This document shows, in pieces, positions 1 through 64,000 of a DNA stretch of 64,000 bases. Within the stretch, counting starts at the first letter, position 1, and each line of letters starts with the position of its first letter. Under the pieces are notes generated by a model. It searched no databases. It was not told the DNA's origin and saw only the letters and a list, made by a program, of their open reading frames with translations. The stretch is from contig JAJEKV010000049.1 of assembly GCA_021234155.1 (NCBI GenBank), positions 5,203,001 through 5,267,000 on the forward strand, written 5' to 3'. Source of the stretch: Isoetes taiwanensis (taxonomy: Eukaryota > Streptophyta > Lycopodiopsida > Isoetales > Isoetaceae). The position numbers and the translations under genes are program-made.

Positions 1-365
1 TTCTCAAAGATTGATTTATGCTCTGGATATCATCAAATAAGGATTAAGGAGGAGGACATTCATAAATCTGCCTTTCGCACTAGATATGGGCATTATGAGT
101 TCACCGTTATGCCTTTTGGATTAACTAATGCCCCCGCAACGTTTATGCGGTTAATGAATGATGTCTTCCGACAATACTTGGATGATTTTGTTGTTATTTT
201 CTTTGACGACATTCTCGTCTATAGTAAAACCCTAGAGGAGCATGAGAAACATCTTCGGGTTGGCCCTAGAAAACTAAGATGCCACGCTCTTTGCCAAGTT
301 CTCTAAATGCAAGTTTGCCACTCCCAAGGTGGATTATTTGGGACATATCATTTCAGCAGAGGGCA
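1..365 (+). pseudogene. Ty3/gypsy reverse transcriptase fragment (chromovirus pol)
   Basis: The frame opens at base 1 and reads the palm of a Ty3/gypsy RT, which copies element RNA into cDNA. Visible landmarks are [13 protein letters not shown] (motif A region), [21 protein letters not shown] (split here as [10 protein letters not shown] then [12 protein letters not shown]) and the catalytic box FFDDILVYS, where chromoviruses usually have Y-I-DD. At about 275-305 the frame shifts: after EKHLR the expected continuation ([19 protein letters not shown]) is in another frame, so the copy is broken. The N-terminal pol, protease and gag lie outside the window. It is followed in order by RNase H, integrase and chromodomain remnants on the same strand, which fixes the family. 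Confidence 0.9.
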
Positions 366-639
366 TTGGCTGCATCCAAAACCCAAGATAGAGGCAAGAG
401 GGAATGGTCTGTTCTGTAATGTTTAAGGTCCAAGTTTTTAGGATTGAATGGATATTATGGAAATTTGTTAAGGATTTTGCAAAGATTGCAGGTGACTCTT
501 ACTAATCTTACAAAGCATGAAAAAGTGAAGGATTGGATTGAGCATTGGAAAGCAAAGGTTCAGTGGAAGTTTCAAACAGCTTTAAAGATGCTTTAACGAC
601 AAAAGACCAAACATTACATTACCCTCCATTTCGAGAAGG

Positions 640-1035
640 ATAAGCTAGTGGCAACTTAATGCTTAGAAGATTGCTACGGGGAGTCCTAATGCAGAGGGAG
701 GGTTATTGCCTATGATTCAAAGAAAGTGAACGAAAAGCATAAATGATACCCTACCCATGATCAGTGAATTGTTAGCAGTTGTCCATGCTCATGGATATGG
801 AGACACTACCTTCTTGGTAGAAGATTCCCAACCTGATACCGGATCATCGAGTCTCCATTTATCCATCCACCAAATCTCAATCTCCTGGCCGAGAAGATGG
901 ATGGAATTCACGGAGGAGTATGACTTTGAGATTATGTATAAGCACAGGAAACACAATGTGGTTGAGGATGCATTGTCACGCCATCCCTTGGTAACCCGAA
1001 CCCATTGTAATGCAATTTCTACACTCACCCGGTGA
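640..1035 (+). pseudogene. Ty3/gypsy RNase H and connection fragment
   Basis: The recognisable end of a gypsy RNase H domain reads W-MEFTEEYDFEIMYKHRKHN then VVEDALSRHP, matching the family pattern EYDF-I-Y-GK-N-VADALSR. RNase H removes the RNA strand during reverse transcription. The earlier part (640-800) is shifted between frames and only pieces such as the stretch before HAHGYG can be placed. It sits between the RT and integrase remnants of the same element and is non-functional. Confidence 0.75.
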
Positions 1036-1136
1036 GTTTGGGAAGCAGATAGAAACGGACCTTGGCCACGGATCCCGAAGTTAGTGGATATTTGGGATAG
1101 TTTGGCTAAGGAAGCTCATGACCGATAAGGAGCATG

Positions 1137-2070
1137 AGGCTTTCCGCTCATATAAGAAAGAGGGCAGATTGTTATATTACAAGGATAAGTTGTGTGTACC
1201 GAGACTTTGAGTACGTGAAGTCGATTCTCCATGACACACACAAACAGCCCTATAGCTGGTCATGCGGGGTTTATGAACCTACTTTAAGATTCGCCCCGGC
1301 TATTCACGCCTTCTATGAAAAGGACATTTGCCGTACATTAAGCAAAGGTGGGTGTGTCAACAAACCACCAAAGCAGATTAAGGATTCGGCGAAGTTGCAA
1401 CCTCCGGATGTGCCCAACGCTAAGTGGAAGTGATAACCATGGATTTAATTGTGGGCCTTCCCCGTACTCTCCATGGCTATGATGCGTTAATAGTAGTGGT
1501 CGACAAGTTGTCGAAAATAGCTCATTTCTTGCCATGTCGTACCACGGATATAGCCTTTGATACCGCTCTACTATTTGCCAAGGAGATCTTCAGATTACAC
1601 GGAATGCCACGCGTTATTATATCCGACAGGGATCCCAAATTCATAAGTGCATTCTAGAAAGATTTCTTTGCTACCATCCAGACTAAGCTTGCTATGAGTA
1701 CAGCATATCATCCTCAGATAGATGGTCAGACTAAGCGTACCAATCGTATCATAGAGGATATGTTACGAAGTTATGTATGGAGTAAGCAATCCCAATGGGC
1801 TGACTATATTTATCTGGTCGAATTCGCCTATAACAGTATGAAACAGGAATCTTCCAGAATGTCCCCCTTTATGATAAATTATGGTTATCAATGCCTTACT
1901 ACAGACACATGGCATAACCCCGTTTCTAAAGTGGAGGTTTCTCAGCAACTCCTCCTAGAAATGCAAGCTTTGGTTGAGGAAGTACGTGGGTACTTATTAG
2001 CGGCACGCAGTCGTCAAAAGAGTGTAGCAGATAAGCCTGTAACCCCACGGGTCTTCAGTGGAGGGTGAAT
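1137..2070 (+). pseudogene. Ty3/gypsy integrase (zinc-binding and DDE core), inactive
   Basis: The N-terminal HHCC region (about 1137-1400) is present but shifted between frames. The catalytic core is clear: [32 protein letters not shown] holds the first Asp, and RVIISDRDPKF the second. A TAG stop follows at about 1655 after FISAF. The third acidic residue should be the Glu of the GQTER motif, but this copy reads DGQTKRTNRIIEDMLR, a Glu-to-Lys change at a catalytic position. YNSMKQESSRMSPFMINYG closes the core. The enzyme would normally insert cDNA into chromosomes; here stops, frameshifts and the lost Glu make it dead. Confidence 0.9.
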
Positions 2071-2299
2071 CGTTTGGCTTAAGATTAAAGGTGAAACAAG
2101 CCAAGCTTTAAAATTGGTAACTGCAAGAAGTTGGCACCTAGATGGGCTGGCCTGCTCAAGATCAACGTTGTTGGGAAACGGGTATATCGCTGGACTTGCC
2201 ACCCGTCCAAGATCCACAAGGTCTTTCATGTCGGGTCTTCTAAAGCATCACACCCCTGCATCCGGAGGAGATCTTGATACACACCCTACTTGAAATGAC

Positions 2300-2523
2300 G
2301 GAAGAGCATTTGGATATAGTGCCCGAAGCTCTTCTTGATCGAGCATATAAGGGGTATTTCGGAGGACCCAGATGCCGCAGAATACTTGGTCAAGTGGAAA
2401 ACTTACCCGGTGGAGGATGCTACGTGGGTGATGGAAAGCGACCTTGAGAAGCACTATTCGGACTTCATGCGCGAATCTCAAGGCCGCACCATCAACGATG
2501 CTATCAACCCGCTCCCGCGGTAA
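2300..2523 (+). pseudogene. Chromodomain at the integrase C terminus
   Basis: EYLVKWKTYPVEDATWV followed by ESDLEKHYSDFM matches the chromodomain core (YLVKWK-Y-ATWE-L), which in chromoviruses guides integration by binding modified histones. The reading frame ends at TAA 2521-2523. The preceding 2070-2300 bases carry the GPY/F-like linker in broken frames (for example KIHKVFHVG in part). This domain identifies the element as a chromovirus rather than a Tat/Athila type. Confidence 0.85.
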
Positions 2524-3174
2524 GCTTGAAGGCTTGATTCGCCGAGAATCAGGCGATGGAGGGTAGATGCATCGCGGTTGACACGATTCGAAGATGATGG
2601 GATCATCTTCCCATTATTCCCTAGGGCGTGGGTGTCTTGTCCAATGGACACGACCGCCGAAGCGCTTCCTTGTAAAGCATGTAGTTGATAGCGCGATTCA
2701 TCTTGGCTATAATAGGAACTTCTAACCATTCCTTACGCTTAATGAATCACGAACCATAGACATGGTAGATTCCTTGTAGGTAAATTTTCTTTTATTTCTT
2801 ATAGGGGTGGACCTTCAACCACAACCTAATTATTTCATCTATATAAACCGATATATTCACATAATGAGCCCTGATTAAAAGACGTGACACGCCCATGTAT
2901 AGAGGGTTGTCGATGGCCCAACTTTTCCAGTTTCCATTGTGTTTACATGCAGTTCCTTCTTGTTACCATGCTATTTGATATTGGACTTCGGTCCTTGGAC
3001 TTGTTGCTTATGATAATCATGTGAACTGCACTCCGGTGCTTAAACTGTTTTAAACTTTGAAGTTTTAATATATTAACTTCTGAAATAAGGAATTCCCTTC
3101 CTTCATAATGTCATTTACTACATTTGTATCTAACCCCAATGCTGAGGACAACATTAATTCTAAGGAGGGGAGAA
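2524..3174 (+). other. Chromovirus 3' untranslated region with polypurine tract
   Basis: No coding signal is visible. The stretch ends in TCTAAGGAGGGGAGAA (about 3159-3174), a polypurine tract directly before TGTGGACG, which is the expected plus-strand primer site abutting a 3' LTR. Confidence 0.7.
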
Positions 3175-4900
3175 TGTGGACGTTCAAGCATTTTTATACG
3201 ATAATGCATTATAAATGTATTGACACATCACCCAGTATAGATACGCCACCATGGGGTATGGTAACCTAGGGGTTGACCTAGAAGGGATTAAATTAGCTAT
3301 GCTAATTTAATTATTAAGGATAATAACCTATAATTAAGGAATTAATATTTGAAAAGGATAATTAAGCTAATTATGGTTTGGGAAAGCGCCACCTGGCCAA
3401 ACTTGATTGGCCAGCATGGTGAATACTACTTTGAACCATTAAGTGGATCACCACCCCATATCAACCAGAATCGACCAAGAGGAGCTGAGCGCCACCTTTG
3501 AGGAACTGAGCGCCACCCTTGCCTACCACGTATCTACGTAGCTAGAGCTGAACGTCGAGTCCCAGGAAGATGGAAGCGCCAAACGATAACGGGTCCAGCA
3601 GGAACTCGGGTAGGTGGCTAGTATAGGCTGATATTCGAGGGTAGCGCCCCTGTTGGGCACTTGTTGTGTTGTTTTGTCTGTTCTCTCTGTGTTTTACTCG
3701 TAGGAGCTAACCCTTGGTTGTAAAGGTAAGTTCTCTTTATATTCTGATTCTGGTTTTGCTCTTAGAGGATGGATTGATAGTTCTTTGCATGGTATTACTC
3801 TGGAAATGGGGGAATTAAGGGGGGTAGAGACCTCTGAGCTCATGTATGATAGTATGCTCCTAGATAGAGCCCTGTAATATTCCCATTAATTGCGGCCTGT
3901 GCACAAGAGACCACCGAGTCGTGGATGCTATGGAATGGCTTAGCACCAAACAAGGGACACAATGGTGAAATGGGGGTGGGGTCTTGCACGAACATAAAAG
4001 GCTCTGAGACTCCCTATGGAGCTCCCCGATAGCCGTCCACGTAGAGGGCCGGGTATGGGTCGACACTCCACAGGTGTAGAGGTGTGATCGTATGGAGCAT
4101 CTTGCACTTTGAGTAGATTTAGGTGAGTAAGCGCAGGTCACAGGATGCGGGGGTCGCTTGATGCGCACGTATTCTCTAGCTCACCCATGGAACCACGGGT
4201 GATCACGGAAGGGATGCCTCCCCCACCGGGCCTCATCGGACGGGGCTTCATGAACCCCGTAGTAGGCTCGTAGGGTGATACCTTGAGTCTGCGTGTCCGG
4301 AAGGCTATAGTGATGCCATAGCATGATTCGACTTATCTGCAAAGTGTGCACAGGAGGGGCGGATGGAGTGGACAACCCTAGCCGATGTTCTATGCCGATA
4401 GCGCCATGTCAAGATCTTGGCCTGCTGATCTCTTGAGACCCTAGCCGTACCGGTCGATCCCTACCGGAAGTCGAGGCTGGGGTAGAACCCAGGTTTGGGG
4501 TGTTTTCCTTAGTATTAAATGCATATTCTTTGTGGTTGTCACTTGATGGATGTGCCACCCTTCGTGGTGGTAAATTATGATATGATTATCTTTGTGTGCT
4601 AACCTTGTATTCACGCTTCCGCGACGTAGGAGCCCCATTGAAAGCGTGGGCCGAATGACCCCTCTGTGTCCTTCACTTGGGCATCTTCCTATAGATGGCC
4701 GAGTCAGATGGAGGGCCCTACTCATGGTGAGTTGGTTGCCATGGGAGGGGAAAGTCCCCGTATGTATACGTCCGAGGTGCATTATATGTTAGGAGCGTCA
4801 CAAGAGATAATAGAGACATTTTCAAAGAACACCGAGCATCATTGTCAAAGCAAAGGCGGTCGGGGCCAATGGAGAGTCGGTCGAAGCACATAAACCCCGA
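3175..4900 (+). repeat. Probable 3' LTR of the chromovirus (start clear, end not resolved)
   Basis: The LTR begins TGTGGACG at 3175 immediately after the polypurine tract. The 5' LTR is outside the window, so the end cannot be set by comparison and the right border given is only the limit of plausible LTR-like sequence before the LINE fragment. No convincing ORF is seen. A short motif gagcgccacc recurs at about 3484-3515. Confidence 0.45.
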
Positions 4901-5394
4901 CACTCAGAGACCTCGATGTACCAAGGAGAGAATACTACGATGGGATCTAGGCTAAGGAATGAGATCAAAGTACAGGAAGCTCTAATGTTCATGCAACGTC
5001 AAGGGCTACACAGGGAACTGGCCAGAGCCAGGGAATTGAATCAGGCAGGGATACACGCGGGAGTCAGGAATGGCAAAGTATACCGGGGACACAGGGATTA
5101 ACAAAGACAACAGAAATGGAGAAGGAGAATATCAACCCCTTGGTGGTCATGCCACAAGGGCAGGAAAGCAGAGCATTGGGGAGGGGGGGGGGAGGGGCGG
5201 GCGACAAAGGCGATAGTCCCAAAAAGTGATTCAAAGGCCTGAGAGGGCTTGAGAAAGAAGTTAAACCTGGTCAAGACCGAACACACCAAAGCTGGAATCA
5301 TGGGCCCAACCTCGATCACAAAGGCCAGAGGACGATCGAGAAGAGTAGGCAATGGGGCAAAACACACAGAAACCCCAAAGGAGCAGCCTCGAGG
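4901..5394 (+). other. Possible LINE ORF1/5' region, unassigned
   Basis: A short open frame (4916-5101) encodes a charged helical peptide with no recognised domain, followed by a G-rich run (about 5178-5196). Its position directly upstream of a LINE endonuclease suggests a LINE 5' or ORF1 remnant, but nothing in the sequence proves it. Confidence 0.25.
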
Positions 5395-6669
5395 GAAGAG
5401 ACGCTGACGATATGGTACTGGAATTGTACCGGATACCCTTGGGATGATGGGGAGAGGCTCGAGGGAGCACATAACTGCGACATAATCTGTCTGGTAGAGA
5501 CATGGGAACACAACATCAAGCGGTTACCAGAGGAAGAGGGATACCAGCTATTCACATGCTGGAAAGATAAGGATTTTTAGATAGGAAGAGGAAGCGCAGC
5601 CCTAGCCTGTTATGTGAAAGACAATGTAGCAAACAGTGCACGTATTTTACATTCGGATATCAATAAAAGATACATGATACTGAGTATTCAATTGCAAAAC
5701 AAAAAAAATCTAATTTTGATTATAGTATATTATCCGCCAAACAGTGACAAACTAGAATTGCTAGATTTGGGGGAGAGTATGATGAAGTGGAAGGAACAGG
5801 GGCCAATGATTCTAATAGGGGACCTAAACGCCAGAACGGGTCAGGAACAAGCACAAAACACAAGCATAAATGAAACGAATGGACAGTTGATACATACTGC
5901 GAGATCACAGGATTGGAAAAGAAGTTTAGTAGACAAGACAGAGATCAATGCCAAAGGTGAACTACTGCACGAAGTATGCACGGTGATAGGGGTCATTGTA
6001 GCTAATGGGGTACAAAAATGGGGAGGATCAGGGAATTTCACGAGCCATAACGCACACGGGAGAAGCATAGTAGATTATGTGATTATGAATGACCGAGAAG
6101 TAGAAATAGTCTCGGGATTTGTGCTACTAGAATGGCCGATTGGGAAAAGGGAAAGTTATAGACCCATACAACTAACACTCAAAGGGGACGAGCAGGCGAA
6201 AATGAAAATACACTTTCAGGATAAATATGCAGATACATTCGTGCAATCTATCGAAGCAGAAATGGGAAAATGGGAATGGGGAGAGCATAGGGCAGACGAG
6301 AATGGAAACATGCTTAATGACATAACGGTGAAGGTGGCAACAGAAGTTTTTAGAAAACGAAAAAGACCCAAGAGGAACAATGCTTTTAAGGCCTCAGTAT
6401 GGTATGATGAGGAATGCAGGGAACAAAAAAGAAAAGTCAGAGCGCATATAGGCAGAGAGACATATCAAACAGAAAGAGCGGTATACCTAAGAATGTTGAA
6501 GTCAAAACGAAACAAAAATCTGGTACAGCACCAATGGGGCCTGGCTAAATTGCTAAAAAGACAACCCCGAAATTTCTGGAAGGGATTTAAAGGGAAGGGA
6601 GAGGGGAATAGGAAAACTGAGAACACACATGACAGCATTGGAGCATCTGGATGGGAGAAATACCTTTAG
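5395..6669 (+). pseudogene. LINE ORF2 fragment: apurinic-type endonuclease (EEP) and spacer
   Basis: The frame starts with WYWNC at about 5420 and reads NCDIICLVETWE, then ILIIVYYPPNSDKLE, ILIGDLNARTG and GRSIVDYVIMND, in the order of the exonuclease-endonuclease-phosphatase fold that nicks target DNA for LINE insertion. An in-frame TAG at 5578-5580 breaks it. After the nuclease comes the usual basic spacer (VWYDEECREQKRK, then PRNFWKGFKG). The frame stops at 6669 before any reverse transcriptase motif; RT sequence is not seen downstream. A stretch opening at 5614 uses GTG and is not a real start. Loss of the 3' half is unusual for LINEs, which normally lose their 5' end. Confidence 0.85.
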
Positions 6670-7892
6670 AAACTATATAAGACGAACAATGCAAATATTT
6701 GAAACTCTTTAATTTTGTTTAGCAAACTTGACTTTAAACAAGCAAGTTGCTATTCAATTTTTAACCCCTTTCCAAATTTTGGTTTACCATACACCACAAC
6801 CTTCATTGGCTTCATTGTATTTCTTATCGTCCCCTAGGACGATTTTAGCCGACCTATGTTGATGAGTTAACATTGTTGTCTTTGCTGTCTATTCCAAATT
6901 ATGTAATCTATGTTGCTTAGTATTGTTATTGTGTAATATCTTTTTATCTAATTCTGGTACTATTTTTTCTATGGCCGCATTCTCTACTTAAAACAGATAT
7001 CATTACGGCATGAACATATGGAACATAGACTTGTCCATGTTTTGGCACCTTGTTGTGCTAAACATAGACCAAGCCCATATCATTGGGACAAATCCATAGT
7101 GCTTTGGCACCTTGTTTCAAGTATCTTCCTAGGTGTTGGCATGAACAATGTTAGAGTTGATATTCTAGATTTAATCTAAAGCTGTGGATTTGGTAGCAGT
7201 ACATCCAATTTGGCTCAAGACTTATCTTGATAATCATTTTTACCAAAACAATTCAGGATGTCAACACATTAGCTAAAGTCAAAACTAGTCATTGTCGTCG
7301 ATGTATAAATCCGTCTTTGTCAGGAGGTCCACAATCCTATTCATTGTTGTATTCCTTGTTTGGGTTCCATAGGTCAATTGATCTCTGTGGACGATAAAAA
7401 TCAATTCAATTCAAGTCAATTCAAATCAATTCAATTATCTCCTCTTGCAACAAAGGGTTGTTGCGTCTATTAGAATGGGGCACATCTTTTGACGGGAGAA
7501 CATGACATGTCACTATTGCCAATAAAGGCTGAAAAGCATACATTGCAAAATTGTCCTATTTCTTAACATGGACGACGTGAACATGCAAACCCCATTGCTT
7601 AGCTCTTACCTCATCTCCACTTCAGAGGACACCTTCAATCTCTCGTTTGGCTTCATACTTTTAAAATTTTGATGCTTTATTGGCATGTTTGACAAGTAAC
7701 ATATAGCAATAACATTGAGTAGTGGATTCGTTAATGCGTCATCCCCTATTTCCACCCGAAAATGTTGACAAAAGTGGTTGTCACCGACATTTAAACATAC
7801 AAAGCACTACTATTGAAAGTCAACGGTCCCACCGACATATATGTACACAATTACAATGGAACGCTTTGTTGCTAAAACTTGAAAATGCCTAC
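6670..7892. other. Non-coding AT-rich stretch
   Basis: No gene is visible. A short run of (TCAATTCAA)-like units lies at about 7398-7435. Short open frames here show no domain. Confidence 0.5.
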
Positions 7893-8050
7893 CAACTATT
7901 ACTAGTTAATGATTATTGAATTTGGTTTCGACGTGGAACAATTGCGATCAACTATTACTAGTTAATGATTATTGAATTTGGTTTCGACGTGGAACGATTG
8001 CAATCAACTATTACTAGTTAATGATTATTGAATCTGGTTTCAATGTGGAA
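7893..8050. repeat. 56-bp tandem repeat, about 2.8 copies
   Basis: Units start at 7893, 7949 and 8005, each beginning CAACTATTACTAGTTAATGA. The first two differ at a couple of bases and the third is partial and more diverged (TCTGGTTTCAATGTGG). Confidence 0.9.
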
Positions 8051-8854
8051 CACATGCCATCTCATAATATAAGTCAAAACCCCTTAAGGATATCATGGTT
8101 GCAACCATGCATAGGCTAAAAAACGTGCAAAATACACTAAAATTGAGGATGTGATAACAACCAATATTTAGAGGTCATATGCAGTGGCCATTTTAACCGA
8201 TTAGCCTACTAAACTTAAACCATAGTTCTATTGTCAATATTCTATTTTAGTTGTTGACAGTTATATAAAATTGCTTGTGTCCTTCTTGTTGTTTGATGGT
8301 GTTATGAGTTTTGTATTACATACTTTAATGCCTACTTGACCGCCAAAATCTCTTCTGGCCTAATTATATACAAATCATGGATCCAAATCCATAAAAGTAG
8401 ATGCCCCCAATCCATACTCCCGTCTCCCATCCCCCATCCCCATGTTTTATTGCAATAGTCATGCGAGAAGCATTATAGAGAGGAGTTATTTGCAATCGGC
8501 TGGAAAATTCCACATACCTTACCTTTTTGTCTTCTCTATCTTCTTTGTTTGTATTTTTATCTCTATGTTGTTTATGGGAGATTGGCTTTTCAGGGGTTTT
8601 GGCCAAAATCCAAAAGGCCAATAATCTATAGGCGTTGGATAATAACATGTAAATAATAGTCCAACCAAATCCAATATCATAAATACTTTGTTATCATTAT
8701 TTCTTCCCACTGATTACAAGCAATACAAACTAAAAGTGAACTCAATGTTTTCGAAACACCACCATCAAACCATAAGTAAGCAAATTTTTCTTGTTTAGGC
8801 AAAGCTACCTGCATAGGGAGTTCTAAATTAGATGTTGGATTACCTGCATTCAAT
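8051..8854. other. Intergenic, nothing recognised
   Basis: Short overlapping frames on both strands at 8364-8710 have no recognisable domain. Confidence 0.4.
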
Positions 8855-9501
8855 TCAAACTCTACAGGGATTTGACAACAGCATCTCTTCCTCTATGAAA
8901 TTTAAGGCTTCAAATTCACCTACTTTGTTGTAGAGTGTTACCCTTTTCTTACCATTGGAAATAGTGCATTCTCCTTTTGACCAAACATGCCTGGCATCAA
9001 CTGTAGATAGCCACTTCCTTTCCAAAAGCAAATCATAAATATCTGATTTCTCTTCTATCCCTTCAAAAGCAACCACAACAAAATTAGCTGCAATAACAAT
9101 ACCTTCCACATCAATTGGCACATTGCTAACTATCTCTACAGGGCTGATTTTTGTGTTTGAGAAGGATTTACCATTGGAGCTTTCTTATCTATCTCAAAGC
9201 CACACATTCTCATTACATGGTGAGACATCACATTCAGACGTGATCCTCCATCTAAGAGAACATTGGTTAATATTTTCTTGGCCATTCTGGCAACACAAGT
9301 GAACGCCCCTAGATCATAATCTTCTTGAGTGAGCATGTGCTCCTCAATATGATTGGTTAGAGCAAACTCATCCTCTTTGGTCAAATTGAGTACCTTCTTC
9401 CTGTAGGATGGAGCTATCTTGAGAAGAGTCAACAGGTCAACACTGATTTTAGAATTCTTAAGCAAATACTCAAAATCCTCATTATCTTTATCTCTTTTCA
9501 A
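8855..9501 (-). pseudogene. Ty3/gypsy retropepsin (protease) fragment
   Basis: On the minus strand the frame from 9501 reads a helical linker then AKKILTNVLLDGGSRLNVMS, an aspartic protease active-site region. The usual D-S/T-G triad appears as D-G-G, so catalysis is doubtful. After a frameshift near 9136 the second half continues with VPIDVEGIVIAANFVV and LLLERKWLS, matching the LLGRPWL-type C-terminal lobe. It ends at TGA near 8855 and no RT follows. It lies directly downstream of the gag pieces of the same element. Confidence 0.7.
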
Positions 9502-10007
9502 ATATTCTGAACAAGGGGAGGAGGCACAACCATATTTTGCTCGATTTCTTTGTGTCCCACAGTATTGAAATCCTCATTGATTTGTGCTGGCTCTTTTACC
9601 TTTTCATTGTTCATTCCTCTTGTATGCACAACCATAATTTCCTCCTGTTCTTCAATCTCCTGCACAAATCTGATAGAAGCATCTTGCTCACTAGATTTAG
9701 ATTTTTCTTGCCTAGCAAAATACTCTTTTACACTACACCTATCCTCATAATGTCCTACAACTTTGCAAAATGCACACACAGGGCATTCCTTACCAAAATG
9801 CCCTCTTTTACCACATTTTGTACAAGGCCTATACCAGCAGTAATCAGAGGAATGAGTGTTTCTTGAACAGTGGGCACAGGGTGGATAAATCCTCTCAGGT
9901 CTAGAGTTCTTCATCTTTTGAAGTTGTTTGGTCACCTCAACTAGAGCCTCTGATACTTTGGTTATTTCGGCTCTCACATCTGCTACAGGACCCTCAGCAT
10001 CCTCCAT
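9498..10007 (-). pseudogene. Ty3/gypsy gag C-terminal part with zinc knuckles
   Basis: A short coiled-coil-like start is followed by three cysteine clusters: CAHCSRNTHSSDYC, CTKCGKRGHFGKEC and CAFCKVVGHYEDRC. The last two are CCHC knuckles that bind the element's RNA. The frame is the same as the upstream gag segment, separated only by one TAA (10011-10013), and shifts near 9500 into the protease frame. Confidence 0.85.
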
Positions 10008-10010
10008 TTT

Positions 10011-10766
10011 TTATTTCTTCTTCTCTTTCTGCACAGCATAAACTGGTACAGGTCCTAGTCCCATGTACTCCTGCTCATAATCTGGAAAGAATAGGTCATG
10101 AGGTGAGTGCATATCATCTGGTAAGTAAGAAATCATATCTGCAATTTCAGTGGCCTTAGTAAAAGCCTTATGTATTATGTCAAAGCCTTCTTGATTTTGG
10201 ATCTTGAGCATCTTCCTGTGTACTCTTGGTCTACTGCTCAGACCTCTGATAAAAGATGCCACCAGATGTAAAGTATGGTTTGGAACTTGGTTAATCTGAC
10301 ACTTAACAAGATAGAGATTAAATCTTTCAACATATTGGTGAACACTCTCACCATGCTTTATATGAAAGGTTTGTAGTTCAAAAATAAAATCCTGAGGATC
10401 TAATAGCTTACCAAACCTTGCCAAGAATTTCTTGACTAATTGATCCCATGAGTTAGCTCCTAAACTCATAACATATTCAAGCCAAGCTCTGACCTCATCA
10501 TTCTTGAAACACTTTTTAAACTCAGAGAATTTGCAACCTTTCTTGTGTCCATATTCTTGATAGTACTCCTCAAAAGTTTTCAGAAAATTGTTAGCATTCA
10601 TGCTTGGATCAAAAGTAGGAACAGGAATTGGCATATTCAATTCAAAGTAATGGCAAGGCATACCTATATTTGCTTGTATACTCACTCCTGGTGCTGCAGC
10701 AGAAGCTTCATGATTCTCCTGTGCTTCAGCATGCTCAGATGCTTCATTAGTTCTCCTGGGAGTCAT
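10011..10766 (-). pseudogene. Ty3/gypsy gag capsid domain (Retrotrans_gag)
   Basis: The 251-residue frame carries the retrotransposon gag signature: F-P-NANNFLKTFEEYY near the start, then EVRAWLEYVMS, WDQLVKKFLARFG, and GESVHQYVERFNLYLVKC, followed by LVASFIRGLSSRPRVHRKM. This forms the capsid. It ends at a TAA that interrupts the otherwise continuous frame into the zinc-knuckle part. No LTR, primer site or RT is seen around it, so this is a fragment on the opposite strand from the chromovirus at the window start. Confidence 0.85.
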
Positions 10767-11465
10767 GAGTTCAAATTCCAGGAAATTATCTCAATAGGAC
10801 CTCCAAAATGTTGAAGGTGTTCCTGGCAAAACCTTTAACCCAGTGGTTTAAAACCTCCAAGTTGCTTAAGGCAACCACTCTGCGTGAAAAATCCCAAGAA
10901 AAATAGGGATTATGAACCACTTTCCCTAAAGAAAAAAAAGTCTACCTTGCAAGAATGAATACAAGATGTAATCCAGAAAGTTTACTCATGATTTTTGATT
11001 CTGAAGCTACTCAAGACCTTGAAGGATGTCAGGAGCAAAGTCAGATGGATTTTGAGCAGTGCAAGCTTTCCAAAAATGCACCCTTGACCGGGTCAATTTT
11101 TGGTCAATATCCCTGGCAGAGAATCAAATTTTCTAACTCGATAAGGGCAACTCCTTTTTGGGATTTGATGCTTGGTTCCCTCTCTAGAATGTCTTCACAC
11201 AATGTGCAAGAACGCTCTTTGCAGAAAGATGTGTATCCTTTTGGAATTTTGGTTTTTGTTTGACTGTATCTTACAGACTATGAACAACAGATAAATCTAG
11301 AATTGCCAGATGTCTGGATGCACTTTCTTGCCTTTCTAAGCAGTATCAATGCCAACAATGTCTATGTGAATAATCAGATGAAGGTCTTGAGCACAATGCT
11401 AATATGGAGTAATAAAGACAGATCAATGGCCTAATGGTGCAGGCTTAACACTAGAGTTGTCCCGG
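10767..11465. other. Probable leader of the gypsy fragment, no gene
   Basis: This lies 5' of gag on the minus strand. I could not find LTR ends or a primer-binding site. The small plus-strand frame at 10955-11263 has no domain features. Confidence 0.35.
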
Positions 11466-11492
11466 GGACCATTTCTGGTCCAGAAATGGTCC
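11466..11492. repeat. 27-bp near-perfect palindrome
   Basis: GGACCATTTCTGG at the left pairs with CAGAAATGGTCC at the right around a one-base centre. It lies about 140 bp outside the Helitron terminus. Confidence 0.8.
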
Positions 11493-11634
11493 GCCATACC
11501 CCCTGCCACATAAACCGATATATCTCGCAAGAGAAATTTTAATTTTAAAATATACCACCATTATTTGAGTCTTCACTTGATTCTTAACGACCTGTGAGAA
11601 TTTCATGACCACTGGATTCACCTTTATATTGGTA

Positions 11635-11663
11635 CTAGAAAAAGTGCCCAGCGTTGCTGGGCT
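11635..11663 (-). repeat. Helitron 3' terminal hairpin and CTAG end
   Basis: A perfect 7-bp stem with a 3-base loop is at 11647-11663, seven bases from CTAG at 11635-11638. The hairpin acts as the rolling-circle termination signal in this class. Confidence 0.65.
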
Positions 11664-12214
11664 ATTCGTCATGCATAAGTTTACAAACTAATAAAGACTA
11701 TTGGTGGATTTACATTGCATACTTAAAAGCAAAAAATCGTATAAGTGCAATATTCAATGCTTTTCTACAACGTTCTAATGCACAAAGGCAATTACGCGTT
11801 TAACAAGCAAAAAAAGCTAGATTTACCATTGACAATGCAAAGCATGCTATTCAATGCAAGTACAAAGGCCTTGCACAAATCTTTTTTTTAGCTACGTTTG
11901 AAGTATAGACAACAGTTGACCCCTTTCTTGACATAGAAGCATTATTATGAACTTTTAACCTCTCCCACTCACAACACCCTTAATGTTCACATACTAAATA
12001 GTCTAAAAAATACCAATTGACTTTGCTCCGCTAGATAGTCTTGAAGTGTGCATTGATACCATGACTTTGCACCATAAGAACTTGTGATGGCTGCATTACT
12101 GAATATTACATACATAACTCCTTATGTGTACATTTTGTCTTCATATGGATTGTTATTAACACTATCTTATTTGCTTAGGATAGACACACAAGAGCCTCTA
12201 TAGGCCTACATCCC

Positions 12215-12810
12215 CTATGTCACTAATCCCTCAATTCCTCTATCATCCACGAGGATGCCTTTGAATAAAATATCTGGTCTATTTGTTGGTATATGTGCCT
12301 TGTACCTCACCAGGATGGAAGCTTCAATGTTACCATGTTCTGGAAATAAAAAACCTATATGTGATAAAGAAGTTAAGGCGTGCTTCAAGATGAATAGAAA
12401 TGACGAGGTCAAAATTCCTTATTAGCTTACCTTGACAAAAGAAGTGCCCATGCTTATCCTGGCCACTACCTTGTACTTGACGTTCATATCTTAAGAACAA
12501 TACTTTGGCACTGATTGAGATGGCATCGGAATTCATTATATTATACTGTCCTTTCCAATTTGTGCTTCTCTCAACATAAATTGCCCTCTGCCATTGGGAA
12601 TTATATTGCAAGGCAACGTCAAAGGCCTTTTAGTCCATGTGCCATTGATCTCATTATCATCTATAACTATGCCCTGAAACACAACGGTTATATTCTCCGA
12701 AGTTATAGAGTTCTTGAATTTTATGTTATAAGCACATCCAATTATCAAATTCCCCTCCCATACATATAGCAAAACATCTGAATGCCATGAAGGGAACACT
12801 TTTGTCAAAC
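12215..12810 (-). pseudogene. Captured gene fragment in the Helitron, two related segments
   Basis: Two minus-strand segments resemble each other: one has ITVVFQGIVIDDNEINGTWT (12640-12810) and the other PDILFKGILVDDRGIEGLVT (12215-12330). The first continues, after a frameshift near 12610, into WQRAIYVERSTNWKGQYNIM. The similarity suggests a domain repeated within one ancestral protein or two exons of a repeat protein. I do not recognise the family. Frames are interrupted, so this is not a working gene. Confidence 0.4.
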
Positions 12811-14439
12811 TATGAAATTAAATGGATTGCTTTTGTCTGTTGTTGGTTCCGCAATCAAATTCTTTGGAAGCCCATACGCTACCAAGCAGGTCATTCAAAT
12901 TTCTGAAAAGCGCAAAGAATTGGAAGGCAAGTGCCATCGACGCAGCCCAACGCACATTTTGGCATGATTGCATAACCGTCACCACCCTCTGCTCATAAAA
13001 GGGCGTTCACACGCTCCCCATATCGATATGTATCTTCGACTATGGACACGAAGATAGATTTTACGGCTGAATTTGTTGCACCATCATTATCTTGTCGCAT
13101 ACGAGTCATTCATGGTCAAAAAATTGTTAGAAATATTATCCTTTCTATTCCATGTCTCCATACCAAAGCATGATAGCCTCTAACATGGAAAGTCGACCAG
13201 GTTTATAGTGCTCATTGCACATATTCAATGCATCATTTTCTCGTTTCGCACCCCATCACATTTATCAGATAACAGGTACAAATTTAACAGGAAGATTTAC
13301 ACCATTGTTGCATCACAAAGATTTACTCCAAAATTTTAGCCATGCAGCCAAGAAATTCAAAAATAGAGCATACTACAGATAAAAAAGATTGCGAAAATCT
13401 TACCGTAAGTTTTGCTTTTTTTGGTAGAGTTGAAAACAATCATTTAATAACGTCACTTTTTCTATATGGAAGTTTTCCATAGTAGTTCTTTCATATTAGA
13501 AGGCTCTGAATGGATTATGATCATCTTTCTTGGCAAGGCAGCAACAAATGTAAGTTACCCAGCCTACCCTAAACTAACTTATACAGTAAGAGGGCTCTGG
13601 AAGAAAGAAGCAAGCAGAATAGAAAAAGCAAGAAAGTAAACAAAAGAAATGGAATGCAAAGATGAGACGAACTTGAAATACCTCAAAATGCAGCCACCAT
13701 CTCCATGACTTAGAAAGAAAACTTGAAGGTTCCAAATTCGAAAAAGTGTCTCCATGCAAGAATCAGGCATTTTGTGCAAAAGGCCATGCAAAATCAAATC
13801 TCAAAGATATCCGCATTGTATAATTCTCCTCTTAGGTCTCTTCTTAACTTTAGATCATCAAATGTGCGAGCAAGACACTATGTGTTGATGAAACGAAATG
13901 CTAAGCCAACATGTCGCATAATCCGCCATTTTATCGGTAATAAGATGTTGTAGCAAGAAAGTTGATTCCTAATAGCATGCCACACACCTATTTGTAAATA
14001 GAACAAAGTATTATCAAGCATGCGAGGGCTAACATCCCAAAGTGGGAGATCCTAATAAATATTCCATAATATGATTTGCAAGAAGATACTAAATGGCTTG
14101 ACACAGATGTGAAGATATAAATTAAGATGCATTGTAGATAAAGCCTTCAAAGAGATATGGTAGCTTTGTTTACCGTGCTGATGTAGCTAGCCTAGCAAAA
14201 TCTTAAAAAAAACAAAATGCAAGGCGTGCCTAAGACTTAAAGCTTTAAATGTAAGTTTCAACGAATGGAATTTCTCCAACATCTACGTTGGTTCTAGAAG
14301 AAGTGCATGTCCTGGTATCTACAACATAAAAAGAATAAAAAGAAGACAAATGAGAGAACCTAGCTCATTGAAAATATAAAGCCTAGTGACAGCTTTCTAA
14401 GAGCTCGGTACTACAAATCTGAGAGTTTTATTTGGAAAT

Positions 14440-14888
14440 CTGATATAATAGGCACCTCCAGAAAGAATAAAGCAAGCTGAAAAATTTTGGACGTGACATC
14501 AATAATTCGTAAGGCTGCTCTTCCTTCCTGATCCTCGGAACTATACAAAACAACTTCTAGCTTTAGAAAGTGCCATATAATCTGTCACATTTTATATTGA
14601 TGCACAAAATAGTTGAAAAAAGTCGAAATCATAATATTTTGTTGCAAAAATACGATCTCAAGATGATAGCACTCCAAAACAGAGGATTTCAGATGTAGCA
14701 TGACATGAAATGATACAAATTCCAACTCTATAAAAAACAATGGACGTAACTATCAAAGAAAAAGTTACCCTGTGATCATCTTCGTTTGTGACGGATTTAA
14801 GCAATAACAGCTTCTGCTCAAGATGAGTCCATCCCCAACCCATCCTTAGCCCGACACGGATGCCTACATCGCCACCTGAGCCGCCCAT
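14440..14888 (-). pseudogene. Captured exon-like segments near the Helitron 5' end
   Basis: Minus-strand ATG at 14888 opens MGGSGGDVGIRVGLRMGWG and runs about 40 residues to a donor-like AG|GTAACT near 14768. A second coding-like stretch (LEVVLYSSEDQEGRAALRI, about 14480-14565) follows with no overlap. A further tag|-led segment lies near 14240-14330 and one ending at about 13690-13760. The layout resembles a first exon and later exons of a captured gene. The product is not recognised. Confidence 0.35.
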
Positions 14889-15369
14889 GATGTTACCAAG
14901 AATAAGCTATTTCCCGGTAAAAATCTAGCCTAAATCGAAAAGGTATCATACCTTGTTTTGCATGCACGACCAGCCCAAAGATGCCAAGTTATTTCCTGAA
15001 AGTAGGTTCCCCTGAAGATCTTAACCATAAAAATAAGAGCATGAGCATGAGGGAAGAGGAAGGATCTAAGCGCTCCCGCGATCTGCCGATCTGTTTTTTT
15101 TACAAAGAGATGGTGGAAGACCATCTGTCTGATCAACGGCAACCTAAAAAGCTTGGCAATGGCGAAATCTTCAATGGAAAGAAAACTAACTACGGCTGCA
15201 AACAAGGAGAAACAAGGAAAATGAGCAACGACCTCTTCGGTTGTGGAAAAGAAACCGGTAAATCGAAGGGATAAAAATCATTTAAAAAAATTCAACGCGC
15301 AAGATTGCGCACAGACTATCATAAAACGCTTTTATTATTATATATAGAAGATATAGATATATAGATAGA

Positions 15370-17124
15370 TGATCATTCAAACTTTGGAGAATTTGGCAGT
15401 TTTTACAGCACTCTAGAACTGCATTCTTCAATTTTCTAGCATAAAAGTGTCTAAACCTTGCTAAATATGAAATTAATTGATATATTATGATAAAATATAT
15501 CAATTTGCATGTTTCCATGTTTTGCCGCTATCATTTGATATCAATTGAAGTCGTCAAACCCTATTTTGCTTAAAAATGCTGCATGAGGTTCAAGAATTAT
15601 TTCTCTCTTATTATTACAAGTTTTGACTTAATTTTTATGGCAATGCGTCCTTAACTAAACAAGCTATGATCTAAGGAATTTTTTTTATGTTTATATGTTT
15701 TATTAATATCGTTATTAACTAAAGAAATTATCGTACAGAATTCAAAATAAAAATATGGGTTAAAGTGCTTCAATAACCCCCATCTATAAGTCTCATAAGG
15801 ATAGTAAATGATGCATTCTAATTAACTCTACATAGGAATTTACTTTATCAACACAAATATAGTGTAATTAGGGTATAACCATGCATTATCTAGATCTAAA
15901 CAAGATCTAATATAACAAGATGAATACAAAGAAAGGTTCCAAAGTGCATTGATTATACCCTTATAGGTCTAAAACTCAACAATAATGTAGGTAATGATGG
16001 TTATTGATGAATAGAGGACAATATCACGAAGTTTAGTCATGACTATAAATAAATAGATCAAAAGACTTTCCGTACCTGTTTTTCTAGTTCATCTAAAATA
16101 TTAGCTTATTGCGCTACATTTCTCCCATACGCCTTTTAAATGGCTCAATATATGATAAAAAGGGATATTGAGGTCTTTGGCGTGGTCTTATTAGAAAAAA
16201 AATGAAGAAACCTACTTACTTTCCACTATTATAAAGTTAGACAATGTGTGGCTGCTCCAAAGTGTTGTAGTCTAAGTAGGACCATAGTACATGTAGATCA
16301 ACTTTTATGCTAGGCTATAATTTTTGTAAATTTGAACCTTTGTTGGCAATATATATCTTAATTTTCATGTTAGAATAATATATTATATACAAGATTTGAA
16401 TATAAATAAGCATGGACTATTTATAGGTCCAAGATTAAACCAACTGGATTGAGAAAATTTCTCTATTTATTTGCATTGGCTCTATTCATTTTGTCCCCTA
16501 CAATGATAATATGATTTCTCATCGTTTATAAGATAATCTTTGAAAGGTCTAAGTGGACTTTCTTATACATTCAAAGTAACCCTTAACTACTTAATTTTTG
16601 TGCTTCGATATCATCTTTTAGATAGACAATCCTCCTTAATCAACTAATATTATCATATATAATGTGATATAAACTATGCTCTAAAGAATTGATTAAGATG
16701 ATGATGTTCTTGACTTTTAAATGAGAGGTCATATAGATCAATAATTGGCATCGGCATAACAGTCTATCTTGATCTTCTTTAGTCACACCTTTTCATATTT
16801 TTCCTTGGTTCATCTTCCATTGTTATCTCAACTTTAGGAAGCTTTGAAATATGGTGATTGAAGTTCATATTCAAGGCATAAATCTAGAGATCAAATATGG
16901 AAAACATTTGACGATAACTTGGAATTAATAATAAAAGTTTTAGCCCAAACCTAGCAATAGATATTTTTTTTTTATAGAGGATCTCACGAATATCCTAAAA
17001 TTCAGCTTGAGATCTAATAAGGTAAAGAAGTTATTGATTTAAAATGAACCTGTGGACCAGTAATGGTCTTAAGTACAGGAATCTTTATTGATTTATCATG
17101 ATCGTGCCTTTTGCTCTTTTTCTT
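15370..17124. other. AT-rich intergenic stretch
   Basis: No ORF, RNA gene or repeat is recognised between the Helitron and the Penelope-like element. Confidence 0.5.
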
Positions 17125-17751
17125 TTTGCTAAACTGACATATTCTAATCTTTTGCTTTATGCTTGAATATTGATATAGTGAAGGGGGATAACCTCAAAGA
17201 AACCCATGACACCTGCTATCCCATACATGACAACCATTCTGATGCTTGTTTTTTGTTTGTGGATGCAGGTAACAGGTTTCTTTGCTCTATACTCAGTATT
17301 CGGTTCTATTTGGACTCGTATTTTGGGTTTAGAAACTGATTACAAGACTTCTACTATGGTATTTGTTAAAATATTTTATCTAGAACATGGAAAACATTCT
17401 GAAACATAAGCTTTGAATGTACTATTGTCTGAGATAAATCATCAGATCATTGAAATATATTGAGGTAATTTATCTTTAACATTTGTGATTTATGGATTTG
17501 CTGATATCAGGGATGGTTATCTGAATAATCTTGAAATTTCTGCTTGAACTATAGACTTCAAAAGTGTATTCAATTTCTGCTGATATAAGTTCATTAGTCT
17601 TTAAGTTGCATAGAAATAAAATGTACCAAGTCTTGGCTTAATCATAATGGCCTGATTATGGTTAAGGCTGCCAATGGATCTGTTTATTACCTTTTAAAGG
17701 TCTTAAACAGATAGTAGTCTGTTCTGACGAATAGATTAAAAGGTTTTTTTT
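17125..17751 (+). repeat. Left pseudo-LTR copy
   Basis: It starts TTTGCTAAACTGACAT and ends AAAAGG plus eight T. It matches the right copy at a constant offset of 7749 with a single difference (17141 A, right copy C). A hydrophobic 67-codon frame (17206-17409) is inside both copies. An acceptor/donor-like GATGCAG|GTAACAG lies at 17264-17277. Confidence 0.95.
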
Positions 17752-17847
17752 ATCGATACTCAGTTTAATGGTTATATCATTAACCAGGACTATTGGTACT
17801 GTTATTATCAGGCTGAATTAATACTAATATTATTTTTCTTATTATAG

Positions 17848-19494
17848 GATCAGCAACAGGAAGAAATAACAGACATCTACAAACATTGGATTAAGGAACT
17901 TGTGGCAATGGACTATGATAAATGCAACATTTACAGTCCAAATGTAGCGGTCCAAACTATTCTGGGTTGCATCAAAAGCAGGGACATCCACTCTTTTATT
18001 ACATTCAAGGAAATTAACCTTTGTGATAAGAATTTATCTCCAGTCTCATACTTGGGGTTCAGTGGCTGGTTCAAGACATTTCAAGGCATGAAAAAGGTGA
18101 ATTTTGAGTTTAATAAGTGCAAAGATATACTGATTGCATTATACAATGATATGAGCAGCATCCTTTACATGAGGACTTGTATGGAGGATGAAGCAGCCCT
18201 CAAATTTATGACAGGTATTTCTGCCCTAGAAGCTGCTAACAACATTGTTCAAAAAACCTTTGATAAGGAAGAGGAAACTATTGATAACAATATAATGGAG
18301 ATTACTGGAGACATGCAGGATTGTTTGTTTTCTGACTTGGATCTTACTGATGAAGATCTTATGAGTATTAATGGCAAAAATCAGAGTGTCCCAATTAATG
18401 TTGAGGCTGGGGATCCTGAACAATGGGCCAATATTAATGTTGAGGCTGGGGATCCTGAACAACGGGCCAATATTAAGGTTCCTGAACTAAATTTGTCTAA
18501 TTCTACATGCTTCCCTGTTATTATTGAACAGACCGTTGAATGTTATGCTGCCATTCATAATCATGCAATATGGAAAAGCATGAATTTTGGAGCATTGGCC
18601 CCCATTGATTCTGATACTTGGATTGCACTCGCTGTAATCAGTGAAGCAGAAATAAAGAATGCCAAACTTGGTGCACATAAAATGGAAAAGGTTTTTGATA
18701 CTCTTGAAGTGGACCTGCCCTTCAAAATGAACTTCTTTGAGCAGACATGCATAAAAAATGCTCCCATTGTAATTGGACAAAAGGGCCATATGGCATTTCC
18801 CAATATTGAAAGAGATGATTACTATTTGAAAAGAATATGGAGGTCCCACTGCCCATATTTCAGATGCATGTGTGAAAAGGAAAAAATTAATACTAAAAGG
18901 AGAAATGAAAAGGGATGCAGATGTGGCATAATTTGGTTTGATCAAGGAATATGGTTCTTGATAAACAACATGGAGGCAGTATACCAGGGCACATCTCCAA
19001 TGGTGAAAATGGTAATCCTGACCAAATTTCTGAACAAAGTCATGAGACCTGCAGTTTTAGCCTATATTGCATACCTTGAGGTCAGAAAGATAATGATCAA
19101 CATGACACTGGAATATGCAAAGAATCCCTTCAAGAACATGAAAGCTATCTTTGGGAACAACAAAGCAGTTGACCTAGCAGAAAAAATGATCAGACCTGTG
19201 AGTTTTTTGAAGGAAAGTAATGCTTCCAACCGCTCTGCTTACTTTAGTAAGCCCTATTCTGCTAGCAACAGTAGCAGATCTTCTCAGGCTTCCATTATTT
19301 CCCCGAAGATGCCACCTAGAATAACCATGGATCCTAAAAAAGCAGATGGTATGGTAGGTCAGCCTGCCACTCCTATACTTGGCAATAAGGCCTTATGCAT
19401 TGATGAGAACTCCATCAATAAGGGAAATTGCAAAGTTATATCCTTGGAGGATAACACCCCCACTAAGCTGGATTTTGTTGCAGACTCTCAGTAA
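17848..19494 (+). CDS. ORF1 of the Penelope-like element (unknown family)
   Basis: The frame is open from 17848, right after TTATTATAG whose TAG is an in-frame stop, so the coding part most likely begins by splicing at that AG; the first ATG inside is MDYDKCN at 17908. The 549-codon product has no recognised domain. Visible features: an acidic region around residues 110-160 counted from 17902; a duplicated 13-residue unit (NVEAGDPEQWANI then NVEAGDPEQRANI) from a 39-bp DNA duplication at 18394-18471; a Cys cluster (C317, C322, C324, C339, C341, same numbering) in HCPYFRCMCEKE and GCRCGIIW that could bind zinc; and a Ser-rich C-terminal tail. As the first ORF of a retroelement it may bind RNA, which is inference. 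No internal stop is present. Confidence 0.7.
   Translation, partial: DQQQEEITDIYKHWIKELVAMDYDKCNIYSPNVAVQTILGCIKSRDIHSFITFKEINLCDKNLSPVSYLGFSGWFKTFQGMKKVNFEFNKCKDILIALYNDMSSILYMRTCMEDEAALKFMTGISALEAANNIVQKTFDKEEETIDNNIMEITGDMQDCLFSDLDLTDEDLMSINGKNQSVPINVEAGDPEQWANINVEAGDPEQRANIKVPELNLSNSTCFPVIIEQTVECYAAIHNHAIWKSMNFGALAPIDSDTWIALAVISEAEIKNAKLGAHKMEKVFDTLEVDLPFKMNFFEQTCIKNAPIVIGQKGHMAFPNIERDDYYLKRIWRSHCPYFRCMCEKEKINTKRRNEKGCRCGIIWFDQGIWFLINNMEAVYQGTSPMVKMVILTKFLNKVMRPAVLAYIAYLEVRKIMINMTLEYAKNPFKNMKAIFGNNKAVDLAEKMIRPVSFLKESNASNRSAYFSKPYSASNSSRSSQASIISPKMPPRITMDPKKADGMVGQPATPILGNKALCIDENSINKGNCKVISLEDNTPTKLDFVADSQ
18394..18471 (+). repeat. 39-bp in-frame tandem duplication within ORF1
   Basis: Two copies start at 18394 and 18433 and differ at one base (TGG versus CGG codon). 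The insertion keeps the frame. Confidence 0.95.
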
Positions 19495-21404
19495 ATATAT
19501 CGTACCTCATATGCTGGAAATCACATAGACACCAGCCTATAGCTATCTACTTGGACTTGGATCAGGCTTTTTTTGAAAAATACAAAATACTTGACATAAT
19601 GTCATCTGCCATTTGGCCATCAATGTTCTATGAACTATGCGGATTAATAAAATCATATTTCCTATCTCTGCTGTGTATATAGTAATTACCAGTACTGACT
19701 AAATACCATGGCACTATTAATAATGTATGGAGAAGTAATATTTAACACATTGTAACTTACAGCCAATACAATGGCCAAATGGTGTGACTGTATTTAAAAC
19801 AATATGCAAAGGTGAAAGACCTCTTAGAGGTTATGATAATGGTGCAAACCAGCTCAAACCGTCTACTGAAGAAATAGAACATGATGTTCTTCTGTTATCT
19901 AAAAGCACCTGGTTCCAATATGTCAGCTACCCAGATGCTTGATTATTTGACTGAATTGGGTAACCATGATTTTGCAAGGAATATGTTGTCTAGGTATTTA
20001 AAAAGTGGTTGCACTCAGAAACTTAAGCCCGCCTCAATGTGTCTCACTTCACTGACGGATATACTGGTTCCAAGCAGAAGCTTAAGAAATCAAGCTCATC
20101 CTTCATTTCCCATAAATTTATCTACAAGATCTGATGGATGCCAAAGGCAACAAAACAGAGGCTGATAGTCTTTATCTTGAACTAGATTATGTAACCTTTG
20201 ATTAGTCAGACCAAGCTCTTGCAAAAAACAGGAGGGCTCATGCAGGGCGTTATAGCACAATCTTTGTTATTGGAATGTGCAATGCTCAATTGAGGGCCCT
20301 GATCCTGATTGCAGTAACAAAAGTAAACGTCAGCAACATTGCCTATTGTTTCTACTCGTTTGGTGTTAAATTTTCAAATTTGGTCTAAAAGGTTTGAGGA
20401 CTTGCCCAACTTGGTGCAAATGAATTTACTCTTTACTTTTAGCAAAGTTTTTCTCTTAGCAGACAATAGTGCGTTCTTGCATGCTGGAAAGACCTGAATC
20501 ATTCCAATTAAAAATACATGCTGGCGAACAATTATTCCAAGATGCCATTGTCTATTTGCTGCCATTGTACCACACTGCAATGATGACTGTTAAGATCTAA
20601 TGTATTCAAGGGTATCTCTTTAAAAGTTTCGAGCCCCAGGCTTTTTGTCTTAGCAAGATAAGTGGATTTTATAAGCTGTACAAATGGTCGTCCCTTAGTT
20701 GATGGCCTTCTTCCTGATCAGGAAGCAAAAAGATTGACTTGGTTGCAGAAGGCATCAAACTCTTGCCATGAGCAACTGATAACCAACTTTTCCTTATCGT
20801 AGTCTGGTAGCCATATGGCTACCACATATGGTGCATATTGCATCAAAGGATGAAGTTCCAACAAGAATTATCAGAAATGGTTTAAAGATGCAGCGAATAT
20901 ACCAGGCTATATTTGCATAACCATGACGTCTCATTTTGTCAAAACATGTTGACTGATTATCTTATGGTTTGAAAGTGGTAGATACGGAGCTATGGCTCTC
21001 ACATCATAATGATTGAATTGAAAGGTTTTTTAACATCAAATTCTGGTTGCTCTGTTAAGGACACATATAAAAAGCATTAAACGACTGGAAACAGCTAAGG
21101 TAGAATCTTCTGTTGTGTAATAATTATGGCACTATAAAAGTGGCTGGAGCACTGCAACATGCACAATGATTACACAGTTGCATTGTTTTGAAAATCTGCT
21201 CCTTTGTTAAAAGGTACAGTTGTCTACGTGCCAGGCGGAAAGAAAGTTCAGATCATACAATTCTGAGATTTACCATCATCTTCATTTACTGTGATAATAT
21301 ATTGGGACTCCCAATAACTCCCCATTGACTCCTTCTGTTCTGCAATTATAAATGCAATTGTGCAGTGACAGGTTTCAAAGATCTAACCATTGGTATTTTT
21401 ATAG
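19495..21404 (+). other. Inter-ORF region, possible intron
   Basis: It opens with a donor-like GTAAAT at the ORF1 stop and closes with TTTTTATAG before the RT frame. A simple join of those two sites would not keep an open frame, so the real splice sites, if any, differ. A 94-codon plus frame (19881-20165) might be an exon but has no recognised motif. Confidence 0.4.
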
Positions 21405-23486
21405 GTAACAAATATGGAGACAAGGACTATTGTAAGAGACATCAACAAATATAAGCATCTCAAAAGCAAAGATAAGCGCAATGACACTCGAATTGTGCAC
21501 ATGACATTTATATCCAAAGCATTGGATGGATTTAATATCAGGAGGGTTTTTCACACAGTTATGTATGAAGTATTCCAAGAAAGGGGAACGGACATTGTCG
21601 ACAAGACTACATTTGCCTGGAGGTACATTCAGCAAATAAGAGATAAGGTATATAAACCATTCATGGTTTTTGCAAGTGAGAGCGCTAAAAAATGCCCATG
21701 CAGAAATCCAAATTTGGCAAAATACATAGACCACAGAATAGGCCACATAAGAACTACGGATCTGGACATAGTTCACAGTCCAAAACTCAAAGAAGCTTTT
21801 AAATATGGTCTCAACCATATACCAGACCAAGCTCTAAACCTCCAACAATTTATGGAGGAATTTGAAAAACTTTGTGAACAGTTTTTTCAAGTGCACAAAT
21901 ATGACCTGCTTGATCTTACAGATGTGGACATCAAAAACATCATTAAGATTCTCATGGTAACAGCCAGGACTGAGGTTATTGACCTCAAAAATACCTTGCA
22001 GAAAAAGAGGTTTTTGTGGCAAGATCCAAATGTCCAGAAAAATGTCATATGGCTGAACAAAAACCTTTATGTGGCTGGACTTGACAAAGCAGCTAATAAC
22101 GCAGTGTTCATCTGCCCAAAGCACATTCGAGACATGGCAATAGAGAGACTCAAAAGTGAAGATTTTCTATCTGTCAGGGACACTCCGGATACAATAAAAA
22201 ATACATGCTACCAGGAGATCATACACCTTATTGGGGATGTGCAGATAGAAAGCAGAAAGTTACCTTATCTTATGGCAACCTACAAGGAGCATAAAGGGGA
22301 GTACCGTTGGCTGACTAATGCTCATAACACTATGTACACTGAGATAGCTGGTCTTATCACAGGAATCTTAAATGATTTCATCAGAATATGGCCTGAAGTT
22401 TGCTTTAGAATGACTGCAAAATATAGGTTGTGGAGTACAAAAAGGATAAATGCATGTTGGATAATCAATTCAGCCTATGATGTAGTTCTGAACTTGCCAA
22501 TTAGAATTCATAATGTATTTGCTGCTGATATCATGAAGTGTTACGAGAACATACCTTTGTACGGTGATGAAGGGATCATCGAAATTCTAAATGAAATCAC
22601 GGACATTATCAGGGAATTTCAAATGGAGAATTACAGGTACTTTGAGCTACTGGTTAAAAATAAGAATGACGACATTAAGGTTAAGTGGGCAAGGTCCAGC
22701 AAAGATAAGGAGAATGTAAGCTGGACATGTATTCCTAAGGATAAATTCAAACAAATAAATGCATGGTTACTCAGCAATTGCTTCATACAAATGGGTAAGG
22801 AGGTTTGGAAACAGATAAAAGGGATTCCCATGGGCTTCTCATGCAGCCCCGCATGGTGCAACATGTACTTGGCATGGTATGAACTCAGGTTTATTCTTAA
22901 ATTAGCTCATAATGGCAGATACTCTGACATATACAGGTTCCAAAATGCTGCAAGATATATCGAAGACCTTAATGTCATTAATGGAGGGAATGTCATGGAG
23001 TTCTTGACCGTTGGTGCGGAACATACAATATACAATCTCAATTTTCTGGGCATCAAGGATGAAACCGAGTACCAACATAATGTGAAAGATAATATACGAA
23101 TAGGAAGTAAGTGTACCTTCCTCAATCTCTCAATTTCTGTAACAGATCATGGAAGGGGCCTGTTTCACCTAAACAGATATGACAAACGAAGCAGGCTACC
23201 CTTCGTAGTAAATAAGTTTATTTGGGCACACAGCTGTAGACCATATAATCAGGCAGCCAAGGTTATTATTTCTCAGATTTTGCCTTACATATATGCCCAC
23301 TCAGATGCCTTAACAGCAGCACATGACATTCAAAATCTTATTGAAACTTTTGCAAGCAATGGATTTGGCAGAGTGAAGCTTTCACAAATGGTGTCCAACT
23401 ACTTGCAAGAGGAGAATTTCCCAGGTACAGTATATGCCATGCAAGACATGATCAGATTCCTTAAGGGGATTATGCAAGCTGGATAG
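21405..23486 (+). CDS. Penelope-type reverse transcriptase
   Basis: ATG at 21414 gives 690 residues; the frame is also open three codons upstream, right after an in-frame TAG that doubles as an acceptor AG. N-terminal part: a Cys pair in KCPCRNPN, then GHIRTTDLDIV (110-120) and DKAANNAVFICPKH, typical of the extended N region in Penelope-like RTs. RT core: TYKEHKGEYRW (289-299), AADIMKCYENIPL with catalytic Asp372, KGIPMGFSCSPAWCNMYL (G470-G474), and the C box ARYIEDLN, where the expected first Asp of DD is Glu517. Then CTFLNLSISV and YDKRSRLPFVVNKF, like the FLDL and YDKR motifs of this group. No GIY-YIG nuclease follows. It would copy element RNA at a chromosomal end or nick. The frame has no internal stop. 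Confidence 0.85.
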   Translation, partial: VTNMETRTIVRDINKYKHLKSKDKRNDTRIVHMTFISKALDGFNIRRVFHTVMYEVFQERGTDIVDKTTFAWRYIQQIRDKVYKPFMVFASESAKKCPCRNPNLAKYIDHRIGHIRTTDLDIVHSPKLKEAFKYGLNHIPDQALNLQQFMEEFEKLCEQFFQVHKYDLLDLTDVDIKNIIKILMVTARTEVIDLKNTLQKKRFLWQDPNVQKNVIWLNKNLYVAGLDKAANNAVFICPKHIRDMAIERLKSEDFLSVRDTPDTIKNTCYQEIIHLIGDVQIESRKLPYLMATYKEHKGEYRWLTNAHNTMYTEIAGLITGILNDFIRIWPEVCFRMTAKYRLWSTKRINACWIINSAYDVVLNLPIRIHNVFAADIMKCYENIPLYGDEGIIEILNEITDIIREFQMENYRYFELLVKNKNDDIKVKWARSSKDKENVSWTCIPKDKFKQINAWLLSNCFIQMGKEVWKQIKGIPMGFSCSPAWCNMYLAWYELRFILKLAHNGRYSDIYRFQNAARYIEDLNVINGGNVMEFLTVGAEHTIYNLNFLGIKDETEYQHNVKDNIRIGSKCTFLNLSISVTDHGRGLFHLNRYDKRSRLPFVVNKFIWAHSCRPYNQAAKVIISQILPYIYAHSDALTAAHDIQNLIETFASNGFGRVKLSQMVSNYLQEENFPGTVYAMQDMIRFLKGIMQAG

Positions 23487-23566
23487 AGACACAGTATCAT
23501 TTTAGAAACGATATGGTTATGGACAGCCCATTAGCATATTAGTAAATGTTAAGCAATATAGGAGGG

Positions 23567-23597
23567 GTAGGGCCTTGGTGGTACAACGAGGCCCTAC
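23567..23597 (+). other. Hairpin just after the RT ORF
   Basis: GTAGGGCCT pairs perfectly with AGGCCCTAC across a 13-base loop, and the stem can extend by three more pairs with G-T wobbles. It lies 80 bases past the RT stop and could be a 3' RNA structure. Confidence 0.6.
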
Positions 23598-23625
23598 TCT
23601 CCTTGTTGTTACCATTAATTATCTA

Positions 23626-23631
23626 AATAAA
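23626..23631 (+). promoter_or_regulatory. Possible polyadenylation signal AATAAA
   Basis: A canonical AATAAA lies 140 bases downstream of the RT stop on the coding strand. Confidence 0.35.
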
Positions 23632-24289
23632 AGTACCACGGCCCACCTGACCTATGGTAGGAGGCAGGGTTTTTTATTACAATAACTTGTTGACTCAATT
23701 GACAATTAACTTGTCTATGCATGTTGCAATTGGCCCTGACATTGCAGGATGAGAACAAAGCATAGCAAACGGAGGACTAGCTGGCAGGAGAAACTAAAGG
23801 ATATTGGAATGCACAATAAATGCACATCCATGATACAAATATGGTAAGAAGCTGGCGAAATATGGAAACATATATTCTTGAAGGTTAGAGACACTCCCTA
23901 TTATGTATGTTAATGTACATCTACAGCCATGAAATACACCTTGCTTTTAACATCCATATGGCTAAATATGGTGACGTGTAAATTAGGACATTATAAAGTC
24001 ACATATAAACTAGGGTATAATGTTAAACTAACGTGAAACAAATTTTAGGTTTTAAAAAAAATGATATGACAGATTCAATCATGAAGACGATGGCCAGGGG
24101 TTAGGGCAGCTGTGGATAGGGACCTCACGGCCATTTGCTGGAAGAACATAAGAATTCCCTTGCTGGAACTGACGGTAATAGGTACTGAATCCTTGCTTAT
24201 AAGGCAACAGATATGCACGAAAATGGCAATACAGGTTTTGGGCAGCATAGCTTCTATGTGCAGATTGGTGTCCTAATCCCGGTTACAAA

Positions 24290-24598
24290 ATGGGAAGGAA
24301 GAAGGGTGATCTAAATGCTGCTACAAGAAAGAGGTTAGCAGAAGAAAAGCTGAAAGGAAATGGGGGAAAGAAGATATTTCAATATCACAATTCAGCTGTG
24401 ATTCCAACTGTTGATAAGGGAAGCACAGTGGGGAAGGATGTAGGAGTGGAAAAAGGGAAGCAGGCTGAGATTGGGGCTGATGGCAAGCCCACAAATATGG
24501 ATGATGGAGATTTCACCTACATCAACAAGATTGCAAGCAAAACCATGGAGAATGAGCCTGGACACTCTAGTATTCTTGGACGAAATTCTAAGGTTTGA
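24290..24598 (+). CDS. Candidate N-terminal exon of the Penelope-like element
   Basis: ATG in the favourable context ACAAAATGGGAAGG opens a basic peptide, MGRKKGDLNAATRKRLAEEK, that continues for 102 codons. It ends at SKV-TGA next to a donor-like AAG|GTTTGA (24592). It has no stop, no domain and a plausible nuclear-localisation-like start. Its place, downstream of the RT and upstream of the right pseudo-LTR, suggests that in a head-to-tail copy it would be spliced across the repeat into ORF1 at 17848. This is inference; alternatively it is a small independent ORF3. Confidence 0.5.
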   Translation: MGRKKGDLNAATRKRLAEEKLKGNGGKKIFQYHNSAVIPTVDKGSTVGKDVGVEKGKQAEIGADGKPTNMDDGDFTYINKIASKTMENEPGHSSILGRNSKV

Positions 24599-24873
24599 TA
24601 GATGTAGATGTTTTTTCTTGAAGGATCTACTCAATTTAGATTATGAAGCTTTAGATCAGACCTGATTTATGCCAAAAAGTGGTCTGAGTTTAGTAACCAT
24701 TACCTTATAGGCATTAAAATAGATTAATGTCATTTCTGCCTTGGATCTAAAATAGTTCAGATCTAGGAATTGTTATAAATTAGATTTATGGCACTTATAT
24801 GTATAACAGCAAGCATGAACTAGATATATTAGGGCTACTGAATTATTGACAGACTAATGTGGCCTGGTTCATA

Positions 24874-25487
24874 TTTGCTAAACTGACATCTTCTAATCTT
24901 TTGCTTTATGCTTGAATATTGATATAGTGAAGGGGGATAACCTCAAAGAAACCCATGACACCTGCTATCCCATACATGACAACCATTCTGATGCTTGTTT
25001 TTTGTTTGTGGATGCAGGTAACAGGTTTCTTTGCTCTATACTCAGTATTCGGTTCTATTTGGACTCGTATTTTGGGTTTAGAAACTGATTACAAGACTTC
25101 TACTATGGTATTTGTTAAAATATTTTATCTAGAACATGGAAAACATTCTGAAACATAAGCTTTGAATGTACTATTGTCTGAGATAAATCATCAGATCATT
25201 GAAATATATTGAGGTAATTTATCTTTAACATTTGTGATTTATGGATTTGCTGATATCAGGGATGGTTATCTGAATAATCTTGAAATTTCTGCTTGAACTA
25301 TAGACTTCAAAAGTGTATTCAATTTCTGCTGATATAAGTTCATTAGTCTTTAAGTTGCATAGAAATAAAATGTACCAAGTCTTGGCTTAATCATAATGGC
25401 CTGATTATGGTTAAGGCTGCCAATGGATCTGTTTATTACCTTTTAAAGGTCTTAAACAGATAGTAGTCTGTTCTGACGAATAGATTA

Positions 25488-25518
<31 letters not shown>
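24874..25518 (+). repeat. Right pseudo-LTR copy, ending in a T run
   Basis: It matches 17125-17751 up to the eight-T end, then extends to 26 T (25493-25518) before GCATAATATGG. The left copy instead continues into ATCGATACTC and the ORF1 acceptor, so the right copy is cut at the T run. Confidence 0.95.
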
Positions 25519-27163
25519 GCATAATATGGCTAGGCACATTTCCCAAGAAATCACATATGTATGAACGCCTAAATGGACGAATTTTTGGAATTTCTTTTCT
25601 TGCAAAAGGAATCTTTTTTTATGCTCGTCATGATGGTGGAATTTTTTTTGCAAAACAAGCCTTTTCATTTTTTGCTTTGAAAGGGGTATGAAAATGGTGA
25701 GGTGGCAAGTAGGCAAGATGAGTTGGCAATGTGAGGATGACATGGCAAGTAGGGGTAACGATGTGTCAAATGACTTGGCTAAGAATATGTTTTCTAGTCA
25801 AAACATGAGATGATGTGGAGATGATGTTTATGACATGTAGATGATGAAAGTATAATTATGGCACCGCTCAACTACCTTATTTAAGAATGGAGTTCCAATT
25901 TGTGGGGGAAATTCTAATTTCAAAACTAAAATTCAAATTCCTGTTCTTTGCCTACGTCATGTTCTTTGGCTCCCTGCCGCAAACTCCAATCCATTGTGGA
26001 TATGGATGTCAACGAGGTAATCTGTCCACAAACTGGCATTTCAAACAGGAGAAAACGAAGAAGAACCAAGGAAGAAGAAATGTTGAAGAAAAGACGCCAA
26101 AGAAAAAGAAGAAGAGAGGAAAAATTGGAGCTTGCAGAATTGGCAGAAGGATCTGGTTCATCAAGAAGTGCAAGCAGTAAACGTCATATTGTCCTTAATT
26201 TGCTAACGTCTTTCCATAAACAGACCAAAAGAATTGAGGATAGCATGAAGAAAGAAATTTTACTTGAGTTTTTGAGGGATAAAACATTGGAAAAATTTAT
26301 AGATGAAGAATTAAAGGATTTGAAAGCCAAGAGCATCGTCATTAGGAGCCTTTGGGATCTATGAAGACTGTGAAACTCTCTACCAGATGACTGCCTAGCA
26401 GCCAAGAATAGCTGTCTTGCAATGTCTGTACCATGCCGTGCAGATTCTGAAATAAGTGACAAAATCAGCCAGAGAGATCTTGGAAAGGTATTAGGTGTTC
26501 ACCCAAGAAACCTGCAAATGGCAAAGAAAAAGAGGGAAGAGATCGATTACAATGGTGGAAAATGGGTTTCTTATAAGAGGGCTAAAAGATTCGATGCAAT
26601 TTCAGAGGAAACAGATAGAAAAGATTCAACATTGGATTGAGAACACCAGAGTGTCTCCTAGCATAAAGGATGTTAGAACTAGAAGATTGGAGAGAAATGT
26701 AAGAGAAGAACATGTTGTCCACTATCTGGAGAAATCACAGGTTAGTTTATAAATTCTGTTATACGTGTTTTCTTAGTTATGGTGCTTAGTGTGGTGGTGC
26801 ATGTGGTGGTTATTGTGTTATACAGTGATTGTGGTGTACTGTATGCAGCATGTGAATTGTGTGTAGTTGACTCTAAAATGCAGCTAAATAATATTTAATG
26901 TTGGGAATATTAGAACATGACATAATTGAGTTACAAGTACTGTATTCCTTTACTGGGTCTGTGTATACAGTCTAAAAATATTTGAGAATGACAGATAACT
27001 AACTGATCCTAAGTTTAATTGAATTGATAAAGACAAATTTTTGTCACATAAAAGTACATCTCTGTTGGAAAGTTTATGATATATTTAAAAAAAGAGCATA
27101 TGTTACAAAATTTGGCTTTTCATTAAAAGCTCTGTACCCGAGAACTAAATTTACATGCATTTC

Positions 27164-27688
27164 CTAAGCAACAGGAAATGCTGGTATGACTGGCTCCACT
27201 TCTGATGCATCTAAAATTACTGTTTTCTGCACTAAAGCGTTTAAGCTTTCTGCAGTCATCCCAGAATTGCATAGGATCAGGTTCGCCAGTGCTTCTTGCA
27301 TCCCCTCATCGTAATAACGCAACCCTGCCAATAATTCCCGCTATTGCCGACTCAGAGCCTCGAAGTGCCGAATAACCCATGCTATACCTGTCTTTGCAGC
27401 AGCATGTAACATACGGTCATGGACCTTGCCTGAAAGCTCTCTTCCCGTCAATCCGACCCCAAAAATAGCCATTGAAGGCCCAGTATCCAATCTGTTGAAT
27501 GGGTTTAGGGTGGCTTCGAATTGAGCAAAGAAGGTGGATTTAGGCATATCCACCTTCAAAGACTGATAACGAGCCTTGGTTAAAACAAACCGAAGGGCCT
27601 GCTCGCTCATTCTAGGTAGGCCGTAATTATATCTGAACCTCCTGTTAGCCATTGCCGGAATAAACTTGGAAGCTTGAGCGCCAAAAAT
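27164..27688 (-). pseudogene. Possible endogenous rhabdovirus (varicosavirus-like) nucleoprotein fragment
   Basis: On the minus strand a frame runs from just after TAG (27689-27691) to TAG at 27164-27166, about 174 codons with one internal TAG at 27341-27343. The sequence is much richer in GC and more protein-like than its surroundings. Its composition and motif spacing remind me of the C-terminal half of nucleoproteins of plant negative-strand viruses; such fossils are known in many plant genomes. The N-terminal half is absent. I see no poly(A) at its 3' end and no target duplication. The identification rests on recall of family style, not on alignment, and it could be another protein. It lies antisense within the transposase intron. 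Confidence 0.35.
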
Positions 27689-27840
27689 CTAGTGCAGGGA
27701 CATGATTTAGTGGGTAGATCCTTTAATATTATCAGGAAAGGAATGTAATTATTATCAGGGTGTACGAATTTCAGAAATGTTATGAGAGCAGGCTAGGCAG
27801 ATTTTTTATGGCAGACGAAATAGGATCAAAGTAATATGAT

Positions 27841-28610
27841 GTGATCTGATGTGTGATGTGGTGTGGTGTGGTGTGGTGTGTGGTGCATTATAATTATGGT
27901 GTCACGTGGGCGTGTGCGTGTTAAATGTATGATATGTGTGGATTCAATTTTATTTATTCTTCCCCCTCACCCCACCACACTCCACCACATTCGTCACCAC
28001 CACTACATTTCACCACACAATCTCTCACCACCACATTTCACCACATTTGTCACCACCACCACACCATATAACACCCCACCATCTATCTTACCACTAAATT
28101 TCATCCACCATAGACTACCACCACATCTTTGCCACCACCACATTTATCACCACATTTCAAACACACCATCTCCCACCACCACATGCACCACATTCTCCAT
28201 TACCACCACATTTGAAGCCCACCATCTCCCACCACAACAGTCCACCATGTCCCACACCACACCCCACCATCTCCCACCACTGCACTCTACCATCTCCCAC
28301 CACCACACTCCACTATGTCCCACACCACACCCCTCCACCACACTCCACCACCACCACACTCTTCCACCACCACCACACACACCCCACCACTACCACACCC
28401 CACCACTACCACCATCACCGCACACCACCACCACACTCCGCCACCACCACCCTACACAATGTCCCGTGGACCACTCCTTGCTACCACCACACATTTGATG
28501 TATGGTATGCGGTGGATGGTGTGGTGTGTGGTGGGGTGTGATGTCGTGTGTGGTAACGTACACAACACTAATGTGCTCGGTCTGGTGAATATGATGAGTG
28601 TGGGGCATGG
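27841..28610. repeat. Low-complexity GTGGT / CCACCA tract with inverted arms
   Basis: (GTGGT)n-type sequence at 27841-27890 is followed by CCACCACA-type repeats at about 27970-28460 and again by GTGGTGTG-type sequence at 28500-28610. The outer and middle blocks are complementary in type. Open frames over it are composition artefacts. Confidence 0.9.
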
Positions 28611-30534
28611 TATGGTGCATGGTTTGGTGTGGTATACACATCCTAACAGTTTAGTGTTCATTTCATGCAGATGCTATTGTTCAAGAGGTTCAAGGACCAA
28701 CATTCACAAAGTAAGATTCGTCTTCGGCTTTTGAGAAGCTAAAATCTTGGTTTGTTGTGAAATTGAAGGACTTCAATAGTTGTTGTTGCATTTGGCATGT
28801 GAGGATGCAAATGCTAGTGGATGGACTCAATGGGATGAGAACCAAACATCCAAAGAATTGCACTTGCACCTGTGATGTATGTAGATCACATGAACTTGAT
28901 CAATGCAGGGCACACCAGCATAAAATTACAAGTACAGGAAGCCTATGGAGATCTATATTGTGTCCAAAGAGTGAATTAGATGAGTTTCACAAGAAGGCGT
29001 GCATCCTTGGAGATTGTGAGCTGTGTGGAATCAAGAAGCTTCAGACCTATCCCTGGAAGAAAGTGGCAGTAACAGAAAAGTGAAATGGGAGTACATTGAC
29101 TATAAAAAAGACAACGTCTTGAGTTCTGGTAGGAGATTGACTCCTTAGTACAATGAGACAGAACCCAAGGAGCTTCTAGATAAACTGAAAGAGCGTCTAA
29201 AAATTTTTCCACTGCATAATTTCAGGTACCAATGGCAGGCAAAATAATTTAAGGAGCTTCTGGAGAATCTCCCAGTAGATGCATGTCTTTCGGTAGTGGA
29301 TTTTGCAGAGAACTATACATTCAAGGAACAAGAGGAGGTGCAGTCGATGCGCTGGGTCAATAACCAGATTACCATTTTGGTTCAAATAACATATCAGTAC
29401 GACTCAGTGGCAGATGAGATTATCAAGGAAACACATTAATATGTATCAGATGATAGGGAACGCGATACTTTGTTCATGCAACACTGCTTCATGAAGCACC
29501 ACAAATATCTGGAGCAGAAAGGAAGGGTGCCAAAGAGACGTTATATGTTTTCAGATGGTGCAGTATCTCAATTCAAGGCTTCTAGACCATTTTACTTTGT
29601 GGCTAGGTATACAAACGACACTGAAGTCTATATGATGTAGAATTTCTTTGGTTCTAACTACGGGAAAGGTGAACATGATGGCAAGGATGCTGAGTTGGAG
29701 ATGGTTAAGACAACTGCAATTAAAATACAGCAGCATAAAATTGGGTAATGCTCATGAAGTGGTAGAAGTTGCTGAAGGGATGTTTACTTGCGGAACATCC
29801 GAGTGGATGAACACATCTGAAACTAGCAAGAGAAAAAATATAAAAAGGTTCTTTTGGGAAGTCCAAGTGGAGGATATAGATAGAAAGAAAGCATGGGGTG
29901 TAGAAAGGATTTTGGACACTAGGCAGATCCATTGTGTACATGCTTCAATCCCGAATCTCCATTGCAGTTGCACAGGAGGGAACTTTCCTGCTTCTGCAGC
30001 TATTGCTTGGATGGCATGTGGGACAGTTGTGTGAACAAGCACTATGTTGATGATTGGAAACTTCAAGTTATTGTACCATCCTCCAATGTGCATGCTGACA
30101 TTGAGGACCGTAAATCTAGCAGGTCCTTGTTCTCCTCCAATCCCACGATGTTAGCAAAGGCACTTAGAGTTGGCGATAATTTTGCTGTCGTTGCTCCGAA
30201 AGGGAATGATGAGGGTGCTGAATTTTGGATTCTGATGTGCACAAAACCAAAATGGATATTGGAGAAAGACTTCCAATTCAATGGAACATGGTACCTCGCC
30301 GGTGATAGTGTCATAGAAGGTAATTACAAGAAGGGCGCAAGATCAACCGTCAACTATGATCTTTGGAGTAAAGATGCCTTAGGCATAGTATTCACAACAC
30401 AGATCTGTGCAATCAGACTTCACATGCCACCAACGAAATGTCAAAGCAGGACTATATATAGGCTGGATCCTTTAGACGAGGAGAAAATTTTACAGAATTT
30501 ACCCGAAGATCTTTCTGATGAGGATGAAATGTAA

Positions 30535-30833
30535 AACCATTCTGTAATTTTCAGAACTCATCTGAAGTTTTGTGCTTCAGCTGTAATAATGAGTTTGTCT
30601 TGATTTCTTTTGAAGATTTGAATTCTTTTGAACACTTGATGCCTTATTTTGTGACAAAGAACATATAATTGAATATGAATTTTCATTCAAATGAATCGAG
30701 GTTACAGTAATAATTATGTACATAAGAAAGACATACAGTGATTTTAAAGTACGAGGTGACTCATGCACCTACATATTTCCCAATACATATGTTCCTCTCA
30801 GTTCCAGCCTTTGTTGCTTCTAATATTAAAATT
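30535..30833. other. Convergent 3' ends of two genes
   Basis: Short region between the transposase-like stop (30534) and the putative last exon of the Ulp1-like gene; no separate feature is seen. Confidence 0.4.
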
Positions 30834-32321
30834 TCAAGCATGAACACTAACATCAACTAGATCCTGGTCTGAAATGTGCACAACCTGCAGTTAACCACAC
30901 TTTGTCAATAACAGAGTTTGGTTTGTTTGCTGCATTTGAGTTAACTTACTAGATCAGGCAACAATATATTCACTCCTTTCAAGTACCCCTTCACAAATTT
31001 GTGCATAAACGAACACACGGCAGGGCCACATGAATGACATCGAAGAGGCGTTCTGAAAATTTTCACAACATCTGAGGTTGTGAAGCTGAAATTATTGTGT
31101 CCAAGCAATTCTAGGAACCTGCATTCAAAGTTTGTTGTCATTGTGTGACAATAGCAAAATGCAATGAGCAAGCACTAACCTCTCAATATGTCTGCTTCTG
31201 CCATGCAAGCCCATGCTATCAAAATGATATATCCCTGGTTTATATCTCTGTGCGAGACACGCGCGACTTACGATCAGAAAACAGGTCCAATGATGTCCAT
31301 CACAAGCAAGCACAAACATGTACTGGAACTTATCCAGATCACATGTTTCCTTATTGTTTTGTAACTATTTATGTGCTTGGACAATGTCGAGTGAAAACGA
31401 GGGAGGGATGGCTCATTTCTTGGAGCATCAAGTAGTATTCTATGTATCTGCAAATATATGCATATGATGGCACAATCCTGATGAACATAAATCAGATGAA
31501 AGTATCACCTTGAGAAGAGGAGGATCAATTGATCATTGAACCACTGCGTATCAGCTTCCAAAATGTTGATGTCAGTGGAGCTAAACACGACAGTTTCAGT
31601 TCCACTCAGCACCACTTCCAAATGTGTATGTGGCTTTAGATAGACAGGGACTGCCAATGCTCTATCATCTGTAGTTCTAAATACACACGAGAACATTTGA
31701 TCACAATCCATTCAAATATTTTAAATTGAAAAAGTACAACACATATCATAGAAATTTTTTTACTTATATTGACTTTCAAACAGTTATACAACATTCATTT
31801 ATGAAAATACTTGTCGAGTATTTTCTTGCAGTTGCGCGACTCTTCAGAATCCCACATGTTCCACATTTGATTTTCCTTCACATAAGCAGGCACACTTTCT
31901 GTAGCCAGAAATCCTTTCAGCCATGGTTTGAGTTGCTCCAAAAGGAAATTGGAATCCAACCTGTCGGGAGCAAAACTATTTGGACATATCATGGTGTTCG
32001 ACTGGTTGACAGAACCCTTATATCTGCTATCATCTATCAACAATGTGTTTTTCACTTGGTATTTCCAGTATTTCTGGTACACTTTGGACAGATCCTTAAG
32101 GAAAATTGGCTTATTAACCACTTTTAATTTTGTGTTGGTGCAGTCATCCTAACATATGCCTTAATTTTTCAGTTTGAACAAACATTTGGGGGAAAATACC
32201 TATAGCCAGATTTATTTGGAACTTTGTCACCCCAAAGCTTCTTTAGATCTTTATGGGGAACAATCTCTTGTTTGAGGAGAGATTTCATCGTGTAACTAGT
32301 GGCATTCAATTCTGACTCCAT
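30834..32321 (-). CDS. Ulp1-type (C48) cysteine protease gene, several exons
   Basis: Minus-strand ATG at 32321 opens MESELNATSYTMKSLLKQ, about 50 residues. Further exon-like segments lie at 31795-32121 (PIFLKDLSKVYQKYW), 31505-31711 (DTQWFNDQLILLFS, the usual LND-I start of the fold, donor AAG|GTGATA), about 31180-31360 (FVLACDGHHWTCFLIV then HFDSMGLHG) and 30941-31140 (CHSCGPAVCSFMHKFVKG). This gives the His, Asp and Cys of the catalytic triad. The Gln normally five to six residues before Cys is not evident. A last small exon at 30834-30886 is possible. Ulp1-like proteases cleave SUMO-type modifiers in hosts and also occur in plant and animal DNA transposons. It converges on the transposase-like gene, so the two may belong to one element. 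Exon borders are approximate. Confidence 0.6.
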
Positions 32322-34003
32322 TAGGGTTCAATCGGCAAGAAGCGGCAAAAAAACAGAAGAAGAGGTGATTATTTCCTAATTCGAAATGAGGGACAATGAC
32401 GTGGCATAAAATTCAAAATAACCGACGCTCATTAATTCGCACTCCCACAATCTCCGCTTCGGTATACAACACCCGATTCTACCACAAAGAAGGTGCAAAA
32501 ATGTGGCATCAAAATGCGCGTTTTTGATACACCACATCGTGCTTTTACCCATCCAAAATGAATATAAGTTCAACACCAAGCTTATGCCCAGCCAGCTTAC
32601 ATTCCAAGCCCTATAGCGGGTGGTGAGATGCAAATCTTAAAACCCCACCTGAGAATTCTTCATGTGTAGACCGCTGGCCCCCTTGCAATTGCTTGTGCCT
32701 CAAAGGATCGGCTTCTAGCTCCAAGAACCAAACTGCAGAAGACTATACATAGTGCAATCAATTCTGACTCAACTTCACTCTTTCTGCCATATCTCCGTCA
32801 TACTGACGAATTTCGACCTGATCCAACTCAATTCAGAATGTAATTCAAAAAATTTTCTATCAAAAGACAAATCAAGTAAAGAGGATCTCTGGTCGCCGAG
32901 ATATGATCCTCCAAACTTTGACCACCAAAACTGCCCAAAAATTGCTCCTTCTGCCTTCATGCTCTGCAACAATCATTTTTTCAAAGAGACAAAACCCTAA
33001 ACTCATGCAGTATACATGTTATGCATGTGTACATACATAAGTACATATACTGGCCGATCAACTGCCCAGGTCTGTTAGTGAATGTAAATAGTGTCGAATT
33101 TATATGGATTGTGGTCTTCCAATTGTGGCCCATAATGAATGACTATTAATGTTCTATATACTCTTAAAGGAGTTATATCAATTTTAGGAATGAACATATA
33201 TGAAAGAAATTCCACTAAGTTATTTTAACATCGATTTAAGATAGCGAAAGTCAAAAATCTGATTTATATTGATACCATGTTTTGAGCTTAATATTTTTTG
33301 TTATAGTTTGATAACTAAGTTTCTAGCTAAGAAAATAAATAAATGCCGTAACTACATAGATTTTAACTTATGCACAAATTATCTGATCTATTGTAAGCTT
33401 CATGCATCACTGAGCATGTGTATGTTATTCTTATCCGCCCATGCCTCCTTAAGTAATTAGGTACTTCCTCTGTAGCACCATTCTCAATGCTTAGAGGAGC
33501 TCCCTACTTGATTTGAACTCCCGGTCCAAAGATCAACTTGATTGCTGCATGATTACCTATTGTAAAAAGTCCTGGAAAATCGAGATAACTTTATATAACC
33601 TGCAATGCCTGAAATTCAGGTGCTTCCTGTCCTTAGAAACTTGTTGCAATCAAGGTTATCTTGACCTTCCAATTCTCAAAACAACAAGCTTAGCCATCAT
33701 TTTCATTGTTGAAGCTAAATGCACAACAATATAAATAGCAAACTAGTATAAGGACAAGCATGCTTCATAATTATTGATTTTGCATCACTTTAGGTAAAGT
33801 TAGAATATAAGACATTCTCATAAAAGCTCTCATAAGATCAATGACAAAATATTGCACTATGATTTAAAGGTCTCTTATCAATAAGCTTAAAGAAGTTCTG
33901 CAAAACTAGCAATTTAGACAAGAGTGAGATGTAAATTCTATACTGGTGTACGAAAACCATATCTGTGAAAAGTGCATGGTATCCTTCGTGTTTATGAAAT
34001 TCA
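32322..34003. other. Intergenic stretch, nothing recognised
   Basis: No coding or RNA feature is supported. The terminal repeats of the putative DNA transposon would be expected in this region or in 25519-26001, but I could not find a matching pair by eye. Confidence 0.4.
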
Positions 34004-34499
34004 TGTTAGAACTTAGAGAAATTTATCAAGACAATTTCACTTACAAGATCCGCATTCCTTTACTAGCACAATAATCATTATAGTTTCAATAGTCACTCAA
34101 TTAATACGAACCATTGGAATTCAATACCACTGTATATCGATCAAAACCCCTTAAGCATTAGTTTACTTCTTCTTTCATTGTGTATTGCCGGATCGATCTC
34201 GTCGATCAACCCTAGCAGATTTACTCACCTTAATACGAACAGATCCGTCGGTTGTAGTGCCGACATGGCTGAGTCCGGCGGTTAAGCCATAACCGAGATT
34301 TCAAATAGGACTTGGCTCCACTTTATTCGTCCAGCATATTTCACCCTAACTTAGAAATATTTAGGGTATTAATACAATGCTTGTCTTAACCATTAGGGAA
34401 CCATTGAATCATAACGAACCATTGAAGGATCAACCAATTGAGGTAATAACCGAACTAATATCACAGTCATTATCTCACAATGATCTGACACTTTTAACA
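34004..34499 (-). repeat. Copia 3' LTR
   Basis: It matches the 5' LTR at offset 4522, with five substitutions and no gaps. Confidence 0.97.
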
Positions 34500-34509
34500 T
34501 TCCCTCTTC
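34500..34509 (-). other. Copia polypurine tract
   Basis: GAAGAGGGAA on the minus strand directly adjoins TGTTAAAAG of the 3' LTR. Confidence 0.85.
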
Positions 34510-34696
34510 AGATCATTTCTGCTGTAACCAGACATGATTTAACCAATTTACTGAAACATAATCTTCTTTCCTGCAAGTGGTTCTTCTGATTAAATGTCTC
34601 AGAATCTTGAACATAAATTTCCTCTTTAACCATATTCACTGTTCATGTTCTGTGCATGTGAATATCATATAGACATGTGTTTCAACTTCATGATAT

Positions 34697-37600
34697 TCAA
34701 CTTCCTCTTAGCAATGTCTGTACTGGTCTGATAGATGCAGATTTCTTTTCTAGTGTTTCAGCAGAACTCAGTATCTTCTGCAGAACTGAGACACCAAGTA
34801 TTCCCTTGAATTTTTCAAACTTGACTTGTGTCAAAGCTTTTGTAAAAATGTCTGCTGCTTGCTCTTGTGTGCTCACATATTCCACTACTATGTTCTTTTG
34901 AGCCACCATTTCTCTTATAAAATGCATGCTGAGTTCTATGTGCTTTGTTCTTTGGTGAAGAACCGGATTTTTAGTGATAGCAATGCAGCTTTGGCTGTCA
35001 CACAATAATATAGTTGGATCCTTTTGCATGATCCCAAGTGCATTTAATATTCTCCTGGCCCATACAATCTCCTTGGCTGCAAGTGTTGTGGCAGCATATT
35101 CTGCCTCAGCTGTAGACATGGCAATACTTGATTGCTTCTTGGATTTCCATGCAACTGATCCTCCTCCAAGCAAGAGTGAAAATCCAGATGTTGATTTCCT
35201 GCAGTCTAAATCAGATGCCCAGTCTGCATCACAGTATCCCATGAGTGTCATATTATTATTAGAATAACAGATACCCTGTTGTTGAGTTCCGTTAAGGAAT
35301 CTTAACACTCTTTTTGCTGCCATCCAATGCGTCTTCCCTGGATTGTTTGAGTATCTACTTAGCAGGCTTACAGCATAAGCAATGTCGGGCCTTGTGCAGT
35401 TGGATACATAGAGCAAACATCCAATCAATTCCCTGAAAGGAGTGCTTTCCATCTCTTCAGCTTCTTTTATTGTTTTAGGACACATGTCCTCTGAGATCTT
35501 ATGCCCTGGAACTAATGGTGTACTCACTGATTTACAAGATTCCATACCAAATCTTTTCAGCATGGCTTGTATATTTGAAGTTTGTGTAAGAGACAGTTTC
35601 ATATTACCTCGATCTCTGTGTACTTCATAAATCCACTTATTTTCTATAATGTTTTTTTCTTGAGGTTTCTTGACAATTTCATAAGTGTTTGTTCTCTCGA
35701 AGGCATTCATTTCTTCTTTCATGGCTTTCTGCCATTCCCTTGAGTCTACTCCATTTATTGCTTCCTCATAACTGCCAGGCACATTAGGTTCTAGTATTGC
35801 CATAATATTGTCCAATTCAATTTCATTTCTGAGCCTTTTGCTTTTTCCTTCTTCTCCCCTTCCATACAATTCAGGTTCAATGTTTAGATTAGCCTTGAGT
35901 CTTTCTGCTTCAGTTTTCCTTCTTCTTTTCTCAATAGGTTTGTTCTCATGATCTATACCTTCTTCATGGCTGCCTAATTTATTTTCAGAATTCGTACCTT
36001 CCACATGTTCAACTAATTTTTCTGCTGGCTGGTTGTGGGTATCTTCATCATCAGAACTGTCATAATTCAAATCATCCAATTTCTTCGCATCATCACTATT
36101 ATGTGATTTGGTATTCACTTTCTCTGCAGCTTTCTCTCTATTCCTATAAAGTATTCACTCATCAAAGATTACATCTCTGCTTAGAATTAATTTTCCTTTA
36201 ATGGGCTCATACAACAAATACCCTTTTGCTTGCTCATCATAGCCAACTAAATAACCCAAACATGCTCTGTCATCTAATTTCCTTCTGGTCTCTTCTGGCA
36301 CATGAGCATATCCAGCACATCCATAAACCTTGAATGATTCAAAAGAGGGATAGGTGCCATACCACAAGTGATCAGGTAATTCTCCATTGAGACTTCTTGA
36401 TGGCAGTTTGTTTTGGATCTTTACAGCTGTCTTGACAGCCTCCTCCCATAAATAGTTGGGCAGCCCAGCATGTTTTAACATTGCTCTCACTGCATTTAAG
36501 ATGGATCGATTCTTCCTTTCTGCAACTCCGTTTTGCTGAGGAGTATGTGAACAGGTAAGTTGTCTTCTTATTCCATTGTGTAAGCAATATCTGTTAAATC
36601 TGCCAGAAACAAACTCACCACCTCTGTCAGTTCTTAAACACTTGATCTTTTTACCTGTTTGTCTCTCCACTTCAGCTTGATAGATTTTGAACGCTTCAAA
36701 AGCTTGGTCTTTAGATCTTAGTGTGTATACTTTTGTCTTCCTTGTATAATCATCTATAAAGGTTATAAAGTACCTTTTCCCATGAATACTTCTCACATTT
36801 AGTGGACCACACAAGTCACTATGTATGATTCCCAAAATTTCTTTTGCTCTTTTAGCATGTTTTGGGAAAGGTAGTCTGCTATGCTTCCCTAGCAAGCAGC
36901 CATTACACTTAAGGTGATCATCATTAGTTTCTGTTCCAACAATTAGGCCCTTCTTGATCATATAGATAATATTATTTACATGAGAATGCCCAAGCCTTTC
37001 ATGCCACACTTTAACATTTGGTACTGTCACTGCATTTATTGCTTCAGCAATGTCATTATGAAAACCAAAGAGTCTTCCAACACGTTTACCCAAAAACTTT
37101 ATTTCATTATTCATCAAAATGCTACAACGAAGTTTATCAAAATGCACTTCATATCTAAGGTCTACTAACTGAGTTACAGAGATAAGATTCTTGACAATGT
37201 TTGGAACACAAAAAACATTGTCAAGTACAATCCGATTTCCTTCTAAATCATATAGTTCCAAATATCCAGCTTCTTCAACTTTCTCTAGCTTCCCATCACC
37301 CATTTGAACAAAGCTGGCGCTCCTCCTAGTCTTCTCCTTAAGTCTAGAACTAGACTTTATTACGCTTCTCTCAGCTCCACTATCTATGATAAATAACCCA
37401 TCATCATCTTTAGTTTGATTTTCTGAAACTGAAAAAGCTTGACAGATTTTTACCTCAGCATTTTCGTCCACCTCTTCTTCTAATTCTTCTTCAGTTTCTC
37501 TTGCTACATTGACAGCAGAGGCTTTCCCTTTATTTTTATAAGCTCCTCTGCCCCTATAACTGCCTCCCCGTGCATTATAACCTTTTCCTCTTCCAGCAGC

Positions 37601-38500
37601 CCTGCCTTTACCTTTTCCCTGATCCTTAGGAGTGGAGCAGTTTATGGCAATATGTCCAAAACCTTCGCAGTTATAACATCTATTCTCTTTGGTTCTCTTG
37701 GGACAATTTAATTTTATATGACCATATTGATTGCACAAATAGCAAGGTCCAACCTTACCTTTATCCCCACGCCCTCCAGCATACAAGATTTCAGTCTGCT
37801 CATCTTCTTCAATCACTCCTTTTTGTTCCAGCTCAGTTCTTATCATTGTTTCAGCTTGCCTCTTATCCCTAGCTATATTTCTCACAAGTGTGGACAAATG
37901 ATCAAATTTTGAAAAGGCTCGCGAAAGTGACAGTACCTGGTATTCATCTGTAATTGGAACTCCTGTTGCATCCAGATCTGCTACCAGATTATCAAATTTC
38001 TGGAAAAATTCCACAAGATCATCATTTTCATTATATTTGAGTCTTCTAAGTTCTTTCTCCAGTACATCTAGTTGAGAAGAGGTTTTCTTCTCATAGTTTG
38101 CCAGCATAAACTCCCACATCTACTTTGGAGTTTTTCCCCTCAGCTGTAGCAAAATGCTCGAACTCACCTTACTGCTTATCACACTTTTTGCCTCCAACAA
38201 GCGTGATTTTGTAGATGCTTCCAAACTTGAGCTTCTAGTTCTTTCAGAGACACTAGAAGCTCCCTTACCAACTGCTTCTCCAGTTGAACTGCCTCCACTA
38301 GTAGCATCTGCATATGTCTTCCCTTTGCTTGGGCTTGGACTGAAACCTTGAGTTACAGTTTGCTCTTCTCCTGTAACTAAGTCCCACAATCCCTCAATTT
38401 CTAAAACTTCTTGAACCTTTTGTTTCCATACCTGGAATCCTGCACCACCTTTAAACACATCAATGGCACTGAGAAGAGATGCTCAAAGTCTACTGGCCAT
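34697..38500 (-). pseudogene. Copia gag-pol polyprotein with RT core deleted
   Basis: ATG at 38500 starts MASRL and meets TGA at 38483-38485; further stops in the same frame are TAG 38120-38122 and TGA 36155-36157. Order: gag (FKGGAGFQVWKQKV), two zinc knuckles (CYLCNQYGHIKLNC, CYNCEGFGHIAINC), protease (FIIDSGAERSVI), integrase with HHCC (HERLGHSH, CNGCLLGK) and DDE residues (IHSDLCGPL, LRTDRGGEF, QQNGVAERKNRS), then NKWIYEVHR fused directly to DRGNMKLSLTQTSNIQ. About 200 residues of RT, including the YVDD box, are missing there (junction near 35610) without loss of frame. RNase H is intact (GYCDADWASD, STAEAEY, HQRTKHIELSMHFIRE, ADIFTKAL). The element cannot reverse-transcribe by itself. 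Confidence 0.93.
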
Positions 38501-38511
38501 TTAAGATACCT

Positions 38512-38523
38512 GCTCTGATACCA
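38512..38523 (-). other. Copia primer-binding site (initiator-Met tRNA)
   Basis: TGGTATCAGAGC, the standard plant copia primer site, lies two bases inside the 5' LTR. Confidence 0.95.
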
Positions 38524-38525
38524 CT

Positions 38526-39021
38526 TGTTAGAACTTAGAGAAATTTATCAAGACAATTTCACTTACAAGATCCGCATTCCTTTACTAGCACAATAATCAT
38601 TATAGTTTCAATAGTCACTCAATTAATACGAACCATTGGAATTCAATACCACTGTATATCGATCAAAACCCCTTAAGCATTAGTTTACTTCTTCTTTCAT
38701 TGTGTATTGCCGGATCGATCTCGTCGATCAACCCTAGCAGATTTACTCACCTTAATACGAACAGATCCGTCGGTTGTGGTGCCGACCTGGCTGAGTCCGG
38801 CGGTTAAGCCATAACCGAGATTTCAAATAGGACTTGGCTCCAGTTTATTCGTCCAGCATATTTCACCCTAACTTAGAAATATTTAGGGTCTTAATACAAT
38901 GCTTGTCTTAACCATTAGGGAACCATTGAATCATAACGAACCATTGAAGGATCAACCAATTGAGGTAATAACCGAACTAATATCACAGTCATTATCTCAC
39001 AATGATCTGACACTTTCAACA
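38526..39021 (-). repeat. Copia 5' LTR
   Basis: It starts the element on the minus strand; the primer-binding site follows directly. Confidence 0.97.
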
Positions 39022-39209
39022 ATTCAATAGACTTCCAACAGATGGCAGCTATTCAAGAGTAGCATATGCATCTCCAGAATAGCACGGATCACTGTTTTGG
39101 ATCTTCAAAAGCGTAGAAATACCAATGTAGGAACGAAATTGATGAAGTTTTTTTTTTGACAAATTTTAATTGGTTGGGGTTCTTTTTTTCATGTTGGCTT
39201 ATAGGGCTT

Positions 39210-39211
<2 letters not shown>

Positions 39212-39264
<53 letters not shown>
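39212..39264 (+). repeat. (CT)n microsatellite
   Basis: About 26 CT dinucleotides without interruption. Frames across it are artefacts. Confidence 0.97.
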
Positions 39265-39267
<3 letters not shown>

Positions 39268-39432
39268 GAAAGGACGATCTATTATCAAGGAAGATCAAGA
39301 TGCATACGCGGGACCTGTGACATGGAACTCAAAACCAAGAGGACGAAACAGTCCACTAGGCAAAACCACCCATACATAGTATATAATCATACTCTTTGTG
39401 TCATCTTGAGGCGTTTAATGACCTCATCACAA

Positions 39433-40750
39433 TCAACAATGATCTGCGACATCGAGATGATCATCAACAGACATCAAATTATCATGCCACTGAATAGTAC
39501 GAGGTAGGATAGGCTCATGAGATGATATAACAGACTTCTTCCTCGCTGCCTTCTTCCAATTGACCTGCTGCCAAGAACCTTTAGCGCACTGAAGATTAGG
39601 ACCATCAGCCATAACAATCTCAGAATCATGAGAAGCAGAAGCAGCAACGTGGAGAGTAGTAGGAACTATAGCTGCAACTGATGGTGCTAAGGACGACACC
39701 ATCGGAACTGTATGTAGAGCATCTTCCATAGCCGAGGAATGCAAAGCAACCGGCAAAGGTTGATATAGATGAAGAAATAACAATGGGAGCTTGAACCAGA
39801 GAAGAATGTTGAACAGATGCCTGAAATGCATGATTACCTCGACGAAGGGTAAGAGCATATTAGGGCCTACATGTTTTGAAAACTACCTGGAAAATACTCT
39901 GGGTAGTCAAAGATGATGATATATTTGAGTTCTTAACATCTTCTTGACATCACAAAGTACCTTACAACATGTATGTACTACTACTCTTGAACATAACACA
40001 ATTTCTTTTAGTCGATCTTGTAGTCTAGGTACTTTAAAATACAATTATGTACTTGCACAGAAGTACACAGAAAAGTACCTTTTTGGTAATTTTTTATGTA
40101 GGCCCTAACATGCTTTCACCCGCTAGCAAAAGCCTCCTTATCAGGAAACAAATGGGCTAATTTTGGACCATTTTAAAGCTTAAGATACAACTTCTTATAC
40201 CAAGGCCCACTCTTCACAAATATACAGTCTGGTAAAGGCGAGTCCACTAGTATAGAAACACAAATCCTTGGTAATATTGATACATTATATATTCCCCACC
40301 AAGTGGATCAATCCCTCTTGATACCAAAGAATCCACTGCATCACTACTTTCAAACATAATGAGAACAAAGTTTTTTGCCAATAACTTGATGGACTGAAAC
40401 AAAGGAAGTTGAAGGCGTCTCAAAAGCCGAGATAACCAAACACGAAACCGTGAAAAATCTAAATAGCCACCAGTAAAATACTCCAGAACTGCATAGGAAG
40501 ATAAGTTCTCAGCACACTTAATATGAGCTTGATGATCCACTTCAACCACAGGAATACCAGAAGCTTGAACTACATTCTGACAGTTAGACTGATAAAATAT
40601 ATCATCTGGAGACAATTGTTGTTGAAGTTGAATCTGTCGGGCTTTCAATGTGTCCAAGATTGCCGACAACTCATCCTTACTCCCTTCAGACAACACTTGT
40701 AAAGCAGCTGCAACACTTGCAACACTTGCCGGGCTTTTTGTGTCATCCAA
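39433..40750 (-). pseudogene. LINE ORF1 (gag-like, DUF4283-type) fragment
   Basis: Minus-strand frame from 40750 (MDDTKSPASVASVAAALQVL) contains a short helical region, then RFRVWLSRLLRRLQ, KLLAKNFVLIMFES and LVSRGIDPLGGEYIMYQYY, which resembles the DUF4283 domain of plant LINE ORF1 proteins; the domain is thought to bind RNA. After a frameshift near 40247 it goes on to VFSPLPDSPLFVKSG. The frame is then split by a MITE (39859-40108) and resumes with ALTLRRGNHAFQASVQ and a tail up to DGPNLQCAKGSWQQVNWKK. No ORF2 follows on the left. The plus-strand microsatellite borders its end. Confidence 0.6.
39859..40108. mobile_element. MITE, about 250 bp, inserted in the LINE ORF1
   Basis: Perfect 13-bp terminal inverted repeats, TTAGGGCCTACAT at 39860-39872 and ATGTAGGCCCTAA at 40096-40108. 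CAT flanks both sides (39856-39858, 40109-40111), a possible 3-bp target duplication. The interior is AT-rich with no ORF. Removing it restores the reading frame across the LINE ORF1, which supports the borders. Confidence 0.75.
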
Positions 40751-41001
40751 TTACAAAAAATGTGGAAAAGAAACTTCAATACAAGGAGTTGCAAAAAAAT
40801 TCTATGTTTTAAGTTCTTTCAATCAAATAATTTGAGTGATAGAAATCTTCATTACAAGGAATCTTTTAAATATATTTGGTATCCATAGCAAAGTGTCTAA
40901 GCCATTACCAGAGTAATGAGTAAAAAATAAAGCATAACTTACATATTAATATATTACTATATGATAAGATTCAATAATATTGTAAGCTTGAATGAATTAA
41001 G
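40751..41001. other. Short spacer, nothing recognised
   Basis: No feature is supported in this short stretch. Confidence 0.4.
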
Positions 41002-41124
41002 TTACTTTGCAAGAACTATGTCTAGGAATACATATAGAATATAATGTTTTTTTATTGCACTAGCCATGAAATCTGGGTATGTGCATGCTAGATGTTTGCA
41101 AATGCCTACCCTCCATATCTTAGT

Positions 41125-41800
41125 AGGATATTGAATATAGTAATTAATATTCAGCTGAGATGTAATTACGTTCTTGGACACCAGATGACGCTCTAACTGC
41201 AAAGCTTGTGCAAGCCTGGCTTTAGCCTCCTTTTCCAATCCGCTTCATTAATTAATATTTTTCAAAGCGCTGCATAGTTCCAATGCTTCTGCTTGAGGTG
41301 GATGTGTTCCTGCAAATTTCTGATTAGTATGAGTAGAAGCCAGGTTACTTGTAGTGATCCCTCTAATATTGTAATTTCTTTTCTCTAAGATCTGCAATTC
41401 TTCCTTCTTAAGGTTGAGTTCTGTAGAGACTGGCCAATCCACAGGTCTAGCAGTGAGTATATAGTATGCATGCATTAGGATACCAAGTGTGTTGTTCATC
41501 GTCAGAACAAAAACATAATACTTGAGTGATCTCAAACCTGGTCACACATTTTTTACTATATCTAGGAAATCCTGAACTCCCGTTCATCTGAAATTTATTG
41601 CGTTAAAAAGCTCTCTCAGAGTTCTTTCTGCAGATATGTGATTTTCATATGTTTGAATAATAGTTCCATAATAAATGCCATATTTCCATGCTGCAAATAA
41701 GGCACTCCAAAATCCTGAAGCACTTGTGGTGGGAACCACATGTTTTGTATCATATTTGGAGAATCAAAACTTTGTCTCATCTGAAATTTGTTGCATTGGA
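41125..41800 (-). pseudogene. Unrecognised protein-coding fragment with two TGA stops
   Basis: One minus-strand frame runs from about 41798 to TAA 41248, roughly 180 codons, interrupted only by two TGA codons. It reads KHVVPTTSASGFWSALFAAW, YGIYYGTIIQTYENHI, TLRELFNAINFR, then TGVQDFLDIVKNV and later WPVSTELNLKKEELQILEK and HPPQAEALELCSALKN. A further coding-like piece, EKEAKARLAQALQLERHLVS, follows at 41125-41240 in another frame. Codon pattern and aromatic content look like a real protein, but I do not recognise the family. Both TGA codons could come from decay of CGA. Confidence 0.45.
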
Positions 41801-41814
41801 AAGGCTGAGGGCAT

Positions 41815-42715
41815 GACTAACGCGGTCTAGAAGGCAATCTAGGCTGCCACGTAGGAGAGCCAACACCTACAGACCATCCAGGGCAAGATCAACAGTATGA
41901 AGGAAGTCCCTTCGACTAAGGAAAGGGAGGTGGATTTCAAATTTCAGGAATTAGAATATAAGGCTGCTACGCAGGATAGAGAGGTACGAGGGTTGCGAGC
42001 TGCAGTTACTTAACATGGCAAAGGCCTCCATGCAAAAGCTCATGAATAGCTGCGACAATGTACGCGCGATTTGGCTAGGTAAGACATGCTCCAAAAAGAG
42101 CTTGGATTACAGGGGGTAAGGGTCAGCAACATGTAACAGCGTGGAGCTCCCGATTTCAGGAAGGAGAGGCCACTCCACAGGCATGGCAGTCCCGCATGTC
42201 CAAAAGCCTGTATGATGCTAGCACGGACTGCCATCTGTTGCACTGCCAGGCCAATCCATGCCACCACAACCCCATCGTATGATATAGCCCACACTCCGCA
42301 GACAGGACATGGCGCCTGTCGAGCTGGTCAATGATAAAGAGCTCCAGGAGCTAAGACGTAGAAGCTATAATGTGGTGGTGCATGGACTAACAGAGGAAGC
42401 AGAGGAGAACCTCATTAATCGGCTCCAGCTGCTGGTCCTTGCATGTATGATGTTCCATACGCCAGTGCATATTATAAAGGTGAGCCAACATGCCGTTCAG
42501 CACCCTGACTGCTCCCGTGTTGTCACATTCGCGATCGCGGATGCATAAGGCAAGCAGCCATATTGTGCCAGGATAAGCAGCTGAAGGGGACAACCCTGTA
42601 TATTGACCGAGATCTGACTCCAGCACAACAGGAAGACTATGCCAAAGTAAGGAGCATCTGCCAACAAGAGGGAGTTGTAGGCTTGGTCAGAGGCAAGATG
42701 CAGATCTTTTGACTG
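41815..42715 (+). pseudogene. LINE ORF1 fragment (coiled coil and RNA-binding part)
   Basis: The first part (41820-42010) encodes charged helical sequence in broken frames, like an ORF1 coiled coil. From 42309, VNDKELQELRRRSYNVVVHG then LTEEAEENLINRLQLLV matches the start of the ORF1 RNA-recognition-like domain. After a frameshift at about 42545, LKGTTLYIDRDLTPAQQEDY and VVGLVRGKMQIF-stop complete it. ORF1 proteins coat LINE RNA. It is on the plus strand with no ORF2 behind it, so it is a fragment. Confidence 0.65.
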
Positions 42716-43749
42716 CCAAAAGCTGTGCGAATGCTGCGAACCCTCGGGGCTCTTCTGCTCTTTCTGATCCGTAATAGGTCAGACTCTTCTCTTTCTATTT
42801 CTGTCTGGCTGAGACACGACCGTCTCTCTAGCTCGATTCGTCCATGCCCGACCTGCTAGGAGGAGCAGTGGCAACCCGGCCCTTGCAACAATGCATACTT
42901 CAGACTCTTGCAGCAGGTAGCAAGGCATGTGAGCATGTGAAGATGACGACGACAATGACAATGACAATGATGCCGGACATTGTAAGGACGAAGAAAGTGA
43001 TGTTGAAGAAGGTAGTGGTGATACTGATGATGTGCTTATTGCTGCAGCTGTAATTGATTAGTTAGTATTACTACTTTTAATAGTATTTCCATGAAATTAC
43101 TGTTTGAAAACTATAAAAATACTTTTTGTTGATGTTTTATATCATAATATGCTACTTTATTATATTATGAATATGCTTTTTTATTTCACTATGAATATGT
43201 TTTAAAGTTGTCATGTCGTATCACATTTGCTATAATAGTAGAATTGCTCTTTATGATGAATGATAAATATTTGTCATAAAACACAAATTATCTGATGTTT
43301 TTTCAAATATTTATAACAGAATGTAACCATTATTATACATCACCCTTTGACATTTTACACTTGAAAACTAGTTCAACAGATTAATTAGCCCATGGGAACG
43401 CCAAATCTGATTTTAAAATTTATTTTTTCCAAAGTTGGATGTTCCCGTTTCGAAGAGTTCCCGTTCCGGTTTTTGGGGTGCCGTTCCGGTTCCGAGTAAC
43501 CATGACACTAGACCCTGCACCTGTGGTTGGCATTTTGAAGATATAGCACGTACCATTTTTTTCATCAAGATAGGAAAATTAGAGCCATGGAAGAATTGAT
43601 ACTTATAGTTTGATAATAAACTATTCTATTCCATTCCATTTACAATATCGTTCCAGCCTCATTATTTTTTATGACAAAATAAACAATATAAAAAGGTATA
43701 GTAGAAAATAACTATAAGCAAATACCTATCCACTTGCACAAAGCCTCCA
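42716..43749. other. Non-coding, short acidic microsatellite
   Basis: Contains (GAC/AAT)-type short repeats at about 42941-42975 and AT-rich sequence. No gene is seen. Confidence 0.45.
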
Positions 43750-44480
43750 GTTGTTTAAGTAGGCTACTAACTCTATCTTGGTTTCACATATGCATTTCAA
43801 TTATTTCTTCAGGCGAGATGAGGTTATTGATTGTAATATGTGCAACAACCTCTCGCTCTATCTCCTTCAATCCTTTATCATAGATGCGCTTGACTTGTTT
43901 GGCATCAAAACAATGCATCCCGACTAGGTGGTGCCCTTATAGGGTGTTCATGTTTTTTCCACATGCAGGACCAATCTCATTTAGTGGACATTATCAGGCA
44001 ACACATAATATATATCTGACAATTGCTCAAAGCAGTATCTGAAGGTTTTTCTTCACAATATTCACATGCCAGCATGCCATTCATTCTATTCAAAGATCTA
44101 ATATTCGACACCTTTTTTAAGAGTCCCTCTCCATTGGAATTCATTAAAGTGACCTTTAGATGATAGATAGTCACGAATAGGATTTATACATTTCAAATGC
44201 CCACAACATTTGGAATACTTAACGACACCATCCAAGGAGTGACTTGTTTTCTCGGGCTTGCTTTAAATGTGTGGATCAGCCTTATGTTCAGGAGGCATCT
44301 CATAGGCAACAATCTGATTGTAATATGATGGAAGGCACTCAACTACAGTTGGTATGCTAAATGACTCATAGATCCTTGTCAATTTGCTTGATTCAGCAAA
44401 CCAAAGAATGGTTTGAATGTTGATATAGATTTCTTGCACATAAAACCAGATTCCTTTGCGGGGCTACGACGTCATTAGTT
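43750..44480 (-). pseudogene. Transposase-like fragment, Cys-rich
   Basis: Read on the minus strand with several stops, KYSKCCGHLKCINP, YLSSKGHFNEFQWRG and MNGMLACEYCEEK follow in order. A C-G-x-x-x-C...C motif followed by a YL-x-x-x-G-x-x-N-x-x-x-W pattern is common at the zinc-binding front of some plant transposase-derived proteins. The assignment to a superfamily is not possible by eye. Confidence 0.3.
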
Positions 44481-44677
44481 GTCATAATGGTATGATTTGG
44501 CAGTTCAATTTATTATGGGCTCATTGCAGTTGAATAAATAACCATCATTCAATTAAATTGGGATTATGTCTATTCCAACATTGCGCCGTATAAGCCTTTT
44601 ATTGACCTTTATATTGAATTAACCACACTTTTGCACTGAGTTCATTTTCCGCCTAGGAATATGCATTTTGTATTGAA

Positions 44678-44825
44678 ATTGAAATGCATTCAAATATTCG
44701 ATGCAAATCACCCATATTATGACAGAATGTTGGCAATATAAAAAGTAGGAAATTGAAATGCATTCAAATATTCGATGCAAATCACCCATATTATGACAGA
44801 ATGTTGGCAATATAAAAAGTAGGAA
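44678..44825. repeat. 74-bp tandem duplication, two identical copies
   Basis: Copies at 44678-44751 and 44752-44825, starting ATTGAAATGCATTC; I see no differences, so it is recent. Confidence 0.95.
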
Positions 44826-44942
44826 ATTGCTTATTATTTCGTACCATCACGGACGACTACGAAATCTATAGATTGAAATTTTAGTGCTTTATCAATAAAT
44901 AACGGCAAGAAAGTTGCTACAAAACAGAAATTTTCGTGGTTC

Positions 44943-44963
44943 AAATCGCGCGTGGCGCGATTT
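44943..44963. repeat. Perfect 9-bp hairpin
   Basis: AAATCGCGC pairs with GCGCGATTT across a GTG loop. GC-rich hairpin in AT-rich context; no Helitron-type CTRR end follows at the right distance. Confidence 0.7.
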
Positions 44964-45007
44964 TGTTGCATAAATATAGCATGATCAAACAACATAAACT
45001 TCAAAAA

Positions 45008-45184
45008 CTATTCCGATTCATCGTCGACAGGCGCCCTTGAGATCCTCTCGATCATGAACAAACCATGCTCTGGATTCCATAGAAGATGGATTACAACATC
45101 AAAGGGATCAGGATAGAAGCGGACGGGATTCATAGCAACGACAGTCAGCCAGTCCTCGCTGGCAGCACCTGCAGAGGACCTCAT
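45008..45184 (-). CDS. Small intact ORF, 58 residues, unknown
   Basis: ATG at 45184 to TAG at 45008 reads MRSSAGAASEDWLTVVAMNP and later HLLWNPEHGLFMIERI, ending in an acidic DDESE tail. Its G+C content and codon pattern differ from the AT-rich surroundings. It could be an exon or captured fragment; product unknown. Confidence 0.3.
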   Translation of the reverse strand: MRSSAGAASEDWLTVVAMNPVRFYPDPFDVVIHLLWNPEHGLFMIERISRAPVDDESE

Positions 45185-45528
45185 GGTTCATCTTGCAAGT
45201 AATAGAATGTGCCATAATAAGAAGAAGCAGGCGGAGGCCAAAGCCGATGGATTGGCTATTTCATGCATATCTATTTATACACACCTAAATTATTGACAGT
45301 ATATACATACAAATTATTGGACGTATAGCAAACCATACACATAATATAATAATACAATACGTACACAGAACCAATAATGCTGCTACAAGAACACAATATA
45401 TATTCAAAAGCTTTGGTGTAAAGTATATTTCATATTCAAAACATTTATGGAAAGTGTATTTCCGGTATACATATACAAGAATTTAGCGCGCTAGCAAAGC
45501 CAGCGCTTATTGGCCTGGCGGAATATTC

Positions 45529-45556
45529 TTTTTTTTTTTTTTTTTTTTTTTTTTTT
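45529..45556. repeat. Poly-T run
   Basis: Long uninterrupted T tract; on the minus strand it could be the poly(A) end of a retrocopy, but no source sequence is visible beside it. Confidence 0.7.
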
Positions 45557-46129
45557 GGGGTTGTGGTCCCATGGTGTAGGAAGAGCATCAATGGTATAAG
45601 TCATGGGTGCTCCGCCGACATCATGGGCGTGGAATGGAATGTTTTTTTTTTTCTATCATATCGTATTAATTCATCCACTCACCCATGAAGACTCCTTAAG
45701 TTTATGAAATTCTTGTAGTGATGACAGCATAGCCAGGGCACCAAACTTATATATTGTTGAAAATGGGTCACCAATGGATGGGCAGATGTTTGTGCTAGAG
45801 AGGTATTTAACAACGTATAAAAGTTCCACATGCGTTCAGTACTGAGGAAGGTGGGATCTTATTGTGTCTCAAAAAAAAAAAAGAAAATGAATAGTTTTAA
45901 GAGATGTTAAATTGTAAGCGCAAAGGTAGGATTGCGTTGTGTCTCAAAGGAAAGTAAATGGAAAATTATTTCACAGACCATTGATGTGAGTTTGCATATA
46001 TCCTAAACATAAGTTTCACAAGGCCCCCAAAAATGAACTTGTATAAAAAATTAGCATGAATACCAGTATATATGTGATTTTTTTATACGACAATACAAAA
46101 TGTAAAGAAAAATCATTTGTTCTTCCTAG

Positions 46130-46800
46130 TTTTACAAAATCAATAGTGGTTCATATCATATTATTTTGTATTAATTCATAAATTTACAGTAGTTTCTAGA
46201 AATCATCATTAGTTTGTATGATTGTTTTTTAATGTACAACGATTTATCAAAATCATATCCTGTTTAATTACATGACTTCTACGATTGTACAATAGGTTTT
46301 TGAAATCATCAATAGTTTAGAAGAAGTGTTTTAAGCATATATTGATTTTGAAAAACCAGTAGTGGCTCATTATTAGTTCATAAGGTTGTTTTTAAGTGTA
46401 GATTGATAACAAAATCACTAATAGTTTATATCATGTTTAATTACATGAATTCCATAATCATATAATAGTTTTTTGAAATCATCCATATAGTTTAGAAGAT
46501 GTATTTTAAGCATATATTGATTTTGCAAGACCAATAATGCTTCATATCGTATTTTTTGTACTAATTCAAAGATTTATAGAAATCATAACTAATTTGTGAG
46601 ATTGTTTTTAAGTGTATAGTTTTTTAGCAAAATCATTGCTAGTTCATATCATGTTTACTTACATGAATTCTACAATCGTTTGAAATCATCAATAGTTTAG
46701 AAGATGTGTTTTAAGCACATCTTGATTTTGCAAAACCATTCCTAGTTCGTACTATATTTAACTTACGAATTCTAGAGTTTATGATGGTCTTTGAAAATCA
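46130..46800. repeat. Degenerate AT-rich tandem repeat, period about 260 bp
   Basis: Recurring blocks include GAAATCATCAATAGTTTAGAAG followed by TTTTAAGCAYATMTTGATTTTG, and TCATATCATGTTTAATTACATGA. At least three rounds are visible with small changes. Confidence 0.7.
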
Positions 46801-47337
46801 TCATTAATTTAATGGAACGATTTTTCTATATACATTTTTAGTATCATAATTTCAGATGCGTTTACATGCTAGTTGTCACAAATTTGTATTCTACCGCGTT
46901 CTTCTTATTAGTTTGAGAACCACGTTAAAATTTGCAAAGATGCTAAGGTTTTCTTTACGTAGTTGTTTACTATGCTCGTTAATAGTTTATTCTTGTGTTA
47001 ATCATGTTGTTAATATTGTATTTTTCTAAATGCAACTGTTTTAAGCCTTAATAAAGATGCAAAGCTTCTAAATATATAGGAAGCATACGAGTGTAAGGCT
47101 TCGTAGAATCAAATGAGCCTTATCAATATATTTTACAAAAGAAAAATAAACAAAGTGTCACTAATGACATAGATTAAAATCAATGTGTTGCTTCGCAATA
47201 AAAGAAACCTTGTAGTGAATTGATATCTATCTTGTAACTTCGTAGCAATATTAGAAATTTGTGATAAGTGTAACGTCAGAAACCAAAGGTGAATGCTTTG
47301 CCTCCGTTACGTAATATTGTATTCTATTTTCAATTAG

Positions 47338-49077
47338 GTGGAACGGTACCATGTAGAAGATGTGATCTTGTGTTAGGTGCTGCAAATGATGGGAAGTACT
47401 ACTATGAAGATATTTGGAGGAGAACACGAGTTCCAGATGCAAAAAAAAACTATGGACCATGTACTTCGAAGCATTCAACAATTAAATGATGGGGTGCCCA
47501 ATGCTGCACGAGATACAGGTGTCCGAGGTACTAGCATGTTCTTGAGTTTGTTTCACCTCTATGGTCTAGACTTATTACATCATACTATTGTGGACCTTAT
47601 GCACACCTTAGCATTAAATCTCCTGCAAAAGTGCATTAGGCTTATGTTTGATCAGATAAAGGAGGAGGGTAATGAAAAAATTGCTATGGAGAGGTTGCAG
47701 ACCATGATCGGTACTCGGACACATAAAATGAAATCTGGTAGGTGCCCGAAAGATCCATTCAAATGCCTTGGTTTCTTCAAGGCACAGAAGCATCAGTTCT
47801 ATTGCCAATGGTATGCGGACTATGTGGCAGCAAATTTAGTGTCTGCATCGCACTTTTCCATTTTTCAAATTGCAACAGATCTTACTAGAATTTTCTATGA
47901 CTTTGCAAGAACAAATGGGCGGTCTGAAGAAACAGTAAGTACCACTAGAAAGTTATTGCAAGCTTGGCGTTTGCATTGGAATGCTCTTTGTGGCCGTAAT
48001 ACAGCACCTCTTGAGCACATGATTGGGGAAGGCCATGTCTTGGATGATATAGAACTGATAGGTCCACCTGATGCTACATGGTGCTATTACTTCGAGAGCA
48101 CATTTGCGAAACTAATTCAAATGCATACAAATAAGAAAGAGATGGAATTGACCGTATCTTATTTTCTAGGATCTTCCATCTAAAAAGTTTAGACAATGAC
48201 GGCTTGTTACCTCCAGAGCGTGCTACTATGCAGTTGCAGTCAGCTTTGAGACATGTCAATCAAAATGTGTTTTCCACCGGTATACTTCATGCAAAGTCAC
48301 AACCCATTGCCATTGGCTTATGGGAATCATGCAATAGGCATGACATGATTGAATGGAAGGATTTTATCTCTAAAAAAGGTATATTGATTGGATTCCATCA
48401 AACAAGGCAATGTACGCCAGATGAAGCAAGGGCTATCCAAGATCTTCACTCTTTGATGGAGGTTCCAAGGGGTGAAGTTTCAGAATTTAAGTCTATCCTG
48501 ATAAGGGGATCAATTTTTAGAGTGGGTGACACACTTGTGGTAGAAAATAAAGATACAAATGATTGTCAATGGTATGGTAAGATGAGATACATTTTTTCCT
48601 ATAAGCAGGGTGATGAAACGAGTGTATATCATATCCAAGACAATAAAGTTCAACTTGATGAACCAAGTGGGATGCCTATCTTAGCTACTAGTATGGAGCC
48701 ATTCAATCATGAATCTATTTTGCCAGTCCGATATATTCTTCGAGAAATATATCTTTTACCAATGCGAGCAGCAAAAGATAAAAGATTGATCGCATTTGAG
48801 ACTATTACAACAAAATTGCCAGATAGGCTTCTCCAATTGCATAAGTGTGGTAATGTTTCAATTTGGCCTCTCGTGGATGACGTTGTGGCAATTCAAGCTA
48901 TAAAACGGGTGATGCCCCACATCTAGCATCATACGATGGTTACGGGTATGCTTGGATTAATGCAGTTAATGAGAAGGATAAAAAGATGAAGTTGACTTGG
49001 TTAGAGCCAAAGAGTAAGAAGGGGCGTAAATGTTTAGGAATTTCATATGTGGAAAAGAGATGGTAGTCTTGGGATTG
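47338..49077 (+). pseudogene. CACTA/EnSpm-like transposase remnant (tnp2-type)
   Basis: An exon-like start after TTTCAATTAG|G reads PCRRCDLVLGAANDGKYYYE, with a zinc-like Cys pair and a YYY motif seen in tnp2 proteins. A run of nine A (47441-47449) marks a frameshift. The main frame, to 48183, has GVRGTSMFLSLFHLYGLD, TIVDLMHTLALNLLQK (like the D-MH-G core), FKAQKHQFYCQWYADYV and RLHWNALCGRNTAPLEHMI. It stops at TAA 48181-48183; a second frame (48204-48926) continues with RGSIFRVGDTLVVENK and WYGKMRYIFSYKQ. After another shift, ASYDGYGYAWINAVNEKDKK ends at TAG near 49065. The family acts by cutting terminal CACTA repeats; no such ends were found here. Confidence 0.6.
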
Positions 49078-49480
49078 TCTCTTAAGGGTATTAAATGTTA
49101 TAAAGGAAGGTGCAGGAAAAAATATCTGCTTCTTCTTGATTGAAGAACCTTCTATTTGAGGTACTTGAGCTTAGTTCATCTCCTTTTGTTTTGTAATCAT
49201 AAAAATCTATTATGTTTACTTTAAGTTCAATCGCTTGCCATAATGTTAAGTTGGCTGCGATGTTTAGCTTTACATTTGGAGCGGTTTAATAAGCTAGCTA
49301 TAAAATTATTTATTACCTTGACATTGTAGTAGTTTTTTGAGCTAAGCGTTATAAAATTGTTAGTTAAGATGGTGTCGATTGTATCTCTATATTTACATAT
49401 GAGTGGTCATTATTCCTGCGCTAAACCTCACAAAACAATTGCCAATTTCTTGGCAAATGACATTACAAGAATAGAATAGA
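49078..49480. other. Spacer between the CACTA remnant and the LINE
   Basis: AT-rich, no gene visible. Confidence 0.4.
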
Positions 49481-51060
49481 TTTTTTTAACATCCACGGAG
49501 ACCAATAGGTCATGGGACCCATACAATGGGCTAGTACAATCATTACTACTAAGATTAAAAAACCCCTGCCACGAAAGTTTTTCAAGGGAAAAACCTTTGC
49601 AGTAATGATGATACTAGACAAGCGGAGATAATGACTACTGAGGGCTCAGTAATTGCAGACGTTTATCTAGAACCTCAAGTATGTATAATGCCAAGTCATG
49701 CACAGATAGTGCTCTGAGAAGTTGTGGAAGCGTGGAATGGAATGCTAAGGTCAAAAAATGATTCCGGACTATCTCAAAAGCAGGGCAACTCAGAAGAGTA
49801 TGGCTTTCATCCTCAATAACCTGTAACTGGCAACAGGCACATAGTCTCGCTTCTCATGGCAATTGCGGCCGCTCCCAACTACCTGTCTCAATCCGTAGCC
49901 TGTGGGACCCCGTGCGAATTGATGCAATAGCTACAAGCTTGTTCCTGGACAATGAAGCAAGCAAATAAGCTTGGGGCCCTGGTGCCAAGGTGGGATTTAT
50001 GTGTGCATGATAATGACCAGTTTTCACTTGGGCCAAAGTAACTGCGTCCCATATCTTTTGAGAAAAACGACCATTGAGATATTGTTGCAAAAGCTCAGGA
50101 TCAGAATAGCAAGCATCAGGCAGTGCTCTGGTTGCACAGCCCAACGGGCAAACCATGTAGTGCAATGCTCTTTCCAACATCGTTTCAAACGCTGAGGAGA
50201 TTCAGCCATGGCAAGTGCAAGAATAGGATACCTAACATCATCCATATGGTGCACCTTGCAGATATAGTGGAGATGGCGCTTCATGGCAGAATGTTGAAGA
50301 GGCCAAAAACCTGTCTCTTGTAAAAGAATAGCATAGGGCACTGTTGTTTTAACTCCGAGGCTGTAAGTGAGAAAAGACACTTGCACCCGCTCCAAGCTCT
50401 CCCAAGCACTAGCACTAATGGCAGGCCCCCACACTTCAAAACCATACAGTAAAATAGGCTCTACCAAAGCCCGAAACAAGTGGGCTTTCCGTGGCCAATC
50501 ATGAATTTCTGCGCGAAAACAATTGTTTTGCATTGCATAAAGTGCTCTCCATCCAGCAGCCACCCGCTTGGTAATACACTGTTCCCAAAGTGTGTTCTTA
50601 CAGAATTCCACACCAAGATACTTGTAGCTATCTACAACTTCAACTTCTCGGCCATCATAGTGCATAGTGGGAACATTGTGACGAGAAGATTGAACTACCA
50701 AAAGCTTGATCTTTTGGAGATTAACACGCAGACCTGTGTTCTCATAAAAACTGTGCAGAGCATGTAAATGTTGCTGCATACTAGCAGCGGTATGTGCCAG
50801 AAGTGAAACATCATCAGCATACATAAGTTGCCTAATGATATAGTGTGCCAAATGTGGACCTCCGCCGTTATGATTATCAAGCCATTCTTCCAATTGATCA
50901 ATGTACAAGCCAAAGAGTGTAGGAGATAAAGGGCAACCCTGACGAACTCCAATATTGCTAGTGATTTGAGTACCTGATGCTGGAAATTTAGCAAAAACCC
51001 TTTCATAGAGAACAAGGTTGCAAATTAAACGGGAGTGTTGCATAACTCCCGTTTCAAAGA
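49481..51060 (-). pseudogene. LINE ORF2 C-terminal half: RT palm to zinc finger, and 3' end
   Basis: The minus-strand frame from 51043 holds NIGVRQGCPLSPTLFGLYID (motif B), RQLMYADDVSLLAH with catalytic YADD, and the thumb marker SYKYLGVEF. The frame shifts near 50180, then shifts again near 49860. The C terminus has the LINE zinc knuckle RLCACCQLQVIEDESHTLLS followed by CPAFE, and ends at TAG 49635-49637. A 3' UTR runs to an A7 stretch at 49481-49487 (minus strand). The N-terminal half of the RT is absent here but appears inverted at 51997-53150. Confidence 0.85.
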
Positions 51061-51499
51061 TTCCCTTTAAGAAAACACCATGCTCTTAAAATTGGCATTT
51101 TTTAGATAAACTTGAGAATTTTAAAAGGTTCAATTTTTCCCCCCCTCATTTTGGCTCCTTATTAAGTGATAAGTTTATTTTTTGCAATGACAAAATGTAG
51201 ACATGGATACAAAAATTTTCAAAGCGAGATATCAAAAACATCAAAATGGAGAAGAAAAAATAATAATTATTTCTTTAAATTTTTTCAATACATCAATTTG
51301 GCACTCTCAAAATTTGTTGCGTATCGAACAACACACTCGTCAGCCATTGCAACTGGGTATCTATTCCAAGTCTCCACGTTTAGTTATTCCATCAAACATG
51401 TTTGACGTTCTAGTGGCTGGAAAAAAAAAACCAAGAAAATCCAAAAAAAAAATCAAGTAAATAAATGAACACTAGGACACATAAAACAAAAAATATAAA

Positions 51500-51690
51500 A
51501 ACAAAAGTGTATTCTGGAATACACTTTGCTTTTCTAAAAAACAAACGTGTATTCCAGAATACACTTTGGATTTTCAGAGAAAGCAAAAGTGTATTCTGGA
51601 ATACACTTTTGCTTTCCTGAGAAAGCAAATGTGTATTCTCGAATACACCTTTGCTTTCTAAGAAATCAAGCATGCATTCCGGAATCAAAC
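51500..51690. repeat. Minisatellite of palindromic GTGTATTCyrGAATACAC units
   Basis: At least four units, starting near 51507, 51547, 51593 and 51630, each with the 18-bp near-palindrome GTGTATTCyrGAATACAC and a link of the type TTTGCTTTCxxAGAAAGCAAA. Later units are mutated. Similar single motifs recur at 53597, 53665 and 53930. Confidence 0.85.
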
Positions 51691-51969
51691 GTGTATCATG
51701 TTATTACCTTTAGATACGATCAATTAAAAATGAAGAACCAAAATAAAAATAACTTGAGCTGAGCATGCTTACACGAATCAGATTACACTTGAGCTGGTGA
51801 TATTTGATCTAGAACTTCCAAATCATGTTCTAAGCATTGCAAATTTGGAGTTACCCACGAAGATGCCATCCAAAGTACATGTTTTTTATACAGTTTATGA
51901 TCTTGGGTAGATATGGTTCCTCTTGTTCATTAGCAGTGAGAAAAGGATGTGCAGATGAATAGCTAACAG

Positions 51970-53130
51970 TGCAAGTTTATTACCAGTGTTATTCGCTTGA
52001 CTTATTCTAGATCTTTTGAATATGAACAGACATTAGCTCCTGCGCTTGCAGGTATTTTGGATTACCCAACTCTTCAAGAGCGTAATGCAGCATTTGCTGA
52101 TGCTTTGCTTACTTCTGTTGTCTCTTGCTTTGGTACACACACTTCTGGTGTTGCTCATGATGGTAGGAAATCCTTTCCTAGAAATGCCTGGTTTGATGAA
52201 GACTGCAAGCAGCTTAAAAAACAATTGCGAACGATAGTTGAGACAGATACGCGACATAATGCCATTCAGAATTATAAGTCTGTTTTGAAATGCAAGAAGG
52301 CACGCTTTGTTGCTGAGCATCAGAAGCAAATGTTTGAATTACTACTACGTGAGCCTCGGACCTTCTGGCGCAAAATATTATATCGACCACCTTCTACCCT
52401 TGGACATATTTCTATGCAGCAATGGGATGAGCGATTGGTCCACTTATATGATCATCCTGGGGTCCTTAATTCTGTGTCTCCTTTGGTAGGTGATATTCTC
52501 AATTCACAGAGGAGGAAGTCAAAGAAGGACGGCGGCATCTATCTAATGGCAAGTCTCCTGATCTTCAAGGTTTGCAAGCAGAATTGCTTAAATGGGGGGG
52601 TCCGCTATTGCTTCCAATCATCGCTACTCTTTTAAATCAAGCTTTGCAAGAAGGCTTGCCGTAAACTTGAAATTTGTCGGTAAGAAGGTCGCACCAATTT
52701 ACAAAGCGGTGATAAGCATGACCCTTATAATTATCGCATGATCATGGTAAGTTCCATATTTTCAAAGCTCTTAGCCGCCTCTTCTTGAGAAGGCGATTGA
52801 CATCATGGGCGTAACATACCGGTGTACGTCTTTGTAGAGGGAGTGCTTTTCGGTCCATGCCATTCTATAATAGACCATATTTTCACATTGCGCATGCTTA
52901 TTGAACATAGTCGAAGTTTGAAACAAGACCTCTATATATATGCTTTGTGGATTTTACTTACGCTTTTGATACGATTACACGCTGAGCTTCTTTGACAAAG
53001 ACTTGCGGGCACTTGGGGTTCCACAAGACCTTCAAAATGCGGTTTATCGGCTCTAACAAAGTTGCATATGAAACGTGAGCAAATCATTGAAACGAGAGCA
53101 AAAGGAATATTCCTCAAAGATTCCTTTCCC
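51970..53130 (+). pseudogene. LINE ORF2 part: spacer and RT fingers, in inverted orientation
   Basis: The frame at 51997 reads the post-endonuclease spacer (NAWFDEDCKQLKKQLR, EPRTFWRKILYRPP). After a shift near 52500, FTEEEVKEGRRHLSNGKSPD then LQAELLKWGGPLLLPIIATL is the classic RT entry region; NYRMIMVSSIFSKLLA and CFVDFTYAFDTIT (motif A with catalytic Asp) follow in shifted frames, ending with LGVPQDLQNAVYRL near 53055. This is exactly the part missing from the minus-strand LINE at 49481-51060. Both halves together make one RT domain set in opposite directions. Confidence 0.75.
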
Positions 53131-54110
53131 CTAAAAGGGGGCTAAAATGAGTTAAAAACAAAAAGGCATAAAATTGTATTTTGACCCCCCCAAAATAGCC
53201 ATTTTTCTGTGCGAAGAGAGAATTGACTATGCCAAAGTGACACTTTTTAACCAATTAGAATTTTTTCCAAGTATGTTTTTTTAGAGAACTCGTGTTTTAA
53301 GAGAACACAACTTTTCACCGAAAATAGAAGTGAAGTAGTAACTGGCATTGTAGTATATTAAAACTCTGAAGATAAAAAAAAATTTACAGTATTTTTAACA
53401 TACTCAGTTTTGTGAAAAAGCATGAGAAGTGATGAGAGAAGGATCGAGCATAAAAAACAATGATTAGAGCTCTTTGATTCAAAAGGGCTAACAAATATTC
53501 GGTTTTTCATGTGTCTTAGAAATTAGCAAATTTCTCTTGTTTAAAGAGTGGAGATAGCAGCGGAAAAGGGATATTGTGTTCGAACACGATAAATCCTTTT
53601 TGTATTCCAGAATACACTTGCTATTCTAGAATAATGAGACAAAAAAAAATATCAAACAATTTTTGTATTCTGGAATATACATTCTATCCAGGAAGAGCTA
53701 GAGGAAAAACAAAGCAGCAACTGTCATTTTCAATTTATTTCAATCACCTTAGAATTTTTTTTATGTGTTTTGTGGGGATACACGAATAAGGTTAGAATTT
53801 TTTTGTATGTGTTTTGTGAGGATACACGAATAAGGTTATAATTAATAAAAGGAGTTTTTTTGTTTTTGTTTTGGGGGACCAGGGATACAGGATTTGGGTT
53901 ACAAATGATAGAGGGAATCTTATTATGGAATACACTTTGTATTCCAGAATACGTTTTGGTTTTCACAGAGGCATGGCATTTTTGTTTTTTCAGGCGATCT
54001 TTCTCTAGAGACTTAGCGCCTACCATTTTAGTCTGGCGCTGGCTTTTACATAAGGTTTTGCTACAGAATAACCCATCGCTGGCTACATCGTCTTGGGTTT
54101 ATCGGAGCTG
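53131..54110. other. Region with scattered palindromic GTATTC..GAATAC motifs
   Basis: Copies or relics of the 51500 minisatellite motif occur at about 53597, 53665 and 53930. The 30-bp text TGTGTTTTGTGxGGATACACGAATAAGGTT is present twice (53764 and 53808 onward, given here with its variable base as x in part). No gene. Confidence 0.5.
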
Positions 54111-54134
54111 GCCTGGAGATCTAGGCACAGGCAT

Positions 54135-54296
54135 GCTCTGATATGTTGAAGGCATCCTAACCTTCAAGGCATGCTCTGAAAGTATGCCAAGAGCCAGATT
54201 TATGCCTTGCGGAGCTGTGCCTGCTCTGATACGTTGAAGGCGAGGCCGCAAGAAGGTGAGGTATTTTCTGTAACTCAGGCTCTGATATGTTGAAGG
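54135..54296 (+). repeat. Three copies of GCTCTGATAyGTTGAAGG
   Basis: Copies at 54135-54152, 54223-54240 and 54279-54296, spaced 88 and 56 bp. Local duplication with loss of the flanks; function unknown. Confidence 0.85.
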
Positions 54297-54694
54297 TGAG
54301 GATGTAGGTGAGATCACCTCTTGATATCGCCTACAGAGCTGTTCCAGTAGAAGCTATTGCTTGGATTTACATATTTCCCATTCCTAAATCGACAGCAGTT
54401 GCCCATGTAAAGCCCATCTGCTTCCTGCTGCGTAAATATCCGTGCAGAGCTTTTCTTTTGCATCTGCTCATATGAAAATCATTTTTGGAAAGGATATCTG
54501 CTGCCATTCTTACCTATCTATCCAAGCCTTTGCCGCCCCTGTTCTGTGAGAACCCACTTTCGAATTTTGTGCTTTTATTGGACATGCAGGAGCCCAGAGG
54601 TTTTACCATTATTATACCCCTTATTTATTTTGAAGCTTTCTTACAAGCTGGGCAAACGTTGTGAGAAAGAAATAGAAAAAATAGCTACTTAAAG

Positions 54695-55272
54695 ATGGAA
54701 GGATCTCCAGACCAGAAGCATAAATATTGGTCTACAGAAGGAAGCAGATATTGAAACAGAACAGAGAATTCACAAGCTGCAATTTTAGTGGACTTAATGA
54801 CCATCAGAGCTTTCCATAGCAAAGTTCTTCGGAGATATAGCCTTGGAGCCGCGCTTGGTTTTCGTACAAGACATGGTGTTCTTACAAATATACCTACAAT
54901 CATTGTCTTTGTTGCTAAAAAGTTCATAAGCAATGGCTTCTTGATGCTCAGAAGCTTCCAACTGCAACACATGTGTGTTTTTCTCTTCAGAGAGTAAGGC
55001 ATGCATCCAACTTGTTTCTTTGTAAAAAAGTCTTTGCTAAAACCTACATTATGTGAATGATATTTTCATTAAAAAATTATGTTGTACTGTAGTGTGCCAG
55101 TATATTATGTTGTGCTATCCAATGTTCTAGGTCCGTGAGTATCCTGTACTTTTACTTCTCAATTAACCATCTTGATTGTACAGGGTCCTGGAGGAGTGTG
55201 ATATGATGTAGATGTTGTACAATTTTCTTATTTTGGTGCGTCTTCAGTCACACCTAAGGAGCAGACCTACAT
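54695..55272 (+). pseudogene. NARROW LEAF1-like (trypsin-family) protein pseudogene
   Basis: ATG at 54695 gives MEGSPDQKHKYWSTEGSRY, then TGA 54752-54754, and goes on in the same frame to AAILVDLMTIRAFHSKVLRR, YSLGAALGFRTRHGVLTNIP and TIIVFVAKK. A frameshift at about 54925 leads to KQWLLDAQKLPTATHV and a donor AGA|GTAAGG near 54994. After an intron, TTGTACAG|GGTCCTGGAGG resumes at 55193 with GPGGV-stop-YDVDVVQFSYFGA and TPKEQTY. The order (IRAFHSKVLRR, GVLT-IP-I-VFVA, GPGG-DVDVV-FSY-GA) is that of the plant NAL1 family, which regulates auxin transport and leaf width. The copy is cut at about 55272 where a repeat begins, so the protease domain is absent. Confidence 0.75.
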
Positions 55273-55274
55273 AG

Positions 55275-55386
55275 AAACGAACTGCACATCTGGGCAAATG
55301 AATCAATATGCACATCTGTCTAGCTAGAAAAAACGTGGATATATCTAAGAGTTTGTTGCCTTACAGCTCTCAAGTGCATTAGAGAA
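55275..55386 (+). repeat. 112-bp direct repeat, copy 1
   Basis: It matches 55886-55997 with few substitutions (for example AACGTGG versus AATGTGG); the start coincides with the break in the NAL1-like pseudogene. Confidence 0.9.
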
Positions 55387-55885
55387 TCTGGACCAGTATG
55401 CCAGCCCTGTTTTATTACATGCCAGTCCCGTTTTAGGACTCTAGATCTATTACTTAGACAGTCTGATTGAATGGCTGCCTACCACATCATCCTAAATGGC
55501 CTAAATTCGTATTTTGACACTCCCCATCACAGGTTACATTCTTTCTCCAGTATTGCCAAGGTAGCTCCTTACAGAAACTACTTTAATCAAACAGAGTTTA
55601 CAAGGTGGAATTCAAGTTCTAGAGGCTTTAGATATACATGCTCAGTTCTACAGAAACTAAAGGGAGGCATGGGCTGAAATCTATTATATGTTGGAGAAAC
55701 TATTATCAATTAGCAGGACCATTCCATACTATTAAAGTAAAAAGTTTGCAGTCATTTCATTTGGTTGTTTGGCATTTTGAGATACAGCCAAATTAGGAGT
55801 TCTCTCCTCTCTTTATCCATTGATTTGCTTCTTGGCCATCTTTACTGTTAAGCATGAATTCAATCTGCACATTTGTCTAGCTAGA

Positions 55886-55997
55886 AAAACGAACTGCACA
55901 TCTGGGCAAATGAATCAATCTGCACATCTGTCTAGCTAGAAAAAATGTGGATATATCGAAGAGTTTATTGCCTTACAGCTCTCAAGTGCATTAGAGA
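55886..55997 (+). repeat. 112-bp direct repeat, copy 2
   Basis: Same sequence 611 bp downstream. A shorter variant of its inner part (CTGCACATYTGTCTAGCTAG) lies just before, at about 55865. Confidence 0.9.
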
Positions 55998-56580
55998 AAA
56001 TAAGAAGAGTGTCAGTAGGCATTGTATTCCTTCAAACAAGAGGCGTGGCTAAATTGTTCTCCTGCATCACAATGAATTTCACTTGTCCAAGCTTACCCTT
56101 CCTATGAAAGCTTTTACGAAGTTTTATTTTCATTCAAGCCATCTTAGGATTTGAATTTCGCAAAACATTACAATACATTTTGAGTTCCCATTAGAAGCTC
56201 ATCAGATCTGGATAGCAATGGGCTGAAGAGGTGGAAGCTGCCACTTTAATGACAAATAAAGTGGATAGTAGATTTGGCTAAGCTTTGTCATAGATTTCTA
56301 TTTAAAACTTTCTCAATATTGCTATGCTTTCTATTTTACATCATGCTAAACTAAATACAAAGTGATTAATCCATGAAAGGAAAACTAATGACTTAAAATC
56401 CAAAATTTCTATGTTTTTCATGTGAGACCTCAACCCAGGACATGCTTGGAGCGCTTAGACCAATACTGTTGCTCTAGATTCCCGAGACACGCGAAAAATC
56501 AATGCACATCTTGCCATGAAAAATGTATGCTGCATGTCTCTGCAAATAGGCCATTTCCTAGTTTCAATGTGCATGCGACA

Positions 56581-59010
56581 TACTATATCCGAACTTCTCC
56601 TGCTCCTGTCGTGCCCTTGTTTCCCAACTCGTATAGGACTAGGTAGTCAGCAAATGCCCTCTGCTTTTCTGCATCTCTTCCCACATATTTACACGTGCCC
56701 GACATTGCCGGGCATAAGTTGAGATGCATCTCAAGACTTTGTGGAACTTATCGATTCCCTATATTGTTGATGTTAGAGTTGGGATGTATCTCAAAGACTG
56801 ACATTAGGACACATTGACTTTAGCATAATTTTCGATTCGAAGTTAGCAATCATACCATAATAAGGGGCAACTTGTTCACAAAGACAGCATTCTCAAGCTC
56901 TGTATAACACATCTATGCAAAGTTCAAACAACCTATGATCCCATATAGTATTTATGGATTGTAGAGTTCACTTCATTAATATTGTTAATTGTCCTGCTCC
57001 TTGTCATGCCCTTGCGTCGAGAAAGGGGGGAATTTGAGGATTGGCACATTCGTGCGGTGGATGTCCAGTTTTTCTTTTCGAGGATGTTTCCTCGGACACG
57101 AGCCATCATTTTGACGGTCGGATTAACAAATGGAGTTGTTTTGGTGCCCCGATACTTAAACCCTATTGAATTCGTAGGGTTTGGGATTCGGCAGCCTTCC
57201 CTACCACCGAAGTGCTCGAGAACTTGCGTGCGGGGTTCCCTAGAGGGCTTGAAGAGAAACCCCAAGGGGGAGGAAGAAAACACCCTCCCCAGGTACTATA
57301 TATCCAAACTTGTCCCCGCTCCTTGTCGGTGCCCTTAAGGCCGAGAAAGGGGGAATTTGGGGATTGCCACATTCGTGCAGAGGATGTCCAGTTTTTCTTT
57401 TTGAAGATGTTTCCTCGGACACGAACTACCATTTTGACGGTCGGATTAACAAATGGAGCTGTTTTGATGTTCGATACTTAAACCCTATTGAATTCGTAGG
57501 GTTTGGGATTCGCAGCCTCTCCCTACCACCAAGTGCTCTCGAGAACTTATGCGTGCAGTGGTTCCCTCGAGGGCTTGAAGAGAAACCCCAAGGGGGGGAA
57601 GAAAACACCCTCCCCAAGTACTATATATCCAAACTTGTCCCGCTCCCTTGCCGGTGCCTTTGGGCGAGAAAGGGGGAATTTGGGGATTGGCACATCTGCG
57701 GTGGTGGATATCCAGTTTTTCTTTTCGAGGATGTTTCCTCGAACACGAGCTACCATTTTGAGGGTCGGATTAACACAGAGCCGCTTTTGATGTTCGGATA
57801 CTTAAACCCTATTGAATTGTGAGGGTTTGGGATTCGCAGCCTTCCCTACCACCGGGTGCTCGAGAACTTGCGCAAGTGTGGTTCCCTCGAGGGCTTGAAG
57901 AGAAACCCCAAGAGTGGGGGGGGGGAGAAAACACCCTTCCCAAGTACTATATATCCAAACTTGTCCTGCTCCTTGCCGTGCCCTTGCGTCGAGAAAGGGG
58001 GGAATTTGGGGATTGGCATATTCGTGTGGTGGATGTCTAGTTTTTCTTTTCGAGGATGTTTCCTCAAACACGAACTACCATGTTGACGGTCGGATTAACA
58101 AACGGAGCAGTTTTGATGCTCCGATACTTAAACCCTATTGAATTCATAGTGTTTGGGATTTGGCAGTCTTCCCTACCACCGAAGTGCTCGAGAACTTGCG
58201 TGCAGGGTTTCCTCGAGGGCTTGAAGAGAAACCCCAAGGGGGAGGAAGAAAACACCCTCCTGTGTACTATATATCCAAACTTGTCCCGCTCCTTGTCGCA
58301 CCCCCTAAGGCCAAGAAAGGGGAATTTGGGGATTGGCACATTAGCATGGGTGGATGTCCAGTTTTTTTTTTTCAAGATTTCCTCGCATTACCCAGCTACC
58401 ATTTTGACCGGCCGAATTAACAAATGGAGCTGTTTTGGTGCCCCGATACGTAAACCCTATTGAATTCGTAGGGTTTGGGATTCGGCAGCCTTCCCTACCA
58501 CCGAAGTGCTCGAGAACTTGCGTGCAAGGTTCCCTCGAGGGCTTGAAGAGAAACCCCAAGGGGGAGGAAGAAAACACCCTCCCCGCCCTGCTCCTTGTCG
58601 TGCCCTTGCGTCGAGAAAGGGGGGAATTTGGGGATTGGCACATTCGTGCGGTGGATGTCCAGTTTTTCTTTCGAGGATGTTTCCTCAGACACGAGCTACC
58701 ATTTTGACGGTCGGATTAACAAACGGAGCCTTGTCTTGTTTCCCAACTCGTATAGGACTGGGTAGTCAGCAAATGCCCTCTGCTTTCTGCATCTCTTCCC
58801 ACATATTTACATGTGACATTGCCAGGCATAATTAAGTTGAGATGCATCTCAAGACTTTGTGACATTAGAACTTATTGATTCCCTATATTGTTGATGTTAG
58901 AGTTGGGATATGTATCTCAGAGACTTTGTGACATTAGGACATATTGATTTTAGCATAATTTTCGATTCGAAGTTAGCAATCATACCATAATAAGGGGCAA
59001 CTTGTTCACT
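56581..59010 (+). repeat. Higher-order satellite: ~323-bp units between two ~270-bp flanking repeats
   Basis: From about 56992 to 58732 there are five full and one partial unit. The inner marker AAACCCTATTGAATTCG starts at 57158, 57480, 57804, 58130 and 58452, giving periods of 322-326 bp. Outer repeats starting TTGTTTCCCAACTCGTATAG occur at 56617 and about 58738, 2.1 kb apart. A piece of the unit (CTATATCCGAACTT...) lies before the first outer repeat, implying a larger repeat. Each unit is open in several frames because of its composition, but I do not regard these as genes. Confidence 0.9.
57158..57182 (+). repeat. Telobox-like inverted repeat in satellite unit 1
   Basis: AAACCCTA and TAGGGTTT form a perfect 8-bp stem around TTGAATTCG. 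The arm equals the plant telobox. Other units carry it at 57480-57504 and 58452-58476, with mutated arms at 57804 and 58130. Confidence 0.85.
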
Positions 59011-59328
59011 ACATGTACAAAATTAATACCATTAAGTACATTCTATCAAACCTTATAGTATTTTGCAAACCTTAATATACAGTATACAAAAACTTGTACA
59101 TGCATACCCCACAAACGAGGATCGCTATGTACGGTCCGGATCTTGGAATAAAGGGCAAATATGCCCATCCGACAGCTCTCGTTGCCCGGAGTAACCCCCC
59201 GTGTGAATATGCACCCAAACCAAAGGGGGTTTAAGGGGGATTTTAATTTAAATGTGTTAAATGCAATGGTTTATGTTAATAATGTTAATGGTAGTTGTGT
59301 GCTGATTGTTATATTAAAAAAAATTTTG

Positions 59329-59343
59329 GGCCCTTCGGGCCCT
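59329..59343. terminator. GGGCCC-TTC-GGGCCC hairpin
   Basis: Perfect 6-bp GC stem with a 3-base loop directly after an A-rich/T run; listed as a structural hairpin only, since this is eukaryotic DNA. Confidence 0.3.
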
Positions 59344-59469
59344 AACTAAAACAAACATAGGTAAACTTTATGGGCCTAAATATTAATTACTAAAAAGCAC
59401 AATAAGGGTTAAGACAAATAAATTATTTCCATGGCAAATGGATTCAATTGATGATTGCATGTATGCATT

Positions 59470-59620
59470 CTTATATACATGGCATTCAAGTATTACCCAT
59501 TTTTCTCAAAAACAAATGAATAAGCCGCTTAAGAATTTCCTAGCACTCTATATATACATGGCATTGGATATTCCCCATTCTTCTCAAAATAGTCAATAAG
59601 CCGCTTAAAGGAAGCCCTGA
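59470..59620. repeat. Diverged tandem duplication, about 75-95 bp
   Basis: TATACATGGCATT...CCCATT-TTCTCAAAA...AATAAGCCGCTTAA occurs twice, at about 59473-59535 and 59553-59612. Confidence 0.75.
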
Positions 59621-61639
59621 CGAGACACTCTTGCAGTATCACAAATGATGCAAAGATTGTCTTCTTGCCCTTGTAATTGCAACATTCATTCTCGCGTTGA
59701 TCACAAAGAAACCCCACCTATGGCAACATTCATTACCAACAGGTTAAGACATGTTCCTCGTGCATGTGCTAACTTGAAAGAAAAACTTCACATACAAAAA
59801 TATTTGTTTGCTCACCTCTCGAGAGCATTTGAACGAACCATAGAAATAATAATTGCTTCTTTCTCTCAAACCTTGAAACCCATCTACTATGCTTTGATTT
59901 CTAGCCCACTTAATAAATTTTCTTGATTTCAACCTGTTCTAGAAATTTGAACCTATAAGAAAAAAGTTGAGTGCTCAATCAACAAATTTGGAACATCAAA
60001 TAAACATCAAATGTTCTAGTTTCTCATTTTCTCTAACACATCTATTAGTTGTTTGCGCATGCAGACTCTATGATGATCATCTCAATTTGGAGTAATACAC
60101 AAACATCACAAGAGTCATTTAAACATCGGATAAAGGGAGTAGATAACATTGAACACGATGTCAATCTAAGGAGACAACAATAGCATATTGCTCCTTAATG
60201 GTGTTTAAACTTTGCACAACATTGACTTGCACCACAATCCTTAGGCTTGGCAAAGAAGCTCGAGGTTTTACTACACCTTTCGAGAGAGTCGATGTGAATA
60301 ATTGCAGCCTTTATAATCTATTGGGCTTTTGAAGGATTGTGAACTCCTAGATTCCCAACCCACCTTAGCAAGCAGGGGCATTTAGAATAGAATGGCAAGG
60401 ATTCAAATCCCATATTTGCAAGCTAATTATTTCTAAAGCTGTAATATCTTGACAGCACTGCTAGAGTAAAGTGAGCCATGTTATGGTGGTTGGCTGCATA
60501 GGAGATTATTGATAAATTCCTCTGCTTCATCCAAACACCGGCACAAAGAAGGTTACGATTGCTCCTCCTTAAGCAAAATGTTATGGATTCTACTCATGCA
60601 AAGGAAAAAAAAGACAATCGTGTGTGATCAAACTGCATGGCTACAAAGTGTAAAGGATATAACATCATTTGGCATGTGGCTCTAAGGCGCATCACTCCAA
60701 AAAGATGGAGCACCTCCTCACCACACCCTTGATAAGCATAAAAGTCGCAAGCATGGAGGTGCATGTAACAACATCCGGCTTCTTCATTGTGCGAAATATA
60801 TCCAATGCAAAGTGTCTAAACCGCCACATTTCCCATACATGTCCACTAGAGCATTTCCCTCTTTGCGGCAATGTCTAACTCGACCGAACTTGCTACAACA
60901 TAAGCATGTATGTGTTTACCTTGAGCTAGTTGAGGGCAAAGACATGCATCAAGAATGCTAAAAACAAAACCATAATGTTGTGCGGAGCCAATCCGTGTAC
61001 CTTGCTCCTTGAAAAAGTTTTATAGCTTACGTGCGGGCGGATTCAAATATCGCCATACACATTCTCGGGGGTAAAAGGGGTCCAATACCGGGGTTTGGGA
61101 ATGGATATACGAGATCTCTGAAATCATGCATGGAAGTCCTAGCACAGCTCTCCTGATACGATGCATCCATTGGACCTCTCTCGTTCTTCCCACCATCTGG
61201 GTAGCCATCCATACACTCGGCCAAGGCAAAAAAAAAAGCTTCTAAGAAATGCGACGTAGGGCTTTGAGGCGTTCCTTTCTCTCCCGTGGCCGTCTAGTCC
61301 CATCTCACATGCTACAAATCAGACGACCTTTAGGGAAATTCCAAATACACCACCCAACTTTTAACTGCAAAATCTGTTGGAGATTGTTGGAGATGTAAGA
61401 TAGGTTTTCCAATCCGGATATGGAAGTGCTTGCATAGACCAGACCCTAATCCACACAACCCTAAAAATAATGGGAGGATATTGACACCCACCACACGATT
61501 TGCCCCTTTTTCTAAAATCAACGGCTAACAAAATGGTGCACTCTAGAAATACTATTTAGTACACCTGGATGAATACGGCCACCAAATCATATGAAAACCT
61601 TAGAGACAAAAGCACAAAAAAAACCCCCTGTTATAATGC
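59621..61639. other. Intergenic, nothing recognised
   Basis: Short frames on both strands (for example 60669-60878 and 61020-61229) have no domain or codon support. Confidence 0.4.
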
Positions 61640-61865
61640 TACATATTCACAAAGACAACATTCTCAAACTTTGTATAAGACATCTATGCAAAGTTCAAAC
61701 AACCTACGATTCTATATAGTGTTTATGGATTGTAGAGTTCTTCATTAATATTGTTAACATCTCATGGCCACTTCCTCAAACGATGTGAGCAGAGAACATA
61801 TGGGTGCTCTAAGCATACATATCGATTCGAATTTAGAAACCATGCCATAATAAGGGCAATCTGAA
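61640..61865 (+). repeat. Relic of the satellite flank at 56876-56990
   Basis: TTCACAAAGACAACATTCTC, GCAAAGTTCAAACAACCTA and TTTATGGATTGTAGAGTTC match the sequence before the array. ATGCCATAATAAGGGCAA matches the outer repeat end. Confidence 0.8.
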
Positions 61866-63224
61866 TAATTGAGGTGTTCTTTCAAAGCCTTGAGGTATGC
61901 AGTTTTAGCCGTTAAAACAAATTTGATTCAAGCTATGTACAATGTGTAGGTCCTTTAATGCAAGTTGTGTAATAAATAGCATATGCATTTGAAAGTTCAG
62001 TTAGGCCTTCAGAGGCACTTGTGTTAAGCTTTGAGAAATCTACTCATGTGTTAAGGTTTGTGGATACACTTGTTTTGCCTAGTAATATTGATGGCTCATG
62101 GCTTATATAGTTGCGCTATTACTTTGCTTTAAAGATCCGTGATGCTGCCTAATTTGCAAAGGGGTCCAATACCTCGAAGAGGCATTTTGTGAATCTGGTG
62201 GTGCTGTTATTCAATGTTACAAGATCAAATGGATTCTAGAGTCGAACATATTTTGACTTCATGGCTATGGTTGGAAAACCATAGTATAATGTGGATAATG
62301 CGGTTTGACCCCATCAAAAAAATATACAGACGAACAAAAGAGTCTGGAAGACATTAGATCAAGAATATTCCTAAAGAAAGGTGCAAAACATGGCAAAGTA
62401 GAAAAATAGTAATGCCTCTTCTCTATGGTCTGAGGCATAAGTCAGAAATGCTAGTATTATTTAAGTATGTGTCTATAAACTATCGATTTGTCAGGTCTCT
62501 TCTTAAGCCATTTCTCATGGTGTTTTTGAAATTTAGACCAAATTCACCTTGAATACAACTCTCTTTCAATTGCCGCATTTCTTCATGAGGCTCATGGTGT
62601 TACATCCGCTTAGACCAACTTTACATTTGTGCCAATGCAGAAGGGCATAAGTAGTTTTTGTGTTATCCCAAAGGAAATTGGTTTTCAACACCTTTATAGA
62701 AAGCATGGGTACAACATTGAGAAGTAAAAGATGAAAACATTGTAATGCATACCTTGAAAACTATTAATACAATGTAGGAAGTACTTGCTTCAACATGTTC
62801 AATTTGCAATAGCTTCACCTCCTAAACAAACATGGATTTCAAATGAAGCATGTCACAGCCTTCTTGCAAAAAAAGTGACCAACTTATTGCATTGAACCAT
62901 TTTGTTGCATTATTTACCTATGAACATAATAAAGTTAACAAATGACGAATCACGATGTGGTTAACATAATTAACGTTTCAATCCATTTTTTTACGTTTTG
63001 ATTGATGTTCGTCTCGAAACCTAACTTGCAGATCTGTCACTAAACCTAAATTCCGAATCAGCCATCCTGGGAAAATGATGCTGCCGAGAATCCGAAGCTA
63101 GTGGAGGAATTGCCATGATAACAAGGGACGACGCATTTGCTTCGGAGCTCTCCAACGGATCTACAAAGCCCATATAGGTAAACCTCTTACATGAAAACAT
63201 CCATCCGGTTTTTTATTTTGCAAC
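61866..63224. other. Intergenic; upstream of the SAM ORF
   Basis: No gene is seen. A short ATG-led stretch at about 63115-63178 ends in a donor-like ATAG|GTAAAC and could be a 5' exon or leader. Confidence 0.3.
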
Positions 63225-63785
63225 ATGGCTAAGGAAGTGCCAGTACCGTCCATAGCAGAAGTTTTAAAGTGGGAGCCAGCACATGTATCTTCCTATATTG
63301 TCAAACGTTTTCCATGTGTTTGTGATGAGATTGAGCCTGCAATTCATGAAAATCGCATTTTTGGGATATCTTTTTTGAGCTTGGAGTTGGGTGATTGGCT
63401 AAAGTTGGGTTCTGTAGTAGGAATAACTGCTGGAATTGTTGCATTGAGAAATCAGATTAAGCAGCAACAGGTTTTTACAAATAGTACGGGTGCAAACAGT
63501 GTAGGTGCAGGCAATTTTTCCATCTCTAATTCTAAAGCTGGACCATCTGTTGATGTTTCTGGAACATCTATTTCTATTCTGGATGGGAAAAAGAATCACA
63601 AGCCTGCCACCAACACATTGGAGCAGTTTGGGCAAATGAGTTCTACTAAAATTCCAGACTCACATGTTGTTTTCAACAATTTAAGTAGAGGATCTGACAA
63701 AAATGGCAGATTAGCCCACTTTGCCCAATATGTGAGCGGTGCATTGAAACATTGGAGCACTGTTTATATTTGTGTGCAGAGCTGA
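63225..63785 (+). CDS. SAM-domain-like ORF, partly fused to LINE sequence
   Basis: ATG at 63225 (GCAACATGGC) opens a 186-residue frame. Residues 1-80 look like a sterile alpha motif: LKWEPAHVSSYIVKRFPCV, then HENRIFGISFLSLELGDWLK and LGSVVGITAGIVALRNQIK, which keep the W-V, F-I-G-LL-L and LG-G-L-I spacing of SAM. SAM domains mediate protein-protein or RNA binding. Residues 85-150 are low-complexity Ser/Asn/Gly sequence. The last about 40 residues lie on LINE DNA read in the wrong frame (see next feature), so the natural protein must end or splice earlier. The host gene is not recognised. Confidence 0.45.
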   Translation: MAKEVPVPSIAEVLKWEPAHVSSYIVKRFPCVCDEIEPAIHENRIFGISFLSLELGDWLKLGSVVGITAGIVALRNQIKQQQVFTNSTGANSVGAGNFSISNSKAGPSVDVSGTSISILDGKKNHKPATNTLEQFGQMSSTKIPDSHVVFNNLSRGSDKNGRLAHFAQYVSGALKHWSTVYICVQS

Positions 63786-64000
63786 GTAGTCTTAGGTCTT
63801 GGCTGCATTCTCTTTTTGGAGTATCTTTGGATAGTCAGCACTTTCTTTTGGGTATTTATCCAAATCAGTGGACTGCTTCTAAAAGGATTGCATTTCACAT
63901 GGCAAAGTCTTGGCTAATATGGAGTGTATGGAAGCGAAGACGAAGAAAGGTCTTTTATGATAAGCGTATTTCTTCTCAGGTGGTGCTTCAAGAAATTCGT
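63690..64000 (+). pseudogene. LINE ORF2 C-terminal zinc-knuckle region
   Basis: In a frame different from the SAM ORF, QISPLCPICERCIETLEHC continues with LYLCAELSSLRSWLHSLFG and WSVWKRRRRKVFYDKRI, open to the window edge. The CP-C...ETLEHCL..C pattern followed by a Trp-rich tail is the zf-RVT end of plant LINE ORF2. It follows a TGA at about 63692 and has no RT in front of it. Confidence 0.7.

Follow-up and report, generated by a model that had tools for sequence, protein, structure and literature searches.

In the Naiad/Chlamys clade of Penelope-like elements, a CxC motif precedes the reverse transcriptase (RT), pseudo-LTRs (pLTRs) are present and insertion is biased towards microsatellites. 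The combination of an N-terminal GIY-YIG domain with an RT, described by Craig et al. in 2021, is said to be the permuted Penelope architecture (Naiad/Chlamys). Chlamys is also named in PMC12477816. According to a review, endonuclease-less, or EN(-), Penelope-like elements occur in Selaginella moellendorffii, Pinus taeda and Picea abies, and Dryad denotes the EN(+) elements of conifers (PMC9033089); the original prediction that Dryad is the sole known plant Penelope-like family was therefore mistaken. Endonuclease-deficient elements have two ORFs and are typically 4-6 kb long (PMC6431247). According to PMC3846280 they occur for the most part at the ends of chromosomes, and the pLTR structure is tied to endonuclease-containing elements. 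Tandem or partial-tandem units give rise to the repeats of Penelope-like elements, and in the Anolis element reverse transcription sets out from within the RNA, close to where the next ORF begins (PMC11167929); spliceosomal introns have also been described in the pLTRs (PMC11722881). The window analysed here, the whole stretch of 64,000 nucleotides of Isoetes taiwanensis DNA, supplies the full genomic context for a family that we otherwise met as proteins only.

The element, its ends and its surroundings

The element extends over 8.4 kb, from 17125 to 25518 of the window, and is bounded by two 627-bp direct repeats that were delimited by blastn self-comparison and repeat finding. As predicted, each end of the unit carries one repeat, on the forward strand; the 5' copy (17125-17751) ends in T8 (17744-17751), and the 3' copy (24874-25500) begins 7749 bp after the start of the first. 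The copies are 99.84% identical, with a single mismatch, at 17141, over 627 bp, which indicates a recent insertion provided that one template gave rise to both repeats, and repeats this young suggest recent movement. The whole repeat is more structured than shuffled sequence (z -3.43, 20 shuffles). No other copy of the element was found in the window by whole-window self-comparison at E<=1e-5, and a targeted search of the window with the repeat and the element body gave weak matches only, the best with an E of 0.008 over 27 bases.

The right borders of the two repeats are different, T8 being followed by ATCGATACTC in the 5' copy and T26 by GCATAATATGG in the 3' copy. The T26 tract (25493-25518, forward strand) forms the 3' end of the insertion; this end falls at the T tract that precedes the opening of the ORF1 frame by about 100 bp. 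At the 5' junction the heptamer TTTTTGC (17123-17129) has a partner at the 3' junction (25514-25520), both read ambiguously on the forward strand; the pair may represent a 7-bp target-site duplication, and a junction formed by microhomology is equally possible. We take the duplication as suggestive only, because its Ts are part of the tract, the internal copy of the repeat likewise begins with TTTGC and TTTTTGC occurs nine times within the window. The left flank (17064-17098) shows a weak likeness to the RT gene over 36 columns (83%, E 0.095); this is probably a chance match, possibly an old fragment. Outside the element, a T28 tract was observed at 45529-45556, and with the low-complexity filter on, no matching element end was found beside it.

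Other repeated sequences are present in the window. A Ty1/copia element on the reverse strand (34004-39021) has 496-bp LTRs that are 99.0% identical, the 5-bp sequence ATTCA on both flanks and a coding part split into several open stretches; its primer site, TGGTATCAGAGC, is one that we take to be typical of plants. A gag fragment, endonuclease and RT fragments of LINE-like appearance, and imperfect tandem copies at 56600-59010 (steps of about 320 bp, 84-92% identity), with more near 61640-61860, were also observed. The retroelements of the window are compatible with a plant host.

Affinity of the reverse transcriptase and search for an endonuclease

The RT (21414-23486, forward strand) was taken from the ORF listing and its translation; it has 690 aa, no internal stops and a frame open from 21405, and all seven motifs quoted in the original prediction are present in it. 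The best relative covers 99% of the RT length with an E of 1.6e-117, a match well beyond chance. In a sequence search restricted to candidates of 0.55-1.75 times its length, the RT falls with 50 endonuclease-less proteins at 28-37% identity. Searched by sequence, the RT found no telomerase (0 PDB matches). An AlphaFold2 model of the RT (pLDDT 87) placed telomerases at Foldseek PDB ranks 1-18 and in the top 17 VIA rows of the structure comparison, above the group II and LINE/R2 RTs. The RT belongs to the telomerase/Penelope branch, in line with the Penelope affinity that had been proposed: telomerases come first by structure, homology to GIY-YIG Penelope-type proteins was found through the protein P0051, and the outcome named as refuting, a grouping with RTs of the retroviral, LINE or group II type, did not appear.

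P0051 is a distant relative of the RT (E 7.2e-12), and as a query it retrieved 286 proteins at E<=0.01; the counts given here for P0051-type proteins rest on 120 listed of these 286 matches. Nine of them were scanned for domains and all nine carry GIY-YIG near the N-terminus (residues 59-163), eight having been picked because the listing showed this domain; the match in P0157 lies just under the curated cut-off. RVT_1 follows GIY-YIG in all five scanned proteins in which RVT_1 was also matched. A ubiquitin hydrolase domain (UCH, PF00443) was seen in many P0051-type proteins among the matches listed, and it is C-terminal in the three scanned proteins that carry it.

In a tree of 69 sequences, a branch with 100% SH-aLRT support parts 30 P0051-type proteins from the endonuclease-less ones, with the window RT among the latter. 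This tree includes 38 of the 50 endonuclease-less relatives (at least 580 aa, with a YxDD-type box) and, from 34 taken of the 120 listed P0051-type proteins, the 30 kept for an RT region longer than 350 aa, 15 with and 15 without a match to our GIY-YIG profile. A hand-chosen tree of 20 rows, in which seven of the eight P0051-type rows have a GIY-YIG match, agrees with it (branch support 100/100) and groups the window RT with nine endonuclease-less rows (99/98). Both trees were built from these two sets of proteins and the window RT alone. Because the end branch of the window RT is long (1.5-1.6), like those of P0042, P0043 and P0046, the exact position of this RT within the endonuclease-less group is unsure. 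A CxC motif, CPC at residues 94-96 (21693-21701, forward strand, by translation), lies ahead of the HIRTTDL motif. Counted only where the downstream H-motif is present (85 of the 120 listed P0051-type proteins and 43 of the 50 relatives), CxC occurs in 82/85 and 36/43, respectively; P0003, P0006 and P0032 miss the pattern, yet the alignment shows CxC in each.

The proposed endonuclease-free architecture held in both searches made for GIY-YIG. Pfam gave no GIY-YIG match in the three ORFs of the element, and a profile built from the N-terminal domains of 24 P0051-type proteins, run over the six-frame translation of the window, gave a best E of 0.85 outside the element and of 1.6 within it. This profile recovers 40 of 95 held-out proteins of the P0051 search at E<=1e-3 and misses the remaining 55, many of the listed proteins being short; since it came from N-terminal domains, the Pfam scan is the more direct test for a C-terminal GIY-YIG. 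At E<=0.9 the profile matched none of the 50 endonuclease-less relatives, some of which are partial. It appears that none of these relatives has GIY-YIG in its RT protein, and they may possess an endonuclease as a separate gene.

Other class markers were sought as well. No hammerhead ribozyme, which canonical Penelope/Poseidon elements have in the repeat, was matched in Rfam at E<=10 over 16500-26500, and no integrase, RNase H or gag domain was matched by Pfam in the ORFs of the element, whereas the copia element of the same window shows integrase and gag. None of five telomeric-repeat dimers tried was found anywhere in the window; such repeats are a general, not universal, trait of EN(-) elements.

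Catalytic box, reading frames and transcript signals

The YxDD box of the window RT reads YIED, whereas relatives have YIDD or similar. The Glu codon (22962-22964, forward strand) takes the place of the first Asp of the box, residue 517, which is Asp in all 23 relatives aligned, out of 51. The second Asp (D518) is retained, and the catalytic Asp of motif A (D372, 22527-22529, forward strand) is invariant in the alignment. The pattern [YF][IM]xD[LI] matches 44 of the 50 relatives, with DD in 43 and YIND in P0047; no match was found in P0026, P0044, P0045, P0048, P0049 and P0050. The window RT also differs at nine further residues and in three deleted columns conserved at >=95%, so YIED is possibly a trait of the lineage. 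In the Ty1 RT, replacing D210, the first Asp of the box, or D129 blocked polymerization, and looser requirements were noted for Ty3 (PMC2148107). With the YIED box, the RT encoded here is possibly inactive or altered, and activity of the copy is doubtful. The two long ORFs had been called undamaged; both are open, as described, but the word is too strong, because with YIED in the box two open ORFs do not mean an active copy.

ORF1 (17848-19494, forward strand) is an open frame of 548 aa without internal stops, or of 530 aa from a GTG at 17902, with an ATG at 17908. As anticipated for this ORF, no credible relative was found in any library tried, some searches giving only rows at the level of chance, and a single-sequence structure model was unusable. 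ORF1 has a Cys cluster, CPYFRCMC...GCRCG, which we would guess could bind zinc. At 18394-18471 it contains two tandem 39-bp copies (97%), an in-frame duplication of 13 aa.

The frame of ORF1 opens right behind an acceptor-like ...TTATTATAG/GATCAG at 17848, and that of the RT right behind ...GGTATTTTTATAG/GTAACAAATATG at 21405, and frames opening exactly at such sites suggest that the element, originally called intron-containing, may have introns. The stretch between the two ORFs (19495-21404, forward strand) looks non-coding, since every 100 codons of its three forward frames hold 4.7-6.4 stops and the longest open run is 95 codons, and is a putative intron ending in ...GGTATTTTTATAG. Downstream of the RT, a basic ORF of 102 aa (MGRKKG...; 24290-24598, forward strand) is a candidate for a 5' exon of a tandem transcript or for a small third ORF. 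Whichever of three training sets is used, none of the 230 windows of a disjoint null reaches the codon score of this ORF, for which reason it is likely to be coding. As a control, 16 of 21 windows (101 codons) of RT and ORF1, scored by the codons of the other ORF, lay above the 95% mark of the null. An earlier control (0/726) had used overlapping windows, with three of its six null regions common to the background, and was redone with disjoint regions. A donor-like AAG/GTTTGA stands in frame, in phase 0, after 24592, just before the stop of the 102-aa ORF; it fits six of nine positions of the donor consensus. Hypothetically, the 102-aa ORF could serve as first exon when a tandem is transcribed and be joined to ORF1 at 17848 by splicing over the repeat, and the same exon would possibly be spliced to the RT at 21405 as well, all in phase 0; we propose this splicing more tentatively than the tandem RNA template described below.

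A strong RNA hairpin lies directly 3' of the RT stop (23552-23610, forward strand). It was first flagged by a sub-threshold mir-3202 match (E 0.33); the 81-nt fold at 23540-23620 has -36.4 kcal/mol (z -5.85, 0/200 shuffles equally stable), and the wider region around it gives z -3.57. The hairpin might act in 3' processing or in binding of the RT, or it might represent a small inserted repeat. By motif match only, AATAAA (23626-23631, one of eight in the element) is a possible polyadenylation signal after the RT, and TATAAG (24198-24203, among 13 TATA-type motifs in the element) a possible promoter element for reading a tandem; both are on the forward strand.

A proposed insertion route and its place among Penelope-like elements

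We consider it probable that an endonuclease-less retroelement of the Penelope class inserted here recently and that its pLTR overlap came about through a tandem RNA. Tandem units would be present, now or in the past, elsewhere in the genome, and the template would be unspliced read-through RNA of such a tandem. Reverse transcription would begin within this template, at the U8 tract that precedes ORF1, primed by a 3' end that finishes in A and lies exposed at a T-rich site or break; we infer priming at an exposed T-rich end from the lack of an endonuclease together with the model for EN-deficient elements (PMC3846280). Slippage at the U8 start would lengthen the tract to T26, copying would span one whole 7749-bp unit plus 627 bp of the upstream unit, and the 5' end would be sealed through the short match TTTGC. 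Given such an internal start and a copy of one unit plus 627 bp, the repeats would be an overlap, that is, pLTRs and not true LTRs. They had been interpreted as pLTRs before, and their 627 bp at both ends at a spacing of 7749 bp agrees with this, the tandem origin being presumed.

We lean only slightly against regarding this copy as dead or non-autonomous, a relic in which YIED kills catalysis and which an active master elsewhere produced recently. The invariance of residue 517 among the aligned relatives and the need for the first Asp of the box in Ty1 (PMC2148107) speak for such a relic, but one difference in 627 bp leaves few mutations to be expected after insertion, the other departures at conserved columns and the long branch suggest that YIED was possibly inherited rather than newly acquired, and the requirements of Ty3 are looser (PMC2148107). 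A simple linear transcript, with the promoter in the 627-bp repeat, ORF1 starting at ATG 17908, the 24290 frame separate or noise and no exon across the repeat, is plausible, and we lean somewhat against it. That ATG (GGCAATGG) requires no splicing, the putative donor is weak, and a pLTR promoter has been proposed for rotifer Penelope families and the Anolis element (PMC3846280; PMC11167929); on the other hand, the ORF1 and RT frames both open exactly at acceptor-like sites, and no null window (0/230) scores as high as the 102-aa frame, which a separate third ORF would also explain.

The missing endonuclease could in principle be a recent loss, the element being a degenerate member of the permuted, N-terminal GIY-YIG type that a relative mobilises in trans. 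We find this quite improbable: the RT is recognisably akin to the N-terminal GIY-YIG proteins and has the CxC motif in common with P0051-type proteins, but in the tree it groups with 38 endonuclease-less proteins and not with those of P0051 type, and GIY-YIG appears in 0/50 endonuclease-less relatives, some of them partial. From this placement and the relatives, the absence looks old and family-wide. A domesticated, single-copy host RT gene beside which the 627-bp repeat is a local duplication is barely credible to us, despite the altered catalytic residue and the single copy seen in the self-comparison of the window, since repeats stand at both ends of the unit, the T tract is lengthened at the 3' junction and the window holds other retroelements. 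Beyond the young insertion that we prefer, a lineage of EN(-) elements with a natural, working YIED that, in contrast to the telomere-bound EN(-) elements on record, inserts at T tracts or breaks off telomeric repeats, forms pLTRs from an internal U tract and shares a 5' exon between ORF1 and RT through splicing over the repeat, seems unlikely.

EN(-) Penelope-like elements are mobile RTs close to telomerase in lifestyle, and a young, near-complete copy whose T-rich site lacks telomeric repeats would offer a handle on how elements without an endonuclease enter chromosome arms. It would likewise prompt one to ask if an RT whose YxDD box has Glu in place of the first Asp can copy DNA. In the literature excerpts covered, a scope that leaves Craig 2021 and Lin 2016 outside, no report of EN(-) elements with pLTRs and without telomeric repeats was found, the YxDD question included; the combination is unusual in view of the link made between pLTRs and endonuclease-containing elements (PMC3846280).

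With Dryad, of the Penelope/Poseidon type, the window element shares being a Penelope-class retroelement of plants; unlike EN(+) Dryad and canonical Penelope/Poseidon, no GIY-YIG domain was found in it. The geometry of its repeats fits an internal start in tandem RNA near the ORF start, as in Poseidon of Anolis (PAc; PMC11167929). PAc differs in carrying an endonuclease at its C-terminus together with a hammerhead ribozyme; neither was found in the window element. A related RT with CxC and the pLTRs recall the Naiad/Chlamys clade, from which the element departs in that no N-terminal GIY-YIG was found and its RT lies across a fully supported branch. The element resembles the EN(-) elements (Athena and those of Selaginella, Pinus taeda and Picea abies), compared here by their published descriptions, in having a Penelope-class RT, no GIY-YIG found and two ORFs. 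The window element differs from them in its pLTRs, in its T-rich site without telomeric repeats and in its length, 8.4 kb against 4-6 kb (PMC6431247). It belongs to a kind of element already known, and the odds are against its being a distinct variant.
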